This document shows, piece after piece, positions 1 through 64,000 of a DNA stretch of 64,000 bases (positions are counted from its first letter, which is position 1; every line of letters begins with the position of its first letter). Below the pieces are notes generated by a model that saw nothing but the letters and a program-made list of their open reading frames with translations, was not told the origin of the DNA and searched no databases. The position numbers and the translations under genes were made by a program. Source of the DNA: Rhodospirillaceae bacterium (GTDB taxonomy: Bacteria > Pseudomonadota > Alphaproteobacteria > Rhodospirillales > Rhodospirillaceae); contig SCTM01000096.1 of the NCBI GenBank assembly GCA_004297485.1, positions 1 to 64,000 of the forward strand, given 5' to 3'.

Positions 1-357
1 GTCCAAATTCCGGAAGTGGGTTCACAAACCTACGCGATCGGGTCCCCCGAAGGCCAAGACTTCGAGGGCACCGTATCGGCGGGCATCGTCAGTGCCGTCC
101 GCGAATTCAATCACCAACAATTCGTACAGAGTGATGTCTCCGTCACCCATGGCAGCAGCGGCGGCCCGTTGCTGGATGGCAACGGCAATGTCATCGGGAT
201 TACCGACCTGAACGGCGATAGGAACGATAAGCCGGTCGGCCTTAACATGTTCATCCCCATTGCCGAAGCCCTGAACTCCGTCGGTGTTGTCGTGCAGCCG
301 CCGGAACCCACAAAACTTGCCGCGAAAGCAAGCACGCGGAAAAAGGCTACGCCTTAA
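1..357 (+). CDS. Trypsin-like/S1C serine protease, C-terminal part (5' truncated by window edge)
   Basis: Frame open from base 1; catalytic-Ser motif THGSSGGPLLDGNGNVIGIT. Confidence 0.8.
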   Translation, partial: VQIPEVGSQTYAIGSPEGQDFEGTVSAGIVSAVREFNHQQFVQSDVSVTHGSSGGPLLDGNGNVIGITDLNGDRNDKPVGLNMFIPIAEALNSVGVVVQPPEPTKLAAKASTRKKATP

Positions 358-1340
358 GGCGCCAATAAGCGCCTCACCGCCGCCGCAATCTCCGCCGCTG
401 CATTAAGCGGCGCGTAAGTCCACGTGGCATAGGTGCCATCAAGGGGCCGTGCATAACCGGCCGCATAGAGTTCCTGGTGCAGCCGCCGGTGCTTCGGCGC
501 AGTGATATCCACTGGCGCCGCGATGAACACCGGCTTGCCCGTGGCACAGGCCTCTGAGCACATGGACACAGAATCGCCGGTCACCACGACGGCGTCGGCA
601 AACGCCAGGAAACCCAAATAGGGATTTTCCCCGCCCTGCCCCCAGAAAAAGACCGAACGCGGTTCGGGCACCGTTTCGGTCAGAGCCGCTTCGGCGGGCT
701 TGCCGGTCCGGCGTGAGGTCGCGAGCATGATTGAACCACCGGCCGCACGCGCCATGGCCGCGACGCGCCGGCCCAGGTCGGCAGCGGTGGCCGTTGGAAA
801 TGGCCGGCGGTTGGTCGCTCCGCCCACCAGGAGGGCGATGCGCGGGCGCTGCAGACCGGCAAGCACCGGTTCCCATTTCGCCCGTGCCTGGACAAGGCCG
901 TCGGCTGTGATGCGGTTGGGCGCACCGGTCACCCGCAGCACGTTGGCAGCATCGCCGCCCGGCGTTGTGCAGTCGTGACGCGGCAGCGCGATAAGATCGA
1001 AGTCGGCCGCACCGGCGCGCCCCGGATGCATGACCTGGACCAGGATCACCGGATGCCCGGCCACCTGAGCCCCCTGGTGCTTGATCCAGCGCGCCACCGG
1101 CGCGCACCGCCGTCCGGCGCCAATCACCAGATCCGGCCACGGCGGAATGAGAGCCTCGCGGCTGGCGTCGTCGATGCCGAGAAGGCTCGCGCCGCGCAGC
1201 GCATTGGGTAACTTTGCCAGACCGTCATAGCGGAGGCGTTTCTCAATGAAAGGCCGCCCCAGACGTTCGGCGACGGCCAACGCCTGGGTCGCCGTACCGG
1301 GCCGGTCGTCGGTGAGGACCCAAATCGCGGACGCGGTCAC
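354..1340 (-). CDS. ELM1 (mitochondrial fission ELM1-like) family protein
   Basis: 328 aa; WVLTDDRPGTATQALAVAERLG N-terminus and GDSVSMCSEACATGKPVFI motif typical of the family. Confidence 0.85.
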   Translation of the reverse strand: MTASAIWVLTDDRPGTATQALAVAERLGRPFIEKRLRYDGLAKLPNALRGASLLGIDDASREALIPPWPDLVIGAGRRCAPVARWIKHQGAQVAGHPVILVQVMHPGRAGAADFDLIALPRHDCTTPGGDAANVLRVTGAPNRITADGLVQARAKWEPVLAGLQRPRIALLVGGATNRRPFPTATAADLGRRVAAMARAAGGSIMLATSRRTGKPAEAALTETVPEPRSVFFWGQGGENPYLGFLAFADAVVVTGDSVSMCSEACATGKPVFIAAPVDITAPKHRRLHQELYAAGYARPLDGTYATWTYAPLNAAAEIAAAVRRLLAP

Positions 1341-1457
1341 GGGTGGTCCGCCCGGCCGGCGCGGGATTGGGCGGCGACATGGCCCAACTTCGCGGTTGAG
1401 GTCGGGCGGTCGAAGCCATAAACAGGAGCGGCTTCACCAACTTTCGGCGGATCGACC

Positions 1458-2147
1458 ATGACTCATTCTCCGCGTAGCGCCCGGCAACAGGCTGGAGGGC
1501 GCATCGTCGCCGACATCCTGCTTGAGATCAAAGCCGTCAATTTCCGGCCCGAGCAACCCTACACCCTCACGGCCGGCTGGGCCTCACCGGTTTATATCGA
1601 CTGCCGAAAACTGATTTCATATCCACGGGCCCGGCGCAAGATTACCGAACTGGCGCGCGTCGAGATCGAGGAATCGGTCGGCCACGAGAGCCTGGAAGCC
1701 GTGGCCGGCGGCGAGACAGCAGGAATTCCATATGCCGCGTGGATTTCCGATGCGCTCATGCTGCCCATGCAGTACGTCCGCAAAAAGCCGAAGGGGTTCG
1801 GCCGCATGGCCCAGATCGAGGGCGACCTCGGCGAAGGCCAGCGCGTGATCCTGGTGGAAGACTTGGCCAGCGACGGCGGTTCAAAGCTGCTGTTCGTCAA
1901 CGCTCTGCGTACGGCTGGCGCGCGCTGTGACCACTGCTTCGTTGTGTTTTTCTATGGCGCTTTTCCGGGCGCCGTAGAGAGCCTGGCCAAAGAGGGTATC
2001 GCTCTGCACTATCTCTGCACCTGGCACGACGTGCTGGCGGCGGCGAAAGCCGGTGGATATTTCACGCCCGACGCCATCGCCGGGGTCGAAGCGTTTCTCG
2101 CCAACCCGGTCGCGTGGTCGGCCGCCCACGGCGGCAAGGGCGCTTAG
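1458..2147 (+). CDS. pyrE: Orotate phosphoribosyltransferase
   Basis: PRPP-binding motif VILVEDLASDGGSKLLFV; overall PyrE pattern. Confidence 0.85.
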   Translation: MTHSPRSARQQAGGRIVADILLEIKAVNFRPEQPYTLTAGWASPVYIDCRKLISYPRARRKITELARVEIEESVGHESLEAVAGGETAGIPYAAWISDALMLPMQYVRKKPKGFGRMAQIEGDLGEGQRVILVEDLASDGGSKLLFVNALRTAGARCDHCFVVFFYGAFPGAVESLAKEGIALHYLCTWHDVLAAAKAGGYFTPDAIAGVEAFLANPVAWSAAHGGKGA

Positions 2148-2167
2148 AGCTTCAGGCCGAGAACTTC

Positions 2168-2638
2168 CTATACGGCCACAGTCGCCAGACGATCGAGGAC
2201 GTGAACCAGGTCGGCACTTGCGAAAGGCTTGAGCAGGAGTGGAAAGCCGTCCGAACAGTCGCTGTCGGGCAGAGCGAATTCCTGATACCCCGTCATCAGC
2301 GCAATTCCTATCGCGGGCCAAAGACTACGCACCTGCTCTGCCAGCATCATGCCCGTGACCCGGCCCGTCAACATGATGTCGGCAAGGAGATATTCGAAGA
2401 CATTACCCGCCGTCAACACGGCCATGGCATCCTTCGCGCTGGACACGCCGACGACGGAATAACCCAGCCTGACGAGTCGGCGCGTCACGGCCGCCAGCAC
2501 CAGGTCGTCGTCTTCGACGACGAGAATGCGTGACGAACCATCTCCAGCATGCTCTGGCGTGCTCGCGCGATGGCCCGGTTGCAGCTTGTGCACTTGATCG
2601 CAATTCATTGAACAGTCCCCGCTCGCGCGTATTCCCAT
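2168..2638 (-). CDS. Stand-alone response regulator receiver domain protein
   Basis: ILVVEDDDLVLAAV...LLADIMLTG...LLLKPF receiver motifs, no output domain. Confidence 0.8.
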   Translation of the reverse strand: MGIRASGDCSMNCDQVHKLQPGHRASTPEHAGDGSSRILVVEDDDLVLAAVTRRLVRLGYSVVGVSSAKDAMAVLTAGNVFEYLLADIMLTGRVTGMMLAEQVRSLWPAIGIALMTGYQEFALPDSDCSDGFPLLLKPFASADLVHVLDRLATVAV

Positions 2639-2717
2639 CTCGGTGAATACTCATAAGCAGGGCGGGTAGCTCAGAAAATTGGGAGATGTGCGTACGTAAA
2701 TATACGTAGACGCGGCC

Positions 2718-4253
2718 TTACACGCCCTTCATGGGCAACGTAGTCCGTACCCGCAAGCCGGGGGCCGCGCGCGAAACGATTTCCACGTCCCCGCCCATGC
2801 CGCGAACGATATTGCGCGCTATGGTCAGACCGAGACCAGTACCGCCGGTTTCCCGCGAACGCGAGGCCTCGAGGCGGATAAACGGCGCGAACACCCGTTC
2901 ACGTTCGCCTTCAGGAATGCCTGGGCCGTCATCGTCGACTACGATTTCGATGACATCTGCTATCTGGCGCAAGGTAACGCGCGCACGCACGCCGTATTTG
3001 ACCGCATTGTCGACCAGATTGGTGACCGCGCGTTTCAGTGCGATTGGCCTCCCCTTAACGTCCAGTCGCGCCGAACCGTAGTAGGTCACGTCATGTCCGG
3101 CAGCGCGCCCATCGGCAGCGACGGTTGCCAGAAGCATTGCGACATCAAAAGATTCGATTGGTTCATTCGATGCGTCGTCGCGGGAAAACGCCAGCGTCGC
3201 CGCGATCATCGCCTCCATTTCCTCCAGATCGTTCAGCATCTTGTCACGCTGACCGTCGTCTTCGACGAATTCCGCCCGCAGGCGGAGGCGGGTGATCGGT
3301 GTGCGCAAATCGTGGGAAATCGCCGCCAGCATCTGGGTACGATCCTGAATGAACCGCTGGAGACGTTCCTGCATTTTGTTGAACGCCGCCGCCGCCCGCC
3401 GGACCTCCCGCGGACCGCTTTCATCGAGCGGTGCGGCATTGACATCGACACCGAGACGCTCGGCGGCGGCTGTGAACAACGCCAATGGCCTGAACGCACG
3501 GGAGACCCCCATCAATGCGCCTATGCCGACGAGCAATGAAAAAAGGCTGAGAGATAGAATCGGTGTTCGAGGTGATTGCGTATCTTCAAGATTGAGCAGC
3601 ACGCGCGCATTGAACCACGTGTTTTCGGCGAATTTGATCGAAACCCTGAAATTGCCCTGCGCCGGAAAAATCTGCGGCCCGTCGCCCTGCATCATCATGA
3701 AGAGACGCAATTGCCGTTGTTCGGGCGTGAGGTTCTCGAACGGAGTCTGAGGGCGGCCATCGGGACCAACGCCCGGCGTCGGCGGCGGTGTGGACGGAAT
3801 CTCGATCTGATCGCCGTTTTGCGGCGCGGGCTCCACGGTGACCGAACCGATCTCGGAGGGATGGGCAACGGTAACACGACTGTCGACACGGATTTCCGTA
3901 CCGGCGGCAAACTCACCCTCGAGGGCCCGGCGTACCACGCGCGAACTTAGACTATTGTCGGGGGCGATCACCAACGGTAGCGGTGTAATGACCATGCGCA
4001 TGGTCGGCGAGTTGAGCCGCCGCAGCAGCAGCAGACGATTCTCCGGCCGTTCCCGCTCGATCAAGCGCTTGATCGTGATGATCTGATCTGCCGCCTTGCC
4101 GGCAGCGGCGGTAATTCCGGCATCGCTGCGGTTCACGAAAAGATAGATCAAGACCGTGGTCGCCATCAGAATGACGACGCCGATCAGGAGCGTGAACACG
4201 CCCCACGCCAATGTGTCGGGCAGAATTCGCGGCCGACGCCGCGCGTCAACCAC
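2718..4253 (-). CDS. EnvZ-type sensor histidine kinase
   Basis: ISHDLRTPITRLRLRAEF H-box, NLVDNAVKYG N-box, DDGPGIPEGE, GTGLGLTI; likely GTG start overlapping the upstream regulator stop. Confidence 0.9.
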   Translation of the reverse strand: MVDARRRPRILPDTLAWGVFTLLIGVVILMATTVLIYLFVNRSDAGITAAAGKAADQIITIKRLIERERPENRLLLLRRLNSPTMRMVITPLPLVIAPDNSLSSRVVRRALEGEFAAGTEIRVDSRVTVAHPSEIGSVTVEPAPQNGDQIEIPSTPPPTPGVGPDGRPQTPFENLTPEQRQLRLFMMMQGDGPQIFPAQGNFRVSIKFAENTWFNARVLLNLEDTQSPRTPILSLSLFSLLVGIGALMGVSRAFRPLALFTAAAERLGVDVNAAPLDESGPREVRRAAAAFNKMQERLQRFIQDRTQMLAAISHDLRTPITRLRLRAEFVEDDGQRDKMLNDLEEMEAMIAATLAFSRDDASNEPIESFDVAMLLATVAADGRAAGHDVTYYGSARLDVKGRPIALKRAVTNLVDNAVKYGVRARVTLRQIADVIEIVVDDDGPGIPEGERERVFAPFIRLEASRSRETGGTGLGLTIARNIVRGMGGDVEIVSRAAPGLRVRTTLPMKGV

Positions 4254-4989
4254 GCACGACCTCGGCGGTAAACATATAGCCGCCGCCACGTACGGTCTTA
4301 ATCAGGGTCGGATTCTTCGCGTCAACTTCGATCTTACGGCGCAGACGCCCGACCTGAACATCCACTGAACGGTCGAACGGAATGGCGGCGCGCCCGCGCG
4401 CCATGTCGAGCAGCTGATCGCGGTTGAGTACACGCCGCGGATGTTCGACAAACGCAATCAGAAGATCATATTCGCCAGCGGTGAGAGGAATCAGTTCATA
4501 CTGGCGTCGCAGGGTCCGCGTCGCCTGTTCAAGCTCGAACTCGGCGAACGTGAGCTTCTCCGCGCCGACATCGGCCGCGGTCGGCACCGGCGGGGCCGAC
4601 ACACGCCGCAGCACGGCCTTGATTCGGGCAGCCAACTCGCGGGGATTGAACGGCTTGGCGATGTAGTCATCGGCGCCCACTTCAAGGCCGATGATTCGAT
4701 CCACGTCCTCGCCCATGGCGGTAAGCATAATGATCGGAACGAAGGAATCCGCCCGCACGCGCCGGCAAAGCGTCAGTCCGTCATCACCCGGCAGCATGAG
4801 ATCGAGAACAACAAGATCAATCGCCCAATCTTTCAAGGCTTGATCCATCTCGCGACCATCCTTCGCCGTGGTGACGCGGAAGTCATGCTTGCTCAAGAAG
4901 CGGCTTAGAAGATCGCGGATCTCATTGTCGTCATCGACAATGAGAACATGGGGCTTGGGAGTCTCGGAAACAGTCTGCACGGGCAACAC
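4246..4989 (-). CDS. OmpR-family response regulator
   Basis: Receiver domain (VLIVDDDNEIRDLL...VVLDLMLPGDDG) plus winged-helix (RSVDVQVGRLRRKIE). Confidence 0.92.
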   Translation of the reverse strand: MLPVQTVSETPKPHVLIVDDDNEIRDLLSRFLSKHDFRVTTAKDGREMDQALKDWAIDLVVLDLMLPGDDGLTLCRRVRADSFVPIIMLTAMGEDVDRIIGLEVGADDYIAKPFNPRELAARIKAVLRRVSAPPVPTAADVGAEKLTFAEFELEQATRTLRRQYELIPLTAGEYDLLIAFVEHPRRVLNRDQLLDMARGRAAIPFDRSVDVQVGRLRRKIEVDAKNPTLIKTVRGGGYMFTAEVVRG

Positions 4990-5007
4990 CTCGGTTTCTA
5001 TCGCGCG

Positions 5008-5174
5008 CTAGTGGTCCGATTCTAACATTCGCATCCCGGTTCGGCAGGCCGTCTTGCGAATGTTAGAATCAACCGACCACTAGCAACTATTTGAATCTCA
5101 TGGGGCGTTGGATTTGACATTCGCTTCACAGTCCTGCGGCTGGCGGGATAGCGAATGTCAAATCCGCTCCACGA
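5008..5174. repeat. Composite double-hairpin repeat, copy 1
   Basis: Hairpin A CTAGTGGTC..GATTCTAACATTCGCA / TGCGAATGTTAGAATC..GACCACTAG (5008-5083); linker GCAACTATTTGAATCTCA; hairpin B GATTTGACATTCGCT / AGCGAATGTCAAATC. Confidence 0.85.
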
Positions 5175-5264
5175 GAGTGTAGCAATCGACTGCGACATCT
5201 TGGAAGCACGACACAACATGACATAACAGCAATTCCGCAACATCGTGTAAGCCTACGGCTAAGG

Positions 5265-5313
5265 GTTACATGACGTTACACTTTTTAACGCCGGAGGACA
5301 TTGGAGCGTTACA
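5265..5313 (+). promoter_or_regulatory. GTTACA direct repeats upstream of secreted protein gene
   Basis: GTTACA at 5265-5270, 5275-5280 (10-bp phase) and 5308-5313. Confidence 0.5.
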
Positions 5314-5396
5314 GGTAGCGTCCTAAATGCACCCCGTCACGCTGCAAGGCAAAAAGCGCGACGTATGACGGCTTTTCCGCAGCAAAGGACTACCTC

Positions 5397-6143
5397 ATGA
5401 GTCGGACTTTGAAGTTGGGGGTATCTAGGCATCCGCTTTTGATCGCCATCGCGGTCGCGGGCGCACTCTCAGCAGGGATCATGACGATCAACACGGTCAA
5501 GTCCGCCGAGCCGGATTCCGCCATGCCGTCCACGCACCACGAGCGTGGTCGCGCCGATGGCCACATGGATCGATGCGCCATGATATCCGCATACATGAGC
5601 CACATCGACAAGAAGCTGTCGCCCGATCAGGTTCATGACATCGTCGCCGGTCGTCTGGCCCAGTTCGGCGAAGGAACCCTCAAGGTCGGTAAAATCACGA
5701 CCAAGGAACCCGGTGTTGTATCGGTGGAGATCGACACCACCTCTGGTTCTCTTGTGACCACCCGTGAGATTTCGACCAAGACCGGCTTTCCGGCTGATCT
5801 CGAAAGACGTTGCGAGGAACACGCCGACGAGATCGACGGCGATGGGCCTATGGGCCACGGCGGCATGGAACGCTTTGCTGTGCATGATCACATGTTGGGC
5901 GGGTTGGGCGGCATGGGCTTGGCCGGCGGCGAACATGGGCGCGATTTAAATCTCAACGTCGATCAGGTGAAAAAACTCGCCGATGCGGCCCTCATTCTCG
6001 TTGGCAATCCGCGCCTCAAAGTCGGTGCCGTGAAGGAAAAGGATGGCGACACCGTCACCGTCGATGTCGTCACGGTTGATAATGCCTTGGTCTTACATCG
6101 GGAGGTCGATCGCCATACCGGGCGCATCCATCGCGCCATCTAG
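5397..6143 (+). CDS. Secreted protein with two related PepSY-like repeats and a His/Gly/Met-rich linker
   Basis: N-terminal signal/anchor; LSPDQVHDIVAGRLAQFGEGTLKVGKITTKEPGVVSVEI vs LNVDQVKKLADAALILVGNPRLKVGAVKEKDGDTVTVDV. Confidence 0.75.
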   Translation: MSRTLKLGVSRHPLLIAIAVAGALSAGIMTINTVKSAEPDSAMPSTHHERGRADGHMDRCAMISAYMSHIDKKLSPDQVHDIVAGRLAQFGEGTLKVGKITTKEPGVVSVEIDTTSGSLVTTREISTKTGFPADLERRCEEHADEIDGDGPMGHGGMERFAVHDHMLGGLGGMGLAGGEHGRDLNLNVDQVKKLADAALILVGNPRLKVGAVKEKDGDTVTVDVVTVDNALVLHREVDRHTGRIHRAI

Positions 6144-6221
6144 GTAGATAACGGCAGGTCCAGCCAAATTCGGAACGCCCCTCCGTTCCGGCATCTCCCC
6201 CTCGCGATGAGGCTGGACCTT

Positions 6222-6261
6222 ATCCCGGGCGGTTGCCCCCGACCGCCCGGGATTCTCTTTT
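6222..6261 (+). terminator. Strong intrinsic terminator-like hairpin
   Basis: ATCCCGGGCGGT-N8-ACCGCCCGGGAT (12-bp perfect stem) followed by TCTCTTTT. Confidence 0.75.
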
Positions 6262-6295
6262 CAAGCACGTAGACATCTTATAAGATGTTCTTGTT

Positions 6296-7474
6296 TTGTT
6301 CTTTATGGCAGCTTATGCTTGGTTCATGAGAACCATGCAGGCCTCGCCCAGCGGCCCGACGGCTCCCCCATGGGAGGGTGCGGTCCAACCTCATCCCGAC
6401 GCCCGGAGGGGCCGCGGGGCCGTCAGCAATGCCGTAAGCCGTTACGAGCGGGCGACCCGGGAGACCTGCGATGACGGCTGGGACAATCTAGACGCCCCGC
6501 CACCGCCCCTGCGAACAACCGTACAGGCCGATTCAACGCGTACGGTCATCACCCGCAACCAGTCGCCGGATTTGCCGTTCGACCGCTCGATCAATCCCTA
6601 CCGTGGCTGCGAACACGGCTGCAGCTACTGTTTCGCACGCCCGACCCATGCCTATCTCGGGCTTTCGCCGGGCCTCGATTTCGAGACCCGGATTTTTGCC
6701 AAACCCGATGCGGCGGCCTTGCTCGAGACGGAGTTGCGCGCGCGCCGGTATCAATGCAGGCCCATGGCCATGGGAACCAACACCGACCCTTACCAGCCGG
6801 TGGAGCGGCACTACGGCATTACCCGCGACGTGCTAAAAGTTCTCGCCCGATTCCACCACCCATTAAGCATTGTCACCAAATCAGCGTTGGTCATGCGCGA
6901 TATCGACATTCTCGCGCCCATGGCCGCGCGCGGCTTGGTCCGGGTCGGCCTTTCCATCACCACGCTTGATCGCCACCTTGCCCGCAAGATGGAACCAAGG
7001 GCATCCACGCCCGGACGGCGGCTTGTGGCGCTCAAGGCCCTGAGCGAGGCCGGTATTCCAACCATGGTGATGTTTGCGCCGGTGATCCCCGGTCTCAACG
7101 ACCATGAACTTGACGCCGTGCTATCCGCGGCGCGAGCGGCAGGCGCCAACGCCGCCGGTTATGTCGCCCTACGGCTACCGCTTGAGGTCAAGGATCTGTT
7201 CCGGGAATGGCTGGCGGACGCCGTCCCGGAGCGGGCCGGCCGGGTGATGAGCTTGATCAGGAACATGCGCGGCGGCAAAGACTACGACCCATCGTGGCAA
7301 TCGCGCATGCGCGGGACCGGCCCCATTGCCGACACCATCCGTGATCGCTTCAGGCTCGCGCGCAAGCGTCTCGGGTATGCCGAGCATTCACCGGAACTGG
7401 ATTGCTCCCAGTTCCACATTCCCCATGCGCCATCGCCGATTCCCGATCAAGACCGTCAAATGTCGCTGTTCTAG
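6296..7474 (+). CDS. PA0069-family radical SAM protein
   Basis: INPYRGCEHGCSYCFARPTHAYLG (CxxxCxxC); C-terminal DRQMSLF; true start may lie downstream. Confidence 0.88.
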   Translation: MFFMAAYAWFMRTMQASPSGPTAPPWEGAVQPHPDARRGRGAVSNAVSRYERATRETCDDGWDNLDAPPPPLRTTVQADSTRTVITRNQSPDLPFDRSINPYRGCEHGCSYCFARPTHAYLGLSPGLDFETRIFAKPDAAALLETELRARRYQCRPMAMGTNTDPYQPVERHYGITRDVLKVLARFHHPLSIVTKSALVMRDIDILAPMAARGLVRVGLSITTLDRHLARKMEPRASTPGRRLVALKALSEAGIPTMVMFAPVIPGLNDHELDAVLSAARAAGANAAGYVALRLPLEVKDLFREWLADAVPERAGRVMSLIRNMRGGKDYDPSWQSRMRGTGPIADTIRDRFRLARKRLGYAEHSPELDCSQFHIPHAPSPIPDQDRQMSLF

Positions 7475-7599
7475 AGAAAAATTTGATGAGGTTAAATCTC
7501 CTCCTCACCGCCTCGCTCCGCTCGGCACCCTCTCCCCGTTGGGGAAAGGGTTGGGGCGAGGGGGAAGACCTGCTTCAACACGAAATAATCAAGCTCTAG
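7471..7599. repeat. 129-bp dispersed element (copy 1) with CTAGAG...CTCTAG ends
   Basis: Reverse-complement near-copy at 44179-44307; shared ORF peptide RSAPSPRWGxGWGEGxDLLQHExIKL in the ORF track. Confidence 0.9.
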
Positions 7600-7777
7600 C
7601 GCGCTTGTGATTCACCGTAGGTTGATCGCGCGTCGATCCGTCGCCTATAAAATTTTCGCGGCAGAACGTACTAAATTCTGGAGTTGCCACGTCGCACGAT
7701 TCAACACCCGGAAATGGCCGGCGCCCGCGGCGCGCGGGCTGTTTCAGCTTCGGCCATGTTGGGATTTAACCTCAGGA

Positions 7778-8659
7778 TCAATGACACAGCAGAACGGGCA
7801 GCGTGGCGTGCTCCATGATGTAGCCGGTGACGCTGCCGAAGATCAGCTGGCGCAATTTGGACCGGGTGTAAGCGCCCATCACCATCATATCGGCGCCCGC
7901 TGCGGCGGTGGCCGCCAAAAGCGAATGACCGGTTCTTCCTTCTTTGGGCAAGACCTTCGATACGACATTCACGACACCATGCCGCGTGAGAAAGACCATG
8001 AGGTCCTCTGTCGGCGCATACCACTCGTCCTCCTCGACCTGCAGGACGATCACCTGTTCGGCTGCAATCAGAAAAGGCAGAGCGGCCGTGATCGCTCGTG
8101 TCGCCTCCGCCGAACCGTTCCAGAACACCGATACGCGTGCGAACGGCCCCGTCGGCAGTGCCCCACCTTGCAGCGGCGGCGCGACCAAGACCGGCCGGCC
8201 GCTCTGCATCAACGCGGAATTCAGCGTCATAAGGGCGCCAGCGTCATTCCCTGCAGCCGGGCGACTCAGCGTAATGAGATCGGCGCGGCACGCGCGTAAT
8301 GCGACGACCTGCTCCTCGACTCCCGTATCCTCTACCCAGCTCGCGGCGAATCCGCCTGCCGCGCGCGGCGGCCCGTCGTCCCGGGGCACTTTCATCTCGG
8401 CAACCAGCTGGTCGTAGGCTTGACGCGCTTTTGCCGCCCGATGCTCAGATTCCTGTTTTGCCATCGTCATCATCTCGTCAACCATGGCGCCCGACATCGC
8501 CTCGCTGACCAGCGGCAGCGCCGCGGCCGGATCGGGCAGGACGTGGAAAGCATCGACGTGAGCATTAAATTGCCGCGCCGCGCGGAAAGCCAGGAGCAGG
8601 CTGTCATGCCCACCATTTGCGTCGCCGACAATGGCGAGAATATTAGCGATGCTGGACAT
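7778..8659 (-). CDS. Universal stress protein, UspA family (tandem domain)
   Basis: C-terminal MVMGAYTRSKLRQLIFGSVTGYIMEHATLPVLLCH. Confidence 0.88.
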   Translation of the reverse strand: MSSIANILAIVGDANGGHDSLLLAFRAARQFNAHVDAFHVLPDPAAALPLVSEAMSGAMVDEMMTMAKQESEHRAAKARQAYDQLVAEMKVPRDDGPPRAAGGFAASWVEDTGVEEQVVALRACRADLITLSRPAAGNDAGALMTLNSALMQSGRPVLVAPPLQGGALPTGPFARVSVFWNGSAEATRAITAALPFLIAAEQVIVLQVEEDEWYAPTEDLMVFLTRHGVVNVVSKVLPKEGRTGHSLLAATAAAGADMMVMGAYTRSKLRQLIFGSVTGYIMEHATLPVLLCH

Positions 8660-8760
8660 GACCGACCTCCCTCACCTTCAGGCCGCCACACCGCGGGCAG
8701 CGTATCCTATGCATTATAGAACGTTTCCGCGTGCAACTTGATACGGAAAGCGATCGCCAT

Positions 8761-9687
8761 TCACGGTGCGCCGACAGGTTGATGATACTCCGCCACGCCT
8801 TCAGGGTCCTGGTGGATGATAACGTCGGCGGCCGGAAAGTCCGATTGAACCGCCGCCTCGACTTCGTCCGAGATGCGGTGCGCTTCAATAAGCGTCAAAG
8901 TTTTGTCGAGGACGATGTGCATTTGGATAAATTGCTGCACGCCGGACGATCGGGTTCGCAGCTCATGCACCCCACGCACCTTCGGATGCCGCCGTGCGGT
9001 CTCGATGATCATGCGGCGATCGGCCTCGGGCAATTCGTGGTCCATGAGAGCACTGACGGATGCATTGGCAATCCGGATCGCATTGACCAACAGGAATAGC
9101 GCGATACCGATGCCGAAGGCGGCGTCCGCCCAGGCAATGTTCAGACGAGTCGCCAGAACGAGGGCGACGATAACGCTGACGTTGAGGAGAACATCCCCGG
9201 AGTAGTGCAGCGAGTCGGCGGTGATCGCAAGCGATCCGGTTCTCTTGACGACGTACCGTTGAAACATCACCAACAGAATTGTCACGGCGATGGAAAAAAG
9301 CATCACCGCGATTCCGAGCGGCCCATCGGTCACCGGCGTCCTGTCGCCGAACCGTGAAGCCGCTTCCACGATCACCAGCACAGCAGATCCGGCCACGAAC
9401 GCAGCCTGTGTAAGACCGGAAAGCGGCTCGGCCTTGCCGTGACCGAATCGATGCTGTGCGTCCGCTGGCGTAAGTGCATGGCGAACCGCGATCATGTTGA
9501 CGGCGGATGCGAGAATATCGAGAACGGAATCCACTAAACTCGACAACAGCGCGACCGAATGGGTCTGGAAATAGGCCGCGGTTTTCACCACGACCAACAA
9601 GACAGCGCTGCCGACGGCGAGTTTCGTCGCGAAGCGCATAAGCGTTGGAGCGCGCCGGGCGTCTTGCCCGTGATCCCCTTCATACAT
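8761..9687 (-). CDS. Cation diffusion facilitator (FieF-like) transporter
   Basis: SLVDSVLDILAS, HRFGHGKAEPLSGL, ADSLHYSGDVLLN metal-site motifs; start set at MYEGDHGQD to reduce overlap with pdxH. Confidence 0.9.
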   Translation of the reverse strand: MYEGDHGQDARRAPTLMRFATKLAVGSAVLLVVVKTAAYFQTHSVALLSSLVDSVLDILASAVNMIAVRHALTPADAQHRFGHGKAEPLSGLTQAAFVAGSAVLVIVEAASRFGDRTPVTDGPLGIAVMLFSIAVTILLVMFQRYVVKRTGSLAITADSLHYSGDVLLNVSVIVALVLATRLNIAWADAAFGIGIALFLLVNAIRIANASVSALMDHELPEADRRMIIETARRHPKVRGVHELRTRSSGVQQFIQMHIVLDKTLTLIEAHRISDEVEAAVQSDFPAADVIIHQDPEGVAEYHQPVGAP

Positions 9688-9724
9688 CGGATGGACATAT
9701 CCAAACAAAGCGTACACCAACCAC

Positions 9725-10330
9725 TTAGGGATAGAGACGCCGCCATTGCCACCGGGCGTCGGCCGATCGCTCATACACCAGTCGGTCGTGGAGGCGGTTA
9801 GAAATATCCTGCCAGAACTCAATCGACTCCGGCCGCAACCGGTATCCGGACCATTGGTGCGGCCGAGGGACGGGCCCGCCATCATATCGCGCTTGCGCGG
9901 CCTTGAACCGCTCTAACAACGTCGCTCGCGCGGCCAAGGGCTCGGACTGGAGCGACGCCCAAGCCGCGAGTTGACTGTCGCGCGGCCGTGAATCGAAGTA
10001 GGCGTCGGCCTCGGCAACCGTGACGGCGGAAAATGGGCCTTCGATGCGAACTTGGCGGGAGAGGCTTTTCCAGTAAAGGCACAAAGCTCCGAAGGGATTT
10101 TCGGCGATTTCACGCCCCTTGCGGCTATGCGTATTCGTATAAAACACGAAACCGCTCGTGGCGAAGCCCTTCAAGAGAACCATGCGAACAGAAGGCCGAC
10201 CGTCGCGGGTCGCGGTTGCAAGGCTCATGGCCTCAGGCAAACCCGGCTCCCGCGCTGCGGCTTCAGCGAACCACTGCTGGAACAGCACGAGTGGATCGTC
10301 GGTCGGCGTGATCTGCGGCGCGGAATCCAT
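9725..10330 (-). CDS. pdxH: Pyridoxamine 5'-phosphate oxidase
   Basis: SVRMVLLKGFATSGFVFYTNTHSRKGREIAENP; RPHQWSGYRLRPESIEFW. Confidence 0.93.
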   Translation of the reverse strand: MDSAPQITPTDDPLVLFQQWFAEAAAREPGLPEAMSLATATRDGRPSVRMVLLKGFATSGFVFYTNTHSRKGREIAENPFGALCLYWKSLSRQVRIEGPFSAVTVAEADAYFDSRPRDSQLAAWASLQSEPLAARATLLERFKAAQARYDGGPVPRPHQWSGYRLRPESIEFWQDISNRLHDRLVYERSADARWQWRRLYP

Positions 10331-10365
10331 GATCTAAGGTGTGGTCCTGCTTACAAATTTGTCAA

Positions 10366-10441
10366 CTGGTGGAGCGGATTGGATATTCGCGACCCAGGTC
10401 GCCGCAAGACCGCGAAGCGAATGCTATAATCGGGCCACCAG
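10366..10441. repeat. Single hairpin related to the double-hairpin repeat (copy 3, partial)
   Basis: CTGGTGGAGCGGATTGGATATTCGC / GCGAATGCTATAATCGGGCCACCAG; left arm resembles hairpin B of copy 1 (GTGGAGCGGATTTGACATTCGC). Confidence 0.65.
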
Positions 10442-10626
10442 CAGCCCTTAACAGGTACATCAGACGCCCTCTTTTCGCCACCATCGACAGGCATTATTTT
10501 GCTTGAGAGCATGATAAATGAAGGTAGGGCACGCTTGTTGCGTCAGCTCAGACGAGGACTTAATTAAGCTAACAGTTATGGTCGAGTGAGATCAGTTCGC
10601 AACTCCGTGAAACTTAAAAGCAGGTC

Positions 10627-11127
10627 ATGACCATGCGTAAAATCTCGAACATCACCTTTCTCGCAATTCCGGCTTTGGCGACGGCCCTGACCTTGTCCGG
10701 CTGCGCCAACGACGGACAGGGCGGCAAGGAGGTCGGGGGCACGCTCACGGGCGCGGCGATCGGCGGCTTCATGGGTTCACAAATCGGTGGCGGCGGTGGC
10801 GGCGGCATGGCAGCGACCGCCATTGGAACGCTGTTGGGCGCGTACATCGGAAATTCCATCGGCCGCCAACTTGACGAGGATGATCGTCGACGGATGCGCG
10901 AAGCGGAAACGCGGGCCTACAGTTCACCGCTCAATGAGCCCATTACCTGGAACAATCCCAACAATGGCAACTCCGGTTACATCACGCCGATCCGTGATGG
11001 TCACTCGGAGAGCGGCGCCTATTGCCGTGAATTCCAATCCGAGGTGGTCGTGGGCGGCCAGCGCCAGAACGCTCACGGCACCGCCTGTCGTGAGCCGGAC
11101 GGCTCGTGGCGGATTGTAAACGGCTAG
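10627..11127 (+). CDS. Glycine-zipper 2TM / 17-kDa surface antigen-like lipoprotein
   Basis: Lipobox LTLSGCAND; GGxxG-rich stretch; CREFQSEVVVGGQRQNAHGTACREPDGSWRIV. Confidence 0.85.
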   Translation: MTMRKISNITFLAIPALATALTLSGCANDGQGGKEVGGTLTGAAIGGFMGSQIGGGGGGGMAATAIGTLLGAYIGNSIGRQLDEDDRRRMREAETRAYSSPLNEPITWNNPNNGNSGYITPIRDGHSESGAYCREFQSEVVVGGQRQNAHGTACREPDGSWRIVNG

Positions 11128-11306
11128 GCTTGCCCGGCCACACAATCGAGACCCTCTCGATTGACGTTCGGCACGCATACGTCATCTTGAACCGCTGGGT
11201 ACCGGCGCTTGCGCAAGGGCCGGCCGAAGTTGCCGTGGGCGGCGCCGATGGCTACTGTGTTGCCCCAGGCTGGCGCTGATCGCGCGCAAATCGGGTAAGG
11301 GGTCGC

Positions 11307-12146
11307 ATGGACGAGCAACTCAAGACGCTCGATCAAGTCAAGCACACGCTCATCGACTTGGCCCTCAAATTCGGGCCGAGAGTGCTGGTCGCCTTCGCGT
11401 TCTTCGTCGCCGGCATTTTCGTCAGCAATTGGGTGGGCAGGCTCACCGACGGGGGACTCAAGAAGTTTCACCTCGAGCCCCCGGTGCGGCAATTGCTGGT
11501 CCGCGTTGTCCGGATCTTCGTCATCGGTCTGTTCACGATCCTGGCGGTGCAGAATCTCGGCATCGAGCTTCTGCCTTTGATAGCAGGCCTTGGCATCGCC
11601 GGAGCCGGTGTCGCCCTCGCCATGCAGGGCGTGCTTGGAAACATGGTCGCCGGACTGACGGTCATTTTCACCCGGCCGTTCAGCGTCGGCGAATATATTT
11701 CGATTACAGGCGAAGAAGGACAGGTGGAGAGCATCAGTATCTTCAATACCGTGCTCATCCATGCGGACCTGTCGCGGGTCGTCATCCCTAACCGCAAGAT
11801 CGTCGGGGAGATCCTGCACAATTACGGGCGGGTCCGGCAGCTTGAAGTCGTTGTCACCGTCGCCTACGACGCCGACCTGAACGGCGCCCTCTCGGCCCTG
11901 AGCGGCGTCCTGCGCGACAGTTCCCTGACGCTCGACGACCCGGCGCCCGTGATCGCCGTCAGTATGCTTAGGCCGTCGGCGATCGACATCGCCGTGAAAC
12001 CATGGGTGAGCGTCGCGGATTACGGCACGGCCGGAAGTGAGGTCAGAAAGGCGATCGTGGAGAAGTTCCGCAGCCAGAACATCGCCAACCCGATCCCGCT
12101 GCAGGAGGTCAGGCTTCTGGGTAACCCCGCCAGCGATCGCGGCTGA
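11307..12146 (+). CDS. Small-conductance mechanosensitive channel (MscS family)
   Basis: GLGIAGAGVALAMQGVLGNMVAGLTVIFTRPFSVGEYI. Confidence 0.92.
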   Translation: MDEQLKTLDQVKHTLIDLALKFGPRVLVAFAFFVAGIFVSNWVGRLTDGGLKKFHLEPPVRQLLVRVVRIFVIGLFTILAVQNLGIELLPLIAGLGIAGAGVALAMQGVLGNMVAGLTVIFTRPFSVGEYISITGEEGQVESISIFNTVLIHADLSRVVIPNRKIVGEILHNYGRVRQLEVVVTVAYDADLNGALSALSGVLRDSSLTLDDPAPVIAVSMLRPSAIDIAVKPWVSVADYGTAGSEVRKAIVEKFRSQNIANPIPLQEVRLLGNPASDRG

Positions 12147-12319
12147 GGCCCCCGGGCACGGCGGCGGACCAAAAGGGCGGCCTTCACCCTGGGAGCGGTC
12201 GCAACCGAGGCATCGGTCCGATCGCCCGCCTTGCCCAAAAAGCGGTTTCGTGTAGGATGCCGCAAGTTATTGGTTCCTCGACGTGTTTTCAACGATTTGC
12301 TGTTCTGGATGGCTGTGGG

Positions 12320-13159
12320 ATGGGAGAGACGCAACACCTGATGAAGGGCAAGAAGGGGCTTATCCTTGGCCTTGCCAACGACCGCTCGCTCGCATGGGGT
12401 ATCGCCCAGCATGTGGCTGCCCACGGCGCGGAGTTGGCGTTCACCTACCAAGGTGAAGCCCTGGAAAAGCGCGTCCGCCCCCTGGCGCAAAGCCTCAACT
12501 CATCCCTGATTCTACCCTGCGACGTGACCGAACCGGCCACCTTGGATGCCCTGTTCGAAGCCATCCGGACCACCTGGGGCTCGCTCGACTTCGTGCTCCA
12601 TGCCATCGCGTTCTCCGACAAGGAGGAGCTCAAAGGCCGTTACATCGACGGGATCACCCGTGAGAACTTCCTGCGCACCATGGACATTTCGTGCTTTTCG
12701 TTCACCGACATCTGCCGCCGGGCAGAACCGCTGATGGTGAATGGCGGCAGCTTGCTGACCCTGTCCTATTACGGCGCGGAACGGGTCGTCCCGCACTACA
12801 ATGTCATGGGTATCGCCAAGGCCGCGCTTGAAGCCAGCGTCCGCTATCTCGCTGCCGATATGGGTGGCAAAAATATTCGGGTGAACGCAATCTCGGCCGG
12901 TCCGATCAAGACCCTGGCCGCTTCAGGCATCGGTGATTTTCGTTATATCTTGCGTTGGAACGAACTGAATGCCCCCCTTCACCGCAACGTCACCATTGAT
13001 GACGTGGGCAAGGCCGGCCTGTACCTGCTCAGCGATCTGTCCAGCGGTGTCACCGGCGAGGTCCAACACGTCGATTGTGGATACCATCTGGTGGGAATGA
13101 TGGCGGTAGAGTCGGCGCCGGAGATCGCCGAACTGCTCTCCGGCATTGCCACGAAATAG
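12320..13159 (+). CDS. fabI: Enoyl-[acyl-carrier-protein] reductase (NADH)
   Basis: KKGLILGLANDRSLAWGIA; SYYGAERVVPHYNVMGIAKAALEASVRYLA; start chosen at MGETQHLMKG. Confidence 0.92.
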   Translation: MGETQHLMKGKKGLILGLANDRSLAWGIAQHVAAHGAELAFTYQGEALEKRVRPLAQSLNSSLILPCDVTEPATLDALFEAIRTTWGSLDFVLHAIAFSDKEELKGRYIDGITRENFLRTMDISCFSFTDICRRAEPLMVNGGSLLTLSYYGAERVVPHYNVMGIAKAALEASVRYLAADMGGKNIRVNAISAGPIKTLAASGIGDFRYILRWNELNAPLHRNVTIDDVGKAGLYLLSDLSSGVTGEVQHVDCGYHLVGMMAVESAPEIAELLSGIATK

Positions 13160-13173
13160 CCAGGCCAGAGTGA

Positions 13174-13349
13174 TGCCGCCCTTTGGTGCCCGGTATCCGA
13201 AATTCGTGGTTCGCGTCCGCAAACTGAGATACGAATTTCGGCTACCAAAGGGCACTAGCAAACATTTGAATCTAGTACCGCTTTTCGATCAGAAATTCCT
13301 GACGCGATGTGACGACCTCTATGTAGGAATTTCTGATCGGCGGGACTAG
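13174..13349. repeat. Composite double-hairpin repeat, copy 2
   Basis: Hairpin A CTTTGGT..CCGAAATTCGT / ACGAATTTCGG..ACCAAAG; linker GCAAACATTTGAATCT; hairpin B CTAGTACCGC..CGATCAGAAATTCCT / AGGAATTTCTGATCG..GCGGGACTAG. Confidence 0.85.
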
Positions 13350-13378
13350 CCCGCGGCGACGGCGCAATAGAACCTGAA

Positions 13379-14467
13379 ATGTCCAGCAACACCTTCGGCA
13401 AACTTTTCCGCTTCACGACCTTCGGCGAAAGCCACGGCCCCGCCATCGGCTGTGTGGTTGACGGCGTGCCGCCACGTTTGTCCCTGAATGAAGCCGACAT
13501 TCAGGTGTGGCTGGACAAACGCAAGCCGGGCACTTCGAAATACACGACGCAACGGCGCGAACCGGACGCGGTGCGCATTCTCTCGGGTGTATTCGAGGGC
13601 ATGACCACGGGTGCGTCCATCGGCCTTCTGATCGAGAATGTCGACGCGCGGTCCAAGGATTACGCGGATATCGCCGAAAAGTTCCGACCGGGGCATGCGG
13701 ATTATGCCTATTGGAAGAAATATGGCATTCGCGACTATCGCGGCGGTGGGCGAGCCTCTGCGCGGGAAACCGCCATGCGGGTGGCCGCAGGCGCCATCGC
13801 GCGAAAAATTCTCGCGGCGCGTTTCGGTGCGCAGGTTACCGTTCGCGGTGCCCTGGTGCAGATTGGACCGCACGCCATCGACCGCGCACGGTGGGACTGG
13901 AGCGAAGTCGACCGCAATCCCTTCTTCTGCCCGGATGCGAAGGCGGCCGAGACCTGGGCCGCGTATCTGGACGAGGTCCGCAAGGCGGGGTCATCCTGCG
14001 GCGCCGTCATCGAGGTCACGGCCGAGGGTTTGCCGGCCGGACTGGGCGAGCCGATCTACGGCAAGCTTGATGCCGAAATCGCCGCCGCGCTTATGGGCAT
14101 CAACGCGGCCAAGGGCGTCGAGATCGGCGCCGGGTTTGCCGCGGCTGCGCTGAGCGGCGAAGAAAATGCCGACGAGATGCGCATGGGCAACGACGGCCAG
14201 GTGCAGTTTCTGTCCAATCGCGCCGGAGGAATTCTCGGTGGGATATCGACGGGGCAGCCGGTCGTGGCGCGGCTCGCGATTAAACCGACCAGCTCGATCC
14301 TGTCGCCGCGCCGGACCGTGGATATTCACGGACACGATACCGAAATTGTCACCAAAGGCCGCCACGACCCATGTGTGGGCATTCGTGGTGTTCCGGTCGC
14401 GGAGGCAATGGTCGCGGCGGTGCTGGCAGATCAGGCCATGCGCCACGCTGCCCAATGCGGGCCGTAA
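13379..14467 (+). CDS. aroC: Chorismate synthase
   Basis: [47 protein letters not shown]. Confidence 0.96.
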
Positions 14468-14530
14468 AGCTGCGAGTCATAAAAGCGTAACGCCGCCCGT
14501 TGCGGCAACCGTGCAAACTAAGGACCTAAC

Positions 14531-16318
14531 ATGCGAAGCCTTGGCAAAATCCTGGTTGGACTTCTCGCCAGCATCGGCTTCATCGTCGTCGTGCTCATCG
14601 GTCTCGGCATCTATGCCGCCGCGCGGTGGGAAGGGACGCACGAGGCTCATCGCGCGCCGGATCGTTTTGTCCTAACGCTTGATCTGGACAAGGGTTTTGA
14701 CGAATCCCCTGACGGCACGAAACTGGCGTCGCTCAAATTCGGTCCTCACGTCACATTCCAGGACGCCGTCTTGGCATTGAAGCGCGCGAAGGACGATCCG
14801 CGCGTCATCGGCGTCGCCGCAAGCCTGAACGATCAAGCCATCGGCATCGCCAGAATTCAGGAGATCCGCGACCTGATCGGACAGATTCGCGCTGCCGGCA
14901 AACCCACGACCCTGTTTTCCGAATCCATCGGCGAAGGCACCGGTGCGATGTCGAGCTACTACCTGGCGTCGGCATTCGGCGACATTTGGGTGCAACCTTC
15001 CGGCGACGTCGGCATTGCCGGCATCGGCATCGAGCAGCCGTTCTTTAAAAAGCTTCTCGACCGCATCGGCGTGAAGGCGAGTTTCGTCAAACGCAAGGAA
15101 TACAAAAGCGCCGCCGAGAATCTAACCGACGAAAGCATGTCGCCCGCCAATCACGAGGAATTGCAGGCGCTGCTGGGCGGCTGGTTCGACCAGATGGTGA
15201 CGGGCATTGCCGGCGACCGAAAACTGACTCCTGCCGCCGTCAAGGATCTGGTCGACAAAGGACCGCTGACGGCGGCCGAGGCCAAGGACGGTGGTTTGAT
15301 CGACCATCTTGGCTATCGCGATGAGTTCGAAGCGAACTTGGGAAAAACCACCGGCGGCATGGTTCATGTACCGCTTTCAAAATATGCCCAGATGGAACCT
15401 CCCGAGGGCCGGCCGGAGCCGAAGAAGAGCATCGCCGTCATCACCGCTGTCGGGGAAATCAGCCGAGGGACAGCGGACGATAGCCCTCTCTCCAGCGACA
15501 ACGGCATCAAGTCAGCAGTTGTCGCGAAGGCAATCCGTGATGCCGTAGGAAATCAGAATGTCGCGGCCATCATCATCCGCATCGATAGCCCCGGCGGCTC
15601 TTACGTTGCCTCTGACACGATCTGGCGTGAGGTCGTCCGGGCAAAGCAGAGCAAGAAGCCCGTCATCGTGAGCATGGGCGATGTCGCGGCCTCGGGCGGT
15701 TATTTTATCGCCATGGCCGCCGACCGCATCTTCGCCGAACCGGGCACGATCACCGGCTCGATCGGCGTGCTCAGCGGCAAGATCGTTATCGGCGGTGCAT
15801 CGGATAAGCTCGATGTCCACTGGGATCGCATTACGGCCGGCGAGTCGGCCGGTCTTTACAGTTCGACCACCGACTTCACGCCCAAGCAGCTTGCGCGCCT
15901 CAACGAAGTCATGGATACGGTCTACACCGATTTCACCACGAAAGCCGCGCAGGGGCGCAAGGTCGACGTGGAGACGCTGGAAAAATCCGCGCACGGCCGG
16001 GTCTGGAGCGGTGCCGATGCGCTCAAGGTTGGTTTGGTCGATGAGCTGGGCGGATTTGCCCAGGCTCTCGACTATACCAAGACACAGATTGGCCTGAAGC
16101 CAAGTGATACCGTGTGGCTGCTGTCTTACCCACCGGCGGAAGATCCCTGGGAGAAATTGCTCAAGACCTTGAGCGATGGCGACGTCCCATCCGATATTTT
16201 CACAATGATGCGGTCGGCCGCGGAGATCGGTCGCGTGCTTGCCCCGGCCGAAGGGATTCTGGCGGGCACCAGCACCCACGGTCCCCAACTGCAGATGGCG
16301 CCGGTGATCGTGAACTGA
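14531..16318 (+). CDS. sppA: Signal peptide peptidase SppA (67K type)
   Basis: RIDSPGGSYVASDTIWREV; MGDVAASGGYFIAMAADRIFAEPGTITGSIGV. Confidence 0.92.
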   Translation: MRSLGKILVGLLASIGFIVVVLIGLGIYAAARWEGTHEAHRAPDRFVLTLDLDKGFDESPDGTKLASLKFGPHVTFQDAVLALKRAKDDPRVIGVAASLNDQAIGIARIQEIRDLIGQIRAAGKPTTLFSESIGEGTGAMSSYYLASAFGDIWVQPSGDVGIAGIGIEQPFFKKLLDRIGVKASFVKRKEYKSAAENLTDESMSPANHEELQALLGGWFDQMVTGIAGDRKLTPAAVKDLVDKGPLTAAEAKDGGLIDHLGYRDEFEANLGKTTGGMVHVPLSKYAQMEPPEGRPEPKKSIAVITAVGEISRGTADDSPLSSDNGIKSAVVAKAIRDAVGNQNVAAIIIRIDSPGGSYVASDTIWREVVRAKQSKKPVIVSMGDVAASGGYFIAMAADRIFAEPGTITGSIGVLSGKIVIGGASDKLDVHWDRITAGESAGLYSSTTDFTPKQLARLNEVMDTVYTDFTTKAAQGRKVDVETLEKSAHGRVWSGADALKVGLVDELGGFAQALDYTKTQIGLKPSDTVWLLSYPPAEDPWEKLLKTLSDGDVPSDIFTMMRSAAEIGRVLAPAEGILAGTSTHGPQLQMAPVIVN

Positions 16319-17172
16319 TGACGCCAGCGGAAATTCGTCGCGCCTTGTACGCCCGGGCCATCATGGCGCGGGCGGGAGCGGACAACGCCGCATTGGAGCA
16401 GGCCTTCGCCGCCGTGGGGCGGGAACAGTTCGCGGGGCCGGGACCTTGGCATATTTGGACGCCCCAGGGTTACGCTCTCACCGCGTCAAATGATCCGGAA
16501 GCGCTCTATCACGATGTCGTCGTCGCCCTCGACAAGGACAAGGGTATCAACATCGGCGAGCCCTCGTATCATGCTCGCTGCCTCAATGCGCTCATGGTTC
16601 GGCGCGGGGAGACGGCGGTGCACATCGGCGGCGGGGTCGGTTATTACACGGCCATTCTCTCTGAACTGGTGGGACCCACCGGTGCCGTCGTGTCATTTGA
16701 AATCGAGCCGTCGCTCGTCGCCCGTGCCCGCCCGAATCTCACGGCCCGCAGCAACGTGGAGGTTCGCCTGCAATCGGGGAGCGACGGTCCGTTGCCCAAC
16801 GCCGACGTCATCTATGTCAATGCCGGCGCAACTTATCCTCCTCGGACATGGCTTGAGGCCTTGCGTCCCGGTGGACGGCTGATGTTCCCTCTCACCGGCA
16901 CCAACGGCAATGGCGGGATGCTTCGGATCGAGCGCGGCGAAACCGCGTGGGACGCGAGATTTATCTGTCTGGTGGGGTTTTTCCCGTGCGTCGGCACCCG
17001 CGACACCGCCCTCGCCGCGCGGCTTGAAACCGCCTTCGACACACCGCAATGGTGGGGCGTGCAATCCTTGCATCTGGGCGACAGGCCGCCGGACGACTCG
17101 TGCTGGCTCGCGGGTGACGGATGGTGGCTGTCCACGCGCGGCGGCCCACCGGCACATCCGGGACCTTGCTGA
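16318..17172 (+). CDS. Protein-L-isoaspartate O-methyltransferase-like SAM methyltransferase
   Basis: VHIGGGVGYYTAILSELVGPTGAVVSFEIEP; ATG overlaps sppA TGA (TGATG). Confidence 0.75.
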   Translation: MTPAEIRRALYARAIMARAGADNAALEQAFAAVGREQFAGPGPWHIWTPQGYALTASNDPEALYHDVVVALDKDKGINIGEPSYHARCLNALMVRRGETAVHIGGGVGYYTAILSELVGPTGAVVSFEIEPSLVARARPNLTARSNVEVRLQSGSDGPLPNADVIYVNAGATYPPRTWLEALRPGGRLMFPLTGTNGNGGMLRIERGETAWDARFICLVGFFPCVGTRDTALAARLETAFDTPQWWGVQSLHLGDRPPDDSCWLAGDGWWLSTRGGPPAHPGPC

Positions 17173-17180
17173 CACGCACC

Positions 17181-18740
17181 ATGGCTGACTCCGTCTCCTC
17201 CACGACAGCACCCGGCACGCTCCTTCTCGACGATGGGCTGGGCCGGAACGGATGCCGCTGCACGCCCGGCTGCCGGGAAATTGTAGGACAGTTTCGCACA
17301 TCTATCGGACGCGCTCGGCGATTCAATGTCGAGGCCGTGCCCATGACGCCCAGCGAATTGACCGCCGTGCCGACCGTCGCCAAACAGGTCGGGGTCTACG
17401 CCATGGCGACCCTCGACCTCGCGGCCTACGCCGACATGGATGCGGTGATGAAGGCCGCGCGACTGATCTCCACCAAACGCGGCACCGTCAATCGCCAGAT
17501 CGCGCGGGCGCGGCGGTCTGGATACACGGTGCGGGAATTCGAGCCCGGCGAATATCTTCCGGACATGGTCGCCATCCACCGCTCGAAAACCTTTCGCGAC
17601 CGCAAGCCCATGGAAGGCGCGCTCCATCTCGCCGATGCGGACGCCTTGGCGAAAATGATTCGCCCAGTCGCGGCGCGTGCATGCGCGCAGCACAACGAAA
17701 GCTTCTGGGGCGTATTCCGGGAAGCCACCGATCGCTCCGACGGCGACTATCTTGTCGGATACATCTGTTTGACGCGGCTGGGCAACAGTGCCGTCTACCG
17801 GCATCTCATGGGCCGTGGGGACCATCTCCGCAACGGCATCATGTATCTGCTCCATTATGAGCTGGTGGCGACGCTGCTCAAGGCCCCCCCGGCGGGCTTG
17901 CGTTATCTCACCCACGGCGCCTATGCGCGCCGTCCGCTTGATCCGCCCACCCACTGGAAGCGGCTGGCGTTGTTCAAGCCCCATTACCTGCTCTATGCCG
18001 ACGATCACAGCACTCGCATTCCCGTGACACCGTCCATGCCGGGACTCGCCGAGGGGCTTCTTGCCGTCAAGCAGACCCTCGACGAACCTTGGCCCCAAGC
18101 AGTGACCACCGCCGCGCAGATCGGCGTCTCACAGGAGTGGTTGGGCATCCTCCACCGCATGTGGATCGTGGAAAACGTACGTGCACCAGGGCTGATGATG
18201 AACGTCCTACGCAGCGGCCCATATCCGCCGCTTGATGTGCTCCGTCCCCTGGGCTCAAATCTTTTTCCGGCAGAGGCGCTCGACGGGATTGAGAGCACGC
18301 TCGCGCTTCTCCGGAACAATGGCCGTGGCTTGGATACACTGCTGCCCGTGCGCGATAGCGGCATGGAGCGCGTTCATATCATCCACACACACACCGCAGA
18401 ATTAAACGCCCTTGAGGATACTTATCCTGCCACATGGACGTATGGGACACGCGCCGACACACCCGATATATACGATGCCGATCTCTGGATCGGAGAATCG
18501 GACCAACCAGAGTCCCTGACGCACATCTTGAAATCCTGGGCAAGCAAGCCTTCGCGGCGCATGCTTATGTCCGTCAGCGAAACAGACTTTCTCGCGCTTG
18601 ATTGCCCGACGCGCACGACGGAGGAGATCACCACGCGCTTCAGTGAGATCATCGGCCACACCCTCACTTGCCGGAGCGTCCACTTCCGCCATGGCGCGCC
18701 GGAAGAAATGCATTGGGTGTGGCTCGAAAAAGCCGGGTGA
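17181..18740 (+). CDS. Uncharacterised ~520-aa protein, possibly GNAT/FemAB-like acyltransferase in its N-terminal half
   Basis: Long ORF immediately after the methyltransferase; no confidently recognised domain. Confidence 0.6.
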   Translation: MADSVSSTTAPGTLLLDDGLGRNGCRCTPGCREIVGQFRTSIGRARRFNVEAVPMTPSELTAVPTVAKQVGVYAMATLDLAAYADMDAVMKAARLISTKRGTVNRQIARARRSGYTVREFEPGEYLPDMVAIHRSKTFRDRKPMEGALHLADADALAKMIRPVAARACAQHNESFWGVFREATDRSDGDYLVGYICLTRLGNSAVYRHLMGRGDHLRNGIMYLLHYELVATLLKAPPAGLRYLTHGAYARRPLDPPTHWKRLALFKPHYLLYADDHSTRIPVTPSMPGLAEGLLAVKQTLDEPWPQAVTTAAQIGVSQEWLGILHRMWIVENVRAPGLMMNVLRSGPYPPLDVLRPLGSNLFPAEALDGIESTLALLRNNGRGLDTLLPVRDSGMERVHIIHTHTAELNALEDTYPATWTYGTRADTPDIYDADLWIGESDQPESLTHILKSWASKPSRRMLMSVSETDFLALDCPTRTTEEITTRFSEIIGHTLTCRSVHFRHGAPEEMHWVWLEKAG

Positions 18741-18756
18741 CGCGGTTGGCATGACG

Positions 18757-19908
18757 TCACCGCCCGTAAGCCGCAATAGCACCCGCCAACGTGTCGTAAT
18801 CCGTGGGCTCGTTGTAAGCCTGAGCAGCAATACGCACCCACGCGGCGTCGCCTTGAAAGCTGAGCGCAACTTCGATCTTGTGATGCTCCGACAACCACGT
18901 CCGCAAGGCCACCGCGTCCGCCGCCGTAGAGGCATACTCCAGCGGCAGACGTATTGCAGCCATGGCCGCGCACATACCCGGTGGCGCGGCGACTTCCGTA
19001 TTCCAAAGAGACACCAGACGTCGTGCGGCCTCGGAAGCAAGTCCGGTATTGCGGGTCATGAGAGCAGGGCCGCCGAGGCGGTCATGAAACGCGATCCCAG
19101 CCGGGACCGATAAAAATGTCGATGGATCGCGCGTGCCGGTCCAATCGAATTCAGCCGTCATGCCCTGGCCGTAGCCGTGGGAGATCGCCAAGGGATGAAT
19201 GGCTTCGCGGGCCGCCCCGGTTGCCCACAGGAATCCGCAAGCGCGGGGCGCGAACAGCCATTTATGGCAGTTCCCCACGTACCAGTCGGCGCCGGTTTCG
19301 ATCACGTTCAGCGCCAGATTGCCGGGCACGTGGGCGCCATCGATCAACACACGCGCCCCGACCGCATGAGCCGCGTCGGACAGGCGACGCACGGGCACGA
19401 CAAGACCGGTCGGCGAAAAGATGTGATCGAGGACGACAAGCCGGGTGCGGTCGCTGAGACGCGCGGCGAACGCCGCCACGACATCGTCCTCATGGCTCAC
19501 GGGGAGCGGAAGTTCGGCGATCATCAGCGTCGCGCCCGTGCGATCGGCCACATAGCGCGCAGCTTTTATGATCGCACCATAAGCGAGATTGGCGATGAGA
19601 ATTTCGTCGCCGGGCCGGAAATCGAGGGAGCGAAGCACGGCATTGCAGCCCGATGTGGCGTTGTCGATGAACACCACGTCGTCGGGCGCGGCGCCCACGT
19701 ACCCTGCCAGTACACCAGCGGCGTGCCGTATTGCCGCAGGATATTCAGCGGTCATGAATCGGGTCGGATTTTTCTCGATCCGTTGACGCCAGTCTGTTTG
19801 AACCGCCAACACCTCGTGGGGCGTAGCGCCATAGCCGCCGTGATTGAGGTACGTCACCGTGGGATCAAGCGGCCAGAGGGAACGCAGGCTGGCTCCATAG
19901 GAAATCAT
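18757..19908 (-). CDS. Class V aminotransferase (PLP-dependent; isopenicillin N epimerase-like)
   Basis: YLNHGGYGATP; DGAHVPGNLALNVIETGADWYVGNCHKWLFAPRACGFLW; start overlaps tlyA stop (ATGA). Confidence 0.88.
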   Translation of the reverse strand: MISYGASLRSLWPLDPTVTYLNHGGYGATPHEVLAVQTDWRQRIEKNPTRFMTAEYPAAIRHAAGVLAGYVGAAPDDVVFIDNATSGCNAVLRSLDFRPGDEILIANLAYGAIIKAARYVADRTGATLMIAELPLPVSHEDDVVAAFAARLSDRTRLVVLDHIFSPTGLVVPVRRLSDAAHAVGARVLIDGAHVPGNLALNVIETGADWYVGNCHKWLFAPRACGFLWATGAAREAIHPLAISHGYGQGMTAEFDWTGTRDPSTFLSVPAGIAFHDRLGGPALMTRNTGLASEAARRLVSLWNTEVAAPPGMCAAMAAIRLPLEYASTAADAVALRTWLSEHHKIEVALSFQGDAAWVRIAAQAYNEPTDYDTLAGAIAAYGR

Positions 19909-20654
19909 GACGCGGCTCTCAACGCGCCGATGAGGAATTCCACATTGCCTTCCGGACCGGTGATGGGGCTGGCCGTGACTCCGGCCACCGCCCAACCGGG
20001 CTGCGCGGACAACCACGCGGAAATCGTCGCGCACACCTCGGCGTGAAGCGCGGGATCGCGTACCACGCCCTTCTTGCCCACGTTCTCGCGATCGACCTCG
20101 AACTGCGGTTTGATCAGAGCAATGAGCCACGCGCCGGGCGCCGAAAGCGCCAGCGCAGCGGGCAGGATGGTCTGCAAGCCGATGAAACTCGCATCACAGA
20201 CGACCGCGTCGACGCGATCGGGAACTTCGGCGGCCGTGAGATAACGGGCATTGGTGCGTTCAAGCACCACGACGCGCGGATCGGTGCGGAGCTTGTGCGC
20301 CAGCTGGCCGTAGCCCACGTCGACCGCATAGACCTTGGTTGCACCATTGGTGAGCAGCACATCTGTAAACCCACCGGTGGACGCACCGATATCGAGAGCG
20401 ATGCAGCCGGCTGCGACAAAACCAAAATGGGTAAGCCCATGAGCCAGCTTAAGCCCGCCGCGCGACACCCAGGGATGATCCTGTCCACGCAGGGTAACAC
20501 TCAGACCTTCGGCGACTGGAGCGCCGGGACTGTTGAGACGGCGTTCGCCACTGTAGACGAGACCGGCGAGAATTAGAGCCTGGGCTTTGGTCAGGCTTTC
20601 GGCGAGACCGCGATCGACCAGCAACTGGTCGAGGCGACGTTTGGCGACCGCCAT
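19905..20654 (-). CDS. tlyA: TlyA-family rRNA methyltransferase/hemolysin
   Basis: S4-like N-terminus RLDQLLVDRGLAESLTKAQALILAG; LDIGASTGGFTDVLLTNGATKVYAVDVGYGQLA. Confidence 0.92.
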   Translation of the reverse strand: MAVAKRRLDQLLVDRGLAESLTKAQALILAGLVYSGERRLNSPGAPVAEGLSVTLRGQDHPWVSRGGLKLAHGLTHFGFVAAGCIALDIGASTGGFTDVLLTNGATKVYAVDVGYGQLAHKLRTDPRVVVLERTNARYLTAAEVPDRVDAVVCDASFIGLQTILPAALALSAPGAWLIALIKPQFEVDRENVGKKGVVRDPALHAEVCATISAWLSAQPGWAVAGVTASPITGPEGNVEFLIGALRAAS

Positions 20655-20674
20655 GATAATCCGTGGAAGATGGT

Positions 20675-22633
20675 CTAGGCGCGGACGATGGCTTGCGCCA
20701 GATGACTGTCAATCTCCCGGCCCAGCGCACCGACCACGGTGGCGGCGATATGGAGCGACGTCAATCCGGCGGTAACCAGTTGTTCCTCCGGCTTGGCGTG
20801 CTCGATAAAGGCGTCGGGCATGGTCATGGTGCGGACCTTAAGTCCGCGATCGAGGCGGCCGCTCCAGGCCAAATGATGCAGAACCGCCGCGCCGAAGCCG
20901 CCAGCGGAACCTTCCTCCACGGTCACGAGGACCTCGTGATGATCGGCCAGCTGGTTGATGAGGTCCGAATCAAGCGGCTTGGCGAAACGCGCGTCGGCGA
21001 CGGTTGTCGATAATCCACGGGCGGCCAGTTCGTCGGCAGCCTTCAGGCATTCGGCCAGGCGGGTGCCGAGGCTCAAGAGCGCGACCTTGGTGCCTTCACG
21101 CACAACGCGGCCCTTGCCGATGACCAGCGGCGTACCCCGAACCGGCAGCTCAAGACCAACCCCCTCGCCACGCGGATAGCGAACGGCGATAGGGCCACTG
21201 CCGTGGCCGGCGGCGGTCGCCACCATATGCATTAGTTCGAGTTCGTCGGCCGCGGCCATGATCACGAAATTCGGCAGGCATCCGAGATAGGCGAGGTCGA
21301 ACGAGCCTTGATGGGTGGCGCCATCGGCGCCCACATAGCCCGCGCGATCCAGGGCAAACCGCACCGGCAGGTTTTGCACGGCGACGTCATGCACGACCTG
21401 ATCGTAGGCGCGCTGCAGGAACGTGGAGTAAATGGCGCAGAACGGCTTGTAGCCTTCGGTGGCGAGCCCGGCGGCAAAGGTCACCGCATGCTGCTCGGCA
21501 ATACCCACGTCGAAACAACGGTCCGGAAATTTTTCCGCGAACTTGTCGAGACCGGTACCGCTGGGCATCGCCGCGTTAATGGCAACGATCTTGTCGTCGA
21601 CGGCGGCTTCGGCCATGAGCGCCTTGGCGAAGACGCCCGTATAGGCCGGGGCCTTGGCAACGGCCTTGGCCTGAGCGCCGGACACCACGTCGAACTTGGT
21701 CACACCATGGAACTTGTCTGCGGCGGCCTCCGCTGGCGGATAGCCGCGCCCCTTCTGGGTGACGACGTGAATCAGGAACGGTCCCTCGGCCTCGGAGTCA
21801 CGCACGTTGCGCAGCACCGGGACGAGGTGCTCAATGTTGTGACCATCGATTGGCCCGACGTAGTAAAGGCCGAGTTCCTCGAACAACGTGCCGCCGGTAA
21901 CCATGCCGCGGGTGTATTCCTCGGCACGGCGCGCGGCCACGCCGAGACTGCGCGGCAGATGATGGGCGATCTGCTTCATCGCCTGGCGCAAGGTCAGATA
22001 GGACTTGGACGACAGCAGCCGCGACAGATACGCGCTCATGGCGCCGACCGGCGGCGCGATCGACATGTCGTTGTCGTTGAGAATGACGATCAGGCGGCTC
22101 TTGAGGCTGCCGGCGTTGTTCATGGCTTCATAAGCCATGCCAGCACTCATGGCGCCGTCGCCGATCACGGCAATGACATGATTGTTACGGCCCGCCAGAT
22201 CGCGCGCCACCGCCATGCCAAGTCCGGCGGAGATCGTCGTTGAGCTATGGCCCGCACCAAAAGGATCGTGAGGGCTTTCCGTGCGCAGCGTGAATCCGGA
22301 GAGGCCACCCTTCTGGCGGATGGTGGACATTTGTCCACGCCGGCCGGTGAGAATTTTGTGCGGGTAGCATTGATGGCCCACGTCCCAGATGAGTCTGTCG
22401 TCCGGCGTATCGAACACGTGATGCACGGCAACGGTGAGCTCGACCACGCCCAGGCCTGCGCCCAGGTGCCCCCCCGTGCGGGAAACACTGTGGATCGTTT
22501 CGGCGCGCAACTCGTTGGCAAGTTGAGTCAGCTGCTCGATGGACAGATTGCGAAGATCCGATGGCGCCGTGATCCGGTCCAGGAGCGGCGTGGACAAGAT
22601 CGCCGCATTGGGCGTGCTAGTGGTCATGGTCAC
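20675..22633 (-). CDS. dxs: 1-deoxy-D-xylulose-5-phosphate synthase
   Basis: [56 protein letters not shown]. Confidence 0.97.
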
Positions 22634-22699
22634 ACCTGTACCGGGAGGATCATCACACGGGCCATACGCATGTCGGCGCCATCATTCGGCAGCGCAGCA

Positions 22700-23620
22700 T
22701 CAGGTGCGACGACGGATCGTAAATCTTGCAGCTTGCCGCAGCGGCTCCGCCGCTGGACCAAAAATCCCAACATGATCAATGGCCTGTTCCACCAGTCTCT
22801 GAGACTGACTTTTAGCACCTTCGAGACCAAGCCGGGAGACAAAAGTCGCCTTGCCGGCAGCGGCGTCCTTACCTGTTGCTTTTCCGGTCACACCTGCCGA
22901 CCCCTCCACATCGAGCACGTCGTCGGCAATCTGGAAAGCCAACCCAATGGCCTGGCCATAGGCGCCGAGGGCAGCTCTCCCGTCCTGGTTGCCACCCCCC
23001 AGGACCGCGCCAAAACGACAGGCACAGGCAATCAGGCAACCGGTTTTCATGCCCTGGAGGCGGATAAGCCCGGCCTCGTCCAGGTCCAGCTCAGGAGCCC
23101 TGAGGTCAATCATCTGGCCGCCCACCATGCCCGCAGCACCTGACCCCCGGGCCAATTCCGTGACCAGATCCGCCCGCACGGCACCGTCCGGATGGGTGGC
23201 CGGGTCAGCCAGGACCTCAAAGGCCATGGTCAGGAGGCCATCGCCCGCAAGGATTGCCGTGGCTTCGTCATAGGCCTTATGCACCGTCGGCCGGCCCCGC
23301 CGCAGGTCGTCGTCGTCCATGGCCGGAAGATCGTCGTGGACCAGGGAGTAGCAATGCACCATTTCCACGGCCGCGGCGGCCCGAAGCGCGCGGGCCCTGG
23401 GAACCTGAAACAGGTCCGCCGACGCGCAGACGAGAAAAGGGCGCAGCCGCTTGCCGCCGTCGAGCGCAGCGTAGCGCATAGCCTCCACCACCTGGCCTTC
23501 CGGCCCAGGGACAGACGGCAACAATTGGTCCAAAGTCTGATTCACGGCACTGGCGGTTTCGCCAAGCGCACGCGCAAACAAGCTCTCTTCGATCGTCCCC
23601 ACGCCCGACACTTTGCCCAC
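22700..23620 (-). CDS. ispA: Short-chain polyprenyl (farnesyl) diphosphate synthase
   Basis: VHDDLPAMDDDDLRRGRPT and FQIADDVLD Asp-rich motifs. Confidence 0.93.
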   Translation of the reverse strand: MGKVSGVGTIEESLFARALGETASAVNQTLDQLLPSVPGPEGQVVEAMRYAALDGGKRLRPFLVCASADLFQVPRARALRAAAAVEMVHCYSLVHDDLPAMDDDDLRRGRPTVHKAYDEATAILAGDGLLTMAFEVLADPATHPDGAVRADLVTELARGSGAAGMVGGQMIDLRAPELDLDEAGLIRLQGMKTGCLIACACRFGAVLGGGNQDGRAALGAYGQAIGLAFQIADDVLDVEGSAGVTGKATGKDAAAGKATFVSRLGLEGAKSQSQRLVEQAIDHVGIFGPAAEPLRQAARFTIRRRT

Positions 23621-23622
23621 CG

Positions 23623-23901
23623 CTATTCCGTATCGACCGGTTCGAGGCCCAGATTCGCGCCGCTGCCGGTGATTTTCTCAACCTTCATGCGGGCATCGGC
23701 CAGCTTAGCTTCGCAATGCTTCTTGAGGGCGGCGCCCCGTTCGTAAGCCTTCACCGCCTCATCGAGCTTGACCTGACCGGACTCGAGGTCTTTGACGATC
23801 CGTTCCAGTTCCTTCATGGCGTCTTCGAAACCGAGACGCTTGATATCTTCCGGCACTGTCTCCACGGAAGCGCTTTGAGCCATCACACATTCTTTCATCA
23901 A
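23623..23901 (-). CDS. xseB: Exodeoxyribonuclease VII small subunit
   Basis: FEDAMKELERIVKDLESGQVKLDEAVKAYERGAALKKHCEAKLADARMKVEKI. Confidence 0.93.
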   Translation of the reverse strand: MMKECVMAQSASVETVPEDIKRLGFEDAMKELERIVKDLESGQVKLDEAVKAYERGAALKKHCEAKLADARMKVEKITGSGANLGLEPVDTE

Positions 23902-23939
23902 ACCATAGAACCGGCCGGCGGACGGACCAGATACTCAGC

Positions 23940-24887
23940 TCACGCACCGGCCTCATGGCCAGCTTCTTGAAGCGTTTGCACGTGCGCGACCACGCTCTCC
24001 GCCAGGGCGTCCAGGTTGTAACCGCCTTCCAGCACCGACACCAGACGGCCGCCGCATAGTTCCCGGGACGCTTTCACCAAACTTGCGGTTGCCCAGGCAA
24101 AGTCCGTTTCAGTCAGGTGCAGGTCGGCCAGCGGATCGTCCTTATGGGCATCAAATCCCGCGGAAACAAGGATGAAATCGGGTTTGAACACGGTAAGGGC
24201 CGGTAGGATTTCATCCATAAACCCAGCGCGGAACGGATCGCCCCCGCCGCCGGGCCGGATCGGCACATTGACCACATTGGCATGTGCGCCCTGCTCCCGC
24301 CGGGCACCGGTGCCGGGATAATTGGGAAACTGATGGGTGGAGGCATAAAAGGCCTCGGGATCATTCCAAAAAATGTCCTGGGTGCCGTTGCCATGGTGAA
24401 CGTCGAAATCAACCACGGCGATCCGGCGGTATCCATACGCGGCCCGGGCATGAAGCGCGCCGATGGCCACATTGTTCACCAGACAAAACCCCATGGCGCG
24501 GGTTGATTCGGCGTGATGGCCGGGAGGGCGCACGGCACAAAAGGCATTCGCGGCCGTGCCGCCGGCTACGGCATCAACCGCCGTAATCACCGCGCCGGCC
24601 GCATCGGCGATGGCCGCGCCGGAGCCGGGCGATAGAATGGTGTCGGCGTCGATGCTGCGAAATCCCTGCTCCGGCACCGCTCGGAGCACAGCTTCCACAA
24701 ACGCCCGGGGATGAGCGCGCGCCATCTGGTCGAGGGTCGCGGTGCGCGCGGCGACGCGCTGGAGCTGAGCGAACACCGGCTGCTCAAGTGCCTTGAGGAC
24801 ATGCCGGATGCGGTCGGGTTGTTCCGGATGCCCATCGCCCGTGTCGTGACCGGTCGCACTGGCATGTGTAACGAGCAGTGTGGTCAT
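23940..24887 (-). CDS. Histone deacetylase family protein
   Basis: RPPGHHAESTRAMGFCLVNNVAIGA; VVDFDVHHGNGTQDIFW; SAGFDAHKDDPL. Confidence 0.93.
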   Translation of the reverse strand: MTTLLVTHASATGHDTGDGHPEQPDRIRHVLKALEQPVFAQLQRVAARTATLDQMARAHPRAFVEAVLRAVPEQGFRSIDADTILSPGSGAAIADAAGAVITAVDAVAGGTAANAFCAVRPPGHHAESTRAMGFCLVNNVAIGALHARAAYGYRRIAVVDFDVHHGNGTQDIFWNDPEAFYASTHQFPNYPGTGARREQGAHANVVNVPIRPGGGGDPFRAGFMDEILPALTVFKPDFILVSAGFDAHKDDPLADLHLTETDFAWATASLVKASRELCGGRLVSVLEGGYNLDALAESVVAHVQTLQEAGHEAGA

Positions 24888-24892
24888 AACAA

Positions 24893-25282
24893 TCAAACAC
24901 AATCTTTGGAAAAGGTGGCCGCCTCTATCTTATTGCCGTCTTTGTCGAAGATGAAAGCCGCGAAGTATAGGGCCATCGCGCCTTGCCGGTTTCCCGGCGG
25001 ACCAGCGCATTGGCAACCCGCCTCCAACGCAGTGGCGTGAAAGTCGCACACGGCTTTTTCGTCGGGCGCGCGCAGGCACACGTGGTAGCCGGCATCATCA
25101 GACGCCATGATCATCTTCGGACGCGCATTCAGCCAAAGTTCCGGGTATTTTTTCCCGAACCCGATCGTTGCCGCGCGTTCAACCAACCGTGTGTAGCCCA
25201 GCGGCTTGAGAAACCGTTCGTACGTATCCGCACTTTGCAAAAGCGATCGCACCGGCACCGATGCATGATCAATCATGATCAA
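24893..25282 (-). CDS. VOC (glyoxalase/bleomycin resistance) family protein
   Basis: MIMIDHASVPVRSLLQSADTYERFLKPLGYTRL pattern. Confidence 0.85.
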   Translation of the reverse strand: MIMIDHASVPVRSLLQSADTYERFLKPLGYTRLVERAATIGFGKKYPELWLNARPKMIMASDDAGYHVCLRAPDEKAVCDFHATALEAGCQCAGPPGNRQGAMALYFAAFIFDKDGNKIEAATFSKDCV

Positions 25283-25389
25283 TCTCTACCCAAAAGTGAT
25301 TCAAAGAAGTCTTCAGATAGAGTACGCCATTACGCCGGACCAGCTATTATAGCCGGTGCGCGGTACGTTCAGAGAGCTTTTCCGGGCAC

Positions 25390-26316
25390 ATGACAACACA
25401 GACTGATATTCGCATCGGCATCGACCTCGGCGGGACCAAGATCGAGGCCGTAGGCCTTGACCGCGACGGCAAGGAGCGCTTCCGCAAACGGGTCGCGACA
25501 CCGCATGGGTCATACGATGGAACCGTGAAAGCCGTCGCTGATCTTGTCGCCGCTACTGCCGCGGCCACCGCGACCTCGCCCGCGGCCGGTAGCGCAAGTG
25601 TCGGGATCGGCATCCCGGGAGCGGCTTCCCTACAGACCGGACTCATCAAAAATGCCAACTCGGTGGTGCTGATCGGTCATCCGTTTCAGCGCGACATGGA
25701 AGCCGCCGTTGGCGCGCCCGTCCGTCTCGCCAACGATGCCGATTGTTTCGCGCTGTCGGAAGCTTCCGACGGGTCGGCGGCGGGAGCCGACGTCGTCTTT
25801 GGCGTCATCATCGGTACCGGTGTCGGCGGCGGGCTGGTGGTCCACGGACGCGTGATCCACGGCGCGAACGCGATTACAGGCGAATGGGGCCACAATCCCA
25901 TGCCCCGTCCCCATGACGACGAGCGTCCAGGGCCGGCTTGTTATTGCGGACGAAGCGGCTGCGTTGAGACATTCCTGTCGGGCCCCGGCCTAAGCCGCGA
26001 CGATGCCGCGCGGCGCGGCACCGCGCTCCCGGCGGCGGAAATCGTCGCACGCGCCGAGACCGGCGAACCCATCGCCGCTGAGAGTCTGGCGCGCTACGTC
26101 GAACGCCTGGCGCGGGCAACAGCGGTGGTCATCAATATCGTCGATCCCCATGTGATTGTGCTGGGCGGCGGTCTTTCGCAGATCGCGCGTCTATATCGCG
26201 ACGTGCCGGCCTTGTGGCCGCGCTACGTATTTTCCGACACCGTGACCACGCGCCTGCTCCCGCCTCGCCACGGCGACGCCAGCGGAGTCCGGGGCGCGGC
26301 CTGGCTGTGGCCGTAG
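25390..26316 (+). CDS. ROK-family sugar kinase
   Basis: IGIDLGGTKIEAVGLD; ITGEWGHNP; CYCGRSGCVETFLSG zinc motif. Confidence 0.9.
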   Translation: MTTQTDIRIGIDLGGTKIEAVGLDRDGKERFRKRVATPHGSYDGTVKAVADLVAATAAATATSPAAGSASVGIGIPGAASLQTGLIKNANSVVLIGHPFQRDMEAAVGAPVRLANDADCFALSEASDGSAAGADVVFGVIIGTGVGGGLVVHGRVIHGANAITGEWGHNPMPRPHDDERPGPACYCGRSGCVETFLSGPGLSRDDAARRGTALPAAEIVARAETGEPIAAESLARYVERLARATAVVINIVDPHVIVLGGGLSQIARLYRDVPALWPRYVFSDTVTTRLLPPRHGDASGVRGAAWLWP

Positions 26317-26397
26317 TCCCATCCCTATCCAATTAAGGCAGATTGCGTTGCATCCGCCATAGGCCGTACCTTGGAGAATAATCTGGGAGGTAACGAT

Positions 26398-26419
26398 CAT
26401 GTTCCGCTTTAAGAACATG
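26398..26419. promoter_or_regulatory. Inverted repeat in 5' region of PQQ dehydrogenase gene
   Basis: CATGTTC-N8-GAACATG, about 20 bp upstream of the start codon. Confidence 0.4.
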
Positions 26420-26439
26420 GGTCGGAAGGGGAGGATGTC

Positions 26440-28521
26440 ATGCGCAGTATTTTCGCAGGATCGCTCGTCGCCACAGCCGCGATCTTGTTTCTCGCCGGGT
26501 TTTCAAATGCCGCCCAGCCAGATGCGGGCGTCGGCACGAGTGCCAACTGGGCCGCACCCGGCGGTGCAACCGACGAGGCCGATTACAGCCGCCTAACCGA
26601 GATCCGCACTGGCAATGTGAGCCGCCTCGGCCTGGCCTGGTCGCTCGATCTGCCGGGCGAAGTAAGTCTGGAAGCAACGCCGCTCGCGGTCGATGGCGTG
26701 CTCTATTTCTCCGGCAGCTACGCTGTCGTCTACGCCGTCGATGCCACCAGCGGACAGTTGCTTTGGAAGTATGATCCGCAAACCTGGAAGCACAGTCCGG
26801 CGAAGATGAATCTCGGCTGGGGCGTGAACCGTGGCGTTGCCTACGAGAATGGCCGGGTCTTCGTCGCGGCTATGGACGGCCGGTTGATCGCGCTCGATGC
26901 CAAAACCGGCAAGGAAATCTGGGTTCAGGAAACCATTGCGCCCGGCCTACTCAACTCCAGCACCGGCGCGCCGCGGATGATGAACGGCAAGGTCATCATC
27001 GGAAATGGCGGTGCCGACTTGGGTGCGCGTGGCTTTGTCTCCGCTTATGACGCCGCTACTGGAAAGTTCCTCTGGCGATTCTATACCGCCCCCGGATCAC
27101 CGGAAGAGAACAAGGGCGATCCGGCCATGGAGGCCGCAGCGAAGACCTGGACCGGCGAATGGTGGAAGACCGGCACGGGCGGAACGGTGTGGAATGGGAT
27201 GACCTTCGACCCGGAGGCGAACCGCATCTATATCGGTGCGGGCAATGCCGGACCCTACGATCCCGCGGTGCGTAGTCCTGGTGGTGGGGACAATCTCTAT
27301 ACGTCTTCGATCGTCGCGCTCGACGCCAACACCGGCAAGTATATTTGGCACTACCAAGAAAACCAGCGCGACTCATGGGATTACAAGGCAACGCCCAACA
27401 TCGTCTTGGCGACTCTCAACATCGACGGCAAGCCCCGCAAGGTGCTGATGCATGCCCCGACCAACGGCTTCTTCTATGTTCTTGATGCCGAGACCGGGCA
27501 ACTGATCTCGGCGGAGAAGACCGGTCTCGTCACCTGGGCGAAGCGCATCGACCTCAAGACCGGACGGCCGGTGGAGGAGCCGAATATCCGTTATGAGACC
27601 GGCCTTTCCGAAATGTGGCCAGGCACCATCGGCGGTCACAATTGGCAGGCCATGTCCTACAGCCCGCGCACGGGACTGGTCTACATACCGGTCCAGCAGA
27701 TCGGCACGCGTTTTTCGCGCGGCAAACAGGCCGAGAACGCTTTCAACATCATGGGCCTGATGGTCGAACCGGTCATCAAGTACAAGAACGACGGCAAGGG
27801 CAAGCTGCTGGCATGGGACCCGGTGACGCAGAAGCTGCGCTGGAGCGTGCAACATGAGCAGTTATGGAACGGCGGCACGTTAGCGACGGCGGGCGACCTG
27901 GTCTTCCAGGGCACGGCCGACGGCTGGTTCTCGGCCTACGACGGCCGCAGCGGTAAGCGCCTGTGGCGCTTTAACGCAGGGCTCGGCATCATTGCCGCGC
28001 CAATGAGCTACAGTGTAAACGGCAAGCAATATGTCTCGGTGCTGGTCGGGTATGGCGGCACGACCGCACCACTGGGCAATCTGATGAATGTTGGCTGGAA
28101 ATTCGGCGCGCAGCCGCGCCGGTTGCTCACCTTCGTTCTCGACGGCAAGACAAAGTTGCCGCCCACGGCGCCGCCGGACATGAAAGTACATGCGCTTGAT
28201 GATCCTGCGCTCGTCCTCAACGAAGCCGATGTAGATGCCGGGCGCGCGCTCTTCATCCGCTGCGCCACCTGTCATGGCGTCGGCCTGCAAGGGACAGGCT
28301 CGCCGGCACCGGATCTTCGCGAATCCGGGATTGCGCTCGAACTCGACAGCTTCAGCCAGCTACTCAAGAGCGGCGCTCTGATGGAGCAGGGCATGCCCCG
28401 CTTTGAGATGCTGACCGACCAACAGATTTCGCAGATCTACGCCTACATCCGGGCCGGCGCGCGGGAAGCCCTTGGATTGCGCAAACCGAGCAATGCCAAG
28501 CCTGCGCCGGCCAGACTATAG
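26440..28521 (+). CDS. PQQ-dependent alcohol dehydrogenase family protein with C-terminal cytochrome c domain (quinohemoprotein)
   Basis: Signal peptide; propeller W-motifs; WDYKATPNIVLATLNIDGKPRKVLMHAPTNGFFYVLD; CATCHG haem motif. Confidence 0.92.
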   Translation: MRSIFAGSLVATAAILFLAGFSNAAQPDAGVGTSANWAAPGGATDEADYSRLTEIRTGNVSRLGLAWSLDLPGEVSLEATPLAVDGVLYFSGSYAVVYAVDATSGQLLWKYDPQTWKHSPAKMNLGWGVNRGVAYENGRVFVAAMDGRLIALDAKTGKEIWVQETIAPGLLNSSTGAPRMMNGKVIIGNGGADLGARGFVSAYDAATGKFLWRFYTAPGSPEENKGDPAMEAAAKTWTGEWWKTGTGGTVWNGMTFDPEANRIYIGAGNAGPYDPAVRSPGGGDNLYTSSIVALDANTGKYIWHYQENQRDSWDYKATPNIVLATLNIDGKPRKVLMHAPTNGFFYVLDAETGQLISAEKTGLVTWAKRIDLKTGRPVEEPNIRYETGLSEMWPGTIGGHNWQAMSYSPRTGLVYIPVQQIGTRFSRGKQAENAFNIMGLMVEPVIKYKNDGKGKLLAWDPVTQKLRWSVQHEQLWNGGTLATAGDLVFQGTADGWFSAYDGRSGKRLWRFNAGLGIIAAPMSYSVNGKQYVSVLVGYGGTTAPLGNLMNVGWKFGAQPRRLLTFVLDGKTKLPPTAPPDMKVHALDDPALVLNEADVDAGRALFIRCATCHGVGLQGTGSPAPDLRESGIALELDSFSQLLKSGALMEQGMPRFEMLTDQQISQIYAYIRAGAREALGLRKPSNAKPAPARL

Positions 28522-28533
28522 AAAAGATGCGCT

Positions 28534-29568
28534 TCAGCAGGGCGGCTTGGCGATGGGCTCGACGTGAACGAGGTCGAACGCGAGCGTGAACCCGCCGAAA
28601 TCCTGGACCATGTGTCGTGCGACACCGTTCGGGTAGAGGCTCATGGTGAGTTCGTACTGCGGCGCGTCCTCGGTGGACTGGAGGGAGAAATAAGCCAGCG
28701 CCACCGGCCTGAGCACGCCGGTTTCCAATCCGCCGCTGTCGGCTGCCGGGAGGACCTCGTGTGCTTGGGGACCAATGACGGCAGCAATGCGATAAGGTCC
28801 GTCATCGAATGAGCCGTCAATAACGGACCGGTTCACCAGCGTTTCGCCGCGCGCCGCGCTGGTGAGAAGCGCGATGATGTGCCCGGTGGACAGCAGCGTT
28901 CCCGCCGGAAGGTTGAAGGTCGTCGGTTGATCCTGCTGATCGTCGGCATAGGTCACCGAACCGGCACCGGTCGCGTCGAGGGTCGCCGTGCCGTGGTAGG
29001 AATCCTTGAGGTCGCCGTTTTCGTGGGTGAGCATGCGGAATGAGGCCGAGCGATTGTCCTTGGCCTCCCACGCGGCATACCGTTGCTCGATCGCGGATTC
29101 GGAACCATTGGAAAGGCCAAGTTCAAGCTGTAGCGCGGACTCAATGGTGTACCCATCACAACGGTCGGTCAGGGTGTAGGTCGTCGATCCGAAAGCACTG
29201 CGCACACCGTCCGCTTGGCTGGCGCGCACCAGCGTCACGTTGTAAACGGCGCGATGAGACGCGAGCACCACCGGCGCGGCAACCGGCGCCAACGTGGCGG
29301 CCGGGGGCGCGAGCGGATGCTGGGCCGACGCCGGACGCGCGCCGCCGATGAAAATCGCGACAATCACCAGTGCCGCGCCCGCAAGCCGGGGCGGAGTCGC
29401 GCAATCTCGTTTTGACCAAAAACCGAAACTTTTGGACAAAGGCCTCGCGCCGTCAGGCTGACAGCCCTCAGCCGCGGGGCGGGTCTTGTTCAAAAAGATG
29501 AGTGTTCTTATATAGTTATAACGCATCCGGAGGTACCTGCAGAAAACACGATCAGACGTCGGCGACAT
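28534..29568 (-). CDS. EipB (DUF1849) family cell-envelope protein; true start probably downstream
   Basis: LASHRAVYNVTLVRA; ENGDLKDSYHGTATLDATGAGSVTY; TLLSTGHIIALLTSAARGE. Confidence 0.78.
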   Translation of the reverse strand: MSPTSDRVFCRYLRMRYNYIRTLIFLNKTRPAAEGCQPDGARPLSKSFGFWSKRDCATPPRLAGAALVIVAIFIGGARPASAQHPLAPPAATLAPVAAPVVLASHRAVYNVTLVRASQADGVRSAFGSTTYTLTDRCDGYTIESALQLELGLSNGSESAIEQRYAAWEAKDNRSASFRMLTHENGDLKDSYHGTATLDATGAGSVTYADDQQDQPTTFNLPAGTLLSTGHIIALLTSAARGETLVNRSVIDGSFDDGPYRIAAVIGPQAHEVLPAADSGGLETGVLRPVALAYFSLQSTEDAPQYELTMSLYPNGVARHMVQDFGGFTLAFDLVHVEPIAKPPC

Positions 29569-29749
29569 GGTTATTGCGAAGCCGGCGTTTTACCGTCACA
29601 CCGCGAAGTTGTGCCGACCCTTTGAGACCATTGGGAATTCGGCATCTTGAGCTCCACAGGTGGCGGTCAATGCAGGCCGCTATTCCGCATGTCGACCCCA
29701 TGCAACGGGCGCTGACAGAATACCGCTGCCGGGGGAAAGGAGTCATCAG

Positions 29750-30475
29750 ATGTCGGGCTTGCCGCAAGAAACGCCTACGCCGGCTGCCGAGCCGGAGGTT
29801 GAGCACGGCGGCATTGTCACGCGTCTGGCCCAGTTGGTTCGGATCACTGAAGGCGTAAAGCCGGATGTAGACGTCGGTGCCAAGGCGGTGCGCCAGATCG
29901 GGCAACTTGCGCACACTCTGGTCGAGGAGATCACCCAACACCTGCGGGCCCAAGACAAACGCATCGCCGAACTGGAGAGCCTCGCAACCACGGATGCGCT
30001 TACCAAGGTTCTCAACCGCCGTGGGTTCGAAGAGCGCCTCACCCACGAATTGTCGGTGGCGCGTCGTCACGGTGTCGGCGGCGTATTGATTTTTGTCGAT
30101 CTCGATGGCTTCAAGCCGATCAACGATACCTTTGGCCACGCCGCAGGCGATCAAGTCTTGGTGACTGTCGGTACGCTGCTGAGGGCCCATATCCGCGAGA
30201 CCGACTACATCGGGCGGCTCGGCGGGGACGAGTTCGCGATTCTGCTGCCGCGCTCGAACAAACGCGACGGCCTGCGCCGCGCGGAAGAACTCGACGTGAA
30301 ACTCAACAACGCTTATGCCCAATGGGATGGCCAGCAGATTCCGATCAAGGCCAGTTGCGGCGTACACATGTATGCGTCCAACGCCGAGGTACGCGAGTTG
30401 CTCGAAAGCGCCGATGCCGCCATGTACCGGATCAAGCAACAGCGCAAGCTCAAGGGCGAGATCGTGGCGCGCTAG
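29750..30475 (+). CDS. GGDEF-domain diguanylate cyclase
   Basis: DALTKVLNRRGFEERL; FVDLDGFKPINDTFGHAAGD; GRLGGDEFAILLP (GGDEF active-site motif). Confidence 0.92.
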   Translation: MSGLPQETPTPAAEPEVEHGGIVTRLAQLVRITEGVKPDVDVGAKAVRQIGQLAHTLVEEITQHLRAQDKRIAELESLATTDALTKVLNRRGFEERLTHELSVARRHGVGGVLIFVDLDGFKPINDTFGHAAGDQVLVTVGTLLRAHIRETDYIGRLGGDEFAILLPRSNKRDGLRRAEELDVKLNNAYAQWDGQQIPIKASCGVHMYASNAEVRELLESADAAMYRIKQQRKLKGEIVAR

Positions 30476-30484
30476 AGACCGCCG

Positions 30485-32281
30485 TCAGCCGCCGGTTTCT
30501 TTCGCGACCGGCTTGGGCAAATCCAATTTGATATGCAGTTCCTTCAGCTGCCGCGGCATGACGTCGTTCGGAGCCTGCATCAGCAGATCTTCCGCCTTGC
30601 CCGTCATGGGGAAGATAATCACTTCGCGGATATTGGGCTCGTCGGCGAGCAACATGACGATGCGATCGATGCCGGGCGCCGAGCCGCCATGGGGTGGTGC
30701 TCCGTACTTGAAGGCATTCAGCATGCCGCCGAAGCGGGCCTCCACGTCGGCCTTGCTATAGCCGGCGATCTCGAAGGCCTTGTACATGATGTCGGGACGG
30801 TGATTGCGGATCGCGCCCGAAGACAGCTCCACGCCATTGCAGACAATGTCATATTGGAACGCCTTGATCTCCAAGGGGTCCATGGTCTCCAACGCCTCCA
30901 TGGCACCTTGGGGCATGGAGAACGGGTTGTGACTGAATTCGATCTGACCCGTGTCCGCATTGCGCTCGTACATCGGGAAATCGACGATCCAGCAGAACGC
31001 AAACTGATTGCGGTCAAGAAGATTCAACTCGTCGCATAACCGTGTGCGCACATGGCCAGCGAACTTGGCCGCGGCCGTTTCCTTGTCGCAAACAAAGAAC
31101 ACGCTGTCGCCATCGCTGACACCGGTTGCCGTCTTGATCGCGGCCACGCGATCCGGGTCGAGGTTCTTGGCGATAGGCCCGCGCGCCTCACCATCCTTGT
31201 ATTGAATATAGCCAAGGCCGCCCGCGCCCTGTTCCCGCGCCCATTCGTTGAGCTTGTCGAACCAGCTGCGCGGCTGATCGGCGGACTTCGGCGCCGGGAT
31301 GGCGCGCACGACCGAGCCCTTTTCGATGTTGCGGGCGAATAGACCAAAGTTCGACCCCTTGAACGCCTCGGTCACATCGGTGATGAGCAGCGGATTGCGC
31401 AGGTCGGGTTTGTCGCTGCCGTACTTGAGCAAAGCCTCGGCATAGGGGATACGCGGGAACGGCGTGGCCGTCACGGGACGACCTTTTCCGAACTCCACGA
31501 ATAGGCCCTGCAGCACCGGGGCGATGGTGTCGAACACATCGTCCTGGGTGACAAATGCCATCTCGAAATCGAGCTGGTAGAACTCGCCGGGCGAACGGTC
31601 GGCGCGGCTGTCCTCGTCACGGAAGCACGGCGCGATCTGGAAATAGCGATCGAACCCCGAAGTCATGATCAGCTGTTTGAACTGCTGCGGTGCCTGGGGC
31701 AGGGCATAGAACTTGCCGGGATGAATACGCGACGGCACCAGGAAGTCGCGGGCGCCCTCGGGTGACGAGGCGGTCAGAATCGGCGTCTGGAATTCCACAA
31801 AGCCCGCGTCCCACATGCGCCGCCGGATGCTGGCGATCACCTGCGAGCGCAACAGAATGTTGTCGCGCATTTTCTCGCGGCGTAGATCGAGAAAGCGATA
31901 GGTCAGCCGCGTTTCTTCCGTGTATTCCTGCTCGCCGGCGACCTGCATGGGCAGTACCGCCGCCTCGGACAGCACCTCGACCTCCGCCACCACCAGTTCG
32001 ATGCGGCCGGTGGCGAGCTTGTCGTTGATAGTCTCGGCGCTACGCGGCACGACTTTGCCGGTTACGGACACGACGCTCTCGGGGCGCACCGCTTCCAGGG
32101 CCTTGAAGACCGGGCTGGAGATGTCGACGACGCATTGGGTCAGGCCGTACTGATCGCGCAGATCGACGAACAATAGATTTCCATGGTCGCGCTTGCGATG
32201 AACCCATCCGGCGAGACGCGCGGCCTGACCGGCATGCTCCTGGCGAAGGGCGCCGCAGGTGTGGGTGCGGTATTGGTTCAT
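30485..32281 (-). CDS. aspS: Aspartate--tRNA ligase
   Basis: [62 protein letters not shown]; start at [12 protein letters not shown]. Confidence 0.96.
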
Positions 32282-32504
32282 TACGCGAGAATTCCTTGGC
32301 GAAGGGCGGATGCCGCGGGTGCGATGACCCGTGCGGCTCCCAGGGTGCGAGCGGTCGTGAAACCACACTGAACCCGCCTATTTGTCAAGCTTAGAGGCCG
32401 CAACCGTTGCGGTGGCAAAGGTGAGCCGCTATGACTGCGCAGCCCCGCACTTGGTCTGAGGCCAGCCCTACGCCAACCCCCTATGACCGCCTGGACAGCC
32501 TGAT

Positions 32505-33659
32505 ATGAGCCTTTTGACCGATACGGCATCCCTGGAGGCCTTTTGCGAGCGCCTCGCGGGCACGGAATTCGTGACGGTGGACACCGAATTCATGCGGGAA
32601 ACCACCTATTGGGCAAAACTGTGCCTGGTTCAGGTGGCCGGGCCCGACGAGGCCCATTGCATCGATCCCCTGGCGCCGGGCATCGACCTCACCTCATTTC
32701 ACAAGCTTTTGGCGAACCCGAAGATTCTCAAGGTGTTCCACGCCGGGCGGCAAGACCTGGAAATCTTTTTCCACAGTACCGGGGCGGTGCCGACGCCGAT
32801 CTTCGATACGCAGGTGGCCGCCATGGTGTGCGGCTTTGGCGATCAGGTCGGGTACGAAACCCTGGTGGCCAAGCTGGCCGGGGCGCAGTTGGACAAATCC
32901 CAGCGTTTCACCGACTGGTCGTTGCGGCCTTTGACGGAACGGCAGGTCAAGTATGCCCTCGCCGACGTCACCCACCTGCGCAAGGCCTATACCACTCTCT
33001 CCAAGACCTTGGCGGAAACCGGTCGCGTCGGGTGGCTGCAGGAGGAGTTGGCGACGCTGACCGATCCTGCCACCTACCGCAACGAGCCCCGCGAGTCCTG
33101 GCGCCGGATCAAGGCGCGGACCCGCGCGCCGCGCCTGCTGGCCGTGCTCCAGGCCCTGGCCTCATGGCGCGAGACCACCGCCCAGACCCTGGACATGCCC
33201 CGGCAACGGGTCGCCAAGGACGATGCCCTGCTGGAGCTGGCCGCGAGCCAACCGGCGACCATCGACGACATCAAACGCTCCCGCCTCGCCAAGCCCCTGG
33301 CCAGCAGCAAATATGTGGATGGCGTGTTGGCGGCCGTGGCGACCGGCAAAGCCGTCCCCGATGCCCAATGCCCGCGTCTTGAGCGGGACGACAGCTGGGA
33401 CAATCAAGCACCGCGCGCGGTGGTGGAACTGCTGAAGTTATTGCTCAAGACCCGCAGCGAAACCCATCACGTGGCGCAGCGCCTCATCGCCACCAGCGAG
33501 GACATCGAAGCCCTCGCCCAGTCCGACACCGCCGACGTCCCCGCCCTGCATGGCTGGCGCCGCGAGCTGTTCGGCGCCGACGCCATCAAGCTCAAGCACG
33601 GCAAGCTCGCCGTGGGATTGTCGGCGGATGGGAATACGGTGGAAGTGTTCGAGCGGTAG
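32505..33659 (+). CDS. rnd: Ribonuclease D
   Basis: FVTVDTEFMRETTYWAKLCLVQVAGPDEAHCIDPL (DEDD exonuclease) plus HRDC-like C-terminus. Confidence 0.94.
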   Translation: MSLLTDTASLEAFCERLAGTEFVTVDTEFMRETTYWAKLCLVQVAGPDEAHCIDPLAPGIDLTSFHKLLANPKILKVFHAGRQDLEIFFHSTGAVPTPIFDTQVAAMVCGFGDQVGYETLVAKLAGAQLDKSQRFTDWSLRPLTERQVKYALADVTHLRKAYTTLSKTLAETGRVGWLQEELATLTDPATYRNEPRESWRRIKARTRAPRLLAVLQALASWRETTAQTLDMPRQRVAKDDALLELAASQPATIDDIKRSRLAKPLASSKYVDGVLAAVATGKAVPDAQCPRLERDDSWDNQAPRAVVELLKLLLKTRSETHHVAQRLIATSEDIEALAQSDTADVPALHGWRRELFGADAIKLKHGKLAVGLSADGNTVEVFER

Positions 33660-33800
33660 AGAAGCTCTGCGAAAAGCGACAGATTGCTGTGGCTAAGGGT
33701 TAAGCCTGCACCCGGCTCAATGCAACGCGAACAACGTATAGACCGCAGGGGTGGCGGAGAGCTTGCTCGGAATCGTTAATTCCTAACCGCTGATATGCAT

Positions 33801-34199
33801 CTACCGGGCGATCAATTCGATGCGCCCCTCGTGCCCGCCTGCCCGCGCCAACTTGCCGTCGCAGGTCAGCAGCGGAGATTGGAGAGCCTCGGCCAACGCA
33901 AGGTAGGTCGCATCGTAGGCGCTTAGCGAATCGCGAAGTTCCCAAATCCGTGACAATAAGTCGATGTGTTCGTGTCGTTCGATCGCAAGGTCATAAAAAT
34001 CGGTAATTGCCGATCGCGCCCGATCTGAAGTCATCGCGCCTTTCGCAACCAGTCGCCGCAGGACCTGCATAACTTCAACATCGAGGAGATGTGGCGCATG
34101 CATCGATTCGGCCGGGTCCAGCGCTCGATCAGCAATCGCAGCGGCTAACGGCGTATGCAACAGCAATTCGAGAATTGCCGACGCGTCGACAACAATCAC
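33801..34199 (-). CDS. PIN-domain toxin (VapC-like)
   Basis: MIVVDASAILELLL; LSAYDATYLALAEALQSPLLTCDGKLA. Confidence 0.9.
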   Translation of the reverse strand: MIVVDASAILELLLHTPLAAAIADRALDPAESMHAPHLLDVEVMQVLRRLVAKGAMTSDRARSAITDFYDLAIERHEHIDLLSRIWELRDSLSAYDATYLALAEALQSPLLTCDGKLARAGGHEGRIELIAR

Positions 34200-34426
34200 C
34201 GGCTATCGCGTTCCATGCGCAGAACCTGTGTCGGCGATAGTTTTCCCTTCACGGGTTCGCGCTGACCAAGGCGGGCTCGCATTTCCTCGGGGCTAGGCCG
34301 ATCGGCAACCTTACGCGCTTCACGGATGAGAAAGTCGGATAACGGCAAGCCGGCCAAAGCAGCCCGGGCCTTCAGCTGCCGGTGAAGCGTGTCGGGAACG
34401 TTGCGGAGTTGAATCATTTTCGACAT
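34196..34426 (-). CDS. FitA/CopG-like antitoxin
   Basis: MIQLRNVPDTLHRQLKARAALAGLPLSDFLIREA; overlaps toxin start by 4 bp. Confidence 0.85.
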   Translation of the reverse strand: MSKMIQLRNVPDTLHRQLKARAALAGLPLSDFLIREARKVADRPSPEEMRARLGQREPVKGKLSPTQVLRMERDSR

Positions 34427-34440
34427 GTGGATAAGTATAG

Positions 34441-34467
34441 TCACATGTGCGTCACATGTCAATGTGA
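34441..34467. promoter_or_regulatory. Putative toxin-antitoxin operator
   Basis: TCACATGT direct repeat (34441, 34452) and TCACAT-N4-ATGTGA dyad just upstream of the antitoxin start. Confidence 0.55.
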
Positions 34468-34490
34468 CGGGACCTGTCGCGCCCTGAGCC

Positions 34491-36005
34491 TCACGCCCGC
34501 TCAATCTTCGCCGTGAGGCCCAAGTGATCGGCCAGGCGGTCCAGCCGCCGCGCGAATGAGCCCGACTTGAACATCGGATCGTCGGCCGGAATCGTCAGCA
34601 CGAGTTTACTGCCGGCCACTTCCAGCAAGGTCTTCTGCAACACCTTTGGTGCGCCCGCCGAGAGGGCGTAGGACAACCGCATCGCCAGCCCGATGGTGCG
34701 CACGCGCTGGAGCCTGCCTTCCTCGAGCAGCGCCTGCGCCTGCTTGATGGTCGGGTCGGACGGCTCGCGGCCGTAGCGGAAGAACAGAGCGAGGGCGAGC
34801 CCGGCGCGGTCCTCGTGGCCCAGGCCCAGGAACGGCAGGCGGAGCACACGCAGAAAGGCCTGATCGGCGCGGTAATCGGGGTGCTCGTTCCACCACACGT
34901 CCCGCAGCAGGCAGGCCGCGAGACGCAATTTACGCTGCCGCGCGGTTTCGTCGCGGAACAGACCCGACATCCAATCGAAAGTCTCATACCCGGCGGCGGG
35001 CGGACGGCCAGCGTTGCGGGCGATCTCCTCGGCCAGGCTGATGAGAGGATCTTGTTTGCGGACGTCGTCGGGAAGGGATTTGAAGAACTGTCCCTCGCGC
35101 ATGCCGTAGATGGAAAACACCAGCGCCTTCGGCTTGACGATTTCGAGCAACCGTTCGAGCACGGCGGCGGCCAGAGGCAGCGTCGCGAGCCGGCTGCGGG
35201 AGACGCCCTTGATCTGTTCCAAGCTCTTGGGACTGAGGCGGGAGATCACATCGAACAGTGTGATGGCCTGGTTGCGCTCGATGGAAAAGTTGTCGAGCAC
35301 ATGGAGCGGATAATTCATCTGCGCGATGCAGACCCGGGCGAGCGCCCGCCAGGCACCGCCCACGGCGTACAAGGTGTGGTCCTTGGACTTAGTGATCCAT
35401 TTGTGATTTGCGAGCGCCTTGCTGATGATCGACAGCGCCTTGACCCGATCGTTGTCGGAAGCCTCGGTCAGACGCAGGAGCCCGAGCGGCAACGTTGTGT
35501 GCTCGCTCATATGGCCGCCGCCCACCTGGACCAGCTCCAGGCTGCCGCCGCCGAGGTCGGCAACAATGCCGTCGGCGTCGGGAATGCCGCACAAGACGCC
35601 CAAGGCGGAACGGCGCGCTTCCTGTTTGCCGGTCAGGATATCGACGCGAATATCGCAACGTTTCTCAATCGCTTTCGCAAATGCCTCGCCGTCCTTGGCA
35701 TCCCGCACGGCAGCCGTGGCGAGGGCATCAATGCGTGAAACGCCAAGCGAACGGGCGATGCTGACGAACCGGGCGACGGTGTCGAAGGCCTGGGTAATGC
35801 CCTGGGAATTGAGAAAACCGGTCCGCTCCAAACCTTTTCCCAAAGCACAGATTGCTTTTTCATTATGCAAGGGAATCGGAGTCCGGGTCTTACCGCTGTA
35901 GACCACCAGACGCACGGAGTTCGATCCCACATCGATGACGGCCACAGGCCGGCGGCGGCCGGCTGTCTCCGAGGCGTTCGAAGCGTCGCTACGTTTGGAA
36001 CTCAT
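34491..36005 (-). CDS. Exopolyphosphatase (Ppx/GppA family)
   Basis: AVIDVGSNSVRLVVYSG; GIVADLGGGSLELVQV. Confidence 0.93.
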   Translation of the reverse strand: MSSKRSDASNASETAGRRRPVAVIDVGSNSVRLVVYSGKTRTPIPLHNEKAICALGKGLERTGFLNSQGITQAFDTVARFVSIARSLGVSRIDALATAAVRDAKDGEAFAKAIEKRCDIRVDILTGKQEARRSALGVLCGIPDADGIVADLGGGSLELVQVGGGHMSEHTTLPLGLLRLTEASDNDRVKALSIISKALANHKWITKSKDHTLYAVGGAWRALARVCIAQMNYPLHVLDNFSIERNQAITLFDVISRLSPKSLEQIKGVSRSRLATLPLAAAVLERLLEIVKPKALVFSIYGMREGQFFKSLPDDVRKQDPLISLAEEIARNAGRPPAAGYETFDWMSGLFRDETARQRKLRLAACLLRDVWWNEHPDYRADQAFLRVLRLPFLGLGHEDRAGLALALFFRYGREPSDPTIKQAQALLEEGRLQRVRTIGLAMRLSYALSAGAPKVLQKTLLEVAGSKLVLTIPADDPMFKSGSFARRLDRLADHLGLTAKIERA

Positions 36006-36084
36006 CGGCGAAAAATAATTCCCGGCATGGCGCGCCCAAGACCAGAGGCGCTACGGTGACATGACCGGGGGCTGTGTAACAGCT

Positions 36085-38280
36085 TTAGCGGCGGCTGGGA
36101 ACCAGCTTGGGAACCCGGCGTTTAGCGCGATCGACGGCGCTGCCCTGTCCCGACAAACTTGGGTTGGTCATGAAATACTCGTGGGCGGAAAACGGGTGAG
36201 CGTCCGTGGCCTGCCGCACATAAGTTCCGTCCGTCTGAAGGTGCCAGCTCTGAAGATTGTCGTTGTGGTTGGCGACCATGATCTGATCGAGAACCTGCTG
36301 GTGGACGGTGGGATTTTCCACCGGCACGAAACTCTCGACCCGCGCCAACAGATTGCGGGGCATCCAATCGGCCGATGAGATATAGACTTTCGTCCGCGGC
36401 GAGGGCATCTCATGCCCGTCACCGAAGCATATGATTCGCGAGTGCTCAAGAAACCGTCCGATGATGCTCTTTACGGAGATGTTCTCGGATAGGCCGGGCA
36501 CGCCCGGACGCAAACAGCAGACACCGCGAATCACCAGTTCGATCTTCACGCCGGCCTGGGAGGCGCGATAAAGCGCGTCGATAATGGTCGGGTCCACAAG
36601 CGCGTTCATCTTCGCCCAGATCGTCGCCGGCTTGCCCTCGGCCGCGAATCGCGTCTCGCGCTCGATCAAGCCGACGAGCTTGTCGCGCAGGCCGAGCGGC
36701 GCGATCGCAAGCTTCTCCAATGTGTCGGGACGCGCATATCCGGTCATGAAGTTGAACACCCGGGCCGCATCCCGGCACAACGCCGGGTCCGACGTGAAGA
36801 ACGACAGATCGGTGTAAATCTTGGCGGTGATCGAGTGATAGTTGCCGGTGCCGAAATGCACATAGGAGCGGGTTTCCGTACCTTCACGGCGCACGACCAG
36901 GGAAATCTTGGCGTGCGTCTTGAGATCGACGAAGCCGAACACGACGTTGGCCCCGGCACGCTCCAAGTCCCGCGCCCAAGCGATGTTGGCCTCTTCGTCG
37001 AAGCGCGCTTTGAGTTCAACCATCGCCGTGACCGACTTGCCCGCCTCGGCCGCTTCGACCAGGGCCTTGACGATCGGGCTGTCCTTGCCCGTCCGGTACA
37101 GTGTTTGCTTGATGGAGATCACATTGGGATCGCGGGCCGCCTGACGCAGAAACTGCACCACCACGTCAAAGGATTCGAACGGATGGTGGACGACAATATC
37201 CTTCTTGCGTATGGCGGCGAAACAGTCGCCGCCGAAATCGCGGATGCGCTCTGGGAAACGCGCATTGTAGGGTGGGAACAAGAGGTCCGGACGATCGTCG
37301 ATGATCAATTGGCGGAGATCGGTCTGGCCGATCAAACCGTCGATCACGAACACATCCTTGGCGGAAACTTCCAACTCGTCGCAGATGATCTTTACCTGAT
37401 CTTCGGGCATCTTGGCCGAGATCGCCAGACGGATACAGGTGCCGCGACGGCGGCGCTTGAGCGCCGATTCGAAACTCGTCACAAGGTCCTGTGCCTCTTC
37501 GTCGACTTCCATTTCGGAATCGCGGATGACGCGGAAGTGCCCGGCCTGCTGCACCTTGTAGCCCGGGAACAGCATGGTCATGAACAGGCGGATCACGTCT
37601 TCGAGCAGGATAAAGCGCGCGCCCTCGCCCTTGAGGCGCACGAAACGTTCCAGCTGCGAGGGAATGGGCACCAGCGCGCGCATGGTCTCGCCGTCGGCGA
37701 TGCTGACCATCTGCAGCACGAGCGCATGACCGAGATTGGGAATGAACGGAAACGGGTGCGCCGGATCGATGGCCAGCGGCGTCAGCACGGGGAAGAAATG
37801 CTCGAGGAAGCGTTCCTCCACGGCCTGACGCTCGACCGGTGACAGGTCGCCTGGGCCGACGACGCAAATGCCTTCGGCCGCCAGCAGCGCCTGCAATTCG
37901 TCCCAACAGGTATCCTGAAGCCTGAACAGATCGCGCACACGTTCATTGATCTGGTCGAGTTGTTCCTGGGGTGTCAGCCCATCGGCGGACGTCTGCGTGA
38001 CACCGGCGTTGACCTGCCCTTTGAGGCCCGCAACACGCACCATATAGAATTCGTCGAGGTTCGATGCGGAGATGGACAGGAAGCGTACCCGCTCGAGGAG
38101 GGGGTGACGGGGATTGCGCGCTTCTTCCAAGACCCGGGTATTGAATGCCAGCCAGGATAACTCGCGATTGATGAAACGCTCCCGGGCCGGGACCGCCTCG
38201 ATATCGACAGCGCCCGGGACCGCCGCCGGCCGGGAGGCCGCGGGTGTTGTCGGAGGAGTGGGTGCGGAAACGCGGCTCAT
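36085..38280 (-). CDS. ppk1: Polyphosphate kinase 1
   Basis: [44 protein letters not shown]. Confidence 0.96.
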
Positions 38281-38384
38281 GGCAGGAGTCCTTGCGCCGA
38301 GACTGGCTTACCGGATCTAGGCTTGAATCTATGCGGTATCAGGGTTCCCCACCGCACCGACGCGCACAAGGCCCAAACCACACA

Positions 38385-38407
38385 AATTCATTGAAATGCA
38401 ATGAATT
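38385..38407. promoter_or_regulatory. Perfect inverted repeat in ppk1/sixA-like divergent region
   Basis: AATTCATTG-AAATG-CAATGAATT, AT-rich in a GC-rich background. Confidence 0.5.
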
Positions 38408-38480
38408 CATGGCCGGTCAGGGTATCATGGACGGGCGGGATATGTCGAACTGGCCCGCTAACCTAGCTACGGGCCTGATC

Positions 38481-39005
38481 GTGAAAACCCTGCACCTGCT
38501 ACGCCACGCCAAAGCCGAACCGGAAGGCGAGCACGATTCCGCGGATCACCTTCGCCCTTTGGCCAAGCGCGGCCGCAAGGCCGCCCAGGCCCTGGCCCGC
38601 TACATGGCTGAAAGTGGATTCGCGGTGGATCGGGTGTTCTGTTCCACGGCGGCCCGCGCCAAGGAAACCGTTACGGCGTTACAGCCCGTGCTTCGGTCGG
38701 CGCCGGTGGCATTTCGCGACCGCCTTTACATGATCGACGCGGATGACCTGTTCGCGTTCCTGAAAGCCTTGCCGGAGACCGCCGCGACCGTCCTTCTGGT
38801 GGGGCATAATCCGGCCTACTACGAGATTGCCTTGCGGCTGATCGGCAAAGCGCCGGGGCAAAGCGAAGCGTGGGAGAGTCTCAGGGAGAAATTTCCCACG
38901 GGTGCCCTGTGCAGCATCTCCTTCGACGTCGCGCGGTGGGACGATATCAAAGCGCGGACCGGCACCCTGCGCGGTCTTATCCGTCCCCGCGATCTGGGGG
39001 TGTAG
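38481..39005 (+). CDS. SixA-like histidine phosphatase
   Basis: KTLHLLRHAKAEPEGEHDSADHLRPLAKRGRKAAQ; GTG start proposed. Confidence 0.88.
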   Translation: MKTLHLLRHAKAEPEGEHDSADHLRPLAKRGRKAAQALARYMAESGFAVDRVFCSTAARAKETVTALQPVLRSAPVAFRDRLYMIDADDLFAFLKALPETAATVLLVGHNPAYYEIALRLIGKAPGQSEAWESLREKFPTGALCSISFDVARWDDIKARTGTLRGLIRPRDLGV

Positions 39006-39027
39006 GGCAAAGGCCGACGGCAACACC

Positions 39028-39699
39028 TCAGATATTGGTGCCGAGTAGGCTTTTGATCAGCGGCACGGTGACGGCGCGCTGGCCGGCCAGGGATTCGGCA
39101 TCGGCGCGGGCGACAATGGCGCGCAGGGCGGCGAAGCTGCGATCCATGTGACGCAAGGCATATGCGACCACGTCCGGCGCCACGGTCAGCTGGCGGTCGG
39201 CAAACAGTTTTATCAAAACCGCTTCCAACAAGACATCGTCCGGCGCCGCGATCCTGACCACCGGCAACACCGACAGGCGGGAGTGCAAATCCGCGAGGCT
39301 CACGCCCCAGCGCGCCGGAGCCTCCCGCGACGTGACGAGCACATGGCCGTCGCGCTCCTTGATGGCATTCAGAAGATGCAAAAGCGCCCGTTCATCGAAG
39401 ACCGTGCCGTCGTAATCAACGACAACAACGTGATTGGCGGCCGTCACCGCGCCGATGCCCGCGACCGCCAGGGATGCGGCCGACAGCACGACCGCACCGG
39501 TCGCGCGCGCAAACACCTGCGCCAGATGAGTCTTGCCCGAACCAGCCGGCCCCACCAGCGCCAGGCCATAACCTGACCATGAGGGATAGCGGTCGATCCA
39601 CTCCACCGCCTCCTGGTTGGCCGCGCTCACGAGAAAATCGTCGCGCCCGAAAGCGGGGCGGTGGCCGAGATCGAGGATCAACTGACGCCCCGCGGTCAT
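39028..39699 (-). CDS. DnaA-related regulatory inactivator (Hda/HdaA-like)
   Basis: LALVGPAGSGKTHLAQVFA P-loop; DnaA-domain arrangement without DNA-binding domain. Confidence 0.85.
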   Translation of the reverse strand: MTAGRQLILDLGHRPAFGRDDFLVSAANQEAVEWIDRYPSWSGYGLALVGPAGSGKTHLAQVFARATGAVVLSAASLAVAGIGAVTAANHVVVVDYDGTVFDERALLHLLNAIKERDGHVLVTSREAPARWGVSLADLHSRLSVLPVVRIAAPDDVLLEAVLIKLFADRQLTVAPDVVAYALRHMDRSFAALRAIVARADAESLAGQRAVTVPLIKSLLGTNI

Positions 39700-39762
39700 G
39701 GACGCCTCACAACACGTACCGGTGTGATCAGAAGCCGACTCAAGGTCACCGCGATCCCGCGA

Positions 39763-41070
39763 TCACTGGGTCACGGCCGGCGGATGCGGCAGACTCAGCA
39801 TCCACACTCCAGACTGCTGGGTGGCCGTCAGACCTTGCCGGGCAAAAGCCAATGCCAATGTGGACGGATCGCCGCCGTACCGGAGCGTCATCTGCGCCCG
39901 GTCGCGGGTCATGGCTTGCAGTTCGATCGCCGCCACCAGGGGCATGTTGCGCAGAGCGTCCCTGATCTGCAGCCAGTCCTTGAGTTCCGTGAGGGACGCG
40001 AGCGCGGTGACAGCGACGGGCTCTCGCACCTCTTGGCGGCTCTGCCGCTTCCAGTCGTCGCCGACGGCATCTGCGACGACGGCGGCGGCGGCGGCCAGCA
40101 TATCCTCACGGGACTGGCCGGCGGGTGCGGATGAACTCATGACGGTGTCGGTCGGTGAGGCGATGCCGCGAATCACCGTCAGCACAATCTGCACCGGATC
40201 GCCGCCAGGCACGCCGCCGCTGGCCTTGGCGATCACGACGCCCCCGGCGTTATAGCGCGCCGCCAAATCTGACAGGGCAGCCGCATCCCTGGCATTAACC
40301 TGATCTATCTTGAGATGAGCATCCTGGGCATCACCGGCGGGCAAAATCAGGGGGACAAGGCCGTTTGGGTTCTGCAGATGAGCAAAGGCATCGCGCCACG
40401 GATTGTTGGCATCCCAGAGCACCGTTGGTGAACCGGCGCTTTCGGCATAAAGCGGCAGAACCACCAGCGGCCGGCTGACGGTCTCGCTGAAAGGAATGCG
40501 CGCGGTGCGCAGAAGACGGCGCACGGCATCGGGGTTAAAACGCACCGTCAGGTCGGCGAGATAGCGCACGGCGGAGGTGCGCTCGTTGGCGACGGAGAAC
40601 TCACCCACCATTTCGACGACGTCGTTGGGCGCCAGTTGCGGCAGGCGCGCGAGATCACCATGGGCGGCGATACGCTCCAGAACAATGTTCAGCGCCGCGA
40701 CCCGGCCGTCCGTAAAGGCCCGGTCCCGGGCCTCGGCCACCGATGCGCCGGTCACGTCCACGGGAACGGCGCGGGCCTCGAACAGATTGAGGCGCTCGCC
40801 CCCCACAGCTGTCCCGCCGCTCGGCGTTCCAGCGGCGGGCGGCGCTGCGGCGGCTGAAGCCGGGGGCGGTGCGGCGGCAGGCGGCGCAACAGTGGGCGGC
40901 ACAGTCTGCGCCATGACCACAGCGGGCGTGAAAACCAGGACCACGGCGAGGCGCAGAAACCGGAGCCAGATTAGGCCCCGCCTTGCCCCGCCCTGCCTTG
41001 CAAAGCGGCTTTGATCCAGTATGTTCGCGCCCAAGCGCGCGACGTGGTGATGAAAGGCGTTCATGGGCAA
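39763..41070 (-). CDS. DUF2066 domain-containing secreted protein
   Basis: Signal sequence, Pro/Ala linker, RAVPVDVTGASVAEARDRAFTDGRVAALNIVLERI. Confidence 0.75.
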   Translation of the reverse strand: MPMNAFHHHVARLGANILDQSRFARQGGARRGLIWLRFLRLAVVLVFTPAVVMAQTVPPTVAPPAAAPPPASAAAAPPAAGTPSGGTAVGGERLNLFEARAVPVDVTGASVAEARDRAFTDGRVAALNIVLERIAAHGDLARLPQLAPNDVVEMVGEFSVANERTSAVRYLADLTVRFNPDAVRRLLRTARIPFSETVSRPLVVLPLYAESAGSPTVLWDANNPWRDAFAHLQNPNGLVPLILPAGDAQDAHLKIDQVNARDAAALSDLAARYNAGGVVIAKASGGVPGGDPVQIVLTVIRGIASPTDTVMSSSAPAGQSREDMLAAAAAVVADAVGDDWKRQSRQEVREPVAVTALASLTELKDWLQIRDALRNMPLVAAIELQAMTRDRAQMTLRYGGDPSTLALAFARQGLTATQQSGVWMLSLPHPPAVTQ

Positions 41071-41143
41071 CGGTTTAACCTACAACGGCGCCGGGGTCGA
41101 CATCGACGCCACGTCTTTTCGCACATCGGCGCAGGCCCGTTAA

Positions 41144-42253
41144 ATGGTTGAAAAACCACTCGATTACCGGGATGCGGGGGTTGACTACGCCAAGATTGAC
41201 CCGCTCAAGATCGCCGCCCAGCGCGCCGCCAGGGACACCGCCGCCAACCTGCTCCGCACGCCCTACCGGGAAGTGGAAGCCTCGCGCGGGGAATCGGCCT
41301 ATGTGGTCGATATGGGCGAGTTCCTGCTGGCGTCCATTACCGAATGCTTGGGCACCAAGGTGCTGATCGCCGACGCCATGCGGGCCGTGACCGGCAAGAC
41401 CTATTTCGACGCCATCGCCCAGGACACTCTTGCGATGGCTATTAACGACATCATCACCGTGGGTGCCACGCCCATTTCCGTACAGGCCTATTGGGCGGCG
41501 GGAAGCAGCGCGTGGTTCGACGACGCGGCCCGTGCGCACGATCTGGTCGAAGGCTGGAAAGCCGCCTGTAATAAATGTGGTGTCGCGTGGGGCGGCGGCG
41601 AGACGCCCAGCCTGGGCGGCGTCGTCCATGCCGACACCATCGACCTGGCGGCGTCGTGCATCGGCGTGGTGCGTCCCAAGGAGCGTCTGACCATCGCCGA
41701 CAAACTTAAGCCCGGCGATGCCATCGTATTGCTGGCGGCGAGCGGCATCCACGCCAACGGCGTTTCGTTGGCACGAAAAGTGGCCGAGGAATTGCCGGAC
41801 GGCTACGCCACCAAGATTTCCGATGGCCGCCTTTACGGCGATGCGCTCCTTGACCCGACGGTTCTGTATTCGCCGGTGACCGAAGCGCTGTTCGCCGCCG
41901 GGATCGTTCCCCATTACTGCGCCAACATCACCGGCCATGGCTGGCGCAAAGTCATGCGCCATCCGCGCGCGCTCACATACCGGTTCAATAAGATTCCCGC
42001 CGTGCCGCCGGTTCTGGCGTTCATCCAGAAAGCCGCGCGCATGAGCGACGCGGATGCTTATGGGACATTCAACATGGGCGCGGGCTTCGCCCTGTTCGTG
42101 GCGGCGAAGGATGCGGAGAGGACGGTGAGCGTCGCCAGAGGGGCGGGCGTCGATGCGCTCGTCGCGGGCATTGTGGAAGCCGGCGCGAAGCAAGTGGTGA
42201 TCGAACCCCTGGGCGTCACCTTCACCGACGCGGACATGCATTTGAGGGCGTAG
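41144..42253 (+). CDS. purM: Phosphoribosylformylglycinamidine cyclo-ligase
   Basis: YRDAGVDYAKID; GGGETPSLGGVVHADTIDLAASCIGVV; ITGHGWRKVMRHPRALTYRF. Confidence 0.93.
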   Translation: MVEKPLDYRDAGVDYAKIDPLKIAAQRAARDTAANLLRTPYREVEASRGESAYVVDMGEFLLASITECLGTKVLIADAMRAVTGKTYFDAIAQDTLAMAINDIITVGATPISVQAYWAAGSSAWFDDAARAHDLVEGWKAACNKCGVAWGGGETPSLGGVVHADTIDLAASCIGVVRPKERLTIADKLKPGDAIVLLAASGIHANGVSLARKVAEELPDGYATKISDGRLYGDALLDPTVLYSPVTEALFAAGIVPHYCANITGHGWRKVMRHPRALTYRFNKIPAVPPVLAFIQKAARMSDADAYGTFNMGAGFALFVAAKDAERTVSVARGAGVDALVAGIVEAGAKQVVIEPLGVTFTDADMHLRA

Positions 42254-42258
42254 GTCCA

Positions 42259-42351
42259 CCGTCATCCTGGGGCCAAGCCCCAGGACCCATTCCTCAAGGC
42301 GCGTCAATGTTTAACGCTCCAGACCCCACCAACAAACGCCAGGGTGACGGA
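42259..42351. repeat. REP-like palindromic element (GTCATCCTGGGGCCAAGCCCCAGGA type)
   Basis: CCTGGGG-CCAAG-CCCCAGG hairpin, closing GGGTGACGG. Confidence 0.7.
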
Positions 42352-42359
42352 TAAGAATT

Positions 42360-42491
42360 TTAAATCTTATCCAAATCGATCTCGCCCGTAAAAATCCGCT
42401 TGAGCGTTTCCACGTAGAGCGTTTGCTCCCGCGCCTGAACGCATTCAGCCAAGGATTCAGGCAGGTCACACTTAAAACAACTGTAGCTCAT
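42360..42491 (-). pseudogene. Second copy of purN 3' end (43-aa ORF MSYSCFKCDLPESLAECVQAREQTLYVETLKRIFTGEIDLDKI)
   Basis: Last 26 residues identical to resident PurN C-terminus; 38 bp identical run at 42391-42428 vs 43579-43616. Confidence 0.85.
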
Positions 42492-42804
42492 GCGCTCCTG
42501 GCAGGAGAATCAAATCAGTGGAAGGCCTCAGGGTCAGAACAACCTATTTGGATTCAGTGACCCTTCAACTGGAAGACCTTTTGATTACTCGTCGCCCGAT
42601 GCATCGATCGGTGCCTTTCGGAATTCACAGTGGTACCGGCGCCTACAAAATAAGACAGACGCGGACAGCTTCGTAAACGAATTACTCGATACCGAGGATG
42701 GAAAGAAAAAGTATAATTCCATCAATCCAAACTACGGCTCATTTGTCCACGGCATGATCAACACAATCGATCGCCGTCTGCCGATCTGGGAGCAATCGCG
42801 TTGA
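42490..42804 (+). CDS. Uncharacterised accessory ORF, possibly a truncated C-terminal domain
   Basis: Open frame coupled to the next ORF (TTGA overlap); no clear ribosome-binding site for the ATG; no recognised domain. Confidence 0.45.
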   Translation: MRSWQENQISGRPQGQNNLFGFSDPSTGRPFDYSSPDASIGAFRNSQWYRRLQNKTDADSFVNELLDTEDGKKKYNSINPNYGSFVHGMINTIDRRLPIWEQSR

Positions 42805-43451
42805 AAATTATCGCTTTCGTTCTTGTTTGCCTCGCGACCACCCTAGCTTGGTCGCAGGATCAACAGGGGAACGCGCTTGGTCGACAACAACCAAGCGCTC
42901 ATTGGGTGACGTTTGATACGCCTCGTGATGATGCAACTTACGGCGCGAGAATAACGCTCCCGCCTGGCTACCACCTGTGCGGCCTTGCAGGTAGCGATTC
43001 AAGCCTTGAATGGTATTACGTAATGCTCGACCCTGGGATACGGTGTGAACGTTTACGTTTGCCGGCGGGCAATGAGCGAATGCCCGATTTCGTTCTCATC
43101 GGACACAATCCCGACACTGCCTTTCAATACAAAGCGACCGATGACTATGTCAAAGCGGAACCGTTTTATTGCCATGGCATGAGCTACGATTATAAGATGC
43201 CGCACTCAATTTCGAATGCCCCCACATCGATCATAGCCGCAGGAAAGATTCTAGCCGGGCTGGACACCGTGGCCTGCATACGGCAGGACGACGAGAAAGG
43301 GCGTTACTCCAAAGCATTTCTCGCCTACAGGCCTAAGCCGGACGATACCGGGCACGGATACGAGATTGCAGCGTATGTTCATACAAAGAACAAACGCCAA
43401 GCCGACAAGCTCGTTGAACAGATCGCAAAATCTTTCAAGCTTCTCGATTGA
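42801..43451 (+). CDS. Uncharacterised secreted Cys-containing protein
   Basis: Signal peptide MKIIAFVLVCLATTLAWSQ (TTG start), several Cys, followed by a terminator. Confidence 0.65.
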   Translation: MKIIAFVLVCLATTLAWSQDQQGNALGRQQPSAHWVTFDTPRDDATYGARITLPPGYHLCGLAGSDSSLEWYYVMLDPGIRCERLRLPAGNERMPDFVLIGHNPDTAFQYKATDDYVKAEPFYCHGMSYDYKMPHSISNAPTSIIAAGKILAGLDTVACIRQDDEKGRYSKAFLAYRPKPDDTGHGYEIAAYVHTKNKRQADKLVEQIAKSFKLLD

Positions 43452-43491
43452 AGCACTTTGGCCGCCAACGTCTATAGTCATCAGCTCATAC

Positions 43492-43520
43492 GCCCCCGGC
43501 TCCGGCCGGGGGCTTTTTTT
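43492..43520 (+). terminator. Intrinsic terminator
   Basis: GCCCCCGGC-TCCG-GCCGGGGGC-TTTTTTT. Confidence 0.85.
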
Positions 43521-43547
43521 GTTGCCAGCACATATGCGCCGGACAAT

Positions 43548-44168
43548 CTAAATCTTATCCAGATCTATCTCGCCGGTGAAAATCCGCTTGAGCGTTTCCA
43601 CGTAGAGCGTTTGCTCGCGTGCCTGGACTCGCGCGGCCAAAGTCTCCGGCGTGTCGCCAGGTTGCACCGGCACGCGGTCCTGCGCCACGATCGGGCCATG
43701 GTCATAGACATCGTCAACGAGGTGGATGGTGACGCCGGTTTCCTTGTCGCCGCTGGCGAGCACGGCCTCGTGGACGCGCTTGCCGTACATGCCCTGGCCG
43801 CCGAACTTGGGCAGCAGCGCCGGATGGACGTTGAGAATGCGCCGCTTGAATACGCCGAGGGTCTCGGGCCCCAGCTTGCGCATGTAGCCCGCGAGGATCA
43901 CCAGATCGGCGCCCGCCATGGACAAGGTCGAGGCGATGGTGGCGTCGGCCTCGGCGTCGGAGCCCGCCGTGGTCGCGCTGATGTGCGAAGCCGGAATCTT
44001 GTTGGCCTTGGCCCAGGCCATGGCCGCGCTGTCGCCGTTGTTGCTGATGAGCAGCACCGCCTGGGCACGGATTTGCGCCTGCTTACACGCCGCCACAATG
44101 GCACGCATGTTGGTGCCGTTGTGGGAGGCGAGGAAAGCCAGACTGGGACGCGCTGGAAACCGTGCCAT
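43548..44168 (-). CDS. purN: Phosphoribosylglycinamide formyltransferase
   Basis: LASHNGTNMRAIVAAC; ILNVHPALLPKFGGQGMYGKRVHEAVLASGDKETGVTIHLVD. Confidence 0.95.
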   Translation of the reverse strand: MARFPARPSLAFLASHNGTNMRAIVAACKQAQIRAQAVLLISNNGDSAAMAWAKANKIPASHISATTAGSDAEADATIASTLSMAGADLVILAGYMRKLGPETLGVFKRRILNVHPALLPKFGGQGMYGKRVHEAVLASGDKETGVTIHLVDDVYDHGPIVAQDRVPVQPGDTPETLAARVQAREQTLYVETLKRIFTGEIDLDKI

Positions 44169-44178
44169 CGCGTCTTTC

Positions 44179-44307
44179 CTAGAGCTTGATCGTTTCGTGT
44201 TGAAGCAGGTCTTTCCCCTCACCCCAACCCTCGCCCCAACGGGGAGAGGGTGCCGAGCGGAGCGCGACGGTGAGGGGGAGATTCAACCTCATCAAATCTT
44301 TCTCTAG
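44179..44307. repeat. 129-bp dispersed element (copy 2, inverted relative to copy 1)
   Basis: Reverse complement aligns over full length with 7471-7599; CTAGAG...CTCTAG ends. Confidence 0.9.
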
Positions 44308-44314
44308 GTGACGA

Positions 44315-44737
44315 CTAGCCGACGATTTCGGTGCCGGCGAAGAAGTAGGCGATCTCGGTCGCCGCGTTCTCCGGAGAGTCGGAACCGTGCACGGAATTGG
44401 CTTCGATGGATTCGGCATGCACCTTGCGGATGGTGCCTTCGGCCGCATTGGCGGGATTGGTGGCGCCCATGACTTCACGATTCTTGGCGACCGCGTTTTC
44501 GCCTTCCAGCACCTGCACCACCACCGGGCCGGAGGTCATGAACGTGCACAGGTCGTTGAAGAACGGACGGGCCTTGTGAACGCCGTAGAAGGCCTCGGCC
44601 TGGGCGCGGGACATGTGGATGCGCTTCTGGGCAACGATGCGCAGGCCGGCCGCCTCGAGCATGGCGTTGACCTTGCCGGTCAGATTGCGACGGGTGGCAT
44701 CGGGCTTGATGATGGAGAACGTGCGTTCGATGGCCAT
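44315..44737 (-). CDS. ndk: Nucleoside diphosphate kinase
   Basis: [40 protein letters not shown]. Confidence 0.97.
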
Positions 44738-44887
44738 GGGAACCTTCTTGAGATAATCTGAATTGGATCAACCGGCCTTGTAAATGACCAGCAGGAAAGC
44801 GCGCGGCGTTATAGACAAGCCCACCGGCCGAGGCAATGGCGGGGACGAGACAGCATCAGGTTAATTAGGCATCCGCGGGAGATTACA

Positions 44888-45017
44888 CTGTCGTCATTCC
44901 CGGGCTTGTCCCGGGAATCCAGAGTCGCGAAGCTGGAAAGCTGCCATGAAACCGGCGCTATCGGTAGCGTACCGAGTCACAAGCTCTGGGTCCCAAGGAC
45001 AAGCCTTGGGACGACAG
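44888..45017. repeat. Paired REP-like (BIME-like) element
   Basis: CTGTCGTCATTCCCGGGCTTGTCCCGGGAATCC ... GGGTCCCAAGGACAAGCCTTGGGACGACAG; two inverted hairpins with outer CTGTCGTC/GACGACAG. Confidence 0.85.
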
Positions 45018-45088
45018 TTGAAGGATAAGCATGCCGATTGCGATCGCACCAGCGTAGACCATAGAGCCATTGTCTTGCACGTCGAGTC

Positions 45089-45535
45089 TCAGCTGGCCTT
45101 TTCCTGCCAGCCCGACTCGGTCTGTTGCCAATAATGCAGCTCATGGCCGGCGGCTTTGGCCTCCGACCAGCGGTTACGCGCCGCCGCCGTGGCGGTTTCA
45201 TCGGCGCCGTCGAACATGTCCAGGCAGCGGTCGTAGTCCCCCAGGCGGCCTGCGGTCATGCCGTCCGTGAGGACCAGAACCCGAGCGGCATTGGGGTTTT
45301 CCTCATGGTCGGTGAGCCAGATGGGCTGGTCGGCGGCGGAGCCATCCTTCCGGGTGCCGTGAGGAAGCCAGGAGTCAGAGTTATAGGTCCACAGCACATC
45401 GGCCAGGGCCTCGACCCGGGTCTCGGACCCGGCCAGGACCACCGCCCGCTGGCCGGCCTGCAGGACCTTTTCCAGAATCAGCGGCAGCGCCCGTTCCAGG
45501 GGCGAGGTCAGGAGATGATAGAAATCGACCCGCAT
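45089..45535 (-). CDS. holC: DNA polymerase III chi subunit
   Basis: VDFYHLLTSPLERALPLILEKVLQAGQRAVVL; LWTYNSDSWLPHGT. Confidence 0.93.
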   Translation of the reverse strand: MRVDFYHLLTSPLERALPLILEKVLQAGQRAVVLAGSETRVEALADVLWTYNSDSWLPHGTRKDGSAADQPIWLTDHEENPNAARVLVLTDGMTAGRLGDYDRCLDMFDGADETATAAARNRWSEAKAAGHELHYWQQTESGWQEKAS

Positions 45536-45558
45536 GACGTACCGCGATTCTGAAGGTT

Positions 45559-47028
45559 CTAGTGGAGCTTCACACCGAGGAAGTGCACGTTATCGCCGGA
45601 GACCACCCGTAGCAGGATGGTCTTGCGTCCGGCCTTTTGCGCCGCCTGGAGCGCCGCCTGGGCATCGGCCGGCGTGGCGACGGCGGCCTGCTGGATTTCA
45701 TCGATCACGTCACCCCGGTGCAGGCCTTCCTGTGCCGCGTCCATGTCCTCATCCACATCGAGCACGACGAGGCCGTGAATATTCTCGGGAATATCGTACT
45801 TGTCCCGGGCATGGTCGGAGATCTCCGCGACGCCGACGCCGAGTTCCTTCAGCTCGGTCCGGACGATGGGAGTCTGGGTATCGTCGGCGGCATCGGGGGC
45901 GTTCGCCGCCGGCTCCTCCTTGAGTTCGCCGATCTTCAGCTTGACGGGGACCTGCTTGCCCTGGCGCCACACCTCAACGTCAACCGTGCGGTCCACCGGC
46001 GTGTTCGCCACCAATCGCGGCAGCTCCCGCATCTTACCGACAGCCTTGCCGTCGAAGGACATGATCACATCGCCGACCTGAACCGCGGATTTGGCCGCCG
46101 GCCCGTCGTCGTCGACTGCGGACACCAGCGCGCCGCGGCTACGGTCGAGACCCAGGCTTTCGGCGATCTCCGGCGTCACGGTTTGGATTTTGACGCCCAG
46201 CCAGCCACGCCGCGTGCGTCCGAACTTGCGCAGGTCGTCGAGCACCGGACGGACCAGATTCGATGGTGCCGCGAAACCGACGCCGGCGCTGCCGCCGGTC
46301 ACCGAATAGATCGCCGTGTTGATGCCGATCACCTCGCCGTTCTGATTGAGCAAGGGGCCGCCGGAATTGCCGCGATTAATGGCCGCGTCGGTCTGCAGGA
46401 AGTCGTCATACTGCCCGGCGTTGATGTCGCGGGCGCGGGCGGAAATAATTCCGGCGCTGACCGAGCCGCCGAGACCAAACGGATTGCCGATCGCCAGCAC
46501 CCACTCGCCAACCCTGGCGGCATCGGAATTGCCCCAGACCAGCGGCTTCAGGTCGCGTTTCGCGTTCACTTTCAGGAGTGCCACGTCGACTTTCGGATCG
46601 CGGCCGACCACCTGGGCCGCCAGCACCGTGTCGTCCTGGAGAATGACGGAAATCTTGTCGGCGTTCTCGATCACATGGTTGTTGGTGACGATATAGCCGG
46701 CCTTGTCGATGATGAAACCGGAGCCGAGGGAGGTTTGGCGACGCTTATGCGGATGGGCGTCCTCGTCATCGCCATGGCGGTGATTCTCGAAATAGTCGCG
46801 GAACCATTCCTCAAGCGGCGTGTCGTCGTCCATCTCCTCGTCCCCTTTCTTGGGGTCGATGATCTGGCTTGAGGAAATATTGACCACCGAAGGCAACAGC
46901 CGCTCGGCAAGGTCGGCGAATCCATCCGACGGCGCGTGCGCGGCAAATGCCGGTTCAAGCGCAAGACCCACAACGGCGATAATCACCATGGTCGCGGTGC
47001 GCGCGAAGGTACGGAGAGGATTGTTCAC
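45559..47028 (-). CDS. DegP/Do-like periplasmic serine protease with PDZ domains
   Basis: SLGSGFIIDKAGYIVTNNHVIENAD; DAAINRGNSGGPLLNQNGEVIGINTAI. Confidence 0.95.
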   Translation of the reverse strand: MNNPLRTFARTATMVIIAVVGLALEPAFAAHAPSDGFADLAERLLPSVVNISSSQIIDPKKGDEEMDDDTPLEEWFRDYFENHRHGDDEDAHPHKRRQTSLGSGFIIDKAGYIVTNNHVIENADKISVILQDDTVLAAQVVGRDPKVDVALLKVNAKRDLKPLVWGNSDAARVGEWVLAIGNPFGLGGSVSAGIISARARDINAGQYDDFLQTDAAINRGNSGGPLLNQNGEVIGINTAIYSVTGGSAGVGFAAPSNLVRPVLDDLRKFGRTRRGWLGVKIQTVTPEIAESLGLDRSRGALVSAVDDDGPAAKSAVQVGDVIMSFDGKAVGKMRELPRLVANTPVDRTVDVEVWRQGKQVPVKLKIGELKEEPAANAPDAADDTQTPIVRTELKELGVGVAEISDHARDKYDIPENIHGLVVLDVDEDMDAAQEGLHRGDVIDEIQQAAVATPADAQAALQAAQKAGRKTILLRVVSGDNVHFLGVKLH

Positions 47029-47091
47029 GCGATCACTCCATGCATTGCGCTACGCCCCGGCAAGCCGTGGCCGGAAACCGGTCCGCGCGCT

Positions 47092-47958
47092 CTATTTGCC
47101 GGGGATATGGTTGAAGTACTTGAAGAACTCCGAGTCCGGCGTAATCACCATGGTCGTCCCGGTGCCCATCGCCGCCCGGTAAGCTTCGAGCGACCGGAAG
47201 AAGGCATAGAACTCCGGGTCCTTGCCCTGGGCGGCGTTGAGGATGCGACGGCTTTCCGCTTCGCCATCGCCGCGCAGGATCTGCGACTGCCGTTCGGCCT
47301 CGGCGATGATCACGGTGCGGTCATGATCCGCCGCCGCTTCGATCTTGGCCTTCTCCTCTTGGCCCAGACCGCGTTTTTCGGCAGCCTCGGCAACGCGGTC
47401 GGAGCGCATGCGGTTATACGTCGCCTGCGTCGTGTCCTGGGTCAAATCCGTGCGAACGATGCGCACGTCCACCACTTCGATGCCGAACTCGGCCGCGCGG
47501 CGGCGCGTAGCGTCGGCAATCTCGCGCATGATGGTCGGACGCTTGTCCCCAAGCACGTCGGCCAGTTCGGCGCGGCCCAGGGCATCGCGTACACCGCCGT
47601 TCAGAATGTTTCCGAATCGATCGCGAAAAACCGTTTCCGTTTGAACGCTCTGGAAGAACTTGAGCGGATCGACAATGCGGTAGCGGGCAAACGCGTCAAC
47701 GTTGATACGCCGCTGATCGATCAGCGACATGTCCTGACTTGGCGGGTCGAGGTCGAGAATGCGGGCATCGTAATAGAATACGTCCTGCACCAGCGGCAGT
47801 TTGAAATGCAGGCCGGGTTCGGCGACGACCTTTTTCGGCTCGCCGAATTGCAGCACGAGCGCTTGCTGAGTCTGGTGAACCGTAAACATCGATCCGGTCA
47901 GCAGCAGGAAGGCAATCACGCCCGCGACGATGAAGAGGATGGTGCGGGTGGAGATCAT
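47092..47958 (-). CDS. hflC: HflC, FtsH protease modulator
   Basis: SPFH domain TVHQTQQALVLQFGEPKKVV; downstream of hflK with 4-bp overlap. Confidence 0.93.
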   Translation of the reverse strand: MISTRTILFIVAGVIAFLLLTGSMFTVHQTQQALVLQFGEPKKVVAEPGLHFKLPLVQDVFYYDARILDLDPPSQDMSLIDQRRINVDAFARYRIVDPLKFFQSVQTETVFRDRFGNILNGGVRDALGRAELADVLGDKRPTIMREIADATRRRAAEFGIEVVDVRIVRTDLTQDTTQATYNRMRSDRVAEAAEKRGLGQEEKAKIEAAADHDRTVIIAEAERQSQILRGDGEAESRRILNAAQGKDPEFYAFFRSLEAYRAAMGTGTTMVITPDSEFFKYFNHIPGK

Positions 47959-49133
47959 TGGCCGGCATCCTTTGGCGTCGCATGCTGAATTTGCGGCAAC
48001 GGCAGGTAGGGCAACACGCCCGAGCCTTTGGCCTTGTCGTCGATCACCACCTTGTCCGCCTTGCCATAGATTTCCTGCATCGCCTCCACGTACATGCGCC
48101 GGGCGGTGATGTCCTTGTTGGCGGCGTAGGTCTGGTAGAACGCGGTGAAGCGCGCCGCCTGGCCTTCGGCTTCCTTGACCAGTTTTTCCTTCTCGGCGGT
48201 CGCGGCTTGAACCATGCGCGCCGCCTCGCCGTCGGCACGCGGTACCACGTCGTTGCGGTAAGCGAGCGCCTCGTTACGCAAGCGCTCCTCGTCCTGCTTC
48301 GCGCGCTGCACGTCGTTGAAGGCGTCGATAACTTCCTTCGGCGGATCGGCGTCCTGAATGCGCAAATCGAGAATCGTGATGCCAGCGTTGTAGCCGTCCA
48401 TGATGTTCTGGAGAAGATCCCGCGCCTGTTGGGCGACAATCTCGCGCTGGTTGGTCAGGACCGACTGCAGGGGATTGAGACCGATAATCTCGCGCAACGC
48501 GCTTTCCGCCGCGACCTTCACGGTCGCCTCCGGATCGCGCATGCTGAAAAGATATTCTCCGGCATTGCGGATGCGCCATTGAACGACGAATTTCACGTCG
48601 ACGATATTCTGATCTCCGGTCAGCACGAGGCTTTCTTCTGGAACGTCGCGGAGATTCCCGCCGGTGCCGCGAAAGCCGATGGTGACCTGATTGGTCTGCG
48701 TGACCTTGGGCTTGATGACCTCGCCGATGGGTTCGGGGAACCAGTAATTCAAACCGGGCTGCGTGGTCTTGACGTATCTGCCGAACAGCAATTCAACGCC
48801 TTCTTCCTCGGGCTGAACGCGGTAGAAGCCGCTGATGCCCCACAGGAAGAGAATAAGCGCGGCGACCACCCAGAGGACGCGCCCGCCGCCCAGACCACCG
48901 GGCAGCATGCGCCGCAGGCGTTCCTGGCCCCGCCGCAGCAATTCCTCAAGATCGGGCGCGCCGGCAGGTCCGCGATCGCGGTTACCCCACGGATTGTTGT
49001 TATTGCCGCCGCCACCGCCGCCGCCACTGCCCCACGGGCCGCCGCCCCAGGGTCCACCGCCTTGTTGTTTATAAAACAATAGATTAATCCTTCGCCTGCC
49101 GCCTCGACCGGTGCCCACGGTGCTCGGACCCAT
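47955..49133 (-). CDS. hflK: HflK, FtsH protease modulator (start uncertain)
   Basis: Gly-rich N-terminus; FYRVQPEEEGVELLFGRYVKTTQPGLNYWFPEPI. Confidence 0.92.
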   Translation of the reverse strand: MGPSTVGTGRGGRRRINLLFYKQQGGGPWGGGPWGSGGGGGGGNNNNPWGNRDRGPAGAPDLEELLRRGQERLRRMLPGGLGGGRVLWVVAALILFLWGISGFYRVQPEEEGVELLFGRYVKTTQPGLNYWFPEPIGEVIKPKVTQTNQVTIGFRGTGGNLRDVPEESLVLTGDQNIVDVKFVVQWRIRNAGEYLFSMRDPEATVKVAAESALREIIGLNPLQSVLTNQREIVAQQARDLLQNIMDGYNAGITILDLRIQDADPPKEVIDAFNDVQRAKQDEERLRNEALAYRNDVVPRADGEAARMVQAATAEKEKLVKEAEGQAARFTAFYQTYAANKDITARRMYVEAMQEIYGKADKVVIDDKAKGSGVLPYLPLPQIQHATPKDAGQ

Positions 49134-49311
49134 GACTTGGAATCGGACACTGGGCCCATGGGGATCGGCCCTATTATGCCGGGGATGTCTTTACCCTGCA
49201 GTCGGTTGAAAGGTCGGCTGTTGGCCTTATAGGACATCGGCCGACGGGTCGCAACGAAGGCCGGATTTGGACCTGTACGCCCATGGGTCCGCTACCAGGA
49301 GATGACAACCG

Positions 49312-50418
49312 ATGGCCGCCGTCACCCGAGACCAGATTATGGCCGCCCTCGCCGCCGTCGATTCCGGCACCGGCGGCATGGACGTGACCGCGCGCGGGTG
49401 GGTAAAGGACATCCTCATCAAGGACGGTCACGTAACCTTCACCCTTGAGGTTCCCGCCCAGTTGGGACCGAAGCTCGAACCGGTGCGCGCGGCGGCGGAA
49501 AAGGCCGTGACCGCGCTCCCGGGTGTCATTTCTGTGACCGCGGTGCTGACAGCCGCGGCCGCCGCAGCACAGGCCACGCCCCAGCAGAAGGGCGGCGCAA
49601 GCAAGCTCGAACTCACCGGCGTGCGTTTCGTCGTTGCGGTGGCCTCGGGCAAGGGCGGAGTCGGCAAGTCCACCACCGCCGCCAATCTGGCCTTCGCCCT
49701 CGCCGGCCAGGGACACAAGGTGGCGATCTTCGATGCCGACATTTTCGGCCCGTCCATGCCGCGCATGCTGGGACTGGCCGGCAAGAAGCCATCCTCCGAC
49801 GGCAAGCGCGTGCAGCCCCTGGTCAGTCATGGCGTCAAGGTCATGTCCATTGGCTTCATGATCGCCGAGGACGATCCAATCATCTGGCGTGGCCCCATGG
49901 TCATGGGCGCCCTGGAACAGATGTTGCGGGACGTGGACTGGGGCGAACTGGACGTGATGGTGATCGACATGCCGCCCGGTACCGGCGACACCCAGCTCAC
50001 CATTTCCCAGCGCGTGCCGCTGGCGGGCGCGGTGATCGTCTCCACGCCCCAGGACATCGCGCTGTTGGACGCGCGCAAGGGACTCAACATGTTCCGCAAG
50101 GTCGAGGTGCCGATCCTCGGGATCATCGAGAACATGAGCTACTACGTATGTCCCAAGTGCGGGAATCGCGAGGACATTTTCGACCACGGCGGCGCGCACC
50201 GCACGGCCGATAAATTCGAGGCCGAGTTCCTCGGCGAGATTCCCCTGGACATCAAGATCCGGGAAACGTCAGACGGCGGTCATCCCATCGTCGTCGCCGA
50301 GCCGGACGGACCACACGCCAAGGCTTATGGCGTCATCGCCGCACGTCTGTGGGAAAAGCTGAACGGCGCGCAGCGCAAGGCGCCGAAGATCAGCTTGGGG
50401 AATTTGTTTAAGCGGTGA
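49312..50418 (+). CDS. Mrp/ApbC Fe-S carrier P-loop ATPase
   Basis: VAVASGKGGVGKSTTAANLAFALA; YVCPKCGNREDIF. Confidence 0.95.
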   Translation: MAAVTRDQIMAALAAVDSGTGGMDVTARGWVKDILIKDGHVTFTLEVPAQLGPKLEPVRAAAEKAVTALPGVISVTAVLTAAAAAAQATPQQKGGASKLELTGVRFVVAVASGKGGVGKSTTAANLAFALAGQGHKVAIFDADIFGPSMPRMLGLAGKKPSSDGKRVQPLVSHGVKVMSIGFMIAEDDPIIWRGPMVMGALEQMLRDVDWGELDVMVIDMPPGTGDTQLTISQRVPLAGAVIVSTPQDIALLDARKGLNMFRKVEVPILGIIENMSYYVCPKCGNREDIFDHGGAHRTADKFEAEFLGEIPLDIKIRETSDGGHPIVVAEPDGPHAKAYGVIAARLWEKLNGAQRKAPKISLGNLFKR

Positions 50419-50422
50419 GTGA

Positions 50423-50938
50423 TCACTCCCGCTCCCACGTCACAAAACTGAACGCGGGCTGATCGCCCTCAGCGGCATGATCCTCCCGCGCCGTTTCGCG
50501 CCACGGCGGCGTAGGTACAAAATCGAACACCGCGTCGCCATCGTAAGCCCGGTGGACTTCGGTGAGGTAGATGCGCCGCACCTGGGGCAGACTCTGGCTA
50601 TAGAGCGTGCCGCCGCCGATCACCATGACTTCTTCGGCGCCGGTGCGATGCGCATCCTCGAAGGCGAGAGCAAACGCCGTCGGCAAGTCGGCAGCAACCT
50701 GCACCCCGTCCGCGTGCCAACCCGGCGATCCGGTCACCACAATATTTGTCCGTCGCGGCAGTGGCCGACCAATGGAATCATAGGTCTTGCGGCCCATGAT
50801 GATCGGTTTTCCGACGGTGAGCCGCTTGAAGTATTGAAGATCGGCGGAGATGTGCCAGGGCAGCTTGCCCCCCGACCCGATGATGCCGTTCTCAGCGCGG
50901 GCGACGATGAGGGCAATCCCGACAGCTGTGGGCTTCAT
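50423..50938 (-). CDS. folA: Dihydrofolate reductase
   Basis: GIIGSGGKLPWHISADLQYFKRLTVGKPIIMGRKTYDSIGRPLP. Confidence 0.96.
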   Translation of the reverse strand: MKPTAVGIALIVARAENGIIGSGGKLPWHISADLQYFKRLTVGKPIIMGRKTYDSIGRPLPRRTNIVVTGSPGWHADGVQVAADLPTAFALAFEDAHRTGAEEVMVIGGGTLYSQSLPQVRRIYLTEVHRAYDGDAVFDFVPTPPWRETAREDHAAEGDQPAFSFVTWERE

Positions 50939-51073
50939 GTCTCATGATCCATGGATAGGAGGGGTCGTTTGCAATCCAAGAGTAGGGGGCAGGCGTTGGA
51001 GATGATATCCTCGCCCACTGGGGGCGTCTGCTTCGAAGCTCGGGGATAATGGCTTCAACGGGAGGACACAGCT

Positions 51074-51376
51074 ATGAAGTACATATTAGCCTCACTTGTA
51101 CCGGTCGTGGCTTTGGCGTTTGTAGCGACAAGCGCGCTTGCCGCCGGTTGCGGCGATCCACCTGCGGCACCGCAAATGCCCGACGGCGCAACGATCACAA
51201 GCGCCGATATGGGAAAAGCCAGCGAGGCGATGGATGCCTATAGCCAGAGCTTTGACAAATGGCGGACCTGCACCATCACAGCGGTCAACAGCGCGGGCGA
51301 AGAGTACAACACCGCCGCCAAGGAATGGCAGACGCAAGTGACCGCCTATCAGAATCGCGCCAAGACCAAGAAGTAG
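51074..51376 (+). CDS. Small secreted hypothetical protein
   Basis: Signal peptide; GGAGG ribosome-binding site upstream; inserted on the opposite strand between thyA and folA. Confidence 0.6.
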   Translation: MKYILASLVPVVALAFVATSALAAGCGDPPAAPQMPDGATITSADMGKASEAMDAYSQSFDKWRTCTITAVNSAGEEYNTAAKEWQTQVTAYQNRAKTKK

Positions 51377-51382
51377 CCGTTT

Positions 51383-52177
51383 TCAAACGGCGACCTTGGC
51401 GGCGATATGCGGCAGAGGCACATAATTCTCAATGGCGATGTCGCCGTAGGCAAACCCGAAGATATCGGTCACCGCCGGATTGAGCTTGAGCGTCGGCAGG
51501 GCGCGCGGCGTTCGTTGCAACTGCTCCCGCGCCTGATCAAGATGATTGACGTAAAGGTGCGTGTCGCCCATGGCATGGACGAATTCGCCGGGCTTTAGGT
51601 TCGTCGCCTGAGCAATCATCGCCGTCAGCAGCGCATAAGATGCGATGTTGAAAGGCACGCCCAGAAAGATGTCGGCGCTACGCTGATAGAGCAGGCACGA
51701 CAGCCGCCCATCGGCCACATAGAACTGAAACAGACAGTGGCACGGTGGTAACGCCATGTGCGGCACGTCGGCGGGATTCCACGCCGTGACGATGTGCCGG
51801 CGGGAATCGGGACTTCGTTTCAGCCCTTCGACCACTTGTGCGATCTGGTCGATCTTGCCGCCGTCAGGCGTCGGCCAACTGCGCCATTGATAGCCGTAGA
51901 CCGGACCGAGTTCACCGTTGGCGTCGGCCCACTCGTTCCAGATGGAGACACCGTTTTCCTTGAGATAGCGGATATTGGTCTCGCCCTTCAGAAACCACAG
52001 CAGCTCATGGACGATGGATTTGACGTGCAGCTTCTTGGTGGTGAGCAGCGGAAACCCATCCGCCAGATCGAAACGCATCTGATAGCCGAACACGGAAAGC
52101 GTGCCGGTGCCCGTGCGGTCGGTCTTGCGGACGCCGCGAGTGAGAACGTGGTCGAGAAGGTCGAGATATTGCTGCAT
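51383..52177 (-). CDS. thyA: Thymidylate synthase
   Basis: [37 protein letters not shown]; start chosen at MQQYLDLL. Confidence 0.96.
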
Positions 52178-52289
52178 GGCGCCGGTCGCTGTTGCGATAA
52201 TCACAACACCCTAATCAAAAAGCGTCGGCTTTTCCAATGGGTTGAGGTCCCTGGGTTTGCAAGCGGCTCACTTGCGCCTATATTGGGCG

Positions 52290-52605
52290 TGCCGCGCAAG
52301 CGGCTATGGCGCTAAACCTATTGTGAAATAAGCATAACGGACCCGGGGGCAGTGCCCGGCGCCTCCACCATCTCTTCCCGCCGCCACCGATTGCGGGACG
52401 TCACGGGGGCGAAACAGGCTCGACGTGTGCAGTAAAGACAGTAGTTGTTCCCGGCATGGTACCACCGTCATCGGGCCATTTGTAAAAGTGCCAACGACAA
52501 CGTTGCACTCGTTGAGGACGTTCGTCTCGCTGCCTAACGGCCGCTAGACTAAATGTCCAAAGCGCGGTTCGGAGGGCACCGGGCAACAGAAGCCCTCCAC
52601 TTTCT
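52290..52605 (+). ncRNA. ssrA: Circularly permuted two-piece tmRNA (acceptor piece ends CCA at 52370; coding piece starts at 52405)
   Basis: CCGGG-GGCAGTG-CCCGG T-arm, CGCCTCCACCA 3' end; GGGGGCGAAACAGGCTCGACG 5' end pairing with CGCCTCC including a G3-U70 wobble; tag frame GCC AAC GAC AAC GTT GCA CTC GTT GAG GAC GTT CGT CTC GCT GCC TAA (52490-52537) = ANDNVALVEDVRLAA. Outer ends approximate. Confidence 0.93.
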
Positions 52606-52893
52606 TTCTTCACGTCACGTCCTCTTCGGTTGCAACGGCCGTCACTCCCCGAGCAACGATCGGCACCTCCCGTGCGTTGACCTGTGTCTATTGGTGTAAA
52701 GACCGGCAGCCGCGCTGCAAAGACCGTCGCCTCCGGCGCGAATACCAATTGAACCGGCGCCCCATCCCGACGAAAATGAACGCTTGTGCTAGACGTTGGT
52801 GCGGGCCGGAGTTGGGGGTCGGGCGACAACGATGCATGAGCGCCCCGATGAACAAGAAGACCTCGAACCAGACGACCTGAGGAACGAAGCCAG

Positions 52894-53469
52894 ATGAACG
52901 TCACCAAGTTGAGCTACGAGAAAATGGTCGAGGACGCCTTGCGCGGCGTCCTGCGCCAGGCTTTGCAGATCACCGCAGCCCAAGGGCTGCCGGGCTCGCA
53001 TCATTTCTACATCACCTTCGACACCACGCATCCCGGCGTGAAGATCGCCGACACCTTGAAGACCCAGCATCCCAATGAAATGACTATCGTGCTCCAGCAC
53101 CAGTTCTGGGACCTGAAGGTCGCGCAGGATCAATTTGAGATCACCCTGAGCTTCTCGGGGGTTAGCCAGCGTCTTTTGATTCCATTCGCCGCCGTGACGG
53201 CCTTTGCCGATCCCCATGCCAAGTTCGGCCTGCAGTTCCATGTGGAATTCGAGGAGCGCACTGCGGCCGACGAAGAGCTGGACATGGAAGACGACGCCGA
53301 GGACGGCGACGGGGCGGAGCGCGAGGAACCCATGCCCGTGGATTCCGCCAAGGTCAGCCGCCAGATCAAGGGCCGCAAAACAACCCTGCGCCCGGTGACC
53401 GATGCCCCCGCCGAGAGCGGCGAAGAAGGCGCCAAGGTCGTGACCCTGGACGCATTTCGGAAGAAATAG
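52894..53469 (+). CDS. sspB: SspB-family ClpXP adaptor
   Basis: YEKMVEDALRGVLRQALQITAAQGLPGSHHFYITFDTTHPGV; VLQHQFWDLKV. Confidence 0.92.
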   Translation: MNVTKLSYEKMVEDALRGVLRQALQITAAQGLPGSHHFYITFDTTHPGVKIADTLKTQHPNEMTIVLQHQFWDLKVAQDQFEITLSFSGVSQRLLIPFAAVTAFADPHAKFGLQFHVEFEERTAADEELDMEDDAEDGDGAEREEPMPVDSAKVSRQIKGRKTTLRPVTDAPAESGEEGAKVVTLDAFRKK

Positions 53470-53485
53470 GTAGCAATAGCCGCCG

Positions 53486-53590
53486 CTGTCATCACCGGGC
53501 TTGTCCCGGTGATCCAGGGTTGCGAAACTCTTCCCGCGCAGAAAACTCCTGACTTTCTGCATGGCATGGAGTGGTAAGCGCTGGGACGAC
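53486..53590. repeat. REP-like element
   Basis: GTCATCACCGGGCTTGTCCCGGTGATCCA ... GCTGGGACGAC. Confidence 0.75.
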
Positions 53591-53653
53591 GATTGAGCCA
53601 AGTGCAACCGCCCCGCCCTTCAGAACAGAATAATATGTAGAACGGATATCCAC

Positions 53654-55264
53654 ATGCTTGACGCGGCCTTCTCCGAGATTTTTCCTCTCGCCCACGACAA
53701 CACGCCGTACCGCAAACTCGGCAGCGACGGCATCGCCGTCGAGAAATTCCGCGGCGTGGACATGGTGACGGTCGCGCCGGAAGCGCTCACCCGCCTTACC
53801 GCCGAAGCCTTTCGCGATCTCTCCCACCTGCTGCGGCCTGGCCATCTCAAGCAGCTGCGCGCGATCATGGATGATCCGGAAGCCTCCGCGAACGATCGTT
53901 TCGTCGCCCTGGAACTGCTGAAGAACGCCAACATCGCCGCGGGCATGATCCTGCCCATGTGCCAGGACACCGGCACCGCCATCATCATGGGCAAGAAAGG
54001 CCAGCGCGTGTGGACCGGCGGCGATGACGCCCAGGCCCTCAGCGCCGGCGTCGCCGAGGCCTACACCAAGCTCAATCTGCGCTACTCGCAGATGTCGCCC
54101 ACATCGCTGTTCGAGGAAAAGAACACGGGCAACAACCTGCCCGCCCAGATCGACCTCTACGCCGTGGACGGTGACGCCTACAAATTCATGTTCATGGCCA
54201 AGGGCGGCGGCTCGGCCAATAAATCGTTCCTGTTTCAGAAGACCAAGGCCGTGCTCAACCCGGCGGGTCTGAAGAAATTCCTGAACGAAGAACTGAGGCA
54301 CATCGGCACGTCGGCGTGTCCGCCCTATCACCTGGCGATTGTCATCGGCGGCACATCGGCGGAAATGACCCTTAAGACCGTGAAGTTGGCTTCTGCGCGC
54401 TATCTCGACGGTCTGCCCACGTCGGGCGGCCCCCACGGTCAGGCGTTCCGCGATCTGGCCATGGAAGCGGAAGTGCTGGAGATGACCCGCACCTTCGGCA
54501 TCGGTGCGCAATTCGGCGGCAAGTATTACTGCCACGATGTACGCGTGATCCGATTGCCACGTCATGGCGCGTCGTGTCCGGTGGGCGTGGGCGTATCCTG
54601 CTCAGCCGACCGCCAGGTGCTCGGCAAGATCACCCGCGACGGTGTCTACGTCGAACAGCTGGAAACCGATCCCGCCCACTACATGCCCGAGATCAAGGCC
54701 GAGAAGCTTGCCAGCGATGTAGTGAACATCGACCTCAACAAACCCATGGACGAGATTCGCAAAATCCTCAGCGGCTATCCCATCAAGACCCGCGTCAACT
54801 TGTCTGGTACTCTGATCGTCGCGCGCGACATCGCCCACGCCAAGTTGCAGGAACGCATCGACGCAGGCCAGGGCTTGCCCGAATACTTCAAGAAGCATCC
54901 GGTCTATTACGCCGGTCCGGCGAAAACCCCCACGGGCTACGCCTCGGGCGCGTTCGGTCCCACCACGGCGGGACGGATGGACTCATACGTGGATGCTTTC
55001 CAGGCTGCCGGCGGGTCGATGGTGATGTTGGCCAAGGGCAATCGCTCCAAAGCCGTCACTGAGGCCTGCAAAAAACACGGCGGTTTTTATCTCGGGTCCA
55101 TCGGCGGCGCAGCGGCCATGCTGGCCGAGAAATCCATCAAGAAAGTCGAAGTGGCCGAGTATCCGGAGCTGGGCATGGAAGCCATCTGGAAGATCGAAGT
55201 GGTCGACTTCCCGGCCTTCATCGTTGTCGACGACAAAGGCAATGATTTCTTTGCGCAGCTTTGA
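53654..55264 (+). CDS. Class I (Fe-S) fumarate hydratase
   Basis: [56 protein letters not shown]. Confidence 0.94.
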
Positions 55265-55267
55265 GCG

Positions 55268-56026
55268 ATGCAGCCACCCAAAGCGGACACGTCTACTTTA
55301 TTTCAAGACAAAGCTGACCTGTACGCAGCGGCGCGTCCACTTTATCCCGTCGAACTCTTCGAATATCTCGCATCACTAACAGCGAAACGACATAAGGCGT
55401 GGGATTGCGCGACCGGAAACGGTCAAGCAGCTGTGGGGCTCGCAAAACATTTTCAACGCGTTGAAGCCACGGACATAAGCAACAACCAAATCTCCAATGC
55501 CTTCGCGCACGAGCGCGTAAGGTATTCAATACAACCGGGGGAAAAGACGGAGTTTCAAGACGGTGAGTTTGACCTGATTAATGTGGCTCAGGCGCTGCAT
55601 TGGTTCGAACTTCGTGAGTTCTGGACTGAAGTGCGGCGCGTACTGAAACCGGGCGGAACATTCGCGGCATATTGCTATGTATGGACACATGTATCGCCAC
55701 AAATAGATGAGGCCATCGAAACCCATATAAAGATACCAATCAGCAACTACTGGGCTCCGAATAACCGACTCTGCTGGGATGGTTACCGGACGATAGATTT
55801 TCCCTTCAATATGGTGGAGACACCCAAGTTCGAAATTGTGAGCCACTGGGATTTCGACCAGTTCATGAACTACATGCATACCTGGTCAGCGGTGCGGCGC
55901 TGCATGGACAAAGAAGGAACCTCATTTTTTGATCTCGCTGGTCAGAAAATTCTCGAGTTCTGGGGCAAATCAGACGCAAAGCGCGTGATCAGAACGCCTC
56001 TGCATGTTGTCGTTGGCAAAATTTGA
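55268..56026 (+). CDS. Class I SAM-dependent methyltransferase (methyltransf_11-like)
   Basis: AWDCATGNGQAAVGLAKHFQRVEATDISNNQISNA; visibly lower GC than its neighbours. Confidence 0.88.
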   Translation: MQPPKADTSTLFQDKADLYAAARPLYPVELFEYLASLTAKRHKAWDCATGNGQAAVGLAKHFQRVEATDISNNQISNAFAHERVRYSIQPGEKTEFQDGEFDLINVAQALHWFELREFWTEVRRVLKPGGTFAAYCYVWTHVSPQIDEAIETHIKIPISNYWAPNNRLCWDGYRTIDFPFNMVETPKFEIVSHWDFDQFMNYMHTWSAVRRCMDKEGTSFFDLAGQKILEFWGKSDAKRVIRTPLHVVVGKI

Positions 56027-56050
56027 TTTTGTACGGCGCGGACAAAGCTC

Positions 56051-56228
56051 CATTGTCATTCCCGCGCTTGTCGCGGGAATCCAGAGCGACGGAAAAGGAA
56101 GGCTGCCATGGATTCAAATTTCCGTGGCAGCTTATGGAACCACAAGCTCTGGACCCTCGGCCCGCGCGCGAAGCGCGCCTTTATTTGGAGAGCGAGCCTT
56201 CGCCCGCCGGGTGCGAGGGTGACGAACT
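56051..56228. repeat. REP-like composite element
   Basis: GTCATTCCCGCGCTTGTCGCGGGAATCCAGAG ... GGGTGCGAGGGTGACGA. Confidence 0.75.
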
Positions 56229-56243
56229 GAGTAGAACACATTC

Positions 56244-56873
56244 ATGGAACTCCTCTTCAACGGCCCCAAGAAATCATCTCTCACGATCGTGCTCGCTCAC
56301 GGCGCGGGGGCGCCCATGGATACGGCGTTCATGACGTTCTTCGCCGAGGGTCTGGGCAACGCCGGTTATCGCGTCGCGCGGTTTGAATTTCCCTACATGG
56401 CAAGCCGACGCACCGACGGGCGCAAACGTCCGCCGGATCGTCAGCCAGTTTTGCTCCAATCCTGGCAGGCCGTGATCGAGAAGCTGGCCCCCGCGCCGCT
56501 GGTCATCGGCGGCAAGTCCATGGGCGGGCGCATGGCCAGCCTGATCGCCGCCGATCCGGAATGCCCCGCGCATGTGCGCGGGCTGGTATGCCTGGGTTAC
56601 CCATTCTATGGCGCCGGCCGGAAAGACAAGCCGCGCACCGCGCACCTCGCCACACTCTCGCAGCCGACCCTCATCTGCCAAGGCACGCGCGACCCCATGG
56701 GCGACCGGGACTCCGTCACAGCCCTGAAATTATCCCATGCGATCAAGGTCCACTGGTGCGAGGACGGCAATCACGATCTCGTCCCGCGTAAGGCCTCGGG
56801 TCGAACAACCGAACAGAACTGGCAGGGAGCCCTTGACGCGGGCATCGCCTTCCTCGCACGCTTGGCAGGATGA
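56244..56873 (+). CDS. Alpha/beta hydrolase (KANL3/Tex30-like)
   Basis: [32 protein letters not shown] nucleophile elbow. Confidence 0.85.
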
Positions 56874-58267
56874 CCAGCAAGACGCGCACCGAGACCGATA
56901 GCATGGGCGCCATGGCGGTGCCTGCGGACCGCTATTGGGGTGCCCAGACCCAGCGCAGCCTGGAGAATTTCAAGATCGGCGGGGAACGCATGCCCCTGCC
57001 CCTTATCCGCGCCTTTGGCCTGCAGAAAAAAGCGGCGGCGTTGGCCAACAAAGCCCTGGGTGAACTCGATCCCAGTCTCGCCGACACCATCGCCACGGCC
57101 GCGCAAGAAGTGGCCGACGGTAAGCACGACGACGAATTCCCCCTGGTGGTCTGGCAGACCGGCTCCGGCACCCAGACCAACATGAACGCAAATGAGGTGA
57201 TTGCAGGCCGCGCCAACGAACTGTCGGGGCATGGCCGTGGCGGCAAGAGCCCGGTCCATCCCAACGATCACGTCAACCGCGGCCAGTCGTCCAACGATAG
57301 TTTTCCGACGGTGATGCATATCGCCACGGTGCTGGAGATCGAGCAGACATTGGCGCCCGCTCTCGAAAAATTGCGCGATGCCCTCATGGCCAAGGCGGCC
57401 GCCTTCGCCGACATCGTAAAGATCGGCCGCACCCATCTGCAGGATGCGACGCCGCTCACGCTCGGTCAGGAGTTCTCCGGCTACGGTGCCCAGGCCGCGT
57501 TCGCGGTGGAACGCATTCGCGCCGTCTTGCCACGGCTTATGGCCTTGGCCCAGGGCGGCACGGCGGTGGGAACCGGACTCAATACTCGGCGCCAGTTCGC
57601 AACGTTGTTCTGCGCCGTGCTCAACGGCCTGACTGGAAAGAACTTCCGTCCTGCGGCCAATGCCTTCGAGGCCCTCGCCACCCACGACGCCATGGTGGAA
57701 TGTGCCGGCGCGCTCAACACCCTCGCCGTTTCGTTCATGAAGATCGGCAACGATATTCGCCTGCTGGCGTCGGGTCCGCGTTCCGGCCTCGGCGAACTGG
57801 AGTTGCCCGAGAACGAGCCCGGTTCCTCGATCATGCCCGGCAAAGTCAATCCCACCCAGGCGGAAGCCCTGACCATGGTCTGCGCCCAGGTCATGGGCAA
57901 TTGCGTTGCCGTGGGCGTTGCCGGCTCCCACGGCCATTTGGAACTCAACGTCTTCAAGCCCGTGATCGCGCGCAACGTGCTGGAATCGATCCGGCTGCTG
58001 GCGGATGCGGTCACCAGTTTCACCGCCCATTGCATCGTGGGCCTGCGGCCCAACCGCAAGGCCATCGCGCAGCACGTCGAACGTTCGCTCATGCTCGTCA
58101 CCGCGCTGGCGCCGCACATCGGTTATGACAAGGCTGCCGAGATCGCAAAAACGGCGCACAAGAACGACCTGACATTGCGCGAGGCTGCCCTCAAACTCGG
58201 CTATGTGACCGGCGACCAATTCGACGCCTGGGTACGCCCCGCGGACATGATCGGCCCGGCACCGTGA
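56870..58267 (+). CDS. fumC: Class II fumarate hydratase
   Basis: [50 protein letters not shown] signature. Confidence 0.96.
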
Positions 58268-58509
58268 CGGCATCATCTGGCGGCGCGAACGATGTCGCCA
58301 TTCGCAAGCGATCGGTGGAGATTGCCGGACACCGCACCAGCGTCTCCATCGAGCAACCGTTCTGGGACGCGCTCAAGGACTTGGCCGACCGGGGCGGACT
58401 GTCCGTCAACGAACTCATCACGCGGATCGACGGCGCACGCGGCAACAACCTGTCCAGCGCTATCCGAGTCTATGTGCTACGGGAGTTCCGCAAAGCTGGC
58501 GGCGCGTAG
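58264..58509 (+). CDS. Ribbon-helix-helix domain protein
   Basis: [44 protein letters not shown] start overlaps fumC stop. Confidence 0.8.
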
Positions 58510-58581
58510 TTTAAGATGTCGCCCTAGCGGGCGGTCTTCCGCTGCTTAACGTCAGATAGCGTTGTACGCCCATTATGGTCA

Positions 58582-59064
58582 GTGCCTATAATCACCGCAT
58601 GGGATAACCGGTTGCACGACCCGGCGGCTTTCATTCGAAATGGAGAAACCGACTTGGCACACCCCAACCATCAGATCGCCCGCAAGTTCTTTGCCGCATT
58701 TTTCACCGGCACCATACCCGACGACTTGCTGACCCCGGACATGCATGCGTGGACGACCTTGGGTCCCATGGACAAGACTGCATATCTGGGTGGCCTCAAA
58801 GCAGTCATTGCGTTGTTCAACGGCGGCCGCGCCACTTTCACCTACACTATCGACGCGGTGACCGCGGAGGACGACCGCGTGGTCGTGGAAATCCACTCCA
58901 ATGGCGCCTTCACTGATGGCGAGCCTTACGAGAACACTTACATTTTCGTGCTGAGAATCCGTGACGGGCGCGTCGCCTCCATCGCCGAGCATTTCAATCC
59001 CATACCGTTCATGAAGCAGATGTTGCCGCGCATGCAGCCGGAAATGGCAAAAGCATTGGCATAG
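58582..59064 (+). CDS. SnoaL-like / NTF2-fold protein
   Basis: Ketosteroid-isomerase-like pattern ending ENTYIFVLRIRDGRVASIAEHFNPI. Confidence 0.8.
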   Translation: MPIITAWDNRLHDPAAFIRNGETDLAHPNHQIARKFFAAFFTGTIPDDLLTPDMHAWTTLGPMDKTAYLGGLKAVIALFNGGRATFTYTIDAVTAEDDRVVVEIHSNGAFTDGEPYENTYIFVLRIRDGRVASIAEHFNPIPFMKQMLPRMQPEMAKALA

Positions 59065-59107
59065 GGATATCGGCGGACCGATCGGCACACCGACAGCGGG
59101 CCGAACT

Positions 59108-59809
59108 CTATTCCTCGGTCGGCATATGCATGTACATGGATTGGATGCCCACCCGTCCCGGCCCGGTGAACCGGTTGACGATGAAATTCATGCCGCCGAA
59201 CAGGCCGCTGCTGAGGCGATCGATCACCGTTTCCATGCGGACAGTGGGATCTTTGTAGAGCCAGCCGCCGGGTTCGATATCGATGGTTTCGCCGGGCGCT
59301 AGGATTTTCTCGAACACATTTCCATAGCCGTGAAGCCACAAGATGCCTTCGCGCTCTTGGGTATGGAACTTATCGACAAAGAAGCCGGTGCCGCCAAACA
59401 GCATCGTAGCGGCGCCGCGAACGCGCTCAAAAGTGTAATCGACGTCGGCAGTCGCGGCGAGGAACTGATGTTCGCGGACGTGCAGTTCGGTTCGTGCGGG
59501 CAGATGAATCGGCACGATATGACCCGCGCCGTCGCGGCTGAAGGCAATCATGCCGTTGCCGCTGGCCTCGGTGACAAAAATCTGCATCCCGGCGATAAGC
59601 CGTTTGAGCGCGCCTTTGACGGCCTTGAGAGCAATGCGAACCGCAGGGTGCTTCCACAGTAGAATATGATGCTCGAAATAGACCGGCGTTTTCGAAACAT
59701 CGACTGTCAAAACCGGAACGAGTTCGCCGTCGATGTGATATGTCACACCGCCGAAGGTTTCCGCGGCGGCCGAAGTCGGCATGAGACGTGGTAATTCCAT
59801 TATGGGCAT
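59108..59809 (-). CDS. TIGR00266/AIM24 family protein
   Basis: GSGNGMIAFSRDGAGHIVPI; GTGFFVDKFH; start at MPIMELPRL. Confidence 0.8.
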   Translation of the reverse strand: MPIMELPRLMPTSAAAETFGGVTYHIDGELVPVLTVDVSKTPVYFEHHILLWKHPAVRIALKAVKGALKRLIAGMQIFVTEASGNGMIAFSRDGAGHIVPIHLPARTELHVREHQFLAATADVDYTFERVRGAATMLFGGTGFFVDKFHTQEREGILWLHGYGNVFEKILAPGETIDIEPGGWLYKDPTVRMETVIDRLSSGLFGGMNFIVNRFTGPGRVGIQSMYMHMPTEE

Positions 59810-59997
59810 CCTCACTGCGAGATTTGAGCGCGACAATAATAGATGGTTTATCCTGGAATAACACAATCTAAGATAGAAAATATCATCGCCGTATCATTTG
59901 GCGCCCGCCGATGCGCCTAATCTTGCAATACTTTTCGCGTTTCAATCGTCCACTTCAGGATAGCGTTGGCAATCAAGCGGCAGCGAAGGAGTGAAAG

Positions 59998-60525
59998 ATG
60001 ATTTACGGCCGGCGGAATGATCTTTTAGCGATATTTTTTTGTCTGGCCGTTGTTGCGGTCGCGTTAGCCCTATCCACCGACCACGCTTTTGCCTTCGGCG
60101 CGTCCAGTTCCGAAGATGAGCATGTGGATAAATTCCGGGATGCCGAGAAGGCCGTCAAGGCCAAGGACTATAACCGCGCGGTTCAGCTCCTGCAGGACGT
60201 GCTCGCGGAGAATCCGAACAACGCCAATGCCCTCAACTATCTCGCCTTCAGCCAGCGCAATCTCGGTCAGCTGGATGACGCCATGAAGAATTACAACGCG
60301 GCACTGACAATCAAACCCGACCATAAGGGCGCGTTGGCGTATCAGGGTGAGTTGTACTTGATGTTGGGCAACCAGCCCGCCGCCCAGGCCAACCTGGATA
60401 AGCTCAGTCAGATCTGCAAACGCGGCTGCCAGGAGAAGGATGCGCTGGTCGCCGCGCTCGCGCACTACAACGAGGGACAATTCTTATCCAATGCGCCCGC
60501 GACGACACCGGGAACGGGTTATTGA
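59998..60525 (+). CDS. Secreted tetratricopeptide-repeat protein
   Basis: Signal peptide; NPNNANALNYLAFSQRNLGQLDDAMKNYNAALTIKPDHKGALAYQGELYLMLG. Confidence 0.9.
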   Translation: MIYGRRNDLLAIFFCLAVVAVALALSTDHAFAFGASSSEDEHVDKFRDAEKAVKAKDYNRAVQLLQDVLAENPNNANALNYLAFSQRNLGQLDDAMKNYNAALTIKPDHKGALAYQGELYLMLGNQPAAQANLDKLSQICKRGCQEKDALVAALAHYNEGQFLSNAPATTPGTGY

Positions 60526-60550
60526 TCGCCGAATTCATGGTCCAGGCGCA

Positions 60551-61963
60551 GTGACGGCAACGGTCGAGCAAAAGGACCATGGATACCTCGCCCACGGCAT
60601 TACGTTCGGCGAGGCGGTCAGGGTATGGGCAAGGGTCGCCTCCTTAAGTTTCGGCGGTCCGGCCGGCCAGATCGCCGTCATGCACCGCATCCTGGTGGAG
60701 GAAAAACGCTGGATCAGCGAGACCCGTTTTCTCCACGCCCTGAACTACTGCATGTTGCTGCCCGGGCCGGAGGCGCAGCAACTTGCCATCTATATCGGGT
60801 GGTTGCTCCATCGCATTCGTGGTGGGGTCGTGGCGGGCGGGCTGTTCGTGCTGCCGGGGTTCGTCGCCCTCATGATCCTCAGCTGGTTCTATGCCGCCTT
60901 CGGCGCAGTGCCGGCGATTCAGGCCCTATTCCTCGGGCTCAAGGCCGCGGTGCTGGCCGTGGTCCTGGAAGCCGTCCTCCGCATCGGCCGTCGCGCCCTC
61001 AAGACCAACGCGGCGAGGGTCGTCGCCGCGTCGGCATTCATCGGCATCTTTGTCCTGGGGCTTCCATTCCCCGCCATCATCATCACCGCCGCGATCGTCG
61101 GTGTCGTCGGACATCGAACAAAGCTATTCGGCTTTGGCGCGCCAACCGGCCATGGTCCCGGCGGTGCCGATGAAAAAGACACCGATACGGGCGCCTTCGA
61201 CCGGGCTTTCGCCGACGGTCTTCCAACCCATGTACAGCCAAGCGCGCGCCGCGCGGTAACTCTCACGGCGATTATCCTGACCCTGTGGCTCGGACCGTTG
61301 CTTGCGCTTTTCATCATCACGGGGCCGGAGGGAATCTTCACTCAGATCGCCGCGTTCTTCGCGCGCATGGCGGTTGTTACCTTTGGCGGCGCCTACGCCG
61401 TGCTCGCCTATGTGGCGCAGCAGGCGGTTTCCACATACGGCTGGCTGCGGCCGGGCGAAATGCTCGATGGCCTGGGGATGGCGGAGACCACGCCCGGCCC
61501 GTTGATCATTGTGCTGCAGTTCGTCGGCTTCATGGGCGCGTTCCGCAACGCGGGGGCCATCGATCCCATGGTGGCCGGAACCCTCGGCGGCATTCTCGCC
61601 ACATGGACGACGTTCACCCCGTGTTTCCTTTGGATATTTCTCGGCGGACCATACGTCGAATCCCTTCGCGCCAATGCCTGGCTCAATGCCGCCCTGTCCG
61701 CCATCACCGCCGCCATTGTCGGCGTCATCCTCAACCTCGCGCTGTGGTTCGCCCTGCATGTGATCTTCGGCCACGTGGACGAAATCCACACGCACGGGCT
61801 TACCCTCCAGGTTCCAGCCCTGTCGAGCCTGCGGGTCGTGCCCACCATACTGACCGCGGCGGCAATGGCCGCGCTGTTTATCTTCAGGGCAGGCATGATC
61901 TGGACGTTCGTCATTTGCGCCGCCGCGGGTATCGCATTCTACGCTGCCGGGTACGCGGGCTGA
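60551..61963 (+). CDS. Chromate transporter, long-chain ChrA family
   Basis: Two ChrA halves: SLSFGGPAGQIAVMHRILVEEKRW and VVTFGGAYAVLAYVAQQAV...TTPGPLIIVLQFVGFMGAF; GTG start proposed. Confidence 0.9.
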   Translation: MTATVEQKDHGYLAHGITFGEAVRVWARVASLSFGGPAGQIAVMHRILVEEKRWISETRFLHALNYCMLLPGPEAQQLAIYIGWLLHRIRGGVVAGGLFVLPGFVALMILSWFYAAFGAVPAIQALFLGLKAAVLAVVLEAVLRIGRRALKTNAARVVAASAFIGIFVLGLPFPAIIITAAIVGVVGHRTKLFGFGAPTGHGPGGADEKDTDTGAFDRAFADGLPTHVQPSARRAVTLTAIILTLWLGPLLALFIITGPEGIFTQIAAFFARMAVVTFGGAYAVLAYVAQQAVSTYGWLRPGEMLDGLGMAETTPGPLIIVLQFVGFMGAFRNAGAIDPMVAGTLGGILATWTTFTPCFLWIFLGGPYVESLRANAWLNAALSAITAAIVGVILNLALWFALHVIFGHVDEIHTHGLTLQVPALSSLRVVPTILTAAAMAALFIFRAGMIWTFVICAAAGIAFYAAGYAG

Positions 61964-62048
61964 CTTCGCCCACGGCTGTCACAAAACCTTTATTCATCGC
62001 GACATTATTTTCGGTAAACCGGTCGTCTTCTGTGTGGCGGCTGGAATC

Positions 62049-63155
62049 ATGGCGCGACTTATTTTCGTCATCATCCTTGCGTGTACGCTGGCCGGTCGAG
62101 GCGCGGTAGCCGCAGAGCGCATCTATTACATCGCCGCCGATGAAGTGGCCTGGGACTACGCCCCCTCGGCGCCGACCAACCCCCTCACCGCCGCCCCTTT
62201 CACACCCAGCGAGCGTATCTATATCGACCAGGGCAAGAGCCGCATCGGGCACATCTACCTCAAGGCGGTCTATCGCGCCTATACTGACGGTTCGTTCACA
62301 ACTCTCAAGCCCCGTGGCGCGAGCGAGACTCATCTTGGAATCCTCGGCCCCATCATCCGTGCCGAGGTGGGCGATACCATAACCGTCGTATTCCGGAACC
62401 ATACGCGGCTCGCGGTCGGAATTCATCCGCATGGCGTGCGATATGACAAGGCGTCGGAGGGCGCCCACTATGCCGTCGGCAGCGTCGGCGATGGCACGGC
62501 AGAAATGCCGGAAGCCGGCGCCCACGTGCGGCCGGGCGGCGAGTACGTTTACCATTGGCAGGTCCCGGAAGAGGCCGGGCCGGGACCCGCAGACCCGGAC
62601 TCCGTCATCTGGCTTTACCATGCCCACGATCACGAGAGCGTCGATATCTACTCCGGCCTCGTCGGCGCCATCATCGTAACGCGCGCGGGTCGCGCAAATC
62701 CAGACGGCACACCGCGAGACGTCGATCGGGAGTTTGTAACCCTGTTCATGATCTTTGACGAGAATATGAGCCCATACCTTGAAGATAACGTACATCGCTT
62801 CGCAGGTCGGCCTGGCACCGTGAGAACCGCCGACGAGGCGTTCAAGGAGGCCAACAAAAAACATGCCATCAACGGCTTCCTCTTCGGCAATCTCGATGGC
62901 TTGACCATGCGCCGCGGCGAGCGCGTGCGGTGGTACCTGCTGGGTCTCGGTAACGAAAACGACATTCATACCGCCCATTGGCACGGCAACACCGTCATCC
63001 ATGGCGGCCATCGCACCGACACCGTCGGCTTGCTGCCAGCTACGACCGACGTTGTGGACATGCGTCCGGAGAACATCGGCACGTGGCTATTTCATTGTCA
63101 CGTGACCGATCACATGGCGGGCGGCATGATGACCCGCTACACCGTGACAGAATAG
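62049..63155 (+). CDS. Two-domain multicopper oxidase, ceruloplasmin/hephaestin-like
   Basis: Signal peptide; HPHG, HAHDH, HTAHWHG, HCHVTDHMAGGM copper ligands. Confidence 0.9.
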   Translation: MARLIFVIILACTLAGRGAVAAERIYYIAADEVAWDYAPSAPTNPLTAAPFTPSERIYIDQGKSRIGHIYLKAVYRAYTDGSFTTLKPRGASETHLGILGPIIRAEVGDTITVVFRNHTRLAVGIHPHGVRYDKASEGAHYAVGSVGDGTAEMPEAGAHVRPGGEYVYHWQVPEEAGPGPADPDSVIWLYHAHDHESVDIYSGLVGAIIVTRAGRANPDGTPRDVDREFVTLFMIFDENMSPYLEDNVHRFAGRPGTVRTADEAFKEANKKHAINGFLFGNLDGLTMRRGERVRWYLLGLGNENDIHTAHWHGNTVIHGGHRTDTVGLLPATTDVVDMRPENIGTWLFHCHVTDHMAGGMMTRYTVTE

Positions 63156-63286
63156 GCGCATTTCCGGAGGAGAACGGCCATCTGTCATTTCTCCGTAAAC
63201 ACACTGCAATACATTCGTCATGGCAAGGCTATAGAACGGGTGCGGGCCACCGCCTTCCGGAGGTCCTCTCTATCCCAAGGTGCCCC

Positions 63287-63814
63287 ATGCCCCGATCCAG
63301 AACCTGCATCAGCGTCATTGCCGCTTGTTGCGTTGTGCTTGGCGGTTCCAGGGCTGAAGCCCTTACCGTCGGCGAGTTCCGCCAAGCCTATGCGACGGCG
63401 CATATCCTCGACGATATGACGGTCGATCAACGGGCGGCCTATATCCCGGAACACCACAATGAACTCGAGCTGGCTCATGCCCAACTGGAATCGGCGCAAC
63501 TGGCGCTTGAGACCCTCGTGCTTATGAATGGCCTGCAAATGCAAACCGGCCGGCCGCCGTTTATCTGTAACTATAACGAGGAGGCGGACGAGATCGAACT
63601 GGACAAATGGGTCGATGAGTTCCGCGCCGAGGCGCTCACGCGCTTTCATCTTGAGCCCGGTCCAAAGACAGACAAGACACTAAACCAGGTCGAATTCGAC
63701 GACGTTCTCACACACAAGATGATGGAAAATTATCCCTGCCCGCAGCCAAAGCTCCACACCACGGCCAAGAAAACCGCCGTGGGGAGCGATACAACGAAAT
63801 CCAAGACGCCGTAG
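63287..63814 (+). CDS. Secreted hypothetical protein
   Basis: Signal peptide MPRSRTCISVIAACCVVLGGSRAEA; conserved-looking Cys residues. Confidence 0.6.
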   Translation: MPRSRTCISVIAACCVVLGGSRAEALTVGEFRQAYATAHILDDMTVDQRAAYIPEHHNELELAHAQLESAQLALETLVLMNGLQMQTGRPPFICNYNEEADEIELDKWVDEFRAEALTRFHLEPGPKTDKTLNQVEFDDVLTHKMMENYPCPQPKLHTTAKKTAVGSDTTKSKTP

Positions 63815-63912
63815 GGCAACGTCGGCGTCAGTTCCCTTGCGACAATCGGCGGAGATTTTCTATCCGCTAGCAGCCACGTTACCGACTCTATCGTCGGCAG
63901 CGCAGAGGAAGC

Positions 63913-64000
63913 CTAGAAGTCCAAACGCACGCCAACGGTCAGTTCGTGGGCCGATAGCCGGCTTCTGACCGGAGCCTGCGTGGACGTTACGCCGTTGGCG
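63913..64000 (-). CDS. C-terminus of a probable outer-membrane beta-barrel protein (truncated by window edge)
   Basis: Minus-strand frame ends ...SRLSAHELTVGVRLDF*, alternating pattern with C-terminal Phe. Confidence 0.5.
   Translation of the reverse strand, partial: ANGVTSTQAPVRSRLSAHELTVGVRLDF

Follow-up and report, generated by a model that had tools for sequence, protein, structure and literature searches.

A second purN 3' end beside a probable toxin-immunity fragment in a Rhodospirillaceae genome, and gene-tail copies at related module loci

In the Rhodospirillaceae genome studied here (GenBank assembly GCA_004297485.1), purM (+) and purN (-) are convergent, with 1.3 kb between them, and a second purN 3' end lies in this space. 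The window is the whole stretch of DNA analysed, 64,000 nucleotides of contig SCTM01000096.1 (positions 1 to 64,000), and coordinates refer to it. A previous sequence-only reading had described two non-core open reading frames (ORFs) and a terminator at the purN 3' end, bracketed by two purN tails that differed only by silent changes. We distinguish the following parts of the junction:

41144 to 42253, + strand: purM of a divergent type, the convergent left neighbour (Pfam AIRS and AIRS_C; synteny in relatives)
42254 to 42359, no strand: short spacer with an imperfect inverted repeat (sequence and fold)
42360 to 42467, - strand: displaced purN 3' tail copy, 36 codons including the stop (repeat and codon comparison)
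42391 to 42428, - strand: 38-bp block identical to 43579-43616, putative crossover region (codon comparison)
42480 to 42804, + strand: 5'-truncated, frame-shifted glucosaminidase remnant (left edge approximate; the ORF at 42490-42804 is its C-terminal part)
42801 to 43451, + strand: intact gene of a secreted 216-aa protein, candidate immunity protein and glucosaminidase partner (pairing in relatives; predicted helix)
43492 to 43521, no strand: terminator hairpin and T-run, 3' of the 216-aa gene (fold)
43548 to 43578, - strand: purN codons past the core, and stop, presumably imported with the insert (silent-only differences from the displaced tail)
43579 to 43616, - strand: right copy of the 38-bp block (codon comparison)
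43548 to 44171, - strand: intact purN, 207 aa (TIGR00639, 170 bits, above cut-off)

The terminator proposed by the sequence-only reading was found again, and of its two ORFs the 216-aa one is intact, whereas the other proved to be a broken remnant. The window purM scores 179 bits against TIGR00878, under the cut-off of 236; in some relatives, though not in all, this divergent type stands at the locus in place of ordinary purM (∼30% identical). The spacer to its right occupies the position of an EamA-type transporter gene in congeners, and a palindrome with an 8-bp stem, GGATAAGAATTTTAAATCTTATCC, straddles the end of the displaced tail (42336-42375). The exact position of the insert's left joint could not be placed.

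The tail copy (108 bp) lies 1188 bp from the intact purN end in direct orientation, and self-comparison returned the two as a direct repeat (42361-42467 and 43549-43655, 83% identity over 107 bp, spacing 1188). A codon-by-codon comparison bore out what had been reported of it: the last 26 PurN residues are identical, the eight base differences in this part are all silent, TAA/TAG included, and the 38-bp run has no differences. If changes were random, the probability that all eight would be silent is ∼2e-5, and that of 12 or more consecutive unchanged codons out of 27 is 0.026. Homology to purN extends for about nine further codons upstream of the 26-codon tail, here with amino-acid changes (PESLAEC vs PETLAAR, then CDL vs GDT), so that amino-acid differences affect 5 of 10 upstream codons but 0 of 27 downstream (Fisher 0.0006). 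Along the tail copy, differing sites number 14/39 in the 5' part, 0/37 in the core and 5/32 in the 3' part. The changes 3' of the core are silent, and therefore both tails formerly served a working purN; the suggestion that the fragment had diverged within a functional gene is thus upheld, with both tails under PurN constraint before the event. By tblastn, the genome holds a single complete purN copy plus the tail, and otherwise only paralogues of PurN.

Comparison with relatives indicates that the purM-purN junction tolerates change and that, of the genomes sampled, only this one has the tail copy. The two genes abut in two genomes of another genus (G007 and G026), an EamA-type transporter gene separates them in both congeners (G001 and G002) as well as in G036 and G020, and a few relatives have other genes between them; relatives lacking the insert, which the sequence-only reading had proposed to look for, were thus found. 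The congeners' transporter gene is absent from the genome under study, both at the junction and elsewhere. Among 75 family genomes, no relative has a second purN tail or the same arrangement, and no donor locus was found with purN beside the glucosaminidase/216-aa module.

What the insert carries can be read from its relatives. The ORF at 42490-42804 encodes 104 aa that correspond to the C-terminal end of a protein resembling glucosaminidases; its match to PF01832 is weak, and it is 43-64% identical to the C-termini of longer proteins, those of G087 and G092 having a length of ∼300-340 aa. The frame breaks just upstream of it, and the other frame still reads LAGESN. The intact 216-aa protein has a predicted N-terminal hydrophobic helix, and its gene adjoins a glucosaminidase gene as a pair in four other genomes (G080, G087, G090 and G092); a scan of a genome collection for this family returned four loci, all in genomes already sampled. 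Neither insert protein matched phages, PHROGs or NCBIfam, the 216-aa protein had no match in plasmids, and PADLOC gave no match for effectors or partners. The 216-aa protein was modelled with a mean pLDDT of 82. A PsbP/Mog1/LpqN-like fold (a loose structural match only) and the immunity protein Tsi3 (far down the match list, E 0.07) were considered for it and set aside as too weak, and the effector model (pLDDT 45) was too poor to be used. On the pairing in relatives, the 216-aa protein may be the immunity protein of the glucosaminidase, persisting as an orphan.

These genes belong to a larger family of modules, in which effectors have one common N-terminus (no Pfam match), differing peptidoglycan-hydrolase C-termini and small, often secreted neighbours. 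Under a single N-terminal profile we found glucosaminidase, M23, M74 (below cut-off) and Hydrolase_2 ends. Three proteins of an array in G087 share the N-terminus (GDTE-AHLTPGE...) and end in a glucosaminidase, M23 or M74-like domain, and small, mostly secreted-looking proteins adjoin them; one further member, in the genome under study, ends in Hydrolase_2. The N-terminus occurs in 18 of the 75 family genomes, and eight times in the genome under study. Apart from the 216-aa family, which accompanies glucosaminidases in the four genomes named above, partner genes were recognised by eye. In the modules examined, G+C content is 51-56%, below the 58-64% of the surrounding DNA. Judged by its anatomy, which is that of polymorphic toxin-immunity modules, the family would have toxin and neutralising activities, and the insert is probably a fragment of a cell-wall-attacking toxin/immunity gene pair.

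Some arrangements within the family deserve separate mention. Between grxD and rpsD in L062 (5000-11500) lie three peptidoglycan-hydrolase effectors with nearly identical N-termini and different C-termini, and in L151 (5500-13800, G003) small genes separate three members, of which two have a common 88% identical stretch. L156, a whole contig of 1845 bp (G000:C193), carries an effector and a partner gene with 120-bp identical ends within the effector N-terminus, and may be circular, the unit of a tandem array or a loop created by the assembly.

We then looked for direct repeats by self-comparison of stretches with modules (45, counting the window) and of control stretches without effectors (33). 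Six module loci other than the window are bracketed by copies of a neighbouring gene's 3' end or of the sequence immediately beyond it:

L155, own genome: tRNA-Pro copy, 95.5% identity; extends from the anticodon loop to 65 bp beyond the tRNA
L154, own genome: tRNA-Phe copy, degenerate
L062: grxD tail copy, 91%
L162: tail copy of an MMPL exporter gene, 95%
L145: fliX tail copy, 81%
L142: copy of the region downstream of tRNA-Leu, 77.5%

With the window left out, such scars were present at 6 of 44 module loci, only a minority, and at 0 of 33 controls; the one-sided P of 0.03 is a modest figure because the controls were unmatched and all came from one junction. Repeats at L141 (a GDPD gene), L146, L150, L157 and L159 were not counted, being paralogues, repeats of effectors or upstream regions, or ambiguous, and those seen in L151, L152, L158 and L172 were also left out of the count. 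The source genes of the tail copies, purN included, are unrelated, and tRNA genes are involved in three of the six other cases. In L155, L154, L062 and L162 the homology extends beyond the gene end. Two joints lie in microhomology: in L062 the tail meets a truncated effector within a common 9-bp GTGCGCGAG, and in L162 an mlaC tail forms the end of the insert and meets the MMPL tail in a short overlap rich in GC, as would be expected if the added fragment spanned one gene into another. The sequence-only reading is extended in two respects: the cargo is a module of toxin-immunity type, and gene-tail scars recur at other loci of the family.

Taken together, we slightly favour the reading (probability about 0.55) that a toxin-immunity fragment was added at the purN 3' end, displacing the resident tail, through recombination in the 38-bp block. 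The incoming DNA would have carried a purN 3' end together with the terminator, the gene of the 216-aa protein and a portion of the hydrolase gene, and would have recombined with the resident purN within the identical block. The resident gene would thereby have acquired the imported tail as its end, with the old tail now lying beyond the insert, joined to what is left of the hydrolase gene. We infer that the crossover was by homologous recombination and that an end was joined at microhomology (Campbell-like, or by homology-facilitated illegitimate recombination), and the freer 5' part of the tail copy may have belonged to the incoming side. Silent-only differences 3' of the core together with amino-acid changes 5' of it support insertion, as do the gene pairing in four other genomes, the microhomology joints and the low G+C of the modules; the gene-tail copies at module loci outside the window weigh most. 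Against it stand the lack of a donor locus among the 75 genomes, the imprecise left joint of the insert and the small share of module loci with tail copies. If the event were one-ended and the left copy entirely resident sequence, decay should be even along that copy, and the distribution of differing sites fits this less well. Of the previous proposal, insertion with displacement of a tail holds, but a longer island that was later reduced is not demonstrable.

It is also possible, though rather unlikely, that the purN 3' end served as an att site, at which a tyrosine recombinase restored purN and displaced the tail, and that all but the module was subsequently lost. This main rival would account for an identical core amid diverged flanks, a silent-only side that restores the gene and a more freely changed 5' side. 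Direct repeats of the target gene's 3' end lie at both ends in the window and at tRNA-Pro in L155; the own genome has modules at tRNA-Pro, with the copy starting in the anticodon loop, and at tRNA-Phe, and the share of tRNA genes among the other scars would suit an integrase. However, the integrase-bearing element that had been suggested did not appear: PF00589 is absent from the window and from the module stretches examined of five genomes (G000, G001, G087, G082 and G089, the own genome among them). The variety of unrelated targets, the copied homology that often runs beyond the gene end and the two microhomology joints also speak against it. A more general idea appears doubtful to us: that toxin-immunity cassettes of 1-2.5 kb without an integrase of their own repeatedly enter tRNA and protein gene 3' ends by one common process, perhaps through a recombinase supplied in trans, and that with every arrival the host gene receives a new end while its former end stays beside the cassette.

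It is improbable that the purN end was duplicated locally long ago and that the insert later split this duplication, with silent drift. Each tail has the other as its nearest relative among sampled sequences (19 differences, vs 25-36 to congeners), a placement that had been named in advance as telling against insertion; it does not decide for duplication, since PurN identity to the congeners is no more than 76-79%. As had been argued before, a decaying non-coding copy is not expected to show eight silent changes out of eight; nor would duplication explain an unchanged 38-bp block beside so divergent a 5' part, or the same pattern at other module loci. Misjoined strain variants of a metagenome bin are a very improbable source even in an assembly of 356 contigs, since the tails differ by at least 10% with only 38 bp identical, and the arrangement is found again in other genomes and on two further contigs of this one.

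Copies of gene tails thus offer a readable record of the addition of toxin-immunity modules at core genes, in bacteria without a detected type VI secretion system (T6SS) and mostly without VirB4, and could be used to search for arrivals of modules and for orphan immunity genes. They also draw attention to a family of peptidoglycan-hydrolase effectors with an N-terminus that has no Pfam match. With regard to delivery, neither the T6SS (VipB in 0 of the 18 genomes with the N-terminus, vs 10 of 57 others) nor the T4SS (VirB4, PF03135, in 2 of the 18 only, G079 and G082) could be supported as a route.

Several known systems resemble parts of this picture. Phage 21 and e14 in icd replace the 3' end of the gene by a synonymously diverged version and displace the original end. 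The purN locus is similar in that the 3' end of a protein gene is replaced, with silent divergence and a displaced old end, but differs in that integrase and phage genes are absent here and many different genes are targets. Orphan CDI/Rhs modules, as described (PMC4927057, PMC3967940), likewise have a constant N-terminus, a variable toxin C-terminus and truncated orphans beside immunity genes, whereas the N-terminal family here has no Pfam match and the repeats are tails of neighbouring genes. In Vibrio cholerae, T6SS clusters accrete effector-immunity modules, for which homology-facilitated illegitimate recombination has been proposed (Kirchberger et al. 2017, PMC5361080). Unlike those arrays, the modules here are scattered over the chromosome, and VipB has no match in the 18 genomes. 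As in those arrays, a new module lies beside a homologous anchor where older immunity genes or gene fragments are displaced; here, however, it is an unrelated gene, a core or a tRNA gene, whose 3' end acts as the anchor.
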